Source: Meghimatium bilineatum
Lineage: Eukaryota > Mollusca > Gastropoda > Stylommatophora > Philomycidae
DNA length: 64,000 nt
Reading direction: 5' to 3'
Assembly (NCBI GenBank): GCA_034231615.1
Contig: CM067319.1
Span: 4,895,501 to 4,959,500 of the forward strand
A model generated the notes under the pieces. It was not told the origin of the DNA and ran no database searches. It saw only the letters and a list, made by a program, of their open reading frames with translations. The translations under genes and the position numbers were made by a program. Positions 1 through 64,000 of the stretch are shown piece by piece. Every line of letters starts with the position of its first letter. Position 1 is the first letter of the stretch.

Positions 1-454
1 CTAAACCACATAGTGTTACTGTCTCTACGCTATAATCTAAAAATAATCTTGACTTAAGATTATCTTTATGTCTTCCCTGATATCTAAATCTCTCCGCCTG
101 TCACTTCTGGTGATATTCTGTCTTTAAACATTGATCAGCATATGCATGCACAATTTAACATTGTACGGAAAAGGTATCGACGGCAAATCGAGGCAGGGAT
201 GACTGGAGTGGTCGCTCTGATTGAAAGTGTAAAAAAGCAAACCCGAGGGATGCTAAAACCAAAAATAGCTTATGTAATAGGGCGTCGGTGCCAGTGCTTG
301 CTCTTATTTGACAGTTTGCAGAATTTATAATATTGCCATCACACCCATTCAGTAAGTCTCCGTTGCAATGTAAGCTGCTCTGCATCTTAAATGTCATTTT
401 GAAAATTGGTTTTCGATATTCCGTGTTACTGGACTATTTTGGGATCTCTTTCTC

Positions 455-772
455 ACAGTGATATGGATGATATAGCATTTCCCCCATGATTAAGTGCTTA
501 CTCCACAGTGATCATTTGATATTGTATTTCCCTCCATGATTAAGTGCTTACTCTACAGTGATCATTTGATATTGTATTTCCCTCCATGATTAAGTGCTTA
601 CTCCACAGTGATCATTTGATATGTTATTTCCCTCCATGATTAAGTGCTTACTCTAACGCGATAATTTGATATGGTATTTCCCTCCATGATTAAGTGCTTA
701 CTCTAAAGCGATAATTTGATATGGTATTTCCCTCCATGATTTTAAGACTAAGTGCTTACTCCACAGCAAGAA
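455..772. repeat. Minisatellite, ~50-bp unit, about 6 copies
   Basis: Six diverged copies of a 50-bp unit, each containing CCTCCATGATTAAGTGCTTA. The copies differ by point changes (CTCCACAGTG versus CTCTAAAGCG), and the last has a small insertion. No coding potential was seen. Confidence 0.9.
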
Positions 773-1200
773 TATATAGTTTTGATTTCGACGCTGGACA
801 TAATGACATTTTGTCTTCTTAATCCTAATATTTGTCAATTACATGATACAGTAGTGCAGCTGTAAGACATAAAAAACCCTGCGCCACCGGGTCTACAAAT
901 TAGGTCAACAATATAAGTATAACAACTCAACACAGTAGAAGGCAAATTTCTCTCTCTCTCTCTCTCTCTCCCCTCCTCATTTTAGGACATCAGAACATAA
1001 CGTTGAGTATTATGAATTTAGCTAAATGGTGGGTTTAATACTCCCCACCTCAACTATTTCCACCAAAAATATCATCATATTTAATTAATTTCTTATTTTA
1101 AAAAAAAACGACCTAATAATTTCCGTGCACATGTAGATTTAGATTGGCAAATGATGTTTTGTATGCAACATCATTTCCTTACTGAAGGAGTATCTATCTA
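773..1200. other. Unannotated AT-rich stretch with a (TC)n tract
   Basis: No gene, RNA or transposon was recognised. The only simple feature is a short TC dinucleotide run near 950-970. Confidence 0.6.
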
Positions 1201-1202
1201 CC

Positions 1203-1237
1203 TGTGACCGTCGACAACTGTTGTCAACAGTCACGGT
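1203..1237. repeat. Imperfect palindrome
   Basis: GTCGACAAC is followed after one base by GTTGTCAAC, flanked by TGAC and GTCA, so the stretch can fold on itself. It may be the edge of a small foldback element. Function unknown. Confidence 0.55.
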
Positions 1238-1260
1238 GTACGGTCCTGTAAGAACCAGAT

Positions 1261-1330
1261 TTCCAACTAATAATTATTTTTATATAATGTAATTTTATAA
1301 TAAATAGTTAATAATTATAATTAGTTGAAA
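1261..1330. repeat. AT-rich inverted repeat (foldback-like)
   Basis: The left arm TTCCAACTAATAATTATT is matched on the right by AATAATTATAATTAGTTGAA as an imperfect reverse complement, giving a ~70-bp hairpin. It could be a small non-autonomous DNA element, but no target duplication was identified. Confidence 0.5.
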
Positions 1331-1575
1331 TAACACCAGACATGAGGGTAAAAATGGCGGACTTTTGTGATTTGTCTCCATAGCAACATCACTACAATAT
1401 ATCTAGTTACGTCTTATAATATAAAATTGCTATTGACAAATATTTAACAAAAATAACCATAAATGTCCTGATATTGTTTGCATGATTAATTTAATAAGAT
1501 ATCTTAACACATAGAACATCTATGCAGATTTTAAGATGATATTTTATATACTTAAATATTGCCCGAAAGTCAACA

Positions 1576-1657
1576 GGTAGCGTGGCCGAGCGGTCTAAGG
1601 CGCTGGTTTAAGGCACCAGTCTCTTCGGAGGCGTGGGTTCAAATCCCACCGCTGCCA
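1576..1657 (+). tRNA. tRNA-Leu (anticodon AAG)
   Basis: An 82-nt cloverleaf can be drawn by hand. The acceptor stem GGTAGCG pairs with CGCTGCC (one T-G wobble). The D stem is GCC/GGC. The anticodon stem CTGGT/ACCAG closes the loop TTAAGGC, giving anticodon AAG. A long variable arm (class II, as in Leu) follows, and the T arm is GTGGG-TTCAAAT-CCCAC, with discriminator A at 1657. The A box TGGCCGAGCGG and B box GGTTCAAATCC are intact, there is no intron, CCA is not encoded, and a T5 run just downstream fits pol III termination. This looks like a functional nuclear gene. Confidence 0.96.
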
Positions 1658-1691
1658 ATATTTTTGTACTATTTATACAATAAAAAGATAT

Positions 1692-2648
1692 TTGTATTTA
1701 TTTTATTGTGTTTGTTTCTTCAAAACAACTGTGGGAGTTCGACAGGGATGCGTAATGTCCCCAGTACTTTTTAACATATACTTAGAGCACATCATACAAG
1801 AAACATTGCATGACTACAACACGTCTATATCGATCGGAGGTCGCCCTATTTGCAACTTGCGTTTCGCTGATGATATTGATCTTATAGCTGGGTCAGAACA
1901 TTCATTGCAAGAATTAACATCAAAGTTAGAAAAAGTTACTAGCAAGTACGGAATGGAAATCAATTCAGATAAGGGCAAAATCTTGGTAAATAGCAGAGAC
2001 ACAGAAAACCAGACTAATATCATGATGAATGGACATAAGCTTGAAGAGGTGAATACCTTCAAATACCTCGGATCCAGTATATGCAGCGATGGTAAATGCA
2101 AAGCAGAACTAAAAATAAGGCTGGAGATGGCTTTAGCGTCATTGTCAAGGCTAACTGTGATTTGGAAAAGCAACATCAGTGTTGGAGTGAAAATCAAACT
2201 GTATAGGTCGCTGGTGCTTTCTGTTGTGTTGTATGGTTGTGAGAGTTGGACACTCACTGCGGACATGGAGAGAAGATTACAGGCTTTCGAGTATAAATGC
2301 TACAGAAGAATTCTACGAATTTCCTATAGGGAACATAAGACCAATGTGTACGTAAGAAATAAAGTAGAGATGTGTGCAGGTGTCCAGGAGCCATTGCTTT
2401 CAATAGTGAAACGACGAAAACTAGCATGGTTCGGACATGTATGCAGGCACGATTCCTTGTCAAAAACAATACTGCAGGGAACTGTCGAGGGTGGAAGAAG
2501 CAGAGGAGCACACATAAAGACATGGACAGACAACATCAAGGAATGGACAGGGCTAGATATTTCCACACTCATCCGCATCGCTGACGATAGAATTCGCTGG
2601 AGGACTCTGTGTGCTGAAGCATCCAATTTGGTACCCCTACGACCCTGA
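1692..2648 (+). CDS. RTE-like reverse transcriptase, 5'-truncated LINE copy (RTE-A)
   Basis: The open frame covers the back half of a non-LTR reverse transcriptase. LINE homology starts near 1718 (TTVGVRQGC), so the first ATG lies in flanking DNA. The RT catalytic box reads FADD at 1863-1874. Then come the YLGSSI segment, VLYGCESWTL, and a C-terminal WFGHV / GRSRG / RWRTLC region typical of RTE-clade elements. The frame is uninterrupted to the TGA, but the endonuclease and the first RT motifs are missing, so the copy cannot move by itself. A second copy of this family is at 19194-20175 and a 3' scrap at 14608-14685. The element starts only ~60 bp after the tRNA gene. Confidence 0.85.
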   Translation: MYLFYCVCFFKTTVGVRQGCVMSPVLFNIYLEHIIQETLHDYNTSISIGGRPICNLRFADDIDLIAGSEHSLQELTSKLEKVTSKYGMEINSDKGKILVNSRDTENQTNIMMNGHKLEEVNTFKYLGSSICSDGKCKAELKIRLEMALASLSRLTVIWKSNISVGVKIKLYRSLVLSVVLYGCESWTLTADMERRLQAFEYKCYRRILRISYREHKTNVYVRNKVEMCAGVQEPLLSIVKRRKLAWFGHVCRHDSLSKTILQGTVEGGRSRGAHIKTWTDNIKEWTGLDISTLIRIADDRIRWRTLCAEASNLVPLRP

Positions 2649-2678
2649 AGGGTTATGTGTTTATTGATTGATATATTG
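2649..2678 (+). mobile_element. 3' UTR and tail of RTE-A
   Basis: The very short 3' UTR (CCTGAAGGGTTATG) is followed by a TTGATTGATA tail. The copy at 14650-14685 ends similarly (CCCTGACGGGTTACGGG), which supports this as the family's 3' end. Confidence 0.6.
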
Positions 2679-2679
2679 T

Positions 2680-3150
2680 GTTTGGAAACATTTATCGGTA
2701 CATTGTGCTGAAACCAGAACTCTCCGTTTTCAACGATGTGATTTTTCTCTGTAAATTTCGCATGTTGTTGAGACCAGTTGTCATACCCTCTTTTATGGTT
2801 GTTCTACGAAGTGTCTTCCACTTTTTTTGTTTTGCCATCTGGAACACATTTTATTGTTTGTAGTTGCAGTCTGCTTCCACTCATTCTAAGTACAGTTCCG
2901 ATATAAATCCATCGTTTTTCTCCTTATTGTTACACATATTGTCAAACATATAGACGTTTGGTGTCTTCTCTTAAATGCTTGTTTGACTTGAATTCATTTG
3001 AATCATTTTCAAATAAATATAATTTCTTCTCCAGCACTTTTGTTATTTCCAACTTTCACAGCCATTTGCTCACACGGATATCACGTTGGAGTTAAACATT
3101 TGTAGTTTGATATATTCAGTTAGTGGGATAAACATTCGCAGTTTGGTTAT
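2680..3150. other. Unannotated AT-rich stretch
   Basis: No gene, RNA or recognisable transposon was seen; only short chance open frames. Confidence 0.6.
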
Positions 3151-3151
3151 A

Positions 3152-3310
3152 TTTACACTTCGGTGGATAAACAATTGTAGTTTGGTATGTTTACTTAGGT
3201 GGATAAATAATTGTATTTTGGTATGTTTACTTAGGTGGATAAATAATTGTATTTTGGTATGTTTACTTAGGTGGATAAATAATTGTATTTTGGTATGTTT
3301 ACTTAGTCCT
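3152..3310. repeat. Minisatellite, 36-bp unit, about 4.4 copies
   Basis: Near-identical copies containing GTTTACTTAGGTGGATAAA. The first, at its left edge, is more diverged (AAACATTCGCAG-type variants upstream). Confidence 0.9.
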
Positions 3311-3593
3311 ATTGTTTTATTATTTACAGATGGTTATACAGATATCTAGCTTTAGAGATATCCAAACATATCAGAGGTCGCGGTTCTGGTAATTCAGTTA
3401 CCAGGGCCTCCGGAATTGGTTTACTTTTAGTTCGACAATCAATATAAGGTAGCTGCGTGAAATGTAACGACAATTGTGCTTACGTAAAACACAGGTTTTT
3501 ATAACAGTTCCACTCAGACAAAACATACTATCACCAAAAAATAGTGGGTAATAATGTGCACACAAGAAAACATACACATTACAATACACAAAA

Positions 3594-3645
3594 CATATTC
3601 AACGTTTCAACCAAAAGGTCTTTATCAAGATACACACAAAACATC
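3594..3645 (-). ncRNA. Hammerhead-like motif (degenerate) at PLE 3' end
   Basis: Minus-strand order: TTGATAA, stem GACC-TTTT-GGTT, GAAA, then CGTTGA. A hammerhead core has CUGANGA, stem II, GAAA. Two core positions differ here (C to T, G to A), so activity is doubtful. Its place at a Penelope-like element fits the known association of hammerhead motifs with PLEs. Confidence 0.45.
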
Positions 3646-3884
3646 AAGCGACGACGAATGGAAATTATCACAACACACAAACGTTTCCAACGGAAATATG
3701 TAAATGAGATGCCAGAAGGCCAGGAAGTACATTAAAAAACGTAAATATATGTGGAAACGAAGCGGAAAAAAATGACGTAAATGACGGAACAAAATTAATA
3801 AAGACAAAGACCACACCAACCCAGTAATAGATAAAAGAGTGGTCGGAATTGAGTCCAAAAGGCTTAAGGGTGTGTGTCATGTGA

Positions 3885-4033
3885 TTTCTTTCAGAACGTT
3901 GTCTTCCCAATGAACTCTCTGAACCTCTCTCTGTCGTGGGTGATGTGGCTTGCATTTTCTAGCGATGTATTCATGTTATCTTTAATGTTGTCAGTCCATC
4001 GTCTTCTTGGTCTGCACTTGGGTAGATTGAGGG
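3885..4033 (-). mobile_element. RTE-like LINE 3' coding scrap inside the PLE
   Basis: On the minus strand one frame reads RPRRRWTDNIKDNMNTSLEN and then HDRERFREFIGKT, the typical C-terminal end of RTE-type proteins. It lies exactly between the PLE GIY-YIG domain and the PLE C-terminal scrap, so it is best explained as a 5'-truncated insertion into the PLE. No clear target duplication was identified. Confidence 0.65.
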
Positions 4034-4035
4034 TA

Positions 4036-4275
4036 CCCAATTAAAAAAACAAGACGATTTTCTAGAAAGTACCTAGATCTATCATCGGTGGTGTAGGATC
4101 TGATGACAGTGACCAGAATATAAAGGGCAACATAATGACCATCGCCGTTGAAGAATATCGCCACAGGAGTGGGTGTTCTGTGCTTGATGGCGTGAAGATT
4201 GTTATAAAAGCGATCGCTCAATCTTAAGCCGGTTTCCCCTATATACTGCGTGCCGCAGCGCTTACATATGATCAC
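4036..4275 (-). pseudogene. PLE GIY-YIG endonuclease domain
   Basis: The protein frame reads IICKRCGTQYIGETGLRLSD, then HAIKHRTPTPVA. The pattern C-x2-C-G-x-Q-Y-I-G-E-T is the start of the GIY-YIG nuclease of PLEs, where the second Y-I-G of the name is seen. The domain is cut short at its C-terminal side by inserted RTE sequence at about 4033. Confidence 0.8.
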
Positions 4276-4293
4276 GTAAATAGCATTTCGGGA

Positions 4294-4560
4294 TTAGCAT
4301 GTAAAGGTTTCATAGATGGAGAAAGTGGTATTGGGAAATGAAATGGAACGCATCCGTACCACATAAGGACATATATAGCAACGGCCTCGTAAGCAACGAA
4401 CAGTGCCAAAGTGGTCGGCAACGGAAGACTTAAGGTGGCTATGGACCAAGATGTCCTTCAGATTTTTGTCACGCCTGTAGGCCACCAGAGGTAAGTCATG
4501 GAAAGCGGCGCGAGTGTCAGGATCAGACTGGAGAAGGGAATCATGTTTAAGCATGATGCG
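4294..4560 (-). pseudogene. PLE linker with Cys-rich motif
   Basis: The minus-strand frame contains RAAFHDLPLVAYRRDKNL and then VRCLRGRCYICPYV. The latter matches the spaced cysteines found between the RT and GIY-YIG parts of Penelope-like proteins. The frame stops just before the GIY-YIG part at an in-frame stop near 4294. Confidence 0.65.
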
Positions 4561-4746
4561 TCGGGCAGAAAAGTTATGAGGATGAAAGATAAGAACAAGT
4601 TTAACCCTAGGAGGAGGAGTCAGTCAAGGTATCGAGACGAGAGAGCTGGCGCACACGGAGCCAAGCGGATGAAAGAATGCTGTCAGGAAACGAGCGTCTA
4701 CGGAAAAACTCAACCAGAGAACTTGTCAAGAAAATCGTCGTAATCG

Positions 4747-5560
4747 CTACATAAGCGACGAAGGCGAAGAAGCTGAGAGTACGACAGAGTTGCGACAAGC
4801 GGAAGGATGAGGAGAGGTGTACAGCAGAAAGCCATGTTCATCAGTAGGTTTATAGTAAACAGATGTGCTGAGGTAAGGGAGATGAATCGTGACAATGATG
4901 TCAAGGAAGTTGAAAAAGGTAATGGAGATGTTAGATGTAAATTGAATAGCAGGGTTGAAGCTATTGATGAAGTTGATCAAGTGAGAGAATTCCACTTCGG
5001 ACATGTCGGTGATACCTATCCCATCTTCAATGTTTCTGTAGAAAAGAGATTGGAAAGGGCCATCATAGGTCGACCAAACTAGATGTTCAAGATGTCCCAT
5101 GAACAGACAAGCATAGCTAGGTCCCATTTTTAAGCCCATGTCAACGCCACAGATCTGATCGAAAAAGTGCTCATCAAATTCACAAGAGTTGAGCGTAAGC
5201 ACCAGTTCAGCAAGGCGGATAAGAGTAGAAGTGGATACAGAGGGATAGGGACTCCTTTCCAGAAAGAACTCCTGAAACCATCTGCATGGGGTATAGAAGT
5301 GTACAAAGAATAGACACCAAGCAAGAACGGACAATAGGTACGGTCAGAAGACAACTGGACAGAAGAAGAAAATGGTCAGGACATGCTTGATGTCTTTCAA
5401 GAATGAAGGCAGTTGTTCGACTAACGGCTGAAAAATACAGTCAAGGAAGTCGGAGATGCACTCAGTGGGACAAGAGCAAGCAGAGACAATAGGTCTACCC
5501 GGATTCGATGCCTTATGGATTTTAGGCAGCATATAGAAAACAGGTCTGCCTAAACAGCTT
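4747..5560 (-). pseudogene. PLE reverse transcriptase domain (broken)
   Basis: Recognisable blocks in order on the minus strand are [30 protein letters not shown], a motif A-like YSLYTSIPHADG, a motif B-like GLKMGPSYACLFMG, and the motif C region FYRNIEDGIG, where functional PLEs have a YIDD-type box; the first of the two expected aspartates is Glu here. Then come NFLDI and VYYKPTD. The frame changes near 5345 and again below 4750. Together with the altered catalytic box this marks a dead copy. Confidence 0.8.
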
Positions 5561-5844
5561 TCATCGATGCAAAGAGCATTGGCAGTGGTAGAAAGGTGGT
5601 TATTAAGGATATGGGAAGGTATCCAGTCTCCCCTAGCAGATATTGATGTGTATGCATGTTTGTAGTTCCTGTAGCTTGCTGATGAAATTCCTCGCTCTAT
5701 CGGCTCGACCAGGGCCGTAGATATGTTTCAAATAAGGAGGGGATTTCACTGAAGAAAACAAAAGCAATTTGCCTGTTTTCGTGTATAATTCCCTTTTTTA
5801 AAATGAGAATATTGTCCTTTTTTTTGTAAAATAGCGTAAATGGA

Positions 5845-5870
5845 AGAAGGGGGAGGGGGGGGGGGGGGCA
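5845..5870 (+). repeat. G-rich run
   Basis: GGGGGAGG followed by a long G run; may form a G-quadruplex and is prone to assembly error. Confidence 0.7.
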
Positions 5871-5892
5871 TAACCGTGCTCCAGTAAAGATT

Positions 5893-6073
5893 TGTGTACA
5901 GAAAGTTAACAGGACCTGAAATGAGGATTATTTAAATTATTTCCGTGCAGTTTGTTGGTCTGCCTTGGTCTATTTTTGACATGCGCCTCCAAGTATACAA
6001 ATAGTGACCAACGAAAATCACGACAGTAATCAAAAACGTCACTAACGAAGGCTTGTTTACTTTCTATACAGAG
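5893..6073. mobile_element. Foldback (MITE-like) element, copy 1
   Basis: The ends TGTACAGAAAGTTAAC and GTTTACTTTCTATACA are imperfect inverted repeats. So are the inner arms, CCGTGCAGTTTGTTGGTC and GACCAACGAAAATCACG. Related copies lie at 10550-11024 and 47696-47853. No protein is encoded. Confidence 0.65.
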
Positions 6074-6109
6074 GTCGTCACTGCCCACGGTCTCGGTTTT
6101 AGCCACCTT

Positions 6110-6945
6110 ATTACTACATGTTTAGCAAACTTATGACTACATGTTTAGCCACCTTATGGTTGGATTTTTAGTGCTAGATGTCAGGTTATATTTTGTTAAA
6201 GGAAGAAAGAGAAATTAGCACACCGCCCTTATCTGCAGATCTACGGATTGGCTGAACAGTGGAACTGGAGTTAGTTCGCTCTCTGAGCAGAGGTTAAGTT
6301 CATAGACTCCGTGAATACACTAATTTGCAATTTCTACAAAACTTATTTCTGATTGTAACAATTTGGCGTTTAGTCACATGATTCTACAACAATGGTTCTT
6401 CCCCTTTTTTGCATCATTCACTGGACAAGACAACATTTTTCCTCGTCCGCATTGTTGAGGATACTTTTCAATGGATGACTGCGTGTTGATGTAACCAATG
6501 TGGTACCACTACCACCATGACGGGTTACGGGATAATACAGATATAATTTTGGGTCCATGTTTGGAACGCGTGCCTACGTAATAGTTCGTCTATAAGAGGA
6601 ATGTGGAACGAACTTAGATATAATGCACAGGTTCACTGAATGTGCGTTATGGAGTGCACAGTTTTCGCACGGTCAACGCTTTTACGTTACTTGCAGAGTG
6701 TGTCGCCACAAATAACAAAAGCGGCTAATGTTAGCGAAATTATGAGAATTAATTATGCTAGATTTTAGGAGGGGTGTTGGTGAGCGTAGGGTTAGAACTT
6801 ATTCTACCCTCTATAGCTTCCCCGCCCACTACCCACCCCCTCCTGCGTAAACTCTATACGTCTGTATGTCAAAAACTGTGTTCTTCCTATTTCCGTTGAT
6901 TATTTTCCCTCACAAACTAATTGCATTCGGCCATGACGTTACAAA
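6110..6945. other. Unannotated stretch
   Basis: No gene or known repeat was recognised. A phrase near 6518-6535 (TGACGGGTTACGGG) resembles the RTE-A 3' tail but is too short to call. Confidence 0.5.
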
Positions 6946-6947
6946 AA

Positions 6948-7345
6948 CTCCATCATCATCATACACACAGGACATTACCATATGTCCTACAAACTCCATC
7001 ATCATCATACACACAGGACATTACCATATGTCCTACAATCTCCATCATCATCATACACACAGGACATTACCATATGTCCTACAATCTCCATCATCATCAT
7101 ACACACAGGACATTACCATATGTCCTACAATCTCCATCATCATCATTCACACAGGACATCACCATATGTCCTACAATCTCCATCATCATACACACAGGAC
7201 ATTACCATATGTCCTACAAACTCCATCATCATCATACACACAGGAAATACGTCCTAACATCTCCACCATCATCATGTACACAGGACATATGTCCTACAAT
7301 CTCCATCATCATACACACAGGACATCACGATATGTCCTAAAATCT
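6948..7345. repeat. Minisatellite, ~46-bp unit with internal hairpin, about 9 copies
   Basis: The units contain CATCATCATACACACAGGAC. Each has AGGACAT and ATGTCCT arms about 4-6 bp apart, so every unit can form a small hairpin. The last units are shortened. Confidence 0.9.
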
Positions 7346-7507
7346 CGTATAAAGTATATCCACAACAACATGACGGCTGCGTGTTCCAGTTTTCTGTTGG
7401 TTAACTAAATGTTATTCGCTCTTATTAAGAACAGATGATGACTAAAAAAAACAATGACGAGGTTCAGATGAGCGATTTGAATAACGAAACAAAATACAAT
7501 AAAAATT

Positions 7508-7592
7508 ATTCTGCTGGATATCTAGTAGGACCATCGTCCAAGAGAGATCGAGCGGGAGTTTGAGAATGGACACTGAAGAAGAAGAAAACAAT
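7508..7592 (+). mobile_element. Family B SINE-like, 3' fragment
   Basis: Matches the 3' half of family B (TCTAGTAGGACCATCGTCC, GGGAGTTTGAGAATGGACAC) and ends in GAAGAAGAAG. The 5' half is missing. Confidence 0.7.
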
Positions 7593-7599
7593 ACGTTGA

Positions 7600-8149
7600 A
7601 AGACACAAGTAACATATAAATAAAGGACAAATTAATAACGGTTCTTTTGATAAAACCTTAATATTTCATTTACGTTTAATGTCATGTAGAACTTCAAATG
7701 TTAAAAGTTAAAGGGCGAAATATTTTAAAAATAAACGAAACAAAACTGGTCATTTACATATTTTTGTAAATATGATTTTTAATGAAACATAACAACATTT
7801 CAAATAAAATAAGTCGAAGAAGCAAAATCATACAAAAAGATTATATTTCCCTTTGTTTAGTCATTGATATAAGGAATCCAGCAAAACGTTTGAGTTTCAA
7901 GGTCACTTGTACGTTTGTCACATCAAAACGATTGCCTATATAAACACAATAGTCCAATAGCTCAAATGATTGTTTTGTGCATGCCAGCTTGCATTTTATA
8001 TGTCCATCTAATTATATGATTTAAAATTCTGCAGTTATTGCCGTTTTGTTACATCAGCACATTCCTTTGATCATTGACACACTTATTAATTATTTTCTCA
8101 TCGAAGAACTTAGCTTACCGTCATTTAACTTTTTCATTTTCTACATTCG
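7600..8149. other. Unannotated AT-rich stretch
   Basis: No gene or repeat was recognised. Confidence 0.6.
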
Positions 8150-8350
8150 TTCTCAAACTCCTGCAAGTCAGCAAAATGTCATCAGAACGGAATGTGTTGT
8201 ATCGTGGTTTACATCTTTGTTGCGATATCTCCGACTTTTGGCCTGGCTGATCCAAGTTCAGCACGTTTCCTGGATCACTTTGACCATATATGGTATGGAA
8301 CAGCCAACTTCACCCCTAATCTCCTTAGTCGTCTCTTACCCTATGTATGG
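8150..8350 (-). mobile_element. Family A SINE-like element
   Basis: The reverse complement matches family A: TAAGAGACGACTAAGGAG, then the CCCA...TATGG segment, GATATCGCAAC, and GAACGGAAT...GCAGGAGTTTGAGAA. Diverged and lacking the outer 5' part and the (GAA)n tail. Confidence 0.7.
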
Positions 8351-8546
8351 AAAGTAAATAGAGTTATATCTTTAATGTTGCTCATTTGTTGAGTAAACGC
8401 GAAAAAATTATGCTCGTGTGTCTTGAATTTCTTTAAGAATTGAAAATTATGTACCAATGTTTTTCAACCCTTCCTGCATGTTTGTAAGGCCAATGTCAAA
8501 TAAACACAAAACTTTATAAATATGTATTCAATTGAAATTAAAAGAT

Positions 8547-8833
8547 TAACCGCCCGTGTGTTGCCGGGGCCAGAAAGGGGAGCAAAGAATAGCAACACTG
8601 TTTACCTTCCACGCATGTCGTAAAATGCGACTAAGGAGGTTATAGGATGGAGTTGGCTGTCCCATCCCATATAGGGTCAGTGACCCAAAGCCATGCTGAA
8701 GTCGGATGTCTCAGGCAGAAAGGCGCAGATATCGTAGCAATGCTGTAAACCATAACACAACGCATTCCGTTATCCGGACTACATCCTGCTAATCTGCAGG
8801 AGTTTGAGAACGAACGAAGAAGAAGAAAAAGAT
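8547..8833 (+). mobile_element. Family A SINE-like element (fullest copy)
   Basis: About 285 bp. Starts CCGCCCGTGTGTTGCC, then GCAAAGAATAGCAACACTG, TACCTTCCACGCATGTCG, GCGACTAAGGAGG, GCTGAAGTCGGATG, CGCATTCCGTTATCCGGAC, and ends GGAGTTTGAGAACGAACGAA plus (GAA)n. A 7-bp direct repeat (AAAAGAT) flanks it but is weak evidence in A-rich DNA. No tRNA-like promoter was seen, so it is a SINE by structure and tail only. Confidence 0.75.
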
Positions 8834-8839
8834 ATACAA

Positions 8840-9400
8840 TAATGAGTATCAATAAACTTTTCAGAAAATTTGCACGAAAATTGTCGATACACACTTGCCT
8901 CATAGAGAGTTAGTCTTTCTGTTTTAAATTTCAACATATTACCGTGTTTATTTATAAATTATTACTAAGTTGTGCAACCATCAAAGGAATGTGCCGATGC
9001 ACGAAAGCGGCAATAGCTATTATAAATTATACGGTCACAGATACACATATGTGTAGGACTATGTCAAGATCCCGATGAAATTCGAGCGATTTTCTCTTGC
9101 TTAATATATGCAGTTGGTATTTCCTCTATAACTATGTTTCCCAACGTGGGCCGCATGCCTTACATGGGCATGTGACTACAAATCTGTCTATAAATTACGT
9201 GTACACTGTTGTGTGTGTGTGTGTGGACAATTTTGAGCTCTCCCCATGCTAAGAACGTATCAATAATCCAAGGCCCACTACCCTACTTAACTGTGTTCAA
9301 AAAATCCCCCCACCCCCTAAAAATGTTTAACAGACAAATTGCGAATCACTTTTTTTGTCATATTTAAAAAAAATTCACAACATTAATTGGTGTATAAAAA
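8840..9400. other. Unannotated stretch
   Basis: No gene recognised. Contains a short (GT)n run near 9210-9225. Confidence 0.6.
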
Positions 9401-9403
9401 TCA

Positions 9404-9665
9404 TTCTTTTGACGTCAAGTTTTGTTAACCATCTCAACCCCCTCCTTTTCTTTTGACGTCAAGTTTTGTTAATCCTCCCAACCCCCTCCTTATCTTTTGA
9501 CGTCAAGTTTTGTTAACCCTCCCACCCCCTCCTTATCTTTTGACGTTAAGTTTTGTTAACCCTCTCAACCCTTATATATCTTTTAACGTCGTTTTGTTAA
9601 CCCTCCCAACCGCCTACTTATCTTTTGACGTCAAGTTGTGCTAACCCTCCCAGTCACCTCCTTAT
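9404..9665. repeat. Minisatellite, ~44-bp unit carrying TGACGTCA, about 6 copies
   Basis: The unit contains CTTTTGACGTCAAGTTTTGT followed by a C-rich part. A perfect TGACGTCA octamer occurs at 9410, 9454, 9499 and 9627; variants (TGACGTTA, TAACGTCG) lie between. Confidence 0.85.
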
Positions 9666-9726
9666 CAGCAACTTTCACATTTTTTCAGACCCTTTCCCTC
9701 TTAATTATTGACGTAAGTTTTCAAAA

Positions 9727-9907
9727 GCAGATTAGATTATATTAGATATAGATTAGATTAGATATAGATTGAATTACATATAGATTAGATATATTAGATT
9801 AGATATATTAGATTAGATTAAATATAGATTATATATAGATATAGGTTAGATTAGATATAGATTAGATAACATAGACAGACAGACAGACAGACAGACAGAG
9901 AGACAGA

Positions 9908-9977
<70 letters not shown>

Positions 9978-9978
9978 T

Positions 9979-10031
<53 letters not shown>

Positions 10032-10062
10032 TAGATAGACATATTGATTGATTGAGTGATTG
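9727..10062. repeat. Compound microsatellite (TAGAT-type, CAGA, GATA, GATT)
   Basis: ATTAGAT/ATAGAT pentamer-like repeats pass into (CAGA)n with GATA islands and end in (GATT)n. Pure low-complexity DNA; all open frames across it are artefacts. Confidence 0.95.
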
Positions 10063-10549
10063 ATTGATCAAGAAACTTTGGTCTACAATTGTAAAATTAA
10101 TTGCATATTTTACACATACATAGAAATTATGCATTTGTAGCTCAACCAGTGAAATAAAGTCACATTGGTTGTCGTAGACTGAAAAATCTGGACAAAAATG
10201 TTACAACAAAAGTTATCACCGTAAAACAAACAGTAAAAACAACCTTCAGCCTTTATTAGAAAAAAAAAACAGTTGTATAAAACCCAATAACTTTTGATAA
10301 TTATGCCGTTCATGTATACTTTTTTCAGTAAGCCAAACATAAAAATATAATATTAAGCGTAGAAAATTATCTTACCAAAATGGCGCCCTCAATATGTTTA
10401 CATATTATCCACTGGTCTGTCGATACATTACGATAACAATTAGGGGTTGCGGAAGGGGGCGCGAACAAATTTGATACTTGTTGACAAAACACTGAGAGGG
10501 GATTGTAAACATGACCGGGCTCCAGTATAACAGAGCTATGTACAGATGA

Positions 10550-11024
10550 TAATGAAACGTCGATTTTGATGACTTCCATCCATTTAATTGGTCGGCCTTG
10601 ACTATTTTTGGAAGGCGACCAATGATAGATAGATAGATAGATAGATTGACAGATCTATCTCTAAGACAAGAGTGCTCGTGAGCAAAAATCTATTTCGTGC
10701 GCTGATACATTTCGAACACCCACTTTTTCTGTGTAAATCTTCTACCTACAAGAAGTTAATCTACTTCTGCGTATTATATTTAAGTCACTTGTAGTATTTT
10801 ATTATATGAACTTTTCTATACACATTTCTATACGTAAGTCATGTGAGCCAAGTCCAAACTCTGTGCGCCGAGGGATAAAAATGTGTGCGCTAGCGCACAA
10901 TGGCGCAGCTTAGCAAGAACAGTGAAGCCGACTTCAAGTATGTAAATACTGACCATCTAAAATCACGATAATAATTTAAAAAAAATAATCAATGACGTCT
11001 TGTTGATTTTCTGTACAGATAACT
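10550..11024. mobile_element. Foldback element, copy 2, interrupted
   Basis: The left arm (GTACAGATGATAATG ... TTAATTGGTCGGCC, to ~10620) and the right arm (AAGTATGTAAATACTGACC ... TCTGTACAG, from ~10928) match the foldback family seen at 5893. About 300 bp, beginning with a (GATA)n tract at 10622, separates the arms and is not part of the other copies. Confidence 0.55.
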
Positions 11025-11139
11025 TCTACTGGTAAAAATCGCGGTTTTGACATAAGTTGATGTCAACAATACTGTAATAATACAGAATGACATGTATTAT
11101 CGCACACGCATGTCTATATCTGCATTATCCTGTTATAAT

Positions 11140-12785
11140 GCTAACTCCGTGAAGATTCACCAGGCAGGAGTAGCACCGGACCCACTACCTAGAAAGAGCC
11201 CACCCCAAGCGACAGGAGATCTTCTTCGATTGTCTTGTGGAGCCAGGGGTAATATCACTGACCAACAAATATTACCAACCAATGAGACACCACTTATAAT
11301 AATGCATCGGAATGCTGAGGGTGTAAATAGCAAAAAGATGGATTTAGCAAGAAATTGGAATTAGAAAACACCCTTTTAAAAGAAACATGTTAGCATTTGC
11401 TTCTTACAAGAGGCACACCTCAACATAGATGTAGTCTTTAAAATTACAGGTTATCAGTGCTTTAGAGCTGATCGAATAGACAGAAGAAAAGGAGGTATAC
11501 TTACACTAGTGACAAATAATATCAGTGTATATCAAACTGAATTATACATAGTAAGTAACCTTTAGCATTTCTTAATGCCGTAGGGGTGTGAGATGTTAGC
11601 GATCTCATATTTCAGTGGCTCTGCAAATGAGGGCGGTAGCCATTTCTTCTCAGTCTTTACTTCCTGGATTAATCCGGTACCCATTTTAAGGCTGGAGTGA
11701 CCCGGGAGCCGTTGCGATCTAAAAAATATTTTCACTTCAACTGGGGAATGAATCCAGGACCATTCATATGCGAAGCCAGTGCGCTAACAACTGCGCTACG
11801 CGGCTCCCAAACTATACATGGAAGAAGCGGAATACCAGGTTCTTCAGCTAAAGGCCAAAAACACAGACTTCCAACTAATAAATTTATATTGCCAAAATGA
11901 ACAATCCCTTGCCCTGGATACAAAACAGTACAGAGAAAGACCTATAGTATGTGGAGATTTTAACAGCCACTCACAGAGGTGGGGTTATGACCACATGGAT
12001 AAAAGAGGAGAAGAACTTGAAAGCTGGCAAGATGACAAATGTCTTCTATTACTTAATAAGCCAAAAGATCCTCCAACATACTACTCAAGAGCATGGCAAA
12101 CCACTTCCACACCAGACTTGGCACTGTAGTCAGCAGATTTAACATGGGAAATCAACAGAACAGTACGGAATCAACTTGGAGGTAGCGACCATCGACCAGT
12201 CCTCGTTACTATTAAAAATGAACTCACAAAAAATGCATGTACCCTCACAAGATGGAATTATAAAAAAGCAAATTCGGGTTAAAACACCGCAGCTATTTTA
12301 GCTGGAGAAATAAATATGGAAGGGACAGACATAAACACCATAGTCAAAGAGTTCAATAAATGTATTCATCACGCTGCCAAAGAAGTAATACCAAGAGGAG
12401 CAAGCAAACAATACAAGCCATACTGGAGTGAACAACTAGAACTGCTGCAAGAAGAATTAGAAAAAAGCACGGACGGAAGTGGATAATAATCCAAGCGAGC
12501 AACACCACAACAAACATCAACACGCAAAAGCTAAATTCCAAAAGCCAAACTAGAAGCTAGAAGAAAGAGCTGGAAAGAGAAAACAGAATCCTTAAATTTT
12601 GAAAAGGATGGAGGAAAACTGTGGAAACTGGTCGAACAGCTAAATGATGAGAGAACAGGAAGAAGCACAAACATAACACTCGTACAGAATGGCAAAATGA
12701 TTACAGGAAAGCAAGCAGTAGATAATTTCGCTAGGATATTTGCTCAAGACTACAATATTTACATTAGTCCAGAGAAACAGTGTAC
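11140..12785 (+). pseudogene. Jockey-like LINE, APE endonuclease region plus start of RT (broken)
   Basis: Conceptual pieces of an APE-type endonuclease appear in order: NAEGVNSKKMDLA, FLQEAHLN (frameshifted), RRKGGILTLVT, CGDFNSHSQRWG, TPDLAL and GSDHRPVLVT. These match the N-E, QE, DFN-H, D and SDH motifs of APE nucleases of non-LTR elements. Downstream, LTRWNYKKA and KQYKPYWSEQLE align with the start of the LINE at 43717-46751. Stops lie near 11361, 12127 and 12280. A tRNA-derived SINE splits the endonuclease at 11550-11809. The element ends abruptly at ~12785 against an RTE remnant in the opposite orientation. This is the only copy here showing the endonuclease of the family. Confidence 0.85.
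11550..11809 (-). mobile_element. tRNA-derived SINE inserted in the LINE
   Basis: The minus strand starts GGGAGCCGCGTAGCGCAG and includes an A box-like TAGCGCAGTTGTTAGCG and a B box-like GGATTCATTCC. The LINE reading continues across when the piece is removed (YQTELYM then EEAEYQ). A ~10-bp target duplication is visible: AATTATACAT (11540-11549) and AACTATACAT (11810-11819), one mismatch. Confidence 0.85.
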
Positions 12786-12789
12786 AGTG

Positions 12790-13700
12790 CAATTTCTGAG
12801 ATTTCGTATCCTCCGATATTAAGGGGTTGAAACTGTTCATAATGTGGGTGTTTTTGTACATTTCGCATGACGTTTTCTGCATAAATGTTGAACAGGTATA
12901 TGGTGGGAGGATGCATCCCTGTCTGACTCCTTTTTTTGGTCCTCTAACCAGTCAGATGTATCTCCGCGGAAACGAACAGAAACCTGTTGTTTCTGATAAA
13001 GCATTTTAATGAGAGATATAAGATGGTGTGGGAAGCCCATGTTTCCCATTATGTTCCATAATTTCTGGTGTGTTACGCAGTCAAACGCCTTTGCGTAGTC
13101 AATTAAACAGGTGTATATGTCTGCACTGAAGTCAATGAAACAGGTGTATATGTCTGCACTGAACTCTCTACATTTCTCTATTATATTTCTCATGTTGAAG
13201 ATGTATTTCCCGGTGCCTCTGTTCTATCTGAAACCTGCCTGAACTAGATTTATTTCTCTGGTCATATGTTGTTCCATTCTGTTCATGATTATCGTGAGAA
13301 GTATCCTACTGGCATGACAGATCAGTGCGAATTGTTCTATAATTTGTGCAAAGTTTCAAATTGCCTTTTTTTGGGAGTGGTATATATACTGATCTTTTTT
13401 CAATCTTTTGTCCATATTTCACTTTTCCAGATCTAGACTATAAGGCATAGTAGAGTATGACACTGGGTTCTGCTCCTACTCGTATCAATTCAGCTACCAA
13501 TTCTTCGCATTCTGGTGACTTGTCGTCAGTTTTTAAGTTCTTAATTACTCAACATACTTCTTCTATGATGGATTCCGGCTCAAGTTCCGTGTTTACATTT
13601 GTGTTTGAGTCAGTGTCTATGTTGGGATCTCCGTACATTTCCCTAAACTATTCCGTCCAACTCTTCGGAACTACATTTCATACAGTCTAGAAAAACATAT
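12790..13700 (-). pseudogene. RTE-like LINE remnant (RTE-B), RT domain
   Basis: The minus-strand frame at 13193-12837 reads IIEKCREFSADIYTCFIDF and then YAKAFDCVTHQKLWNIMG (RT motif A) and QQVSVRFRGDTSDWLEDQK. A frameshift then leads to RQGCILPPYLFNIYAENV. Upstream, scraps (EEVC, KNLKTDDKSPECEELVAELI) reach ~13690. A 33-bp stretch encoding FSADIYTCxID is duplicated in tandem inside motif A (13110-13175). Several stops make it inactive. Confidence 0.8.
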
Positions 13701-13920
13701 AAACAAGGGAAGTAAACCATATTTCAGGAAATTTAGTTTAAATGCTAGTTATCCCCCCTTAACTATACCACGAAGGAGTATTTTGATGATAAGCAAGAGA
13801 CTGTTCTACGTGATTGGATTTAATTGTTCATGATTTTTGATTTTTTTTTGGTCAGGTAAAGTAATAAATACCGATCTGCAGATGTTGTGAGAATAAAAAC
13901 ATCTGGTTTTAAAAAATTGC
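13701..13920. other. Unannotated stretch
   Basis: Nothing recognised. Confidence 0.5.
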
Positions 13921-14118
13921 CAATATTGCATTTTTCCCGTTAGGGAGTTGCAGGGAGGTTGTGCGATAAAGGCCACATTCCCTAGCTGCCGCCATGTTAT
14001 GTTGAAGGCTTTTTAAAAAAAATATACACTCCGACAGAACAAAAAACTAGTTCTTACCAGAGACCGAATTCTGGACCCTACTGTTAGACCAACGATCTAA
14101 CCTCTCTTTCATGCGTCA
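13921..14118 (-). mobile_element. tRNA-like SINE (CTAACGGGAAA family), minus copy
   Basis: The reverse complement has a tRNA-like head (GGTTAGATCGTTGGTCTAAC ... CAGAATTCGGTCTCTGG) and a 3' end AACTCCCTAACGGGAAAAAT. The same 3' end is found in the plus-strand copy at 15852-16090, which shows a better B box. Confidence 0.7.
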
Positions 14119-14267
14119 CACGCAAAAGCTGGTACCATATATTATTCAGGAAGTATATATCAATCATTAATTGGTAATAAATGCGGGAAGACTGTATTAC
14201 AACAAGTGTAGCATGTAACAAAGCAGTGATGTTGTAATAATCACTGGTAACACCCATAATACCACAC

Positions 14268-14305
14268 ACATCGACGTTTCGACCAAATACTTTTCATTAG
14301 AAACA
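14268..14305 (-). ncRNA. Hammerhead-like motif (degenerate)
   Basis: The minus strand contains TTTGGTCGAAACGTCGATG, matching the GGTC-GAAA-CGTCGA half of the motif at 14752-14783. The first half (CTAATGAAAAGTA) is weaker. Confidence 0.35.
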
Positions 14306-14607
14306 AAACACAACAGACGATGAGTACGAAACGACATTGTCCTCGTTCAGATAATATTGTCCTCGTTCAGATAATATTATTCATTACAAATTTTATCTGT
14401 AGTGATATTCTATATAATTTTTTCACGTGCAGTGAGCAGGCACCGCTTTCAAAAATGGTCTAAATGCACTTTTTTCCTGTGCCACAATTTGAACCAGGTA
14501 CATTTGCCGCCCGTGAAGAGCTCTGTACTTGACCACATAGCCGGACATGCTGGGATAGAGAAGTGTATATCTCCTATCTCGTGATATTGAAGAGTAATAT
14601 AATAATG

Positions 14608-14690
14608 GTTGGAGGACTCTGTGTGCTGAAGCATCCTATGTGGTATCCCAACGAACCCTGACGGGTTACGGGTACATAGATCAATAGAAT
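14608..14690 (+). mobile_element. RTE-A 3' end scrap
   Basis: GGAGGACTCTGTGTGCTGAA is shared with the end of the element at 1692-2648 (2599 onward), followed by CCCTGACGGGTTACGGG and a short GAT/AAT-rich tail. It is a heavily 5'-truncated insertion. Confidence 0.8.
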
Positions 14691-14741
14691 GTTCAAGAGT
14701 AGTATTTCTTTCATGACGTGCTATCCCAGTATTTTTTTTAA

Positions 14742-14850
14742 AAATGTGTTCTTGATAAGACCTTTTGGTCGAAACGTCGATCTGGATGTGTGTTTTCAGT
14801 CATTAGTAAAACTTCATTATCCTGTTCCAAGTGTCGGCTGTTGGATTTCA
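14742..14850 (-). mobile_element. PLE-tail-like repeat with hammerhead-like motif on plus strand
   Basis: The reverse complement reads TTGGAACAGGATAATGAAGT, then ACGTTTCGACCAAAAGGTC. The same order occurs at 36808-37060 and 59165-59395. On the plus strand, 14752-14783 forms TTGATAA, stem GACC-TTTT-GGTC, GAAA, CGTCGA, the cleanest hammerhead-like core in the window, though with TTGATAA in place of CTGANGA. Confidence 0.5.
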
Positions 14851-14879
14851 GTTTCTATTGCAGCGGGTACATATTATCC

Positions 14880-15334
14880 ACATTGATTACAACAGACAGT
14901 CAGGAAAACGTTTTATTTCAACATTTTAACAAACTAAATTAGCATCAGAAAAGAATGTCATTGTTAAAATAAAATACATTGCTTTATATTTGAACATTGA
15001 AACAAAAAATATTGAACAAATGTGTCCAATCATTTCTTGTATCTGTAAGGATGTTTGTTAATTGATCTTGTTGTAATGATTGTTTCCCTTGAGTGCGAAT
15101 ATGTAACATACACACACTTCCCCTGCAGAACCTTTCTAGAAAATTGAGTTTGCATACGAACTTGAGACGGGCAGGTTAAATAGTCTTGCACTGTCAATGT
15201 ACCAGGCTCACTTCTCCGCTTCCTGTAATTAATTGTGTATTTGAACCGCGCACAAACAGACATTAAACTAATGCACGGGTTAGTATTTAACACCCCACCC
15301 CTCAGCTTAATTCTGTTAAAACAACATTTTTATA
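14880..15334. other. Unannotated stretch
   Basis: AT-rich; no gene or repeat recognised. Confidence 0.5.
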
Positions 15335-15342
15335 CCCCAAGA

Positions 15343-15492
15343 CCGCCGAAGACGGATGTGTCGGCCATTGGCGCAAATAAAACGGCGACACAACGCATTT
15401 CCATTCTCTGGGCTATATCCTTCTGGAAATCTAATCGAATCAAGAGATATCCAGTGGGAGTTTGAGAATGAACGATGAAGAAGAAGAAGATG
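15343..15492 (+). mobile_element. Family B SINE-like element with target duplication
   Basis: 150 bp. Starts CCGCCGAAGACGGATGTGTC, then CCATTGGCGCAAATAAAACG, and ends GGGAGTTTGAGAATGAACG plus (GAA)n. A perfect 8-bp duplication CCCCAAGA flanks it (15335-15342 and 15493-15500), showing retroposition. Confidence 0.9.
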
Positions 15493-15851
15493 CCCCAAGA
15501 GACATTTTTTAGCTGAAAAAACGAAATAATTTTGTTCAAATTTTCATTATTCACAAACTTCAGTTGATATATAACAAACCGTTGTGCTAACGTCATCTTG
15601 TGGCACCCCTCCTTCCTTGTCCCCAACTGTCGAACCTTTTCAGCACACCCCCCCCCCCCCAATTCATGACGTAATTTACGGGCAGCTGCTGTTACCAATA
15701 ACTAATCAAGGTGTTGCTGGTGTGAGCTTAAGCTGCGATATATGCGTCTGTCGTCTAACAAAGATCGTGTTCAGTGAGAATGTTCTGATCTTTAGTTACC
15801 TAGCTGTGAATATGGAAAATACATTCAGAAACACGATGTTGTCTTTATTAA

Positions 15852-16090
15852 GTGTGGGGCATGGTCAGGGGGTTAGACCACTGTTCCCACAGCCGTGATC
15901 TCCAGGGTTCAACTCCTGATTAGGACTACGGTTTTCTTTTCTGTTGGAGGGTAAATTAATAATAAAACTATGTACATGCGTCGAGACAACAAGGTTGGGA
16001 GGATTTATCACACTATCTACTCCCAACCTCCCTGTAACTCCCAACCTTCCTATAACTCCCTAACGGGAAACATGCAACATTGATAGGACA
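15852..16090 (+). mobile_element. tRNA-like SINE (CTAACGGGAAA family), plus copy
   Basis: The head has an A box-like TGGTCAGGGGGTTAGACC and a B box-like GGTTCAACTCC with plausible spacing. The body contains repeated CTCCCAACCTCC phrases, and the 3' end is AACTCCCTAACGGGAAACAT. It pairs with the copy at 13921-14118. Confidence 0.75.
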
Positions 16091-16249
16091 GGGTGCTACA
16101 AACATTAAAACCAAAATACATTTCTAGACAACAGTTCGTAGAATCTGAATTCAGTAAAACATGATTTGTATCGAGGCTTCAGACAAATATAGGCATGTGG
16201 ACTCGGCTTTACTCCGAAGTCATTTGTCACTTCGGGCATACCTTATGTT

Positions 16250-16308
16250 GGCAGACAACGAAAATAACTAGAAAATTTAAATAGCATCACTTGTGAAGGA
16301 TGATTCTT
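16250..16308. mobile_element. Right-arm fragment of foldback element
   Basis: GCATCACTTGTGAAGGATGA and the bases before it match the right arm of the foldback at 37259-37384 (GCGTTACTTTTGAAGGATGA). The left arm is not recognisable. Confidence 0.45.
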
Positions 16309-16789
16309 ATGGGTTGACGGGACTCGACATGTGTAATGTTGATTAAACAAATGTGAGTGCATTGTTCAAAATAAAATGTCAAGGTATTGAGCAAACAGCT
16401 CTTTATCGGGTCACAACAAGATTTTAGAAATGTGATATGCGTGAAAAATTACCGGGAGCTTTAATTTGGAACAGAAATCACAGTTTGAAAAAGGAAGACA
16501 CATTACCTAAGCGATTTTAGCAAAATCTTGGTGGATACATGTGAAATAGTGTAGCAGTTAACTATTAGTGGATACCATGTGAAAAAGTGTAGCAAATAAA
16601 TCTTAGTGGATACCATGCCAAACAATGTCGCTTTTGAACGATACGGAAAGCAGTTTAGGTCATAATATTTGATTTGAGTTAGATAATAAAACAAGCTCGG
16701 GAAATATGTTTTAATGTTTTAGAATATCGACCTCTAGGAGGTCAATTGTTATAGTTAGAGTTCACCATTTAGTGCATGAATATTCTTCT
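16309..16789. other. Unannotated stretch
   Basis: No gene recognised; a short phrase TAGTGGATACCATG is repeated twice at 16565-16620. Confidence 0.5.
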
Positions 16790-16985
16790 TTTGTGTTCGA
16801 TCTCAAACTTCTGGTGATTAGCATGATATAATCAGGCAAACAGAATGCGCTGTGTCATTTTTTACAGATTAGCTGTGATATCTGCGCCTTTCGCTCTGAG
16901 ACATCCGGCTTCAGCATAACGTCTGGGTTACTTTGACATATGAGATAGCCAATGCCACCCCAAAAGTTTCTTATTCGACTCTTAC
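16790..16985 (-). mobile_element. Family A SINE-like element, diverged
   Basis: The reverse complement includes GCTGAAGCCGGATGTCTCAG, GCGCAGATATCACAGC and GAACACAAAAGAAGAA at its end, matching family A order. Confidence 0.7.
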
Positions 16986-17064
16986 AACATATATGAATGA
17001 TAAACAGTATTACTAATATGTGCTACCCTTTCTTGACTGATAATACAGGGGCGATTTCAAAGAT

Positions 17065-18222
17065 ATAAAATGCAATAAAATAAACTTTATTTATCTATTG
17101 TCTTATCCACCTATGATGTCAGGGATCATAGGGAGTTCAAGTTTTCTGTATTTGGCCATCTTTCTTGCGCTTGTCACGAGCAGGACGTGGTTCTTAACAA
17201 TCTCTCTCATTAAATCTTCCAAATTTGTTCTTGAAACTTCCTCTTGACATGTAACCGTTCTTTCGGCTGTTGTACACCTGGATGGCTGATTGCGATGGTT
17301 CTATCCGCATAAGATGTCCGAACCAGTTGATCTGCTGTCTTTCTATATATTGTTTGCATGCTATGGTCTTTACTATCTTTTTGATGTCTTCATTTCTCAT
17401 TCGTTCTCTTCTGGTGACGTTAATAGCTTTTCTTAGGAATTTCATCTCGTATATTGTAATCTTTCTTAAGAGTGTTTTGTCAGAGGCCATGTCTAGCACT
17501 GGTAATATAACGTTTGGTATACAGATGGTATTTAATAATTATGATGCAGAAATCCAGGCAAGTAGTGTGGCAACTAAAAAACTTGCTGAACTCCAACTCT
17601 GGCCTTCAGCCGGTGGTATTCCTGACAGATGCAAGGTCAGTGCTTCAAGCTCTCCAGTCTGGAAAACTAACAGACTTGTAAAAACTACTTAATGAATTGT
17701 CTTGCCAGTATAGGGTAATCATATAGTGGATACCCTCTCACTGTGGAATACCAGGAAATGAAAAAGCAGACCAACTGGCTAACAATCACCTACCATCAGA
17801 AAAAACAGATGATCAAGTCAATAAGAAAGCCACAAACACCAACACACGATGACTATCACATTATGAACAGATCAGAACAAGATATAATTCTACATCTCAG
17901 AACAGGACACAACCAACTCCGCAGTCACATGTATACAAAGTTCAAGACTGGAAACACGGCCATGTGTACATGTGGACAGGCAGCACAGAGTGCCAACCAT
18001 ATATTTCAAGAGTTTTCTGAGCATGAAACGCTGAGGCAGACATATTGACCAGAGGAAACAACACTGGAATCAAAACTCTATGGGACACTGCATGAACTAC
18101 AAAAGACAGTGAGTGTTATTCAGGAGACAGAATTACAGATATAGACATGTTTCAAGTGAACGAAAGAAGAAGAAGAAGAAGAAGAAGAAGATGGTATTTA
18201 TTATCTGTCGTTATAAATTGAC
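17065..18222 (-). pseudogene. RTE-B LINE C-terminal remnant, split by a jockey insertion
   Basis: The minus-strand frame 17499-17194 reads KITIYEMKFLRKAINVTRRE, then RMRNEDIKKIVKTIACKQYI and QQINWFGHLMRIEPSQSAIQ, the RTE C-terminal region. It parallels the copy at 32233-32815 (CEMKCLRK, QQVKWFGHLMRMKP). Upstream protein sequence resumes at 18200-18222 after the inserted jockey 3' end (RQIINTICIPNVILPVL across the join, compare QIISTIFIPTLCYQ in the other copy). Probable 3' UTR with AATAAA-like A/T tail near 17070-17095. Confidence 0.8.
17535..18188 (+). mobile_element. Jockey-like LINE, 5'-truncated 3' end inserted in RTE-B
   Basis: Matches 46080-46751 of the longer copy: RNase H tail, C-terminal Cys/His segment (AMCTCGQAAQSANHIFQE), stop, then ACGAAAGAAGAAG and (GAA)n. 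A ~40-bp deletion after CCAACTGGCTAA removes part of the RNase H linker. A perfect 12-bp duplication AGATGGTATTTA lies at 17523-17534 and 18189-18200. Confidence 0.92.
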
Positions 18223-18663
18223 ATACCCAAATATAGCTAGTTTAAATATAGCTGGTCTAAATATACAGTTTCCAAAAAACAAAATGGAGTTATGCGACAG
18301 AACAATGCTGAAATGACGTGTTAAATGTAAACAAAAACAAAACCACATGACTCATAATCAGATTTGGGATAAATAATATCAGTAACTAAATATGGAAACA
18401 ATACATACCACAAGAGATTGTTTATACATTACATCATCTGTTAGGGGAGAGGTGGGTGTCTGTTAGAGTTTAGTTGACAAGAGGGAAAGGAGCAGGGGTG
18501 TTGACAAAAGTTGACATCAATAATATACGAGTTAATACATCAATTAAAATGTTGAATTTGAAAAAAAAAATATATACACTTGACAAAGTTCATGTAGTTT
18601 CTTCGCACTTTTTCTGATAAAATATGTTTATTTTCGGGGGGGGGGGGGGATGTTACATTTTTG
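18223..18663. other. Unannotated stretch with G-run
   Basis: AT-rich, with a long G tract near 18637-18650. No gene recognised. Confidence 0.5.
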
Positions 18664-19190
18664 TACATAACTAACTAGTGGTTTCCCTGATTTGTTGACA
18701 TAACTAACTAGTGGTGTGCCTGATTTGTTGACATAACTAACTAGTGGTGTGCCTGATTTGTTGACATAACTAACTAGTGGTGTGCCTGATTTGTTGACAT
18801 AACTAACTAGTGGTGTGCCTGATTTGTTGACATAACTAACTAGTGGTTTCCCTGATTTGTTGACATAACTAACTAGTGGTTTCCCTGATTTGTTGACATA
18901 ACTAACTAGTGGTTTCCCTGATTTGTTGACATAACTAACTAGTGGTTTCCCTGATTTGTTGACATAACTAACTAGTGGTTTCCCTGATTTGTTGACATAA
19001 CTAACTAGTGGTTTCCCGATTTGTTGACATAACTAACTAGTGGTTTCCCTGATTTGTTGACATAACTAACTAGTGTTTTCCCTGATTTGTTGACATAACT
19101 AACTAGTGGTTTCCCTGATTTGTTGACATAACTAACTAGTAGTTTCCCTGATTTGTTGACATAACTAACTAGTGGTTTCCCTGATTTGTT
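18664..19190. repeat. Minisatellite, 33-bp unit, about 16 copies
   Basis: The unit contains ACATAACTAACTAGTGG and CCTGATTTGTTG. Two sub-types (GTTTCCC and GTGTGCC) are grouped in blocks, showing spread of variants within the array. It abuts the RTE-A pseudogene. Confidence 0.95.
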
Positions 19191-19193
19191 AAC

Positions 19194-20175
19194 AAGGAGG
19201 ATGGGGCCAAGTGTTGAGAGAGAAGTGACAAAAGGACAACAGATTGTGGACGTAATTTATGGAGAAATAGGTAATCCAAAAATACTCATAGATGATATAA
19301 AAACGCCATATGAACATTGAAAGGAGGGAAATCACCTGGTGCAGGCATCTCAGCAGAACTCTTGAAATACGGAGGAATTAATTTGGTTAATACCACGACT
19401 AAAATCTGCCAGAATATGTGGAACACAAGACAATGACCCGCTGATTGGACACAATCACTAATAATAGTCGTTCTAAAGAAAGGAAATTTGAAAATGTGTA
19501 AGAATTACAGAACAATTAACCTTATAACTCACCCGAGTAAAGTGATGCTCAAAATACTACTGAACAGAATAAAGTACAAGTCGGAAGAAGTAATTGCGGA
19601 AGAACAAACATACGTACTGTTGAGCAAAAAATTTAACATTTGAACATTAATTGAGAAACATTTTCAGCACCAACGTGATTTATACCACAATTTCATTGAT
19701 TTTACAAAGGCCTTTGACAGTGTTTGACATGATAGTCTCTGGTACATACTGAGACAATTTAATGTTGATACTACAATCACAGACATTGTTGAACCACTTT
19801 ACAAAAATGCAAGTAGTGATCTCTTATCAAGTAATAGAATTGGAAAGTTCTTTAAAACAAATGTGGACGTTCGGCAAGGATGCATAATGTCTTCTCTACT
19901 TTGCAACATATACCTAGATCACAGTCATACAGGAGAACCTTCAGAATTATACACGTCCATATTGATCGGACGTCGTCCTATTTGCAATTTGTGCTTCACT
20001 GATGACATTGTATTCTTAGAGCTGGACCAGGAAAAAATCCTACAAGAGTAAATAGAAAAGTTGAAAAAAGTTACCAGCAAGTACGAAATGGAAATCAACA
20101 CAGAAAAGAGCAAGGTTTTGGTTAACAGAGACATAGAAGCACAGATCAACAACATAATGAAAGGGTATAAACCCC
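19194..20175 (+). pseudogene. RTE-A LINE, dead RT copy
   Basis: Fragments in order: KGGKSPGAGISAELLKYGG (one frame change), VVLKKGNLKMCKNYRTINLI, FIDFTKAFDSV (motif A), DVRQGCIMSSLLCNIYLDH, RRPICNLCFTDDI (motif C, FTDD) and KVTSKYEMEINTEKSK. Same family as 1692-2648. Stops and frameshifts throughout; no C-terminal third. Confidence 0.85.
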
Positions 20176-21335
20176 TTTCAGCAGTGGGTTCTACTTCTTA
20201 GAATGGCAGAGAATCTCCTGCCCGATCTTGCACCATCCCTGAACAGAACCATCTATGTATATAGCAATATTATTCTCTCCAGAGTCGTCTGTTATCATTT
20301 ATTTTATTTTCTATATCAGCTTTTCCATTGCACCACTCCATGTTCTCCCTACACTTCTCTGCAGAATATAATTAAAACTTTTAGATTACTTGATAGTTTT
20401 TCTCTGGCTCTGATTTTCCCGTCCCCATGAAATACACAGTCGAAAGGGATCACATGAGCAATTCTTTATTCCGCATACAATATTTTGTTGGAGTCTTGAA
20501 ACTTGATATCAAATATGACCAGAATTCCAACCAGAAATGCATGCCATTTTCGACTATGAAAACTACATGGAAGGTACCATCTTCCAAGACATATGTCGGA
20601 TTATAGCATCAGATCAGTGCAGATGTGGAATGATCTCTATGAGAACAGAGCATCAGTAGAAGAACTTCTCTCAAGATGATCCTGTGCGCTTCATGGTAAA
20701 CGGGTATAGTCGTTTTATTACGGAAAATAGTGTAGCACAACGTTAGATAACGAACCAGATGGAGTCAGTGTAACCACTTCCGTTTAAGAAAAAAAACCAC
20801 CCAAGCCCCCTGTAAAAAAACGAGATAAGCCAGAATATATAGTTCAATGTAAATGTCACGGCCCTAGCGATTATATTTAACACAAAAGGTCATTTGCCCA
20901 TTTTTGTGCGCAAATCAATCCTTTCGATGAGACTTTTAGTGGGTTTTTTTCTGTTGAAAATCGTGAAGTGTGGGGTGATTTACCCAGCTTTTGGTTAAAT
21001 TCTTAGGACTTACTAAAAAAAAAGGCTTAGGCAAATTAAGGTAAATTTGACCAAAATAACCCTAGCACAGAGACGACGGCCAAAAAAACCCAGATCGAGT
21101 GGAAAAACCCCAGCTGTGGCATCGCCGAATGCAGCAGACTGGCAGGTGCGTGGCATAAACATTTCTAGCTTAAAGCAGATTATAAAACCAGGTTCTGGAA
21201 GCTGGAGAAACTAATTTTCGACAGATGGTGAACACACGATGTGGAACAAAGGAAGTATCCGCAGTTTTTGAGCAAGTTAGCAAATTGGAAGCTAGCTCTA
21301 TTGTCTTTTGAAACTGACAGGATTCAGAGAAACGA
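20176..21335. other. Mostly unannotated; possible LINE end at 20560-20690
   Basis: Largely featureless. One plus-strand frame near 20573-20680 reads YHLPRHMSDYSIRSVQMWND and LYENRASVEELLSR before a stop, which has the look of a retrotransposon or gene C-terminus, but I cannot assign it. Confidence 0.3.
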
Positions 21336-21339
21336 CCCA

Positions 21340-21622
21340 AGGCCAGTGTGTTGCCTGGGCCTGAAAGAGGAACAAAGAATAGCAACACTGTTAAGTTCCA
21401 TGAATGTCGCAAGAGGTGACTAAGGAGATTATGGGATGAAGTGGAGGTATCCCATCCCATATAGAGTCAAAATTACCCAGAGTTTTTTGCTGAAGTCGGA
21501 TATGTCATGCTGAAAGGCACAGCCATCGCAGCAAAAGTGTTAACCATGATACAACGCATTCCTTTTTCCGGATTACATCCTGCTAATGTGCAGGAGCGTG
21601 AGAATAAATCAAGAAGAAGAAA
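21340..21622 (+). mobile_element. Family A SINE-like element
   Basis: Nearly full length: GTGTGTTGCCTGGGCCTGAA, CAAAGAATAGCAACACTG, GACTAAGGAGATTATGGGAT, GCTGAAGTCGGATATGTCA, and GTGCAGGAGCGTGAGAAT with GAAGAAGAA at the end. Confidence 0.8.
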
Positions 21623-21682
21623 AAAGGCAATGGTTGCTCTTACTCTGAGAGCAGGACAAATAACAGCACACTATGAGCTGGC

Positions 21683-21895
21683 ATGTATGTCGCAAGACGT
21701 GACGCGACTAAGGAGGCTTTGCGGTGGAATTAACTGTCATATCTCTGAAGTAAAAATTGCAGAAAATTGATTCTGAAGTCGTATGTGTCAGTCCGAAATA
21801 CACAGACATTTCAGCCACTCTGTAAACCATGACACAACACATTCCGTTTTCTGGACTACACCCTGCTAAGAAATGATCTGAGCACGAACCTAGAA
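21683..21895 (+). mobile_element. Family A SINE-like element, second diverged copy
   Basis: Begins inside the family (TATGTCGCAAGACG, CGACTAAGGAGGCTTTG), continues through CTGAAGTCGTATGTGTCAG and CACAACACATTCCGTTTTCT, and loses similarity near the end. Confidence 0.7.
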
Positions 21896-22034
21896 CAAGA
21901 GACAGGAGATTGACAAGTTCTCCGGACAAACCCACAGGCATTCAGGCTCCCTCAGCATATACAGAAAACGCATGCATGCTACTTGTCAGCGCAGTTGATA
22001 GTAGTAATAACAATAAGACCCGTAGCTCATCAGG

Positions 22035-22545
22035 ATCGTATGGGTACCACATCGTATGGGTACCACATCGTATGGGTACCACATCGTATGGGTACCACAT
22101 CGTATGGGTACAACATCTTATGGGTACCACATCGTATGGGTACCACATCGTATGGGTACCACATCGTATGGGTACAACATCGTATGGGTACCACATCTTA
22201 TGGGTACCACATCGTATGGGTACCACATCGTATGGGTACCACATCTTATGGGTACCACATCGTATGGGTACCACATCTTATGGGTACCACATCGTATGGG
22301 TACAACATCTTATGGGTACCACATCGTATGGGTACCACATCGTATGGGTACCACATCGTATGGGTACAACATCTTATGGGTACCACATCGTATGGGTACC
22401 ACATCTTATGGGTACCACATCGTATGGGTACCACATCGTATGGGTACAACATCTTATGGGTACCTCATCGTATGGGTACAACATCTGATGGGTACCACAT
22501 CGTATGGGTACAACATCTGATGGGTACCACATCGTATGGGTACGA
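22035..22545. repeat. Minisatellite, 16-bp unit, about 32 copies
   Basis: The unit is CGTATGGGTACCACAT, with variants CTTATG, ACAACAT and CTGATG. Because 16 is not a multiple of 3 and no phase makes a stop, all three frames stay open for 450 bp; these are not genes. Confidence 0.97.
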
Positions 22546-23095
22546 CACTGCAGGCACCAGCACAAAACGTTCTTCAAACATCTCTATCCTCAGCCACTCG
22601 CAGGAGTGTATAAAAATCAAACCCAAACCATTCCTTAATGATATCAATCCAGGATTTTCTCTGTCCCCCTTCACAATCAACTGTTCCTTGCAAAATAATT
22701 GTATAAAGTGGTGCCGTGTCTCGTTACATGTCCAAACCGAAGTTAACGCCATTTCACTACTGCCAGTGGTGATAACCTACAAGTTTGTTTACTTATTGAC
22801 GAACAAATATATTTGTCTTATTTTCTATATAACTAATTCTTAACAAACGTCTGTGTCACTTGTTATCAAAAGCCTGAATCCTTAATTTGTTAAGGATAAT
22901 AGTAATTAGTTTATTGTAAACTCGTCTCGCAAACATAAATCGTCAAACTTGATGGTTTAAACACCGAACATCTACATTATACAGACGATACGATTGGATG
23001 TATCATTAACGTCTCAAAATCCACCAATAACTGAATAGTAATACCTTGTACAGGTTTACGCTTCATTTATTGATTGATTGATTATCATTACTATT
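22546..23095. other. Unannotated stretch
   Basis: No gene recognised; short (TTGATTGA) run near 23070. Confidence 0.5.
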
Positions 23096-23099
23096 CTCC

Positions 23100-23262
23100 T
23101 GCAATACACTAAACCAGTTCAGGGAAGAACACTGGCCCACAGAGATTGAAATCCACAGAAAGATGTATGTGAGCACTGAGGAGCTTTCAAATACAGAAGC
23201 ATTTATTAAGAAAACCGGACTTTCTGTGTAGACATGTCAAACTGCGAACAAGAAGAAGAAGA
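23100..23262 (+). mobile_element. Jockey-like LINE, extreme 3' end
   Basis: One frame reads HWPTEIEIHRKMYVSTEELS, then NTEAFIKKTGLSV and a stop, then ACATGTCAAACTGCGAAC and (GAA)n. It aligns with YWPEETTLESKLYGTLYELQ / FIKETELQI of the copy at 43717-46751. Confidence 0.75.
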
Positions 23263-23264
23263 TT

Positions 23265-23735
23265 ACTATTCTCCTACGATAAACTGTTAATCATCAAATC
23301 CAGTATTGGCATGCGGCTTGTTTCCGTTGCTCTCTGGTTACCATACGCATTTTTATGAAAATAAACTAGTATTCAGCATATGTAAATTTCTATAAAAAAG
23401 GAATTTATTTTTATGGCAGGTTATATATAATATAAGACACGTTGCAAAATACAACATAACATAGCAATAACATCCAACATGGCGACACTTTCTGTACATG
23501 CTTTGTAATGTAACAAAATACAAATTATGTTTACAATCATTTCTTTACAGGCTTTATAATGTAATAAAATACAAATTATACTTACAATCATTTCTGGTAT
23601 TTTCAGATATTTTTGTCAAGTATTGTTTTAAAATATGTAAATAGCAACATAATTTATGAAAGATTGTAATATCTTAAATCAAAAAAAGGTATTTCATAAT
23701 GCAATTCAATGTAAGAATGCAGCATATTGTGTTAA
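23265..23735. other. AT-rich stretch with a ~50-bp tandem duplication
   Basis: At ~23500-23605 a phrase containing AATACAAATTAT and TTACAATCATTTCT is repeated twice. Otherwise nothing recognised. Confidence 0.5.
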
Positions 23736-23739
23736 GAAC

Positions 23740-24150
23740 AGACATTTCATATTGTAATAGGTGAATTCAAGAATAGACATTTCATATTATAATAGGTGAA
23801 TTCAAGAATAGACATTTCATAATTATTTAGCTGAATTAAAGAATAGATATTTCAGAGTGTAATAGTTCATTTCAAGAATATTATAAACTGTAATAGTTTA
23901 TTTGAAGACTATTTAAGATTGTATTAGTTGATAGGTAGGTAGGTGATGAGTTTACCTCTCATTTGGAGAGGTGCACCACTTTTAACCATCGGACAATGTC
24001 CAAGTAGGCTATACCAGGATGGTCATCCAAAAAAGTATTAGAGGTCACAAAGACCCCTAAATGTAATAGTTTATTTCAATAATAGATATCTAAGATTGTA
24101 ATATTTCAATTTAAGAATAGACATTTCAGACTGAAATATCTAAATAAAAA
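23740..24150. repeat. Degenerate repeat, ~35-bp unit
   Basis: Diverged copies of TTCAAGAATAGACATTTCAT with an intervening AATAGGTGAA / AATAGTTTATT phrase. Interrupted at ~23935-24060 by non-repeat sequence. Confidence 0.8.
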
Positions 24151-24194
24151 TAAAAAATGTTCTTCTTCTACAAATTAGTACAAAGTAGTAGGAT

Positions 24195-24350
24195 GTAGTT
24201 TGGAGAATGCAATATGTTGTGTTATGGTTTACAGATTGGCTGCAGTATCTGCAGTATCTAACACATCCGACATTAACATGGCTTGTGGGTCACCTTGAAC
24301 AGCAGCCAAATCAATCCTCAAATTTTCTTACTTGCCTCGTATAACATACA
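24195..24350 (-). mobile_element. Family A SINE-like element, diverged
   Basis: The reverse complement contains CATAACACAACATATTGCAT and the GATACTGCAGCCAATCTG and GGTGACCCACAAGCC segments corresponding to the family A middle. The DNA just after it (to ~24410) is only weakly similar. Confidence 0.6.
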
Positions 24351-24404
24351 ACAGCAGGCAACAGTGTTACTATAATGCCTGCTGACCATTCGTCCCCCAG
24401 CATC

Positions 24405-24625
24405 ACCCTGGCGACAGATCATATCAAGAACAAACATTTCATATTGAAATAACTGAACTGAATTCAAGAAAAGTTATTTCATACTGAATTAACTGGATTT
24501 AAGAAAAGATATTTCATATTGAAATAACTGAATTCAAGAAAAGATATTTCATATTGAAATAAATGAATTCAAGAATAGACAATTTATATTGAAATAGCTA
24601 AATTGAAGAATAAATATTTCATATT
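24405..24625. repeat. Same degenerate ~35-bp repeat, second block
   Basis: TTCAAGAAAAGATATTTCAT with ATTGAAATAACTGAA phrases, about 6 copies. The family A fragment sits between the two blocks, so it may have inserted in one older array. Confidence 0.8.
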
Positions 24626-24629
24626 GTAC

Positions 24630-25790
24630 TCGATTAAATCAAGATTACATCTCAAAGTAGTTATGAAACGCCATAACTCCTCAGAGAAAATCCATAACTC
24701 CATTTTTATAGGGCTTGTTTGTTCTGAGTTCTGCAATGAAATGCTTACAAATAAAATGAATGAACTAGTGTATGATGATATTTAAAATTCCACATTAAAA
24801 AATATTTCTATAAAATCCACAGTGGATACATAATTATAGAAGGGAATTTTCTGTCATAAAGAACGTTTTAGATTTACAGAATTATTAAGTATCAGACGAT
24901 AATGGCGAAGATTTCCAAACCAGTTTATATTCCGAACATGAGCGATTAAAATAGTGTTCTATTCCGATAGTTTCTTGTCCAGTTTGGTAATATTCCAAAG
25001 CTGAGCGTGGCGATATAGTTATAATCCTATTATTGATGCATTTACGTAGTGACACATTGATATAACCTAGATGGACTCATGTCTGTGGTTGAAACTGCGT
25101 GCTTCGCCAAAATGAAGCTTAAATCTCTAATTTTGAATTGAATTTACGTAGTACGTGTAATATTTCGAAGTTGTTCTGCGTTTAAAATGTTATGTTCTGC
25201 AATTAGCCATTTCAAAAATTGAGCAATGCTAATGTAATATTATTGAGATGTGCTTTTCCGTGCTAAAGTTTTCGAAGTTCATGTGTACCGTAGCTTGATT
25301 CTCTGAAATTGTGCGTTTTTAAAAATTACATTATTTTTAAAAAAGACAGCATTCTAGCTTTGCACTATTCGAACGTTGTACTGTATGTAACTTGCATTTT
25401 TAGGTAAATAATGGTGACCAGAATTTGAGATACTGTATTCCATTCCTGTACTATTCCAGGTTTGAACTGTTCCAATCTTGTGCTATCCCGAGATGAACTT
25501 ATGAAGTTGTGCTATTCTAATATTGTACTATTCCTATTCTGTGTGATTTTAACAATGTATTTAATTCAATGAATGAACTAGAAGTTCATGGACGTTTGTA
25601 GTTATGTCGATAACAGAGCTGACAGCAGCACAAAGGTCAAGCAAGTTTGACTGCAGTTAGCTTTGAGGTTGGTGACCAGCTTGTAAGTACGAGAACCATT
25701 TCTCTCGTACGACTAGCGCTTACTACTAGCGATATGGTTGCACACGTCCACCGCTCAGAGAAAAGTGATAAAAGCATAAAGCGTTTTCTG
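24630..25790. other. Unannotated AT-rich stretch
   Basis: No gene recognised. Phrases such as GTGCTATTC / GTACTATTCC recur loosely at 24950-25530, possibly an eroded tandem array. Confidence 0.5.
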
Positions 25791-25794
25791 CCCA

Positions 25795-25950
25795 CTGCCG
25801 AAATCAGATGTGTTGGACAATTGACGCAAAATTAAATGACGGCACAACGAAATGCGTTTGTATGAATTACATCCTGCTGAAAATCTAGTATGACCAATGT
25901 CCTGCTGGAGGAGACACTCGGTGGGAGTTTGAGAACGTACCCCACAACAA
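25795..25950 (+). mobile_element. Family B SINE-like element, diverged
   Basis: TGCCGAAATCAGATGTGTTG, ACGCAAAATTAAATGACGGC, ACATCCTGCTGAAAATCTAG and GGTGGGAGTTTGAGAACG follow family B order. No (GAA)n tail remains. Confidence 0.75.
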
Positions 25951-25999
25951 AAACTCAAAGTTCACTGTTGTAGTAATCTCATGAATTAACACGAAGCAT

Positions 26000-26170
26000 A
26001 AAAGTGATGGAATTGATAAGACCCGGCTGTAACTTTATCATCTTTATCGTGACTGGTAAAAATGCTGCAATTGATGAGACTCAGCAACTTTACCAGCCTT
26101 ATCGCGACTCGTAAAAGTGCTGCAATTGACGAGGCTCGGCAGCAACTTTACCAGCCTTATCGTGACAGAT
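26000..26170. repeat. Tandem repeat, ~58-bp unit, nearly 3 copies
   Basis: AACTTTACCAGCCTTATCG and GTAAAAGTGCTGCAATTGA recur. It lies immediately downstream of the WASP-like gene and may be in its 3' UTR. Confidence 0.8.
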
Positions 26171-26286
26171 AAAGCTAATTATTATCATCAAGTCGTGTCT
26201 TGAATATGCTGACTGGAACCTGAAAGAAGTACTTGTTATAACGTCATAGATTGACTGTGTAACCTTACACAAATTTACGACTAATA

Positions 26287-27450
26287 TCAGTGATCTGATG
26301 GTGTCGTGGAGGACTCTGATAGCCCTGAGCTGTCACTCATAGCTCGGGACATTCCTACACGAGATAGTTCTACTCCGCTGGGTGGTGGAGGAAATATACC
26401 GCTGACAAGGTCAGGTCTTTGTACTTTGGTCACGTGCACAAAACATACGGGTTGAGAAATATCAGCCTTCTTTGGTGGTTTGTATTTCTGCTTATTTTTT
26501 TCTTTCTTCTTAATTTTGCTTAGGTTTAGCAAATCATCGTCTGCATTTGACGTCAGACTTCGGACAGCGTCGGCAAATTCCGTAGCAGCTTTCTCTTCAT
26601 CAAAACTCAAACCTATTAATCGTGTGGAATCAGTCGAGAGGGTGATTGTGTGGAAGCAGGCATGAGGTGTTTTGTATTCGGTAAAATGGTTGAACTGATC
26701 CTGCCACAATGTGAAACCAGTTCCTTTTTCAGCTAACACAATCCTTAGACGCCTTTCCCGAAGATGTTCACCTGTGTCTAATACAAGAGCGGGGATTCCG
26801 GTTTTGGAAAACTCCCACTCGTCCTTTGAAAAATCTGAAGGATCTAGCGGGGTTGCTGGCTGCTGTTCTGAAGATCTAGACTTTTTGTCTTTGGGCACTT
26901 TGTTAATGGCTTGTGGGCTTTGAGTTTCAGCGTTTTTTATTTTAGTTTTCGGAGCGGATACGTAGAGATTTGCTAGAGACCTGCATACTCGAACTTCTGT
27001 CTTGTGACTACGATAAAATATATCCACTTGATTAATATTCTCTTCCGTGATTCCTTCAACAACAGGACGGATGTACACATTACTCGAAGAGGCATTTGGA
27101 AGTGGCCCGGTAATATCAGAAACATCCGAAGAGGAATCGGAAAATGCCGAACTGCTGCCATTACTTTTTATAGGTTCAGAATCAAAGTTTGTTATTGTTA
27201 TTTGTGTAGTCATATTCTGTGTTTGAAGGTTGTCAGGTGACGCGTATTTCGCCTGTAGTCTTTGCACTCCTTCCAAATCCGTTACAAAACCTTGTAGGTA
27301 ATTGCTCTTTTGATCTTGTTCGTTTTTCACCAAGTCCCCAGTGGAAGAAAAAGTCACACCTTCTTTGAAAGACGGACTAACGCGGCTGCTGGTTGCACTT
27401 TGCAGCACTGGATTTGAAATGTTTACTTTGTTCAACTTGTCCCTAGACAT
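26287..27450 (-). CDS. WASP-like protein with EVH1/WH1-like domain and CRIB-like motif
   Basis: Uninterrupted 387-codon frame, the only non-transposon coding region I can support. Residues 1-210 are low-complexity, rich in Ser, Thr and Asn, and look disordered. Residues ~212-301 resemble an EVH1/WH1 (PH-fold) domain: FTLWQDQFNHFTEY, PHACFHTITL and LSFDEEKAATEFADAVRSL parallel the LWxQEL / YFHTF / NFANEEEAKKFRKAV pattern of WASP. A Lys-rich stretch (KIKKKEKNKQKYK, ~312-324) is followed by KKADISQPVCFVHVTKVQ (~327-344), close to the CRIB pattern IS-x-P-x-F-x-H but lacking the final HVG. PPPP follows at ~354. There is no polyproline/VCA tail, so Arp2/3 activation is not predicted. An in-frame TAG lies 15 nt before the ATG (context AAA-ATG), supporting this start if unspliced. 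No intron; no AATAAA was seen in ~300 bp downstream. It may be a single-exon gene, a retrocopy or a last exon; role in Rho-GTPase or actin signalling is inferred. Confidence 0.7.
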   Translation of the reverse strand: MSRDKLNKVNISNPVLQSATSSRVSPSFKEGVTFSSTGDLVKNEQDQKSNYLQGFVTDLEGVQRLQAKYASPDNLQTQNMTTQITITNFDSEPIKSNGSSSAFSDSSSDVSDITGPLPNASSSNVYIRPVVEGITEENINQVDIFYRSHKTEVRVCRSLANLYVSAPKTKIKNAETQSPQAINKVPKDKKSRSSEQQPATPLDPSDFSKDEWEFSKTGIPALVLDTGEHLRERRLRIVLAEKGTGFTLWQDQFNHFTEYKTPHACFHTITLSTDSTRLIGLSFDEEKAATEFADAVRSLTSNADDDLLNLSKIKKKEKNKQKYKPPKKADISQPVCFVHVTKVQRPDLVSGIFPPPPSGVELSRVGMSRAMSDSSGLSESSTTPSDH

Positions 27451-27454
27451 TTTA

Positions 27455-28410
27455 TTACGTACCTAATTTCAACATGTTGGTTATACACCTTTTAAATAAG
27501 AACGGTCCATTTCATGAAGTCCTGCTCATAATAACACAGCTCACAAGCTACGGAAGGACATTTAAGTTATAACTGTCGTTGTTAACACATAATGAATAAA
27601 GTATGACTATCTGTGAGGATCGTTTTCAATATTTATCACTTTTTATCTCCATAAGTTTTCTCCGGTTTTGTCGTGTATTTCTAGAAATCACCAAAATGAA
27701 GAAATCGGTTTACCGTAGAAATAGTTGGCGCCTTATAGGAGATAATTGTTGAATGAACCTGAGCAAGGTTAAAACATGGAATGAGACCCCGGTTATATAT
27801 TATAATATTTGACAAAAAGTATTGTGTAGATCCGAAACAAAGTTAATATTTCACTGTTTTCTCGAGGTATCTAAACACAAACATTTGAAACTATCACATC
27901 AAATGCTAATATACGCTGTACACGTGACTCGTGAAAAATATAAATTTGTAGTAATTTTCAGAGCGTGGGAATAGCCATATTACCGAAGATGAAGTGTAGT
28001 GTGCTGGAGTAAACGTGAAGATATCAGGAGTGTTTGGTTCAAATCTGACCAGTCTTTGTTCTCAGATAATGAGATGAAACCCGATGCTGTGTTAAGAATG
28101 TGTTAAACGCTGACCAGTCCGTGTTCAAGTACTGTGATGAATAACATTGATTTGCTGAACATGGGAGTGACCTTATAACATGCTCAGCTCTTGTTTGAAG
28201 TGCTGTAATGGTTTGTAGTATCTAGATTCGTCACGTAATGATGCACTCACATCCACACTGTGTCTGACTGATTTGTCAGGCCTCGGAACTGCAAAGACAA
28301 CATAAAATTAATTATTGGGATATATATATATTAATAAAATTGCGTTAAATATATTTGTATTTGGTTAAATCATTATATTTCACTTATTCACATATATTTG
28401 TTGCTACTTG
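27455..28410. other. Unannotated stretch upstream of the WASP-like gene
   Basis: No repeat family recognised; one of the few long repeat-poor stretches. It would hold the promoter and any 5' UTR exon of the minus-strand gene, but I could not identify a TATA box or start site. Confidence 0.5.
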
Positions 28411-28417
28411 TTGTTTG

Positions 28418-28450
28418 TTGATAAAGACCCTTTGGTCACAACGTCGAAAT
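28418..28450 (+). ncRNA. Hammerhead-like motif (degenerate)
   Basis: TTGATAA, AGACC-CTTT-GGTC, then ACAACGTCGA. Here GAAA has become ACAA, so it is a decayed copy of the motif at 14752. Confidence 0.35.
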
Positions 28451-28880
28451 CGTCATTGCTAATATAATTAATATTTATACTTATCTATTATATTTATAAA
28501 ATTAATTACAACATAGAATGATATCTTTGTTGTAATATTATCCTTGTTAGTGTAATAGCGTATGCTAGAGAGGTTTGTTCAAGAGTAAAACGATGACATT
28601 ATCTTTTAATATTATCGTGTAGGGAGTAAGTGAGGGAGGATGAAGAAAGCTGGTAAAGAACAATAAACATGTTATCTTATGTGCACCAATTCTTCTTCCG
28701 TTCTCCATCATACACTGAAGAACATATTTTTTTTATGCACAGCACAAAGTACAAGGAAAACGTGCACGAGATTGAGACAGCATAGAGGGAGACCTACAGG
28801 AATAAGGGATATAAATGTGGAGAACATAGAGAAAAAAGATGATGAAAGAAGAGGAATTGTCACTGAAGTGATAAGTCAAT
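28451..28880. other. Unannotated; possible LINE scrap at 28740-28880
   Basis: A plus-strand frame includes RLRQHRGRPTGIRD, loosely like the GRP segment near RTE C-termini, but is too short to assign. Confidence 0.3.
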
Positions 28881-28882
28881 CA

Positions 28883-29330
28883 TAGTGTATATCATTAAAT
28901 CAATCATGGTGTATATCAATAAATCAATCATGGTTTATATCAATAAATCAATCATGGTGTATATCAATAAATCAATCATGGTTTATATCAATAAATCAAT
29001 CATAGTGTATATCAATAAATCAATCATGGTGTATATCAATAAATCAATCATGGTTTATATCAATAAATCAATCATAGTGTATATCAATAAATCAATCATG
29101 GTGTATATCAATAAATCAATCATGGTTTATATCAATAAATCAATCATGGTGTATATCAATAAATCAATCATGGTGTATATCAATAAATCAATCATGGTTT
29201 ATATCAATAAATCAATCATGGTGTATATCAATAAATCAATCATGGTGTATATCAATAAATCAATCATGGTGTATATCAATAAATCAATCATGGTGTATAT
29301 CAATAAATCAATCATGGTGTATATCAATAC
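28883..29330. repeat. Minisatellite, 24-bp unit, about 18-19 copies
   Basis: The unit contains TATCAATAAATCAATCATGG. Three sub-types (GGTG, GGTT, AGTG) alternate with a higher-order rhythm near 28905-29100. 24 bp is a multiple of 3, so one frame stays open; this is not a gene. Confidence 0.95.
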
Positions 29331-29373
29331 GATGGAAATGGAAGGTTATTATTAAAGGAATTAGCGTTGGAAT

Positions 29374-29690
29374 ATGCCGGGACCTGGAAATGTAGCAACA
29401 TATAGCAATACTGTGACCTGTCAGGGAAAAACATATAGCAATACGGTGACCTGTCATGGAAAATCATATAGCAATACGGTGAACTGTCATGGAAAACCAT
29501 ATAGCAATACTGTGACCTGTCATGCATGTAGTAAGAAGCTACTAATGAGGTTTATAGGTGGAGATGACTGTTCAATTCCGTAAGTTAAAGAGACGCAAAT
29601 TTTCGTCCAAAACTATTAGAAATCGCAGCCACACTGTTAACTATGATACAAAGCATTTACTTCATGCTACATGTGCTACTTGACTCTAGC
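29374..29690 (+). mobile_element. Family A SINE-like element with internal expansion
   Basis: The left part ATGCCGGGACCTGGAAATG and the right part CATGCATGTAGTAAGAAGCT, ACTAATGAGGTTTATAGGTG, then AAATCGCAGCCACACTGTTA match family A in order. Between them the family's AGCAACACTGTTACC...CATG segment has grown into a tandem array. Confidence 0.75.
29398..29523. repeat. 33-bp tandem repeat inside family A element, about 4 copies
   Basis: The unit contains CATATAGCAATACGGTGACC and TGTCATGGAAAA. Its start equals the family A segment AATAGCAACACTG-TTACCTTCCA, so the unit was made from the host element. Confidence 0.85.
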
Positions 29691-30545
29691 CAATATAAGA
29701 CCACCCCACATAAACAAAATACGCCTTTTTTCGGTGTGTTTTCAATTATTTATGTGGTTTTGATTGGTCGATGTTGACAGGCCACAACACAGTATAATCA
29801 CAGTGACCCATGAAAAACACAGAAATAGTCAAAGAAGTCATCAAGAAGGCTGGATTTCCCTTTATCCAACAGGGTTTTTATCACGAAGTGTTAACAGTAA
29901 AATATCAAATCTAAATACTGACAATGTCTGCGAGTAATGGCTATAATCGAGCCTCAAACCGCGATCTTCGTTCGACAGGTCTGCTAGCAGCGTCAATACG
30001 TTAGGCTACTCCGACTATTAACCTTGATTTTCATTGGACATGTATTTATAATGTGTTACTTATACTTTTGCCAACCAATGAAAACACAACAACAGTCAGA
30101 TTGGCCTTACGCAATGACGTAAATGTGTAATCAACTGAACGTTTATAAATAGCAAAGGTCACAAACAAACGATTGGATGAAAATACGTGGGAGTTGTCAT
30201 ACACATTTTGATGTAAATGTCAGTTCAAAGGAATTTCTGAGGTTGTCGTGACGAGGCTATATGCGTAGGTAAAGTTTCCATTTCTAACTATATAATTGCT
30301 TATTTTGGGAAATGGCATATTAGGACAGTCTGTAATAAATATGTCATGAATAAATAAATATGTCATCTCCAGAATATATATGTCATGTGTGCTGATCAAC
30401 CGATATCTAGATCCAAGCAAACAGTATCAACGAAATTTGCAACGTCACTTTAACAGGCGGTAGTCAAATTATTTTTTCGGGTTTTCCCTTACAGCAAATA
30501 CATTTCTATTTATGCCTTGTTCATTAGTGCCGTTGAAATGTTCAA
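29691..30545. other. Unannotated, with an inverted repeat at ~30020-30085
   Basis: GATTTTCATTGG and CCAATGAAAACAC, about 45 bp apart, form inverted arms similar in style to the foldback elements. Similar phrases (TTTTGATTGGTC) occur at 29757. No gene recognised. Confidence 0.4.
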
Positions 30546-30547
30546 AG

Positions 30548-31318
30548 GTAAATGGTGTAGCAATGAAAGTTGTGAATATATTCACATACCTAGGTAGTAC
30601 GTTATCACAAGATGCCAACGTTAATGATGAAGTGTATACAAGGATCGCCAAAGCAAGCAGTACTTTCGGCAGATTGTACGCAAATGTTTGGCGTAGAAAT
30701 AACATTAACCTACAGACTAAGCTGAAAGTTTACAGAGCAGTGGTACTTCCAGTGCTGTTATACGCTAGCGAAACATGGACTGTGTATAGACGCCATGTGA
30801 GGAAACTCTATCACTTTCACAAAACTTGTCTAAAATGTTATGAACATCAGATGGCAAGACAAGATTCCAAATACCACTGTCCTTGACAGATCTGGTATCC
30901 CCAGCATTGACACTATCCTGATGCAGGCACAGATTCGTTGGGCAGGTCATTTGGTACGTATGCCAGACCACCACCTGCCAAATATACTTCTCTATGGTGA
31001 GCTGGAGAAGGGTAAACGATCTCAATGGGGCCAAAAGAAGGACTCATTAAAGACCTCACTGAAAGCGTTTGAAATAGACTAGACGCATGGGAAGAAATTG
31101 CACAAAATAGGTCTACATGGCGTTCTAAAATCAAAAAGAGCGCATCATCTTGTGAAAATGCTGCAGCCCAACAGCAGAGAGTAGCTAAAATTTCACGGAT
31201 AGACAAAAATCCGCCTACAGTTGTCATTCTATGCCCGAACTGTTCAAGAACATTTACAGCTCGAATAGGGCTCATTAGCCATCTACGAACTATTAAGCAT
31301 AGTCATAATTCTAACTGA
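30548..31318 (+). pseudogene. Non-LTR LINE C-terminal remnant ending in a C2H2 zinc finger
   Basis: One frame reads FTYLGSTLSQDANVNDEVY, LQTKLKVYRAVVLPVLLYA and SETWTVY, the RT-distal part of a non-LTR protein. After a frameshift near 30840-30890 it continues DTILMQAQIRWAGHLVRMPD and HHLPNILLYGELEKGKRSQ. A second frameshift returns to the first frame near 31085 and gives WEEIAQNRSTWRSKIKK, ending with CPNCSRTFTARIGLISHLRT plus IKH. The C-x2-C-x12-H-x5-H pattern is a C2H2 finger, then a stop at 31318. It is distinct from the RTE-A and RTE-B families here. Two frameshifts and the missing N-terminus make it dead. Confidence 0.8.
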
Positions 31319-31366
31319 ATTTTCAAAAGTCGATGTAAAAATGGCTATCATCACTTGTGATGGATG

Positions 31367-31409
<43 letters not shown>
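31367..31409. repeat. (CA)n microsatellite
   Basis: Pure CA dinucleotide run. Confidence 0.97.
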
Positions 31410-31410
<1 letters not shown>

Positions 31411-32230
31411 GATGTCGACAAACTTTCGATTTCGAGACAGAGATTTTGGTGTTGTACAAAAACAAAAACGCAAATGAAATTAAATGTACCTATTGCATCA
31501 CTTGTGTTGGTCCAACTGACTATTTCAGTGATTGTTATTGCTCACCATGTTGACAACAACAAGCTGGAACGACTAATGAATAGATAACTGTGTCATCATG
31601 AGTGACGTATTACCGTCCACACAAAATCTTTGTACTCGTTAAACCATGTTCCAAATCTGAAATACGGGCTATATTCCCGTGTAAAACAAGAAATGACGGT
31701 TCCTAGTTGTTTTTTAAACACTAATAAAAATTCCTGTTTTTAGAACACACAACATAGCCATGCCTGTAGATAGGGAAAACGCCTTGATTGGTGACAATCT
31801 TAATTTGTATCATGTCTTCTATTGATCAATATATTTGTGTTTACGTCACAGCAAATGAAAAGTCCAAACAATATAAACGAAACGTCACTAATACAAATGT
31901 ATTACGATTATTTAGACAGTAATTTACTTTGGATTCACTCGAATGAATACTATTAAACATCTTATATGCAACGAAATGCAGAGAGAGGGCTGTATATGTT
32001 TATGCTAAAGTTGTTAAATTACTAATATTTTTAGAATATGAAAGAAAAACACATTAACATCGGTTTGAATCACAAGTTCGATTCCAAAGATCTCTGCGAT
32101 CAAACAGACAGTTTCTGAAATATTCACTTGCATTTGTGATTACGAATTTATAAACGGACTATAGTATCAATGTTGGCCATTTGCGTAAAAATTAACCGCA
32201 CAGATTTAGTCTATTCTCTATTATCTATCC
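31410..32230. other. Unannotated AT-rich stretch
   Basis: No gene or repeat recognised. Confidence 0.5.
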
Positions 32231-32232
32231 CC

Positions 32233-32815
32233 AGGTGAATGATTGTTGATCACATTCACACTTGCCGTTAAGCGTATGAGTGGTATCTTAAGCTGTCGTT
32301 TCAAGGCCAGATGTATCGCCGAGGTTGCATTTAGTCCATGTTTGTTCAGGGTTATCTTAATGTTTTCTATCCACCGTTTTCATGGTCTACCTCTGGCTTT
32401 ACGCACGGATATTCTTGTATTATATGCTCTTATTGGTATTTGGTTTGGCTTCATTCTCATAAGGTGACCGAACCATTTTACTTGCTGTCTCTCAATATGT
32501 TCGATACATGATATTATACCAACTCTTTTCCTAATTTCTTCATTTCTTATTTTATCTAGTTTGGTAACCATTGCAGTTTTTCTCAGACACTTCATTTCAC
32601 ATGTGACGATTTTTCTTTGCTGTGAACCTGTTAAAGACCATGTTTGACATTGGTAGCACAGTGTTGGTATAAAAATTGTAGATATTATTTGTTATTTAAT
32701 TTCCATCTTGATATTTGGATGAAGAAGTAATGGTGAAAGTTGGTAAGTCACTGTGTTTGCTTTCTGGCACCTTCTTTCTATTTCTCTGTCTAGTCTTCTA
32801 TCTTCGATACATCTG
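32233..32815 (-). pseudogene. RTE-B LINE C-terminal remnant
   Basis: Minus-strand order: EDRRLDREIERRCQKAN, QIISTIFIPTLCYQ, CEMKCLRKTAMVTKLDKIRN, EEIRKRVGI, ERQQVKWFGHLMRMKPNQIP and ARGRP, then RWIENIKITLNKHGLN in a shifted frame. It matches the RTE-B remnant at 17065-18222 and extends further in both directions. Confidence 0.8.
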
Positions 32816-33139
32816 AAGATACAGATTTAGTAACTGCATGAAATCAATATGGCCAGCGATTTCCTGTAGAAGACAATGAAACGTGACTTGGAAAGGGAGG
32901 AAAGGGGGAGAGAAGTTTTAAAACTTTATGCAGACGTTCTAAATGTCAGGTCTTGCACTGATTGAAACCACCGGTTAGTTTGTCCGATACGTCTAGAACA
33001 AGAGAAGGTTAAAAGTGAAAATGTAAATTACAAACACCTGCTGAAAAAATAGAAGGTGACAAATTCGGGTAGATAACGAGATAACAAAGAAGGAATTAGA
33101 AAGGTAATGAGATAACAAAGAATGAATTAGAAATGTATA
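32816..33139. other. Unannotated stretch
   Basis: No feature recognised apart from a short purine-rich run near 32890-32915. Confidence 0.5.
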
Positions 33140-33610
33140 CATGACAGGCACCTCAGACAGCAGATCATATCCTTCGGGATGTCCAGAATATGAAATGTCG
33201 AAGCAATAACACTGGACCAGAGATATAACCGTGGAAGAAAAACTGACCTCTGTACGAGATACAAGGCATGGTCAAGTTTATAGAACCGATAAAACTCTAC
33301 GGCCTTTGTACCAGATACAAAGCATGGTCAAGTTTACAGAACAGACAAAACTCTACGGACATCTGTACCAGATACAAAGCATGGTCAAGTTTACAGAACA
33401 GACAAAACTCTACGGACATCTGTACCAGATTCAAAGCATGGTCAAGTTTATAGAACAGACAAAACTCTACGGACATCTGTACCAGATACAAAGCATGGTC
33501 AAGTTTATAGAACAGACAAAACTCTACCGAACTCTGTACGAGATACAGGGCATGGTCAAGTTTATAGACAAAAACTGTAAGCACTATCAGAAGGAAAGAA
33601 AAAGAAGATA
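33140..33610 (+). mobile_element. Jockey-like LINE 3' end with an internal minisatellite
   Basis: The left part reads QAPQTADHILRDVQNMK, aligning with QAAESAKHILQECSEHE of the copy at 43717-46751, then GPEI...LYEIQGMVKFI aligning with LYELQKTVSFI. The right end has AGGAAAGAAAAAGAAGA, a worn (GAA)n tail. Between them the LYxxQxxVKFIEQTK segment is repeated in tandem. Confidence 0.75.
33255..33570. repeat. 57-bp minisatellite built from LINE coding sequence, about 5.5 copies
   Basis: Each unit encodes 19 residues containing LYQIQSMVKFTEQTK, the counterpart of the last coding segment of the jockey-like LINE. The unit is a multiple of 3, so the frame stays open. Confidence 0.88.
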
Positions 33611-34345
33611 CATTTACAAAGTCCAATATTTGTATATATCAGACATTTTAGATATATGAAGAGCCACTTCTATCATGGAAGGGAATCATGGACAGCAAAA
33701 ACATAAAACAATAAGGAAATTAGATGTCAATGTCATGTGATTCTTCTGAAGAATGTTGAGAGTCCATTGACATATAGAAAAACTAATGATGAGGTTTTAA
33801 GTCAGATACACACGCACACACGAAAGCGCGCACACACAAATACAAAAGTTGCTTATCAATGTAAAAAAATGTCCACATTTATTGGTAACGTCCTAAGAAT
33901 AGTAAGCCTGAAATACAATGTTATTGTAATAACGAGTAAAAATTACGGGGGGGGGGGGAGGCGGGGGGGGGGAGGACGGAAGAAGGCGAAGCTAACGAAG
34001 ATGAAAGATAGTGGATGTGGAGTGAGGTGGAGTTGTAGTTCATACATAACTGTAGATAATTTGTTTCTCGTAATACAATTCATAAAAGTTATGGGTTCAA
34101 CCCTCATCCCACCCTCGAGTTTTGTGACGTGCTTCCTTAGTCACCAGCAGAAAGTAGATTTATACGAGCTACGTATAGGAGCTATTCTGGCAGTGTAGAC
34201 ATGAATCACTAGTAAATTATATATATATATATACGTGCACACACACGCACGCGATTCCTTAGTCATAACACGTACGTGCACACACACACACACACACACA
34301 CACACCCACACACACACTGTACAGGGTATTAATGCCAAATGCTTA
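33611..34345. other. Unannotated, with G-runs and (CA)n
   Basis: Two long G tracts at ~33946-33973 separated by AGGC, and CA-rich runs at ~34239-34320. A plus-strand frame here is built from low-complexity sequence. Confidence 0.6.
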
Positions 34346-34348
34346 ATC

Positions 34349-34712
34349 TGCGCCAACTAGCTTGAACACAATAGAATGGAAGATAGCAAACTAGCTTGAA
34401 TACAATAGAATGGAAGATAGCAAACTAGCTTGAACACAATAGAATGGAAGATAGCAAACTAGCTTGAACACAATAGAATGGAAGATAGCAAACTAGCTTG
34501 AATACAATAGAATGGAAGATAGCAAACTAGCTTGAACACAATAGAATGGAAGATAGCAAACTAGCTTGAACACAATAGAATGGAATATAGCAAACTAGCT
34601 TGAATACAATAGAATGGAAGATAGCAAACTAGCTTGAACACAATAGAATGGAAGATAGCAAACTAGCTTGAACACAATAGAATGGAAGATAGCAAACTAG
34701 CTTGAACACACC
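34349..34712. repeat. Minisatellite, 34-bp unit, about 10-11 copies
   Basis: Units contain CAAACTAGCTTGAACACAAT and GAATGGAAGATAG; GAACACA and GAATACA variants alternate. Confidence 0.95.
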
Positions 34713-34769
34713 AGGAGAAGGAAGATATCAAACTATCTGGAAAACACTAGGACAGAAGGTATCACAATA

Positions 34770-34832
34770 CCAAAAGATCTAGGAGAATTTCAGTCCTGGA
34801 AAAGATCTAGGAGAATTTCAGTCCTGGAAAAG
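34770..34832. repeat. Tandem duplication, 28-bp unit
   Basis: AAAGATCTAGGAGAATTTCA is present twice, with a third partial copy. Confidence 0.85.
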
Positions 34833-34834
34833 AT

Positions 34835-35295
34835 CTCAGGATCGACCTTTAACTCAACACAAAGACGTGCAGAAACGTGATATGCATGATACATGCATTG
34901 ATACGGAATCATGGGAACGGACCGCCAGGGATCGTGTTGCATGGAGAGAAAAAACAGGAATAGTATAAAGAGAAAGGAGAAAGCGATAGCAGTTATTTCA
35001 AGGGTTCCACGACTAAAAAAAACCATATAAAAGCAGACGATAATACAAGTCGTCTGTGCTTCCTTGTATGTAATGTAGAAGATTCTTTGTGGTTTAGATG
35101 GATCTTGTGAGTCACAGCCATTACCGTCACGGGTAGTAGATTATATTTCTTATGGCGCAATAATAATACTATCTTATGGAAAGACGAAAAGTTGCGTACT
35201 ACGTAAGATGTGTGTTGTACGTCATCATCGTCTTGGTTGGAAGATATTTCTTAATTTACAATGATAATACTATCGCCTGGCAAGACGGGATGTTG
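34835..35295. other. Unannotated stretch
   Basis: No gene recognised; leads into the ACT satellite. Confidence 0.5.
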
Positions 35296-35299
35296 CCTG

Positions 35300-35387
35300 C
35301 TACGACTACTACTGCTACTGTTGCAGCTACAACGACCACGACTACTACTGCTACTGTTGCTGCTACCACGACTACTAATATTACTTT

Positions 35388-35419
<32 letters not shown>

Positions 35420-36800
35420 AAATCAATACTACTACTACTACTACTACTATCAATACTACTACTACTACTACTATCAATACTACTACTACTATTATCAATA
35501 CTACTACTACTATCAATACTACTACTACTACTATCAATACTACTACTACTACTATCAATACTACTACTACTACTACTATCAATACTACTACTACTACTAC
35601 TACTATCAATACTACTACTACTACTACTATCAATACTACTACTACTACTATCGATACTACTACTACTACTACTATCAATACTACTACTACTACTACTACT
35701 ATCAATACTACTACTACTACTACTATCAATACTACTACTACTACTATCGATACTACTACTACTACTACTATCAATACTACTACTACTACTACTACTATCA
35801 ATACTACTACTACTACTACTACTATCAATACTACTACTACTATCAATACTACTACTACTACTATCAATACTACTACTACTACTACTATTATCAATACTAC
35901 TACTACTACTACTACTATCAATACTACTACTACTATCAATACTACTACTACTACTATCAATACTACTACTACTACTACTATTATCAATACTACTACTACT
36001 ATCAATACTACTACTACTACTATCAATACTACTACTACTACTATCAATACTACTACTACTACTACTATCAATACTACTACTACTACTACTACTATCAATA
36101 CTACTACTACTACTACTATCAATACTACTACTACTACTATCGATACTACTACTACTACTACTATCAATACTACTACTACTACTACTACTATCAATACTAC
36201 TACTACTACTACTATCAATACTACTACTACTACTATCGATACTACTACTACTACTACTATCAATACTACTACTACTACTACTACTATCAATACTACTACT
36301 ACTACTACTACTATCAATACTACTACTACTACTACTATCAATACTACTACTACTACTATCGATACTACTACTACTACTACTATCAATACTACTACTACTA
36401 CTACTACTATCAATACTACTACTACTACTACTATCAATACTACTACTACTACTATCGATACTACTACTACTACTACTATCAATACTACTACTACTACTAC
36501 TACTATCAATACTACTACTACTACTACTATCAATACTACTACTACTACTACTACTATCAATACTACTACTACTACTACTATCAATACTACTACTACTACT
36601 ACTACTACTACTATCAATACTACTACTATCAATACTACTACTACTACTACTATCAATACTACTATCAATACTACTACTACTACTACTACTATCAATACTA
36701 CTACTACTACTACTATCAATACTACTACTATCAATACTACTACTACTACTACTACTATCAATACTACTACTACTACTACTATCAATACTACTACTACTAC
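35300..36800. repeat. 1.5-kb (ACT)n satellite with ATCAAT spacers
   Basis: Runs of 3-9 ACT triplets are separated by single ATCAAT (occasionally ATCGAT or ATTATCAAT) hexamers. Left edge is a mixed GCT/ACG/ACT region. Phase is kept for the whole length, so five or six frames give 500-codon poly-Thr, poly-Ser, poly-Val or poly-Leu products, all artefacts. ATCGAT spacers recur in a repeated larger pattern, which implies higher-order duplication. Confidence 0.97.
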
Positions 36801-36807
36801 GCAAAGC

Positions 36808-37060
36808 TTGAAGCAGGGAAATAATGTTTTGCTAATCATTGGAAACACACATAATAACACACAAATCTACGCTTCGACCACGAGGCTTTATGAAGATTAC
36901 ATACACAACGAATATCAACGAGTGAGAACGACACAGTAGACGTTCACATGGCCTATCACAATGTGGAGATAACCGGACACATTGAAACTAGGTTAGAGGT
37001 GAAAATACAAAGGAAATTTACGAAACGCACCCACATACATGTAAAACAAGATAAACAGAG
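36808..37060 (-). mobile_element. PLE-tail-like dispersed repeat
   Basis: TTGAAGCAGGGAAATAATGT, CACACAAATCTACGCTTCGA, GACGTTCACATGGC, AGAGGTGAAAATACAAAGG and AAACGCACCCACATA occur in the same order at 59165-59395. The minus strand holds a worn hammerhead-like motif (GGTCGAAGCGTAGA) at 36862-36905. Confidence 0.55.
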
Positions 37061-37258
37061 AAATGTTGGAACAACATTATATTATCCATACCCCACCCCC
37101 CATCCTGGGCCCTTTCCGTAGCGAATTAGTATCTTTGTCCCTGCTGACAGTACTATCACTAGACTAGGCTGACGTTTTTACACATTTCAGAAATGTGTGC
37201 TCACATTTATAAACCTATCACTTCGTCAGACCAGTCTACAGTCTTGTGAACTCACCAG

Positions 37259-37384
37259 ATCATCCTTTACAAGTGACGCTATTTGACTTTTTTCGCGATT
37301 TTCATTGGCCACTATGTATACTTGACGTTGACAGCCAATAGAAATCACGAGAAAAGACACAAAGCGTTACTTTTGAAGGATGAT
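37259..37384. mobile_element. Foldback element with ~52-bp arms
   Basis: The left arm starts ATCATCCTTTACAAGTGACG and the right arm ends CGTTACTTTTGAAGGATGAT. Inner arms are CGATTTTCATTGGC and GCCAATAGAAATCACG, with a ~22-bp loop. Confidence 0.75.
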
Positions 37385-37409
37385 ACTCAATGTGTTCACA
37401 GTATTGTAT

Positions 37410-37550
37410 TCAGCGTTCATTCTCAAACTCCCGCTGGATCTCTCTTGTAGCAGGATCATTGTCGCTACCAGATTTCCAGAGAATGGAAATGCGCTGTGCC
37501 GCCGTTTTATTTCCGCAAATGGTCCGACACATCCGTCTTCGGCGGAAAAA
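37410..37550 (-). mobile_element. Family B SINE-like element with target duplication
   Basis: The reverse complement starts CCGCCGAAGACGGATGTGTC and ends GGGAGTTTGAGAATGAACGC. A perfect 10-bp duplication AGTATTGTAT flanks it (37400-37409 and 37551-37560). Confidence 0.9.
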
Positions 37551-37689
37551 AGTATTGTATGACTATCATGTTTGTGCAATGATAGAATTAATGTATTAGC
37601 AGATTGACACGAATTTCTGTTAACAATCGTAAATCTTCGTAAACTCCGGTTTTACAGGCACGCAATAAAACACTCCTTGATTACACAAG

Positions 37690-37855
37690 ATATTCTGTAA
37701 GGAAGAAGAAGGAAAGAAGAAGACGAGGAGGAAAGAAGAAGACGAGGAGGATGGAAGAAGACGAGGTGGAAAGAAGAAGACATGGCTCGATAATATCAAA
37801 GATTGGATAGGGTGTAAAGTTTCCAAACTCATTTAGGATGGCAGAGGCTTTTAAT
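37690..37855 (+). mobile_element. RTE-like LINE 3' scrap with purine-rich repeats
   Basis: After repeated GAAGACGAGGAGGAAAGAA phrases, one frame reads TWLDNIKDWIGCKVSKLI, matching the WTDNIKEWTGLDISTLI segment of RTE-A. Confidence 0.65.
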
Positions 37856-37874
37856 GGGTGAAAATTTTTTTGCA

Positions 37875-38096
37875 CCAAATGTCACAATGTGACACCCCTA
37901 CGTCACAATGTGACACCCCTACGTCACAACGTGAGACCCCTACGTCACAATGTGACACCCCTACGTCACAACGTGACACCCCTACGTCACAGTGTGACAT
38001 CCAACGTCACAATGTGACATCCCTACGTCACAACGTGACACCCCTATGTAACAATGTGACACCCCTACGGCACAATGTGTCATCCCTACGGCACTG
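37875..38096. repeat. Minisatellite, 21-bp unit, about 10 copies
   Basis: The unit is close to CACAATGTGACACCCCTACG plus T. The flanking part of each unit (GTCACAATGTGAC) is itself an inverted repeat. Confidence 0.95.
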
Positions 38097-38099
38097 ACA

Positions 38100-38530
38100 G
38101 TTTATTGGTTTTATTATTAATAATTATTATTATTTTAATAATAATAATAATAACTATAAACTTATTATTATTATTACATAATTAAAGAGGTACTGGGCTG
38201 AAGAGTAGAATCCGGGCTGTGACAACCACATTTCCGTGGAACATGAATGAAAAACAACTTTGAGATTAAAGAAAACTGACTCTCTACTGTTTTGTTTGTC
38301 TCATTTACAATGTTCTACTCATTCAATGTTTTTAATACACACACTGTTCTGACTCGACGATGAAAAGCTGTGCTTTTTCATTAGTTTAGATCAATACTGC
38401 AGAGCTTGAGAGATGTCTTCAAGTGGTCCTTGAAACGGTTTTTTTTTCCTTGCTTCAGCGAGAACGCTTACCTAGGCTTTTCTCATAACAGAACAGTTTC
38501 TTTAATGGCATAGAGGCTACGTGATCTGTC
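38100..38530. other. ATT/ATA triplet run then unannotated stretch
   Basis: 38108-38180 is (ATT)n/(ATA)n forming an inverted run. The rest holds nothing recognised. Confidence 0.6.
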
Positions 38531-38534
38531 CAAC

Positions 38535-38658
38535 AAAGTTAAGACTGATCTATGAGACATATATAAGACTGATCTATGAGACACATATAAGACTGATCTA
38601 TGAGACATATATAAGACTGATCTATGAGACATATATAAGACTGATCATATAAGACATT
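38535..38658. repeat. Tandem repeat, 24-bp unit, about 5 copies
   Basis: Units contain AGACTGATCTATGAGACATA. Confidence 0.93.
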
Positions 38659-38691
38659 ACTGTTTTCATTGATCTCACTGTTTGTGTTATA

Positions 38692-38728
38692 TATTGTTGA
38701 GAAAGACCAATTGTTCGAAACGTTGAAA
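38692..38728 (+). ncRNA. Hammerhead-like motif (degenerate)
   Basis: TTGAGAAAGACCAATTGTTC followed by GAAACGTTGA; same layout as 14752-14783 with changes in the first box and stem. Confidence 0.35.
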
Positions 38729-38884
38729 ATATCTTGTGTATTATGATTTGTATGTTTTCATGCTTACACTTCATAACCCCATAGTCTCAGTGATAGTCAA
38801 AAATCAAGTGAAACATCAAAAAACTGTTTCTATGTAAGTACTGTTGTTGTTCCGTTTCACTGCAGTATCGCCTTATATTGAAGA

Positions 38885-39222
38885 TCACCAACAGCAGTCA
38901 TCTAGACATTTGCACGAAGTTTACCAACAGCTGTGATCTAGATATTTGCACGAAGTTTACCAACAGCTGTGATCTAGATATTTGCACGAAGTTTACCAAC
39001 AGCTGTGATCTAGATATTTGCACGAAGTTTACCAACAGCTGTGATCTAGATATTTGCACGAAGTTTACCAACAGCTGTGATCTAGACATCTGCACGAAGT
39101 TTACCAACAGCTATGATCTAGACATCTGCACGAAGTTTACCAACAGCTATGATCTAGACATTTGCACGAAGTTTACGAACAGCTATGATCTAGACATTTG
39201 CACGAAGTTTACCAACAGCTGT
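38885..39222. repeat. Minisatellite, 36-bp unit, about 9 copies
   Basis: Units contain GAAGTTTACCAACAGCTGTG and ATCTAGATATTTGCAC. Left units share CAGCTGTG and right units CAGCTATG. Confidence 0.95.
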
Positions 39223-39484
39223 ACAGACGTGAAAAAATGTGACACAGTGCAGTCGAAGTACACACAATTGTTTACATTGAGATAGCGTAGGGCACGCATT
39301 GTGCTGGTTGGTGCTTGCTTTACATTGAAAGGCAATGGGTGGTTCGGCGTAGGGGACACCTAGTTGGTGCTTCTTAAGCCTATATTTAACATTTATAAAA
39401 TGTATGTTAAAACACAGGATGATAGTATATGATCAATTTCACGACGATCAGTGTAGCGCGCCAAGCTGTAAGAACTGACACTGC

Positions 39485-39765
39485 AAAAATCGATAGCACA
39501 CCACGAGACAGAGAAAACATAGTACACCACGAGACAGAGAAAATAGCACACCACGAGACAGAGAAAATAGCACACCACGAGACAGAGAAAACATAGTACA
39601 CCACGAGACAGAGAAAATAGCACACCACGAGACAGAGAAAATAGCACACAACGAGACAGAGAAAATAGCACACCACGAGACAGAGAAAATAGCACACCAC
39701 GAGACAGAGAAAATAGCACATGAGACAGAGAAAACATAGTACACCACGAGACAGAGAAAAGCCGA
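39485..39765. repeat. Minisatellite, 24- and 29-bp units, about 11 copies
   Basis: CACACCACGAGACAGAGAAA alternates with longer units that add ACATAGTA; a higher-order pattern is visible. Confidence 0.93.
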
Positions 39766-39769
39766 GAAC

Positions 39770-40035
39770 CACTGGTTTTATAATGTTGTGAATGATGTCA
39801 GAAAAGTGCCATCTTAGTACAAATATTCCATGACATCAGCAAATATTGTGCCGAAAAATCTTCTTACAGCACGTAACCCCGTAGCTCAATAGATAATAGC
39901 TATGAAACTATATTCGAATATGCTTGATTTAAATTGTAAGACTACGAGTTCCCAGTCTTCTTTGTTTGCGCGTTCCGCCAACTTGTCATCGTTACTACTC
40001 CTCCTGGGCATTTTTCAACTCGCAAGGAGGAATAC
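39770..40035. other. Unannotated; weak tRNA-like phrase
   Basis: GTAGCTCAATAGATAATAGC (39881 onward) looks like a pol III A box, but no convincing B box follows. Confidence 0.3.
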
Positions 40036-40039
40036 ATGT

Positions 40040-40432
40040 CTGTACAAGAGCATCAAGGGAAAACATATCTCTGCAACAGCATCAAAGTGTTTACAAGCAC
40101 CATACTAATAACATGTCTCTGTACTAGAGCATCAAGGTGCTCAGTAAGAACATGTCTCTACGAGAGCATCACGGTGCTCACTGAGAACATGACTCCACGA
40201 GAGCATCAAGGTGCTCACAGAGAACATGTCTCTACGAAAGCATCAAGGTGCTCACAGAGAACATGTCTCTACGAGAGCATAAAGGTGCTTGCAAACACCA
40301 AACCGAGAACATGTCTACAAGAGCATCAAGGTGCTCACTATAACATGACTCCAGGAGAGCATCAAGGTGCTCACTATAACATGACTCCAGGAGAGCATCA
40401 AGGTGCTCACAAGCACCATCCCGAGAAAACAT
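40040..40432. repeat. Minisatellite, ~37-bp unit, about 10 copies
   Basis: Units contain AGAGCATCAAGGTGCTCAC followed by GAGAACATGTCTCTACG, with insertions near 40090 and 40290. GAGCATCAAGGTGCTC is a near-palindrome in each unit. Confidence 0.9.
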
Positions 40433-40534
40433 ATTATAGTCTTAAATCTTTGACTGAATTTTATTTTCTCAGAAAATATTAAATATTGTGAGAATCTTTG
40501 ACGAGGCAGCTATGAAGAGTGTCATTGTTTGGGC

Positions 40535-40738
40535 ACTCTGTATGTGTTTGACGATACGCTCTATATGTGTTTGACGCCCCACTCTGTATGTGTTTGACTC
40601 CACACTCTGTATGTGTTTGACGCTCCTCTCTGTATGTGTTTGACGCCCCACTGTGTACGTGCTTTACGCCCCACTCTGTATGTGTTTGACGCCCCATTCT
40701 GTATGTGTTTGACGCCCCACTCTGTATATGTTTGACAG
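40535..40738. repeat. Minisatellite, 22-bp unit, about 9 copies
   Basis: Units contain CACTCTGTATGTGTTTGACG. Confidence 0.95.
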
Positions 40739-40974
40739 CGTAAGATTCCACGAAATTGTCAAATATTTAAAAATCACTAATACACCAATTAGGTTCAGGT
40801 ATGCATAATATATGTACAACATTTGGCATATGTATTATATTAACGTTTCTATGTGTGTGGTACACTTTTCTCTAGATTTTTTGTTGGTGAATTGACAGGT
40901 GTTTATTCGTACAAAAACTGAATGCAGAAATCAACTAGAGTGATATAAATACTGAATATTTAATTTTTAGACAA

Positions 40975-41092
40975 CTAACTAAATACGGAACATATACCTT
41001 GTAAAACAACTAAATACGGAACATATACCTTGTAAAACTAAATACGGAACATATACCTTGTAAAACTAAATACGGAACATATACCTTGTAAA
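40975..41092. repeat. Tandem repeat, ~27-bp unit, about 4 copies
   Basis: AAATACGGAACATATACCTT with TGTAAAACT; one unit is longer. Confidence 0.93.
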
Positions 41093-41289
41093 AATGCACA
41101 GAATTTTTTTAATTTACACAACGTTTTGGAAAAAATTATTTTTGCAAATTTAAATACATGCAGAATATCATACAAATCATGGATCCGTATTAAAAAAACA
41201 TATGAATTTAAAGGGAGACAATCGTTAAACATTATAAAACAAAAAATGAACAAGATATATGGCTTGAATTGATTTCCTTGTTAAAAACA

Positions 41290-41450
41290 AAATAGCTAGC
41301 AGTCATCACAGTCTTCCGAAACTTCTGTCCATATTGAGCAGCCTTTCTGCTACGTTCATTTTCTTCTTGATCTGCCGCTTGTTCGTCTCCCTGATACTAT
41401 ACTTCCTCCATTACGGTCTTCTCTAGGCTGACATGCCTGGAGAAGACATC
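41290..41450 (-). mobile_element. LINE C-terminal scrap, minus strand
   Basis: The reverse complement includes SRHVSLEKTVMEE and GRRTSGRSRRK in neighbouring frames, the pattern (H-x-SLEKTxM-G...GRRxRGRP) seen near the C-terminus of RTE-type proteins. Short and frameshifted. Confidence 0.5.
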
Positions 41451-41454
41451 TTAC

Positions 41455-42480
41455 AGCTTGTACTACAGCACAACATGGCAGGCATATCTCTTGCATCAAT
41501 CATTAATTTAGGTTACACAGCTCAAACGCACAAGTCGCATTGGTAAAGTAAAGAGAAAGCTATTTTAATAAATAGCGCAGATATTAGTGTGTTTTTTATG
41601 CCTTGATTGTGAAGAAAAAGAATTGCATTGTTTCGTTTACCGTTTTTGGTTGTAGTTTTTAAGTATTTATGTCAACAGTAGGAGTACGGTTACAACAAGA
41701 GTTACCATGACAACCATTTAGCGCCTAAACCACTATTGAGTGTCAATGGAATTCTGAAAAATCGATTACGCTGGACAAGTTGGAACTTGAAAGAAATGGG
41801 TGCCTCTGTTTTGATCCCAAAGGAAATCGGAGTTGTTCCGATTTTTTTTCTCTCCGGTATCGTTAGTTGATTAGTGGGCGGATTAATGGCTGATGTTGGT
41901 GAAGAAAGCTGCCGTCATTAGAAGACAAATTCATCCTGGGGTTACATTACAGCTTAGGCGCATTCAACAATTTTGACGATAGTAAGAAAAAATGGATGAA
42001 TCCAGAATGTGTAGATCAAGGTAACTAGATACGGATTCTCGCTGATGGGAAGGGAGGTGGGGGCATGATTTATTTTATAAAAGAAAGCACTGCGTTTTTT
42101 TAAAACCAGTTTTAAGGTAGATGTTTTCATCGTTTTCAAAGAGGTATGTTCGAGATAGCCGATAATAATTTCAGTAATTTGGTAATGGGGTTTACTTCCC
42201 AGCAATATAATGCCATTTAATGGCATTGGGTCAAAGGGCATGAGCCGATAGACCGTTGGATCAGCAACCAACCAACCAACCGTAAGGGGGTCAGGGTTGA
42301 TGAAAACATTATTGACATATTTTATTAATCAGTGTTACTGTATTAAATAGAATGTTTCAATTTTTATCAAAATTTGTAGATTTGAACACTATAACTACCC
42401 CCCACCCTTAAACATGACAACCCATATGTCAGGTTCAATCTATCCTATAAAGAGGCCTTTGAGGTTACGATTGTAAGTTT
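41455..42480. other. Unannotated stretch
   Basis: No gene or repeat family recognised in about 1 kb. Confidence 0.5.
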
Positions 42481-42484
42481 CAAC

Positions 42485-42556
42485 CGTGCTATATACAACC
42501 GTGCTATATACAACCGTGCTATATAAAACCGTGCTATATACAACCGTGCCATATAC
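42485..42556. repeat. Tandem repeat, 15-bp unit, about 5 copies
   Basis: Units are CAACCGTGCTATATA with small variants. Confidence 0.95.
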
Positions 42557-42782
42557 GGACTCATGATGTCTATTGCAGGTTGTTTTTTTTTGTTGCTATT
42601 AAGATATTCGCTATATAGTGCAGTGTATCATCCGATTCAAATCGCATTTACATAACATCTAACGTATTCAACGGCTATTTTGTAGAGTTCAAGTTTACAC
42701 AACGACTTTTCAAATTGTTAATAGATTTTAGCCATTTGTTTTAGGTAAGTGAATTTCATTTTTTCTTCAGTTTTCATTCAGC

Positions 42783-42845
42783 TAAACCAGTAGTTATTAT
42801 TCAATTAAGCCAGTAGTTATCATTCAGCTAAGCCAGTAGTTTTCA
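42783..42845. repeat. Tandem repeat, ~24-bp unit, about 2.6 copies
   Basis: GCCAGTAGTTATCATTCAGC repeated. Confidence 0.85.
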
Positions 42846-43074
42846 AACACATGGGGGACAAAGCACTTTTCTGTGGACCACACAGAAAAAAATTGAATTT
42901 TTGGTGCCACGAACCTACGCAAGCGAAGATGAGGTAGAACAAAAAACAACAACATTTGTGATTGTCTAATTTCGTTTATGAGTTAGTAGATTCCCGATGA
43001 GTCCGATTATTTGGATAGTAAATAATCAAGTATAAAATGATGTCTCCAAGAAGGTTGAGAAGATTTTTACTTTA

Positions 43075-43716
43075 GGTTCCAGGGACACCACTAAACAAAT
43101 TAATGTGATTCTAGGTTTCAGGGACACCACTAAACAAATTAATGTGATTCTAGGTTCCAGGGACACCACTAAACAAATTAATGTGATTCTAGGTTCCAGG
43201 GACACCACTAAAGAAATTAATGTGATTCTAGGTTCCAGGGACACCACTAAACAAATTAATGTGATTCTAGGTTCCAGGGACACCACTAAACAAATTAATG
43301 TGATTCTAGGTTCCAGGGACACCACTAAACAAATTAATGTGATTCTAGGTTCCAGGGACACCACTAAACAAATTAATGTGATTCTAGGTTCCAGGGACAC
43401 CACTAAACAAATTAATGTGATTCTAGGTTCCAGGGACACCACTAAACAAATTAATGTGATTCTAGGTTCCAGGGACACCACTAAACAAATTAATGTGATT
43501 CTAGGTTCCAGGGACACCACTAAACAAATTAATGTGATTCTAGGTTCCAGGGACACCACTAAACAAATTAATGTGATTCTAGGTTCCAGGGACACCACTA
43601 AACAAATTAATGTGATTCTAGGTTCCAGGGACACCACTAAACAGATTAATGTGATTCTAGGTTCCAGGGACACCACTAAACAAATTAATGTGATTCTAGG
43701 TTCCAGGGACACCACT
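43075..43716. repeat. 39-bp minisatellite, left part, about 16.5 copies
   Basis: Units contain GGTTCCAGGGACACCACTAA and ACAAATTAATGTGATTCTA with very few differences. The array is interrupted at 43716 by a LINE and resumes at 46752 in the same orientation. Because 39 is a multiple of 3, frames stay open on both strands; these are not genes. Confidence 0.97.
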
Positions 43717-46715
43717 TCCACAATGAATTTACCAAGGACAGCAGTACGCTCACTAGGTGGAACTATAAAAGGGCAGACTGGAAAATGTACCAGCATTTAA
43801 CCAGTGTTCTAGCTAAGGACATGAACTTGGACAAAGACATCAATAGAGCAGTGAGTGAATTTAATAGATGTATACTACATGCTGCTAGTAAAACCATACC
43901 CAGGAGGGCACGCAAAAACTACAAACCCTACTGGAATGATGAGCTGGAAAAGCTGCAAAATGAGATGGAAACATCTAGACAGCAGGCTGAGAACAGACCT
44001 AGCCACGAACATCACAACAAATATCAGCAAACAAAGACTAAATTTCAAAGAGCCAAGTTACAAGCCAGACGGAGAAGCTGGAAAGAAAAAACAGAGTCGC
44101 TGAACCTAGAAAGAGATACTAGGAAATTATGGAAACTTGTAAAACAACTAAATGATGAAGGTACAGGGAGAAATACCAGGATTACACTTTATAAAGATAG
44201 AAACATTTTAACAGGTAAACATGCAGCTGATTACTTTGCAGATTCCTTTGCAGAAGACAATAACGTCAAAGTCAGCCCAGACAAACAACAGGAGGTTCGA
44301 GAGAACCAGCAAAACATTGGACAAGGCGAACCTATACCTGAAGTCATGGAGGCACCAATCACAATGAGAGAACTGGAGCATGCAATATCCAAATTGAAAA
44401 TGAAAAAGTCCCCTGGAGCTGATGGAGTGTCCAATGAAATGATTAGAAACCTGGGAATTGCAGCAAGAGCAAAGCTACTGCAGATCTTTAACACAAGCTG
44501 GTCCACAGGTAATGTACCACAGGCATGGAGAGAAGCAATAATGATACCACTCCTCAAATCAGGAAAAGATGGCAACACAGTCTCCAACTACAGGCCCATC
44601 AGCCTCACGAGCTGTCTATGTAAAACAATGGAACGCATTATCAATCTTAGGATGCAGTGGTACCTTGAAAGTGAAAACCTTCTGGTATCACAGCAAGCAG
44701 GTTTCAGACAGTGTTACTCTACTGAAGATCAGGCAACCTACCTCTCCCAAGAGATTGAGGATGCCTTCCAAGAAAAGAAACTGGTACTAGCAGCATGGAT
44801 AGACCTCAGGAAAGCATTTGATAAGGTCTGGAAAGAAGGGCTCCTAAAGAAATTGCGAAATTGCAGGGTTAGCTCAAGAATGTACAAATGGGTAAAAGCA
44901 TACCTGCACAATAGAAGAGCCAGGGTACAATTAGATGGTCGCAAGAGCAAGAAAGTTCTACTGCGTCATGGAGTCCCCCAGGGAGGAGTCCTGTCACCCA
45001 CACTTTTCTTGGTTTACATCAATGACCTAGTTGCTGAACTACCACACGGGATCAAAGTGGCAATGTATGCTGATGACCTGGTGATCTGGTGCACGGAAGA
45101 ACATGCAACAGTGGCCACTAAACAAATACAAAGAGCTATCGATGCCCTAACCTTATGGGCAAATAGATGGTGCGTCAGCATTAACACAGAAAAGTGCAGC
45201 ACTACACTCTTTACCCTCTCACCAAAACAAAAAGCTGGTCATATCAAGATAGATGGAGAGCTCTTGAAAGAAGACAAACAACCCACATACCTCGGAGTTA
45301 CTTTTGATGATAAGCTGACATGGAAGCAGCACATAAACAAAGCAACAACAAAAGCCAGGAGGAAGCTAGCTTTCCTGAGAAAACTAAGTGGAACCACATG
45401 GGGAGCCAGTGGAAATATACTCAGTAAAGTTTACCAGCAAGGCATAAGACCACACCTGGAATATGGTTCAGCTGCGTGGTGTCCTGCATCAAACACCACA
45501 TTACAAGATCTAGATAAAGTGCAAAACCAGGCACTTAGAATAATGTTGGGAGCAATGAAATCAACACCAATAGCAGAGATGCAGAAAATGGGAAGAATGC
45601 AAACACTTGGCGAACGCAGAGACACAAAAGTACTAACTCAAGCAGAAAAGTTTCAGTGTATGCCAAGTCATCCAATGAAGGAAAGATTCCAAAATCTAGC
45701 AATGGGGCGACTGAAAAGAAGCAGCTTTATCCACCAAGCTAAACGACTCCGTAGACAACTTACAGACCTACCTGAAGTTGACAGCCCCTTAACGTCTGTA
45801 CCAGAACAAACCCCGTGGAGTGAAAGACATGGAATGCCAATATACATTCAGACCCATGTGAAAGGAATACTAAGCGAGGACGAACAGAACAGTGTGCAGC
45901 GAAGGACAGTCACCCTCAGTTTCCTGGATGAGGAATATCCACAAGATATATGGGTCAGAGTGTACACAGATGGGTCAGCACAGAATGCTGTGAGGAATGG
46001 AGGTGCAGGTGTATATATAGAATATCCACACAAGCCTAGAGATACAATCAGAACACCGACAGGAAAATTCTGCAATAATTATGATGCAGAAATCCAGGCA
46101 ATTAGTGTGGCAGTTAAATAACTGCTGAACTCCAACTCTGGCCTACAGCCTGTGGTATTCCTGACAGATGCAAGGTCAGTGCTTCAAGCTCTCCAGTCTG
46201 GAAAACTAACAGACTTAAAAAAACTACTTAGCGAATTGTCTTACCAGTATAGGGTAACCATGCAGTGGATACCCTCTCACTGTGGAATACCAGGAAATGA
46301 AAAAGCAGACCAACTGGCTAAGGAAGGTGCTGCCGAAGACCAACCAGATATACCAATCACCTACCATCAGAAAAAACAGATGATAAAGTCAATAAGAAAA
46401 CCACAAACACCAACACAAGATGACTATCACATTATGAACAGATCAGAACAAGTTATAATTCTACGTCTCAGAACAGGACACAACCGACTCCGCAGTCACA
46501 TGTATACAAAGTTCAAGATTGGCAACACGGCCATGTGTACATGTGGACAGGCAGCAGAGAGTGCCAAACATATACTTCAAGAGTGTTCTGAGCATGAAAT
46601 GCTGAGGCAGACATATTGGCCAGAGGAAACAACACTGGAATCAAAGCTCTATGGGACACTGTATGAACTACAAAAGACAGTGAGTTTTATTAAGGAGACA
46701 GAATTACAGATATAG
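43717..46715 (+). CDS. Jockey-like LINE ORF2 remainder: reverse transcriptase and RNase H, one nonsense codon
   Basis: One frame runs from the truncation to the stop at 46715, broken only by TAA at 46119-46121. Order: linker (RWNYKRADW, KNYKPYWNDELE); RT with MKKSPGADGVSNEMI, NYRPISLTSCLCKTMERI, AWIDLRKAFDKVW (motif A), GVPQGGVLSPTLFLVYINDL (motif B) and YADD at 45066-45077 (motif C); a TYLGVTFDDKLTW thumb region; RNase H with VYTDGSAQN, NYDAEIQ, FLTDARS and WIPSHCGIPGNEKAD, so all D-E-D-D acidic residues are present; and a C-terminal CTCGQAAESAKHILQEC Cys/His segment. The nonsense codon replaces an AAA seen in the related copy at 17560. The RT half is intact; the missing endonuclease alone would prevent autonomous movement. 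The first internal ATG is at 43785. Confidence 0.93.
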
Positions 46716-46751
46716 ACATGTTTCAAGTGAACGAAAGAAGAAGAAGAAGAA
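43717..46751 (+). mobile_element. Jockey-like LINE, 5'-truncated, inserted in the 39-bp minisatellite
   Basis: A 3.0-kb insertion bounded by a perfect 11-bp duplication GGGACACCACT (43706-43716 and 46752-46762), which is part of the minisatellite unit. The 5' end is cut just after the endonuclease, and the 3' end is a short UTR with ACGAAAGAAGAAG and (GAA)n. The high coding quality and exact junctions suggest a young insertion. Confidence 0.95.
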
Positions 46752-47093
46752 GGGACACCACTAAACAAATTAATGTGATTCTAGGTTCCAGGGACACCAC
46801 TAAACAAATTAATGTGATTCTAGGTTCCAGGGACACCACTAAACAAATTAATGTGATTCTAGGTTCCAGGGACACCACTAAACAAATTAATGTGATTCTA
46901 GGTTCCAGGGACACCACTAAACAAATTAATGTGATTCTAGGTTCCAAGGACACCACTAAACAAATTAATGTGATTCTAGGTTCCAGGGACACCACTAAAC
47001 AAATTAATGTGATTCTAGGTTCCAGGGACACCACTAAACAAATTAATGTGATTCTAGGTTCCAGGGACATCACTAAACAAATTAATGTGATTC
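46752..47093. repeat. 39-bp minisatellite, right part, about 8.8 copies
   Basis: Continuation of the array at 43075-43716 on the far side of the LINE, starting with the repeated target GGGACACCACT and ending at ATGTGATTCG. Confidence 0.97.
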
Positions 47094-47299
47094 GAAATGG
47101 GCTCACAACCAAAAATACAAACACACATACAACTCAAATCATAACCCCTACTACATCCCAAATCACAACCCCACACACATAATTCCACACACAGCCCCTG
47201 GCCAAATTACAACCCCACATATAAATCCACAAACAACCCAAATCACAACCGTACACACACTCCAATCGCAACCCCACACACAACTGACATCATAACCCA

Positions 47300-47302
<3 letters not shown>
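47094..47302. repeat. Degenerate AC-rich repeat
   Basis: Loose repetition of ATCACAACCCCACACACA-like phrases. Confidence 0.6.
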
Positions 47303-47359
<57 letters not shown>

Positions 47360-47362
47360 CAT
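47303..47362. repeat. (AT)n then (GA)n microsatellite
   Basis: About 20 AT dinucleotides followed by GA dinucleotides. Confidence 0.95.
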
Positions 47363-47454
47363 TTAATCTTTATTTTTTTTTAAAAGTCAATACTGCAAAT
47401 ATCACGTTATGTGGTTAAAGGGAGCTTTTTTTACTGGCGTTCGTGATAAAAACA

Positions 47455-47600
47455 GCATGACCTTGCTGTCGCCAAGTCATGTTTAGCCTGGGGTTTTTTT
47501 TAATTTACATTCGGACAAAAAAATCCAGCCCTGACCGGGATCGAACCATGGAATACAAGTGTGAGACCAGAGCTACCTACAATGTGGTTATTAAATAAAT
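47455..47600 (-). mobile_element. tRNA-derived SINE
   Basis: The minus strand shows GTAGGTAGCTCTGGTCTC (A box-like) and a perfect B box GGTTCGATCCC, followed by GGTCAGGGCTGG and a T-rich body. It is not a tRNA because the stems do not close. Confidence 0.7.
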
Positions 47601-47695
47601 CTCCTTTTTTTCGGTACGGACCAATTTTTGATATTGCAGTATAGTGATTCCACTGTATGTAGACATGGCCCGGCACAGTATAGACATGTCAACAA

Positions 47696-47853
47696 GAACG
47701 TAAACAAGACTTCATTCGCTATTTTGTAAATTACTGTCGTGGATTTCGTTGGTCACTATGTAAATACTTGGAGTCACATGCCAAAAAAAGCAAAGGCCTA
47801 CCAAAGAAATACACGGAAGTAATAGATAAGCCTTTCAGGTCATGTTTACGTTC
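47696..47853. mobile_element. Foldback element, copy 3
   Basis: Ends GAACGTAAACA and TGTTTACGTTC are exact inverted repeats. Inner CGTGGATTTCGTTGGTCACT matches the copy at 5893-6073 in reverse complement. Arms are ~66 bp. Confidence 0.75.
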
Positions 47854-47869
47854 TGTACTGAGACTTGTT

Positions 47870-48364
47870 CGTCGACGGTCCCGATATAGCAAGGCCGCAG
47901 AGACGAGATTGAAGTGGCAGGGAGAAAGGTAAGAAAATAAATTACTACATTTACAACCACAAATAATAACCACTCTACCCTACCTCCTTTGACCACAAAA
48001 CTACTACACATTAGCGGTGTTCTCAGCAAGATCTTGGAAACAAAGTGAAATGTTATATTTTGTAGGAACGACTTCCTTATTTTCTATCTCTTCTCCCCCC
48101 CCCCCCCGGGGGGGCAACCTCCAAAATAAATGACAGCAAATTCATGGGCAGACGAATATTAACTACGCTTTTTTATTAATCAAACAGGCACATAAATAAG
48201 ATTTCGTCTACCTGTGTACGCACCAGAAAAGTTACCGAGGTTATCAACATGTTTCTCATTGTGTCCCAGTGATTCGTGGAAAAACTAGGCTACGTATTGA
48301 TGCCTATGAGGTTGTTATATGTACAGAAGGTTATGTCCTTGTTACCCAGATATATATATAGAAA

Positions 48365-48420
<56 letters not shown>

Positions 48421-48425
48421 TTTGC
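47870..48425. other. Unannotated, with C/G block and (AT)n
   Basis: 48091-48113 is a run of Cs directly followed by a run of Gs, and 48367-48419 is (AT)n. No gene seen. Confidence 0.7.
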
Positions 48426-48429
48426 ATAT

Positions 48430-48670
48430 TGGGTTCTAGGAGATCGGAGAATTCATCATCACCTGGTGTCGTCGCCGCATCGAAGGTTGGCTGCAACAGC
48501 TTTGGAGGTGCACACTGCTAAGGTGTAACCTGTTCATTTCATGAATTGTCATCTCACTTATATCTCTCCCTACCTCCTGCTCGTCTCTACCCAAGTACGG
48601 TCTTCAACAAGTTGTTATGTCTTTTAATATGTCCAAAATACTTTATTTTCTTGATTTTTATTTCCTTTAA
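48430..48670 (-). mobile_element. RTE-like LINE C-terminal scrap
   Basis: The minus strand reads KIKKIKYFGHIKRHNNLLKT plus VLG, a typical (K-x-x-YFGHxxRH...LxKT) RTE C-terminal block, followed by frameshifted coding to the 3' end near 48430 (GGTGATGATGAATT). Confidence 0.65.
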
Positions 48671-49015
48671 TAGTTTCAGAACACATTGATACTATTAAAT
48701 ATTACAATAAAATGTTACCATTATTTTCACTTCAGGTCTGACAACAGGATCGAGGTATAGACTTCTAGAAAACAAATTGAGAACCTCTGATGTATTTCAT
48801 AGTTTCAACAGAACTCCGCCATAAAGACACGTAAAAAATGTAGAATGAATCAACAAGATGATACAAGAATGACGTAGTCAGGTGTAAGATGAAAGGAACA
48901 TGAAAAGAGGAAATGTGATTTTCTCAAGTGATTAAGTATTTCTGACTTGTGTAATAAAACCAGTCTAGGAGAGATATCTCTGATTGTTCTGGAAAAATCA
49001 GTCGGGTAGAAATAG
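48671..49015. other. Unannotated stretch
   Basis: AT-rich; nothing recognised. Confidence 0.5.
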
Positions 49016-49019
49016 AAAG

Positions 49020-49750
49020 TATGGTATGTGAATATATTAGTCTTTGACTGGTTTCGTCTTGGAGAGATAGAATTGATTGTCTTTGAATGGATTCTCCGCC
49101 GAAGACGAATGTGTCGGGCCATTGGCGCAAATAAAACGGCGACACAGCGCATTTCCATTCTCGGGACTACATCCTGCGGGAAATCTAATAGGACCATGGT
49201 CCTGCTACAAGAGAGATCCAACGGGAGTTTGAGAATGAGCACTGAAGAAGAAGAAGAATGGATTCGTCTTGAAGAAATAGTAATGATTGTCGTTGAATGG
49301 ATTAATCTTGGAGAGATGTTGTTGATTGCTATCCCCAGGAACGGCGAGCATCATGATCTTACTTCCTATGTGCAGTCAGATGGGTTGTCTGAGCTTTGTT
49401 TCCATACACAGGAGATGTCAGCTTTCGGCTTAGTGCAATCTCTCTTGATGAAGAATTCATCTTGGAGAGATAGAAGGTGTTTTCTTTGAATATATTAATC
49501 TTGGAGAAAAATAAATGATGGTCTTTATATAGATTAATCATAGGGGCCGAAACTATGGTTTTTGAATAGATTAATCATAGGGACCGAAACTATGGTTTTT
49601 GAATAGATTAATCATAGGGACCGAAACTATGGTTTTTGAATAGATTAATCATAGGGACCGAAACTATGGTTTTTGAATAGATTAATAATAGGGACCGAAA
49701 CTATGGTTTTTGAATAGATTAATCATAGGGAGATAGAAATGATGGTCTTT
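49020..49750. repeat. Degenerate ~37-bp tandem array
   Basis: The left part repeats GGATTAATCTTGGAGAGATA and TTGATTGTCTTTGAAT loosely; the right part (49536-49735) is regular, with AATCATAGGGACCGAAACTA and TGGTTTTTGAATAGATT. A family B element interrupts it at 49094-49255. Confidence 0.8.
49094..49255 (+). mobile_element. Family B SINE-like element with target duplication (fullest copy)
   Basis: 162 bp: CTCCGCCGAAGACGAATGTG, CCATTGGCGCAAATAAAACG, GGACTACATCCTGC, AGGACCATGGTCCTGCTAC, GGGAGTTTGAGAATGAGCAC and (GAA)n. A perfect 9-bp duplication GAATGGATT flanks it (49085-49093 and 49256-49264). Confidence 0.93.
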
Positions 49751-49814
49751 GAATAGAAATTATAGAAGAGATATTAAAGAATGCATTTTAAGACAATAAA
49801 GCCAAGAAATATGT

Positions 49815-50192
49815 GTAAAAAAAATCCAGTGGGCAGATAACACATTTTAAAAGAAAACAGTGGATAGATAACACAAATTTAGAAAAAAAACCAGTGGGAA
49901 GATAACACAAATTTAGAAAAAAACCAGTGGGAAGATAACAATTTTTTTGTTTAAACAATGGAAAGATAGCAAATTAAAAAAAAAAACAGTGGACAGATAA
50001 TAAATTTAAAAAAAACAGTGGAAAAATAACACAAATTTAGAAAAAAAAGTGGGCAGATAACAAATTTAAAAAAAAAACAGTGGGCAGATAACACACATTA
50101 AAAAAACAGTGGGCAGATAACACAAATTTTAAAAAAGGGGGTAGATAACACAAATTTTAAAAAAGGGGGTAGATAACACAAATTTAAAAAAC
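49815..50192. repeat. Degenerate ~30-bp tandem array, about 12 copies
   Basis: CAGTGGGCAGATAACACAAA followed by A/T runs of varying length. Confidence 0.88.
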
Positions 50193-50284
50193 AACTTCTA
50201 AAACGTGTGATTACTGTTCTTCACTAATAGTACAGGAGATACCCCCTTCCCTCCAACAATAACACTTGTATCATATAACATTAT

Positions 50285-50445
50285 CTCACCGAAGACGGAT
50301 GTGTGGGCCATTGGCGCAAATAACAGGGAAACACATCGCATTTCCAATCTCTGGTCAAAATCCAACTGGAAATCTAATAAGACCATTATACCGTTACAAG
50401 AGTGATCCAGCGGGAGTTTGAGAATAAACTCCGAAGTTAAAGAAG
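50285..50445 (+). mobile_element. Family B SINE-like element with target duplication
   Basis: CTCACCGAAGACGGATGTG to GGGAGTTTGAGAATAAACTC and AAGAAG. A perfect 12-bp duplication ATATAACATTAT flanks it (50273-50284 and 50446-50457). Confidence 0.93.
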
Positions 50446-50504
50446 ATATAACATTATAACAATGTAGATACATGACGTGAGATTTCCGAGTTTGAACATT
50501 GTTT

Positions 50505-51225
50505 AAGCCTAACATTTAACTGTGTTTATTAAGCCTAGCATTTAACTGTGTTAATTAAACCTAGCATTTAACTGTGTTAATTAAACCTAGCATTTAACTG
50601 AGTTAATTAAACCTAGCATTTAACTGAGTTAATTAAACCTAGCATTTAACTGAGTTAATTAAACCTAGCATTTAACTGAATTAATTAAACCTAGCATTTA
50701 ACTGTGTTAATTAAGCCTAGCATTTAACTGAGTTAATTAAACCTAACATTTAACTGTGTTAATTAAGCGTAGTACTTAACTGTGTTAATTTAACCTAGCA
50801 TTTAACTGTGTTAATTAAGCCTAGTATTTAACTGTGTTAATTAAGCCTAGTATTTAACTGTGTTAATTAAACCTAGTATTTAACTGTGTTAATTAAGCCT
50901 AGCATTTAACTGTGTTAATTAAGCCTAGTATTTAACTGTGTTAATTAAGCCTAGCATTTAACTGTGTTAATTAAGCCTAGTATTTAACTGTGTTAATTAA
51001 ACCTAGCATTTAACTGTGTTAATTAAGCCTAGTATTTAACTGTGTTAATTAAGCCTAGTATTTAACTGTTAATTAAGCCTAACATTTAACTGAGTTAATT
51101 AAGCCTAGCATTTAACTGTGCTAATTAAACCTAGCATTTAACTGTTAATTAAGCCTAACATTTAACTGTTAATTAAGCCTAACATTTAATTGAGTTAATT
51201 AAGCCTAGCATTTAACTGTGTTAAA
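50505..51225. repeat. Minisatellite, 26-bp unit, about 27 copies
   Basis: Units contain CCTAGCATTTAACTGTGTTA and ATTAAG; GCATTT/GTATTT and GTG/GAG variants are clustered. The right end meets an RTE remnant. Confidence 0.96.
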
Positions 51226-51415
51226 CCTAGCTTTACCACATATATTGTGTATTTCTTTACTGCTCCTGCCATCTGCTGTTATATTACTTCCCAGGTATGT
51301 GAATTCTGTCACTTGTTTAAGTTTGTTGTTTCCAATATATATGTTGGTGTTTCTTTCTGTTCTTCCTATTTTCATATATATATAAGCACATCTATACACC
51401 ATCAGTGTTGTACGG
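51226..51415 (-). mobile_element. RTE-like LINE scrap, minus strand
   Basis: The reverse complement encodes KIGRTERNTNIYIGNNKLKQ and VTEFTYLGSNITADGRSSKE, the post-catalytic RTE segment (compare NTFKYLGSSICSDGKCKAE in RTE-A). Both ends are lost, one into the 26-bp array. Confidence 0.75.
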
Positions 51416-51429
51416 ATACTGCATTGAAT

Positions 51430-51657
51430 GCCTTAACACACAGTCAGGGTGATAGAGGTGCCCCAGTGGATGCATCAACACACACAGTCAGGGTGATAGA
51501 GGTGCCCCAGTGGATGCATCAACACACACAGTCAGGGTGATAGAGGTGCCCCAGTGGATGCATCAACACACACAGTCAGGGTGATAGAGGTGCCCCAGTG
51601 GATGCATCAACACACACAGTCAGGGTGATAGAGGTGCCCCAGTATATGCATCAACAT
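51430..51657. repeat. Minisatellite, 44-bp unit, about 5 copies
   Basis: Units contain CACACAGTCAGGGTGATAGA and GGTGCCCCAGTGGATGCATC, nearly identical. Confidence 0.95.
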
Positions 51658-51714
51658 ACATTTATCCATAGATTTCTATCTTCAACGATACGGATAAGTG
51701 AAGAAAAAGTCCGA

Positions 51715-51850
51715 GCTGTCAAGTTTTTGTCTATCCATGATGTTCTCCTATCCCATGTGTTTCTTCCACCCTAGTGTTCCAGTCTTTGTCTATCCATGAT
51801 TTTCTCTGTCCCCCTGTGTTACTTTCACCTTCGAATGTTCCTTGTAGTAT
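51715..51850. repeat. ~60-bp imperfect tandem duplication
   Basis: TTTGTCTATCCATGATGTTC and TTTGTCTATCCATGATTTTC begin two similar segments. Confidence 0.6.
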
Positions 51851-51954
51851 TGTTGTTGACAAGGAATAATATCGCCATACAATGAAAGTTTGTAGCCTTC
51901 TGTTTGCCACTGTTTTCCTCTATTTCTTTAGTGTTAATTTTTAAACACCAGTTT

Positions 51955-52080
51955 GTTCACTTTTGTAACAGGACAATGGTTTTACTACATTTCCAGCAGG
52001 ATGTAGTCCAGATAATCAAAATGCGTTGTGTCGCCGTTTTATTTGCGAGAATAGTTCGACACTTCCGTCTCCTATTATGT
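51955..52080 (-). mobile_element. Family B SINE-like element, diverged
   Basis: The plus strand carries the reverse of family B: GGACAATGGTTTTACTACAT, CAGCAGGATGTAGTCC, GCGTTGTGTCGCCGTTTTAT and GACACTTCCGTCTCC. Confidence 0.8.
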
Positions 52081-52084
52081 GAGC

Positions 52085-53650
52085 CATACAAATGTATGCC
52101 TAGACCAGAGTTGGGCAATCTTCTTTGACTCGGAGGGCAGTATTGAGCTTCCTCGTAAAACATGACCAAACTAAGCTGATTATTTAATCCAGAGCTTGTA
52201 GATCCGCCTAGCTGGCCAGAACCATAATAGCTTTACGCGTAGGATCTGGTGCTCGGGTCGAATTTTCCTCACAACTGACCAAGACTTTCCATATTTAATT
52301 CTCTCTTGCGGGCTCCATGTCATTTGTCTTTCTATATTGTTACTTTTCTCTAACAATCTCTATCTGATTGACTTTCATTTCTCCAAGTCAACTTTTCAAC
52401 AACTTACCAAAGTCTGAGCTATGTAAATATATGATTACATAACTACTTAATCCTACTTCTGCGCCAGCATTGTAATCTCGTGGTTATGCATACTTATTAC
52501 AAATCTCCATAGTTTACGTTAATGTACTAAAATTACTACAATTAGAACTACAATTAAAATTACAAATTACCATATAAATTATTAATGTAACTGTGAGATT
52601 GTATGCTTACCTGCTACGATATGTCTCTCCAACAGTGCACACATTAAATGAACGGAAAAAGCAACGATATTCAGTGCATGTATCCGAGCTAGATCATTTG
52701 CCAGCTTGGCTTTACTGTTTACCAGAGGTGCTAAATGCGTCCGATGTGCAGTGTTGCCGTGTTTACAAGAACAAAGAAAAAAACCCAGGATGATGGGAGC
52801 AATTTTCTACGTGGCACAGTACCAGATTAGTGTTGTCTGCACAAGTATGTCATAAAGGGTGCGCATTTAGCCGGCACTGTTTTAGTTTATATTTGTTAAT
52901 ACAGTTGGCATTAGTTAGTTGCAGGATTTGTTAAGTGTTTTTTAACAGATTATTTTGAATATATTCTAGTGTTTTAGCGACAGCGATATGTTTCTACGCG
53001 AATTTATTTTAAAAAATACGGTCGACTTATATCGACTTAAAATTAATGAAAATATAAAACTGCAACATTTTGTGAAATGGGTACCAGAAGGCAAAAGAAA
53101 GAGATGAATATCGAGAGAAATTCTTAGTAGAATAACCATCCAAGAGGGGGTCCCAGTAAAATACAACAGCAGAAAGCAGCGTCGCATCCCTTCAAATAGA
53201 GATGACTGGTCTCTGTACTTTATATCCTTAATCGCGTCACTGACAGAAAATAAGCAGGCAGACAGTTATGCAAATATATAGATGTAAGCATCAAAACCAA
53301 GCGCGGTGAGGGGGGAGGGTGTTCACAGGGTGGCCGCTAATGGCGGAAGCGAAAAAACAAATAAAAAGGAGCTCCGGTTACTGAAATAAAATAAATTCGT
53401 TTAGGCAAAATGGGGGGGGGGGGCAGGGGAGGAAGCTCGTCAAGGGAGTCAAAAATCATTGCCGCGACGATAATAGGTAAATAGATAGACCGATAGATAG
53501 ATACATAGACTGACATACATACACAGACAGACAGATACATAGATTGATATATAGATACATAGAAAAGGGCTTAAATTCGTAGAGGATTGACTTTCCTGTA
53601 CTCAACTTGCCCATATGACTCCGACCCTCTTAGCAAAGCGGTACACATTA
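52085..53650. other. Unannotated stretch with G-run and GATA-like tract
   Basis: No gene recognised in about 1.5 kb. A G tract lies at ~53411-53425, and 53475-53565 is an imperfect GATA/CAGA microsatellite. Confidence 0.5.
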
Positions 53651-53654
53651 TGTA

Positions 53655-53790
53655 GATACTCGGTACAGATAAACAACAAGAAGATACACGGTAAAATTGT
53701 ACCACAAGAAGATATTCGGTACAATTGTACCATAAAAAGATACTAGCTACAGCTGTACCACAAGAAGATACACGGTACAATTGTAAGAAA
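53655..53790. repeat. Tandem repeat, ~29-bp unit, about 5 copies
   Basis: CAAGAAGATACACGGTACAA and TTGTACCA; units vary. Confidence 0.88.
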
Positions 53791-53847
53791 TGCTACAGTC
53801 GGTGAAACTTACATATAACTAGTTTTGAAATCATAATTTATATATAG

Positions 53848-54450
53848 AGAGAAAGCAACAGAGAAAGTGAGAGAAGGAAACAGAGAAAGTGAGAGAAGGA
53901 AACAGAGAAAGTGAGAGAAGGAAACAGAGAAAGTGAGAGAAGGAAACAGAGAAAGTGAGAGAAGGAAACATAGAGAAAGTGAGAGAAGGAAACATAGAAA
54001 AAGTGAGAGAAGGAAACAGAGAAAGTGAGAGAAGGAAACATAGAGAAAGTGAGAGAAGGAAACAGAGAAAGTGAGAGAAGGAAACATAGAGAAAGTGAGA
54101 GAAGGAAACATAGAGAAAGTGAGAGAAGGAAACAGAAAGTGAGAGAAGGAAACATAGAGAAAGTGAGAGAAGGAAACATAGAGAAAGTGAGAGAAGGAAA
54201 CAGAGAAAGTGAGAGAAGGAAACATAGAGAAAGTGAGAGAAGGAAACATAGAAAAAGTGAGAGAAGCAAACATAGAAAAAGTGAGAGAAGGAAACATAGA
54301 GAAAGTGAGAGAATGAAACAGAAAAAGTGAGAGAAGGAAACAGAGAAAGTGAGAGAAGGAAACATAGAGAAAGTGCGAGAATGAAAACAAAGAAAGTGAG
54401 AGAAGGAAACATAAAGAAAGTAAGAGAAGGAAACATAAAGTGAGAGAAAG
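53848..54450. repeat. Minisatellite, 22- and 24-bp units, about 26 copies
   Basis: AGAAAGTGAGAGAAGGAAAC followed by either AG or ATAG. Purine-only strand; frames across it are artefacts. Confidence 0.96.
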
Positions 54451-54454
54451 TGCT

Positions 54455-54850
54455 AGCTTTCAATATAATAAATCACAAAGGAGAAGCGAAAAGGCGATAG
54501 TGTGCAGATTGCACGAATACATAAGCTAAGCCGGGACTGTGAAATCCGATATCCTAGCATATCTCAAGTTGTATACAAGAAACGAGCAGAAACATCAACA
54601 ACAGAAAGGAAAAAATAATTTCCGTAACAAACAGTCAACGCTTGGAACAAACAGGAAATTAAACAACAGAAAATATGAGAACATGAAAACTCGCTAATGG
54701 CAGCGAAAATAAAAGAAATGGCTGCCTACCTTTGGAATTAAAATGGTAAACAAACTTACCGCGGTTATTTGTTCTCTTGTGTGTTACCACACAATGATTG
54801 ACATTTGTGGGAGGCGGGTCTGTGCAATGTGCGCCCTTCGTATATTCTTC
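54455..54850. other. Unannotated stretch
   Basis: Nothing recognised. Confidence 0.5.
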
Positions 54851-54854
54851 AAGC

Positions 54855-55240
54855 TAAAGGTAATTTATAATATAGATTTTTCTTAAAATTAAAGTAGTCT
54901 AAAATGTAGATTTTTTAAATTAAAGGTAGTCTATAAGATTATTTTTTAGTTAATTAATGGTAGTTTATAATATAGATTTATTCTTACATTTAACGGTTAT
55001 AATGTAGATTTTTCTTACATTTAACGGTTATAATGTAGATTTTTCTTAAATTTAACGGTTATAATGTAGATTTTTCTTAAATTTAACGGTTATAATGTAG
55101 ATTTTTCTTAAATTTAACGGTTATAATGTAGATTTTTCTTAAATTTAACGGTTATAATGTAGATTTTTCTTAAATTTAACGGTTATAATGTAGATTTTTC
55201 TTAAATTTAACGGTTATAATGTAGATTATTTTTTAAAAGT
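54855..55240. repeat. Minisatellite, 31-bp unit, about 8-9 regular copies
   Basis: Units contain AAATTTAACGGTTATAATGT and AGATTTTTCTT. More diverged relatives (AAAGGTAGTCTATAA) flank it on both sides, showing the ancestral form. Confidence 0.94.
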
Positions 55241-55269
55241 TAAAGGTAATCTATAATGCTAAATTAGAA

Positions 55270-55705
55270 TCTGCTACGCTCGGGTGTTCCCGGAACCCGA
55301 AAGGGAAGCAAAGAATATTAACACTGTATACTTTCCATGCATATCGTAAGAGACGAATGAGGAGGTTATGGGGCGGAGTTGGCTGCTCGATTTCATGTAG
55401 GGTTAAATGGGACCCAGAACATATGCTAAGGTTGGATGCGTCAGATCAAAGTATGCAGATATCGCAGCTAAGCTGTAAACCATGACACAACGCATTCTGT
55501 TCTCCAGACTATCTATCTATCTATGTGACGTAAATTTTACAGAACGTTGCCCTCACTGCCACACTGTAAGTCTCTCGGTTCTGTGCAAACTTCTCAGCCT
55601 CTCCCAATATCATCTTCAGAAGGTTCAAGACTACATCCTGCTAATCTACAGGAGTTTGAGAACATTCTCCAGACTACATCCTGCTAATCTACAGGAGTTT
55701 GAGAA
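55270..55705 (+). mobile_element. Family A SINE-like element, interrupted and partly duplicated
   Basis: GGGTGTTCCCGGAACCCGAA, GCAAAGAATATTAACACTG, GCAGATATCGCAGC and ACACAACGCATTCTGTTCTC follow family A. After a ~120-bp insertion beginning at TATCTATCTATG (55509), the tail GACTACATCCTGCTAATCTA plus CAGGAGTTTGAGAA appears twice. Confidence 0.75.
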
Positions 55706-55868
55706 TTCACGCAGACGAGGTACCTGCTAGAATTCACGCAGACGAGGTACCTGCTAGAATTCACGCAGACGAGGTACCTGCTAGAATTCACGCAGACGAG
55801 GTACCTGCTAGAATTCACGCAGACGAGGTACCTGCTAGAATTCACGCAGAAGAGGTACCTGCTAGAAT
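55702..55868. repeat. Minisatellite, 27-bp unit, about 6 copies
   Basis: GAATTCACGCAGACGAGGTA plus CCTGCTA. It starts exactly in the tail of the family A element (GAGTTTGAGAATTC). Confidence 0.95.
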
Positions 55869-55895
55869 CCACACACACACACACACACACACAGA
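55869..55895. repeat. (CA)n microsatellite
   Basis: Pure CA run next to the 27-bp array. Confidence 0.9.
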
Positions 55896-55979
55896 AAACA
55901 AACGAAGACGATCGAAAACAAGAACTGACTACACTTTTCTCGTTGAGACCAGCTTCATCTTCTTCCTGTGACCCAGTAA

Positions 55980-56425
55980 AACCAGATTCATATCAATCTC
56001 CAATTAGAATCCATATAAAACCACATACATTTCAATCTCCAATTAGAATCCATATAAAACCACATACATTTCAATCTCCAATTAGAATCCATATAAAACC
56101 ACATTCATTTAAATCTTCTAGAATCCATATAAAACCACATACATTTCAATCTTCTAGAATCCATATAAAACCACATTCATTTCAATCTTCAATTAGAATC
56201 CATATAAAACCACATTCATTTAAATCTTCTAGAATCCATATAAAACCACATTCATTTCAATCTTCTAGAATCCATATAAAACCACATTCATTTCAATCTT
56301 CAATTAGAATCCATATAAAACCACATTCATTTCAATCTTCTAGAATCCATATAAAACCACATACATTTCAATCTTCAATTTGAATCCATATAAAACCACA
56401 TTCATTTCAATCTTCAATTGAGTCT
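55980..56425. repeat. Minisatellite, 35- and 39-bp units, about 12 copies
   Basis: AGAATCCATATAAAACCACA plus TTCATTTCAATCTTC, with or without AATT. The order of long and short units gives a higher-order pattern. Confidence 0.95.
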
Positions 56426-57045
56426 GAAGATGGCGTTAATATTTTAATGAGCCATGCAATATTTTGTGATTTTCATTTAGTGTGTACAAAATATCACCTC
56501 GAGATGGTGACCCTTAAATACAACCTACCCTTAATTTTGTCATGAAAATGAAACTAAAAGAAATATAGAGAAAGAAGAAGAAGCGAGAAGAACTAGATTA
56601 AAGCTGAAAGAAAATTATGAACGTGGGTTAAAATGTTTAAACAAACAACAAAGACATTGCACACCAAACATGATCTCAATAGGTAACTCATCAGTCAGTC
56701 AGTAAACTTCAAACACAATTTTTGTTTTACACATTCATAGCTCCGTGTGTACACAAGAAGGCGTACTGTTACAACTCGTGCACGAGACAAAAGCAAGACC
56801 TGCACTTGATGAGCGCTCGTTGAGGGAAACTTTTGTCCGGAAATAGATCTTTCTTTGTTGTTTGCTTGACACACTAATTTATTCTCAATAAATGAACAAA
56901 AGTAATGCCTGGTTTGTTCAGTTATTTATCGGTTTAAAACAAAAAAGAAGTGTTTATACTTACAATTGAAGATCTGAAATGAAGTTATTGAACTTGAACA
57001 TTTGGTCATGACTAACATTGTTGTACGGTCATAATTTACAAGGGT
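56426..57045. other. Unannotated stretch
   Basis: No gene seen; a short GAAGAAGAAG run at 56573 could be an orphan retroposon tail. Confidence 0.5.
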
Positions 57046-57047
57046 TT

Positions 57048-57348
57048 TCCAACTACATGAGCTAGATTTTCTAGTTTTTCAACAAGGGCCACATTTTCTA
57101 TTTTTTCCAACATGAGCTAGACTTTCTAGTTTTTCAACCACATGAGCTAGATTTTCTAGTTTTTCAACAAGAGCCACATTTGCTAGTTTTTCAACTACAT
57201 GAGCCAGATTTTCAAGTTTTTCAACTACATGAGCTAGATTTTCAAGTTTTTCAACTACATGAGCTAGATTTTCTAGTTTTTCAACAAGGGCCACATTTTC
57301 TATTTTTTTCAACAACATGAGCTAGAATTTCTAGTTGTTAAACAACAT
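57048..57348. repeat. Minisatellite, ~33-bp unit, about 9 copies
   Basis: Units contain CATGAGCTAGATTTTCTAGT and TTTTCAAC; an AAGGGCCACATTTTCTA variant recurs. One more unit (ACATGAGCTAGATTTTCAG) lies beyond the SINE at 57569. Confidence 0.93.
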
Positions 57349-57560
57349 TAAGTTCTCTCAATGGCAAAGTGGTACAGAGCGCGTATGTGACAGCCAAGAT
57401 ACCAAGTTCGATCCCCGCCACGGGCAATTGTGCATCCAGACCGTTCAGAAAGCAATGGCAAACTACCGAACGTATTTATATTGCCTAGAAAATCAACACA
57501 GCCAACAAATGCTGTGTTGACAGCTACGTCCTGGATAGGATATGCTACCATTTTTTTAAA
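57349..57560 (+). mobile_element. tRNA-derived SINE inserted in the 33-bp array
   Basis: Head with A box-like TGGCAAAGTGGTACAGAGCG and B box-like AGTTCGATCCCCG. Body CGGGCAATTGTGCAT, CCGTTCAGAAAGCAATGG and GAACGTATTTATATTGCCTA, with a T/A tail. A 9-bp duplication AAACAACAT lies at 57340-57348 and 57561-57569. A second copy is at 63165-63370. Confidence 0.9.
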
Positions 57561-57574
57561 AAACAACATGAGCT

Positions 57575-58145
57575 AGATTTTCAGAATGCTTTTCAACTCG
57601 CGTAAGTTTCCCTAGCCCGTGACAACCTGCCTATCTGTCGTCAGGGACCAGCATGTGCCAGATATACGTCGTGACGATTTTAACACCCACTGTGTCCGTT
57701 GACTATGCAGGTCAATATATTTCCATGTTTGACAGTTTCAGAGGAAACGATAAGCAGAAATTTAGACTTGGATCGGCTACGTCTGTCTTGTACCATATGT
57801 TCCGATACCAGAGAACTTGCATCGTGTAATTAAACAATTCCTTTGACCCCTGTGTTCTCTGGTACTTGTCCTTATCTCAAATGCGAGTCTCGTTCCAGTA
57901 TAGACGATGTCCAAACAGTAAAGTTGAACTAAGGCTGGTTCGCTCTTTTGGCTGAAGTTTTGTTCACCGACATCGTAAATACTTACTCCAAGTCTGAGAT
58001 TTTATATGTCATTTTTCTACTCGCCGAGAAGATATAGACTTTGTTATTTTCTTTCCACACTAGGAGGTATTGAAAGATAAGAACTTGTTTGGTACATTAA
58101 CTGCTTCCGTTATAGTTTCTATTTTCTCACTTATTCTTGAACATT
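57575..58145. other. Unannotated stretch
   Basis: No gene or repeat recognised. Confidence 0.5.
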
Positions 58146-58149
58146 TCGG

Positions 58150-58320
58150 TGCCCTTTAGCGCTATGCTGCTCTCTAATACTTTGCTGCCCTCCAGCGTTG
58201 TTCTCTCCTCTAGCGCTGTGCTGCCCTCTCGCTATGTACTACTCTCTATGGCTATGCTGTCCTCTAGCGCTGTGCTGCCCTCTAGCGCGGTGCTGCCCAC
58301 TGGAGTGTGCTGCCTTCGTG
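58150..58320. repeat. Degenerate 18-bp tandem repeat, about 9 copies
   Basis: CTGCCCTCTAGCGCTGTG and variants. Confidence 0.85.
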
Positions 58321-58429
58321 TATAGTCAACCAAACAAATTATACTTCTCCGGATACTTTCTCACTACACTTGCCTTAGTGATCTTTCGGACGTGACAACC
58401 AGGCTGTCCAGACCCACATATGTCAACCA

Positions 58430-58890
58430 CCAATAACTACATAGGTCGAGTAATCATATCCACATACACGATCGATTAGCCGTATCCATTTTATGGATCG
58501 ACTAACCATATCCACATGGGTATACTAATCATATCCACAAAAGCAAACTAATAATATCCACATCGGTAAATTATTATCCACACGAGTCAACTAACATTAT
58601 CCACAAGCACTAGCTAACCGTATCCATATTTGTCAACTAATATCTACATAGGTCTACTAATAATATCCACGACTAACTATATCCATATCCACATGTCTGG
58701 ACTAATAATATCCACGACAAACCATATCCACATGTCTGGACTAATAATATCCACGACTAACCTTATCCACACGTCTGGACTAATAATATCCACATGCGTC
58801 AAATAACCATATCCACACGTCTGGACTAATAATATCCACATGCGTCAAATAACCATATCCACATGTCTCTATTAATATCCACATGGATCA
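58430..58890. repeat. Degenerate tandem array rich in ATATCCACA
   Basis: CTAATAATATCCACATG and AACCATATCCACATGTCTGG recur irregularly; the most regular part is 58680-58860. Confidence 0.85.
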
Positions 58891-59164
58891 GCTAAAACAT
58901 ACATGTATACAAGACTTAACGATCCTTCTTCTCTTTCAGTTCTGGTGTACTTCTTTTGTCAATTGGATACTTCCGTCAAAAACTGTCAACTCCGCTACCG
59001 TCACCTCCATAAGTGGTCCACTTATGTCTAAAGTTGTAACTAAAGACTGCTACACGTACGTTCCCTGAAACAGGATTACTCACCAGCTCTTGTCAGCATT
59101 AGCAAGTCCTTCTACAGCATATTCCCGCGTGAAAATTCCAAAGAGTGTGTAACTTATTATACAT

Positions 59165-59395
59165 GCAAATTTTGGAGCAGGGTAATGAAGTTTTGCTAAT
59201 CACGTTTCGCCAAACATGCCTTAATCAAGACAATATTCACAACACAACATGGCGAGCAAGAACGGCACTATTGACGTTCACGTGGCAGGATTAAACATAT
59301 ATATAATCCGGGAGGGTTACAACTAGAAAGTCAGAGGTGAAACAACACAAACAGAAAATAGACAAAACACACCCAAATAATGATGAAACAAAACA
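59165..59395 (-). mobile_element. PLE-tail-like dispersed repeat
   Basis: TTTGGAGCAGGGTAATGAAG, TTTTGCTAATCACGTTTCGC, GACGTTCACGTGGC and TCAGAGGTGAAACAACACAA parallel 36808-37060. The minus strand at 59200-59235 has CTTGATTAAGGC...GGCGAAACGTGA, a hammerhead-like layout. Confidence 0.55.
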
Positions 59396-59468
59396 TAGAA
59401 ATGATGAACAACATAAAATCATTCGTACGACTGACGGGCATTGATCTCAAAGGGTTAAATCGTCCTAA

Positions 59469-59469
<1 letters not shown>

Positions 59470-59555
<86 letters not shown>

Positions 59556-59557
59556 GC
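59470..59557. repeat. (AT)n then (GA)n microsatellite
   Basis: Same AT-then-GA arrangement as at 47303-47362. Confidence 0.95.
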
Positions 59558-59559
59558 GC

Positions 59560-59930
59560 TCAGGCGCTTGACGAGTCCAGTCATCTAATAAGCACGACTT
59601 AATGGATGGCCGTCACCTGGATATCATGGGCATACCGATGGTTATGCCACTGAAGTTGTCTGCAACTAGAGTACCAGTCTGTTTTCTTATAGCTTATTAT
59701 AGTTAATCTAATGTTTAACGATGATTTTCATAGGCTGGTGACACACAGTATACGCACATTGACCAATGATCTTCAAGATAACTGATGATGTTTGGTATGT
59801 TCATGGAGGATTGTTCCGGAGAAAATCCTAGTATCATGACAGTGGTTCACGGTTTTATCTTTGCAGCTGCGACAGTGTGATGTTAAGTCGTTCACCTGCT
59901 GACCCGCAGACTCGGGTGTAGAATCCTGTC
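59560..59930. other. Unannotated stretch
   Basis: Nothing recognised until the family A sequence begins. Confidence 0.5.
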
Positions 59931-59934
59931 AGTA

Positions 59935-61470
59935 TTCGTGCTTTAAAAGAAATATAGCCACACTGTCACCTTCCTTGCATGTCACCTTCCCTGCATGTCA
60001 CCTTCCGTGCATGTCACCTTTCCTTCAGGTCAACTTCCCTGCATGCCACCATCCCTTCATGTCACCTTCTCTTCATGTCACCTTTCCTTCAGGTCAACTT
60101 CCCTGCATGCCACCATCCCTTCATGTCACCTTCTCTTCATGTCACATTTCCTTCACGTCACCTTCCTTGCATGCCAACTTTCCTGCATGACACCTTCCCT
60201 TCATGTCACCTTCCCTTCATGTATTCTTCCCTTCATGTATTCTTCCCTTTATGTCACCTTCGCTACATGCCACCTTCCCTTCATGTCACCTTCCCTGCAT
60301 GTCATCTTCCCTACATGTCACCTTCCCTTCATGTCACCTTCTCTGCATGTCATCTTCCTACATGTCAACTTCCATGTAAGTCATCCTTCCTTCATGTCAC
60401 ATTCCCTGCACGTCCCCTTCCCTTTATGTCACCTTCCATGCATGTCTCCTCCCCTTCATGTCAACATCCCTGCATGTCACCTTCCCTACATGTCACCTTC
60501 TCTGTATATCATCTTCCCTTGATGTCCCCTTCCCTTCGGGTCACATTCTCTGCATGTCCCTTTCCCTTCATGTCACCTTCCGTGCATGTCACCTTTCCTT
60601 CATGTCAACTTCCCTGCATGCCACCGTCCCTTCACGTCACCTTCCCTTTATGTCACCTTCCTTGCATGCCAACTTTCCTGCATGACATCTTCCCTTCATG
60701 TATTCTTCCCTTATGTTACCTTCCCTTTATGTCACCTTCGCTACATGTCACCTTCCCTTCATGTCACCTTCCCTTCATGTCACCTTCCCTTTATGTCACC
60801 TTCTAAGCATACCATATTTCCTTCATGTCATCTTTTCTGCATGTCACCTTCACTGTATGCCACCTTCCATTCATGTAATCTTCCTTGCATTTCACCTTCC
60901 TTCATGTCACCATATCTGCATGTCACCTTCCCTTCATGGCACCTTCCTACATGTCACCTTCCCTGTATGTCACCTTCCCTGTATGTCACCTTCCCTTCAT
61001 GTCACCTTCCCTTCATGTCACCTTCCCTACATGTCACCTTCCCTACATGTCACCTTCCCTTCATGTCCCCTTCCCTACATGTCACCTTCCCTTCATGTCC
61101 CCTTCCCTTTATGTCCCCTTCCCTTCGGGTCACATTCTATGCATGTCCCTTTCCCGTCATGTCATCTTCCCTTCATGTTCCCTTTGCTTCTTGTCATCTT
61201 CCCTGCATGTCCCTTCCCTTCATGTCACCTTCTCTGTATGTCATCTTCCCCTCATGTCACCTTCCCATCATGTGGTAAGAGGCGACTAAGGAGACTTATG
61301 AGAATGGAGTTGGTTGTCCCGTCTCATAAAGGATCAAAGTGCTACATAAGACATTATGTAGTCGGGTGTGTCGGTTCCGTAAGCGCATATATCGCAGTCA
61401 AGCTGTAACCCCAAGCAAAATGCATTCCGTTCTTTAGACTGAATACTACTAATCTGCAGGGGCTTACTGG
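59935..61470 (+). mobile_element. Family A SINE-like element split by a 1.3-kb internal expansion
   Basis: The left flank AGAAATATAGCCACACTG-TCACCTTCC corresponds to AGAATAGCAACACTG-TTTACCTTCC of family A. The right flank CATGTGGTAAGAGGCGACTA, AGGAGACTTATG, then ATATATCGCAGTCAAGCTG, GCATTCCGTTCTTTAGACT and CTAATCTGCAGGGG is the rest of the family. The array sits exactly between. Confidence 0.8.
59965..61272. repeat. 16-bp minisatellite made from family A, about 80 copies
   Basis: The unit is CACCTTCCCTTCATGT with variants (CTGCAT, CTACAT, CTTTAT, AACTTCC). It corresponds to TTACCTTCCACGCATGTCG in family A. 16 bp is not a multiple of 3, so all three plus frames stay open for several hundred bp; these are not genes. 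Confidence 0.95.
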
Positions 61471-61511
61471 ATAAGTATGAGTTGTAGTTGCGTTTTACTT
61501 CTAACCTTATA

Positions 61512-62173
61512 TAGTGGAATCCCTCTATAGCGCATACTTTTATAACACATTTTTCTATATAGCAACAATTTTCAAAATCTCAATTTATATTTATTGTTTA
61601 TTGTGTGTAATGTATATGGCGAATTTCTGTTATTACGTACACGTTTTTATAAGTTCGGATCAAATTCTTATAATGAGATTCTACCATAACAACGTTTCTT
61701 TGACACTATTTCTGATGGTAAAGTTTCCCATAGCTTTCTCCAAGTCCCCCGTGATTTGTTTATTCAATGTGACTCAGGGTGCAATGCTATGAACTGAACT
61801 GTCTTCTATTCCGGTTGCATATTTGCCATGACGTTCTTGTATTTGCGAGGCATGCAACAGATAGCAATCTTTATTCTAACAGTCCAGACATGCCTTTTAA
61901 TCATACTTCAACCTAGCAGAGATCGCGGATGGGACACTCAACCCTTCACCTGACATTAGCCCCTCCTATGACTTGCATGGCAGGTAACAATGTTATTCGT
62001 CAAATCCCGTTATAGAAACTTGGTCCGGACTGACGAAATATGTATGTAATAGCAGATATTCGCTATATACAGTCCAAACAAAGAATAGTCCTAAATATAA
62101 CTTGATATTTTGAGAAGTGTTGTTATATAGGGAACTGTGTTATAAAAGGATGCGCTATAGAAGGATTCCACTG
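61512..62173. mobile_element. 662-bp TIR element (Tc1/mariner- or pogo-like MITE)
   Basis: The left end TAGTGGAATCCCTCTATAGC and right end (reverse complement CAGTGGAATCCTTCTATAGC) begin terminal inverted repeats of ~75 bp. TA dinucleotides flank both ends (61510-61511 and 62174-62175), the target duplication of this superfamily. No transposase is encoded. Confidence 0.88.
61925..62015 (-). mobile_element. Family A fragment nested in the TIR element
   Basis: CGGATGGGACACTCAACCC, TTAGCCCCTCCTATGACTTG and GGCAGGTAACAATGTTATTC match the reverse complement of the family A middle. Confidence 0.55.
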
Positions 62174-62179
62174 TATTAT

Positions 62180-62860
62180 TATCTATCATTTCGAACTAGG
62201 TAACAAACTTGCGGTTTAGTAGATAAGAACCAAATAATACAGAAACGAAAAGCCAGAACTAACAGATTTCATATTTGAGGTTTTGGTTTGAAAGATGCCA
62301 CCTGGCAAGTCTTGGTTTGACCAACAAACAATAAATGAACATACAAATACAAGAGAAGCTGCTTCGTGTAAATGGGAGGAAAATGAGAGCCAAGTTGCAG
62401 AGTTTGGAGGATGTCTGACTCATTCAGCGGAAAAGAGAAAAAAGTGAGTGATGGGGCGAGAGAAAGCGGGAGATAGGAGTGGGATATATTTAGTGTCGGG
62501 GTAGATTGACTAGAATTTTAGATGAAAAAAAGAATACAAAGGAAAGTATACCGACATTAACTCTAACAAGCGGATACGTGAAATGATTGCTAGTGCTGTT
62601 TAATATATTTCTCTGTAGCGTGTGCGGTGCTTTTTTTTCTACGGGGACTAGGTACTATTATACTATTAATGGATAATGGGTTAAAGAAGAGACACTATAA
62701 CTTATTGATAACAGGACTATGTGAATTTCAGCGTCTATTATCTTCTATTTTCCTGATATAACAAAAATGTACTTAATTCGTTTGTGAAAGAGATGTGATT
62801 TATGAAAAATAGGATCAATTTTCTATAAGAAAAATTATAAACATTTCTACGACAGAACTA
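62180..62860. other. Unannotated stretch
   Basis: No gene or repeat recognised. Confidence 0.5.
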
Positions 62861-62864
62861 ACTA

Positions 62865-63070
62865 TGCTCTAGCTTAATAACAGAAACTTGATAACAGAAG
62901 TAACTTGGCTCAAGCTTAACAGACTTGATAACAGAACTAACTTGGCTCTAGCTTAACAGAATTGATAACAGAACTAACTTGGCTCTAGCTCAACAAACTT
63001 GATAACAGAACTAACTTGGCTCTAGCTTAACAGACTTGATAACAGAACTAACTTGGCTCTGGATTAACCT
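62865..63070. repeat. Minisatellite, ~37-bp unit, about 5 copies
   Basis: Units contain CTTGATAACAGAACTAACTT and GGCTCTAGCTTAACAGA. Confidence 0.93.
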
Positions 63071-63164
63071 CTTGGACAGGAATTATTCAGAATATTAGAC
63101 TGCAGTAAAACCGTATACCGTACAGTTAGAGAAATATTAAATAGGTTTTACGCGCAACATCTCT

Positions 63165-63370
63165 GAATCTGTGGGTGGCATCGTGCATTGCGTGTCCGTG
63201 ACGATCAAGGTACCGGATTCGAATTTCGTAGCAGTCAATTGTGCATTAGCACCGTTCAAGAGAGCAATTTAAACTACTGAACGTATTTAAATTGCCTAGA
63301 AAATAACTATAGCAAAGATATGAGTTGATGGCTATGCTATGAATTATATCAATTTGTTTCTTTTAGATAT
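63165..63370 (+). mobile_element. tRNA-derived SINE, second copy
   Basis: GTGGGTGGCATCGTGCATTG (A box region), GGATTCGAATTTCG (B box-like), CAGTCAATTGTGCATTAGC and GAACGTATTTAAATTGCCTA match the SINE at 57349-57560. Confidence 0.85.
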
Positions 63371-63382
63371 ACACAAGTTGAT

Positions 63383-63458
63383 ATCACGAGGTCGTATATC
63401 ACAAGGTCGTATATCACATCGTCGTATATCACAAGGTTTTATATCACACGGTCGTGTA
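63383..63458. repeat. 15-bp tandem repeat, about 5 copies
   Basis: Units close to CACAAGGTCGTATAT. Confidence 0.93.
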
Positions 63459-63486
63459 TCAATATAGAGATGAAGATCCTATCTGG

Positions 63487-64000
63487 ATATGCATTCTTCA
63501 TGTATTTATGATGCCTTGGTATGAATTGTTCATGTATTTATGATGCCCTGGTATGAATTGTTCATGTATTTATGATGCCCTGGTATAAATTGTTCATGTA
63601 TTTATGATGCCCTGGTATGAATTGTTCATGTATTTATGATGCCCTGGTATGAATTGTTCATGTATTTATGATGCCCTGGTATAAATTGTTCATGTATTTA
63701 TGATGCCCTGGTATGAATTGTTCATGTATTTATGATGCCTTGGTATGAATTGTTCATGTATTTATGATGCCCTGGTATGAATTGTTCATGTATTTATGAT
63801 GCCTTGGTATGAATTGTTCATGTATTTATGATGCCCTGGTATAAATTGTTCATGTATTTATGATGCCCTGGTATGAATTGTTCATGTATTTATGATGCCC
63901 TGGTATGAATTGTTCATGTATTTATGATGCCCTGGTATAAATTGTTCATGTATTTATGATGCCCTGGTATGAATTGTTCATGTATTTATGATGCCTTGGT
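63487..64000. repeat. Minisatellite, 32-bp unit, 16 or more copies, running off the window
   Basis: Units contain TTCATGTATTTATGATGCCC and TGGTATGAATTG; CCCTGG/CCTTGG and TGAATT/TAAATT variants form a repeating higher-order order. Confidence 0.96.

Follow-up and report, generated by a model that had tools for sequence, protein, structure and literature searches.

Minisatellites born from segments of SINEs have already been described, and the array reported here is a clear, well-preserved further example. Ahmed and Liang (2012; PMC3389668) describe human tandem repeats derived from transposable elements (TEs) as having arisen from part of a single TE copy, either upon insertion or later, and as expanding over time via local duplication of the unit. 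By those authors' count, 23% of human minisatellites and satellites are TE-derived, and the mechanisms postulated for the first duplication step account for just 6% of TE-derived repeats (PMC3389668). For minisatellites derived from Alu and B1, the Haber-Louis model, as outlined in PMC6947457, involves flanking direct repeats of 5–10 bp. For the limpet Patella caerulea, PMC11121367 describes PcH-sat, a satellite that includes 118 bp of Nin-SINE in each monomer and that sits pericentromerically on five of nine chromosome pairs.

Here we describe a locus-specific minisatellite of 82 units of 16 bp, located in the window (the whole stretch of DNA that was analysed, 64,000 nucleotides), that was very probably born inside a copy of a SINE-like element. 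Like the human repeats in the account of PMC3389668, it would have come from a stretch of a single TE copy by local duplication; unlike them, it lies in another genome, of 1.61 Gb, derives from a SINE of that genome's own, comprises 82 units of 16 bp, and has a putative priming repeat of 3–4 bp. As in the Alu and B1 minisatellites of PMC6947457, a SINE segment between short direct repeats would have become the unit, but the flanking repeat is 3–4 bp long rather than the 5–10 bp of the Haber-Louis model outlined there, and we count this against the proposed origin. Like PcH-sat as presented in PMC11121367, the array is a tandem repeat that includes part of a SINE; unlike PcH-sat, it occupies one locus and has a 16-bp unit.

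The Host Element

A 17-mer from the right flank of the array has 4,132 exact matches in the 1.61-Gb genome, whereas the reversed control has 0. Twenty 10-kb stretches, representing 20 of the first 100 listed sites of this 17-mer and all on contig C1, were combined with two window copies, and a host consensus of 278 bp was derived from the resulting 22 copies. This consensus has the 5′ start GCCCGTGTG and a 3′ tail of (GAA)n. Its length (approximately 278 bp), start, and tail are those of a SINE, which is a short non-coding element with a constant 5′ end and a simple-repeat 3′ tail. Among the 22 full-length copies, 8 had a best flank repeat score of at least 9, compared to 1.3% of mismatched flank pairs. 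The presence of such target-site duplications around full-length copies therefore identifies the element as a SINE-like retroelement.

A profile made from 15 of the 22 aligned copies was used to search the window and 18 stretches (L031 and L033 were excluded as duplicates of L030 and L032) and returned 92 matches. Several of these cover the 3′ half alone (approximately positions 134–275; window 15336–15484, 37544–37407, 49097–49251, and 50285–50437) and perhaps represent a second SINE family with a common 3′ half.

With regard to a pol III-type head (tRNA, 7SL, or 5S), no SINE copy in the window matched Rfam at gathering score; the one Rfam match in the window is a tRNA-Leu gene (1576–1657). 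The core 15-mer GTAAGAGGCGACTAA returned zero matches in a literature text search, no name for the host SINE was found in the literature searched, and a 20-mer of the family had 0 matches among viral contigs. Sequences similar to the host SINE presumably occur in molluscs.

Structure of the Array

TRF delimited the array at 59964–61273 with a period of 16, 82.2 copies, 77% matches, and a score of 1407, and splitting it unit by unit yielded 82 sixteen-base units (Table 1), located in the genome at G000:C22:4955468–4956774. The preliminary description had placed approximately 80 copies of a 16-bp unit, or about 1.3 kb, within positions 59935–61470; both the size and the span agree with our results, since the SINE remnants on the two sides run from approximately 59946/59951 to 61465. 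With 82 copies of a 16-bp unit, the array is a minisatellite in the usual sense of many tandem units of approximately 10–100 bp. There are 57 distinct sequences among the 82 units, with a mean identity to the array consensus of 86.8% and a mean pairwise identity of 77.9%. Pyrimidines make up 76% of the + strand of the array.

Table 1. Coordinates of the array, its flanks, and related SINE copies in the window.
Feature	Position	Strand	Basis
Left SINE remnant, consensus 33–50, ends CACTGTC at array	59946..59967	+	Alignment, profile
82 tandem 16-bp units, phase ACCTTCCNNNCATGTC = SINE consensus 53–68	59968..61274	+	TRF, unit parse
Perfect 64-bp block duplication, four units (60016–60079 = 60080–60143)	60016..60143	+	Unit list; exact 40-mers
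Unit identical to SINE consensus 16-mer (16/16)	60431..60446	+	Unit parse; sole such unit
Right SINE remnant, consensus 69–254, 96.5 bits alone	61275..61465	+	Alignment, profile
Full-length reference SINE copy, site unexpanded	8552..8826	+	
SINE copy with 33-bp minisatellite (29397–29524), consensus approximately 33–62 by eye	29375..29663	+	TRF, profile

Unit Identity and Junctions

The array splits an old, diverged copy of the dispersed element between consensus positions 52 and 69, and the array unit corresponds to consensus positions 53–68, ACCTTCCATGCATGTC. The majority base is the same as the SINE base in 14 of the 16 unit columns, and the three leftmost units, which are those nearest the left SINE remnant, are each identical to the SINE at 15 of 16 positions. 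To the right of the array, the flank carries the SINE on for approximately 190 bp. The left flank is weaker evidence because its match (59946–59966) spans just 18 consensus positions, and we count this shortness against birth in place; when the left flank is taken alone and compared with the full consensus, 2.1% of its shuffles do equally well.

Joining a single unit to both flanks gave a profile score of 128.4 bits and an alignment over positions 35–254. Decoy left flanks joined to the same unit and right flank had a median of 117.6 bits, and 8 of 1000 reached 128.4; these decoys were taken from the window, and some contain other SINE pieces. The gain from the true left flank over the decoy median is approximately 11 bits. 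At this diverged locus, neither the SINE ends nor a target-site duplication of the array-bearing copy was recognisable, a further point against birth in place.

The preliminary description had proposed that both flanks match one repeat family and that the unit equals the segment missing between them. In the consensus and alignment from the 22-copy sample, the segment is present at this place and the flanks continue the SINE on both sides, which upholds the proposal for the unit and for the right flank. The claim for the left flank stands for consensus positions 33–50 but does not extend to the first 32 positions, which are not recognisable there, and the junction, given earlier as AACACTG followed by ACCTTCC, is actually CACTGTC followed by ACCTTCC. 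The unit of the array is an internal TE segment with the TE on both sides, as in TE-derived minisatellites, with the left side represented by 18 positions.

Genome-Wide Occurrence and Alternative Origins

The unexpanded segment CTGTTTACCTTCCATGCATGTCGTAAGAGG occurs at 37,840 sites in the genome when up to three mismatches are allowed (reversed control, 0). By comparison, the two-unit 16-bp pattern of the array has 17 matches in 1.61 Gb at up to two mismatches, all of them inside the array (reversed control, 0), and the duplicated form of the SINE consensus in 16-bp phase has 0 genome matches at up to three mismatches. The confinement of the two-unit pattern to the array indicates growth in place, as had been proposed from the sequence alone: within the mismatch limits of these searches, the expanded form is found at a single locus, where it very probably arose with no spread by transposition.

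Across the DNA sampled, the site is covered by 42 profile rows, and 40 of them have a single segment; the other two are the exit of a 33-bp array at 29501 and a 10-bp non-repeat insertion. One further SINE copy (L029 2410–2944) is broken up by other sequence. Inside this interrupted copy lies an array (L029 2540–2713) whose unit, judged by eye, is not clearly SINE-derived.

An array that was already present in the SINE could have been carried here by retrotransposition, and cases of such carriage have been suggested in general, as for LTR12 in section 3.3 of PMC3389668. Here, however, the two-unit matches all belong to one array, there is no exact-phase duplication elsewhere at up to three mismatches, and a second SINE with a 16-bp array was not found, with the proviso that divergent arrays past the mismatch limits may have escaped. 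We consider carriage very improbable.

Slightly less probable still is that the SINE jumped into or beside a pre-existing 16-bp minisatellite whose unit resembles the element by chance. Minisatellites are dense in this genomic setting, with loci of period at least 10 numbering 173 and covering 42.5 kb, or 16% of 264 kb (the window plus L026–L045, with the duplicate stretches L031 and L033 counted in), and some of them lie near SINE ends. Moreover, the likeness of the array's unit to the whole SINE consensus (z = 4.0) ranks just 4th of 168 by shuffle z-score, in a ranking of arrays with units of up to 120 bp from which 5 of the 173, with longer units, were excluded. It is therefore position, and not unit score, that carries the case. 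The array divides the SINE, its unit is exactly the segment expected, the flanks stop at positions 50 and 69, and the consensus contains the segment at the array position, whereas insertion of the SINE into an array would place array sequence outside the element rather than in its middle. Ranks 2 and 3 in unit likeness to the SINE are held by arrays at L028 5233 and L036 3034.

That the array encodes protein as a repetitive exon, as its stop-free + strand frames of 282 and 251 aa might suggest, is hardly credible. With a stop-free unit, the + strand frame stays open by chance, column-shuffled arrays have an equal or longer stop-free run in 76.8% of 500 trials, the period of 16 is not divisible by 3, and in the unit-by-unit parse some of the units are short by one base. 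No function is needed for the array.

A Model for the First Duplication and Later Growth

For the array as a minisatellite born inside the SINE copy, we infer that the first step combined a priming direct repeat with slippage. The old SINE copy would have carried TGTY-ACCTTCCATGCA-TGTC, in which TGTY and TGTC form a direct repeat of 3–4 bp one unit apart, and slippage or unequal exchange between these two short repeats may have generated the first 16-bp duplication. Growth from two units to 82 could then have proceeded by more slippage together with unequal exchange or gene conversion, via repeated block duplications.

TGTC occurs both at the junction on the left and where the unit ends; the SINE consensus has just TGT in common, and it reads TGTTT where the array locus reads TGTC, which we count against the model. 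Likewise against the model, no exact direct repeat of at least 4 bp is present in the consensus at the array site and spacing, and such repeats are not enriched there (19 versus a shuffled mean of 22.4). Lower-scoring SINE copies, which are probably older because of their lower scores, commonly lack one T ahead of ACC, giving a 16-bp spacing from TGT to TGTC.

With regard to later growth, the array contains repeated exact 40-mers (60010/60074, 60745/60983, and 61037/61069), and the 64-bp block duplication (Table 1) is a recent multi-unit exchange. Runs of at least four like units at a fixed lag number 34, whereas 300 permutations of unit order give 9.5 on average and never more than 30. These internal block duplications fit later expansion through exchanges of several units at once. 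Counting against it, no run of like units is longer than 9, a length that permutation also yields (mean 5.4, maximum 10). The array may be polymorphic in copy number at present.

Other Expansions of the Same Segment

A gapped pattern, in which an exact 14-mer is repeated within 12 bases, was applied at the array's SINE segment and identified 2 loci with 26 matches. At C16:26037811 (L046), a 17-bp unit is repeated (TRF, 5.8 copies; approximately seven by eye, the outer ones degenerate), with SINE positions 38–50 at left and the SINE running on to position 268 at right (147.7 bits). Both flanks joined to a single unit score 158.7 bits from position 38; the decoys have a median of 146.2, and 4 of 1000 match or exceed the real score. 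This locus on C16 is an independent case of a same-site array, caught small. At G000:C18:23924271–23925677 (L047 272–1678), a 24-bp unit extends over 1.4 kb (TRF, 58.6 copies) and matches SINE consensus 52–75 at 22 of 24 positions; of 50 profile rows (E ≤ 1) in the 1,751 bases examined, none extends past positions 45–80, and no further part of the SINE was found in these bases. The window copy with a 33-bp minisatellite (Table 1) scores 65.4 bits in its one-unit form, versus 59.4 and 9.5 bits as it stands. Four loci expand the SINE segment, in four registers of 16, 17, 24, and 33 bp.

The segment TTTACCTTCCATGCATGTCGTAAGAG holds the sole 8-bp palindrome of the SINE consensus, CATGCATG. We nevertheless regard it as doubtful that this segment acts as a recurrent source of minisatellites through breakage or slippage; if it did, tens of thousands of SINE copies would provide a natural replicate experiment on minisatellite starts. 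A control SINE segment, CATGACACAACGCA, queried with the same form of pattern, also yielded 2 loci, with 2 matches, and we therefore do not claim a tandem-duplication hotspot on the basis of 2 loci versus 2, counts that are not normalised to single 14-mers. The duplicated loci at the control segment indicate that tandem duplications occasionally start within the SINE.

It is rarely easy to trace a minisatellite back to the single-copy sequence from which it came. In the present case, tens of thousands of unexpanded copies reveal that ancestor, and expansions of one SINE segment, both small and large, coexist in the genome, which makes the first duplication step countable.

Minisatellites at SINE Ends

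Of 64 SINE 3′ ends, 2 have an array within 15 bp, 6 within 40 bp, and 13 within 100 bp, compared to 1.1%, 3.2%, and 7.5% of random points, respectively; for SINE 5′ ends the corresponding counts are 1, 1, and 4 of 35. Two of the six 3′ matches within 40 bp lie in L041 and seem to represent a single site that was duplicated. This mild excess is suggestive of minisatellites being seeded at SINE 3′ ends. Several of the 3′ matches, however, are incomplete and may come from a second SINE with the 3′ half in common.

Arrays at L028 5230–5447 and L042 3644–4239 start 2 and 10 bases past a SINE 3′ end. At window positions 55624–55872, a SINE 3′ end is doubled as a 43-bp unit and is followed directly by a 27-bp array, and at L029 2847–3041 an internal 101-bp SINE piece is in tandem (1.9 copies, 97% matches). 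Two window arrays that lie 3 kb apart (43073–43716 and 46751–47093) have the same 39-bp unit in different rotation.
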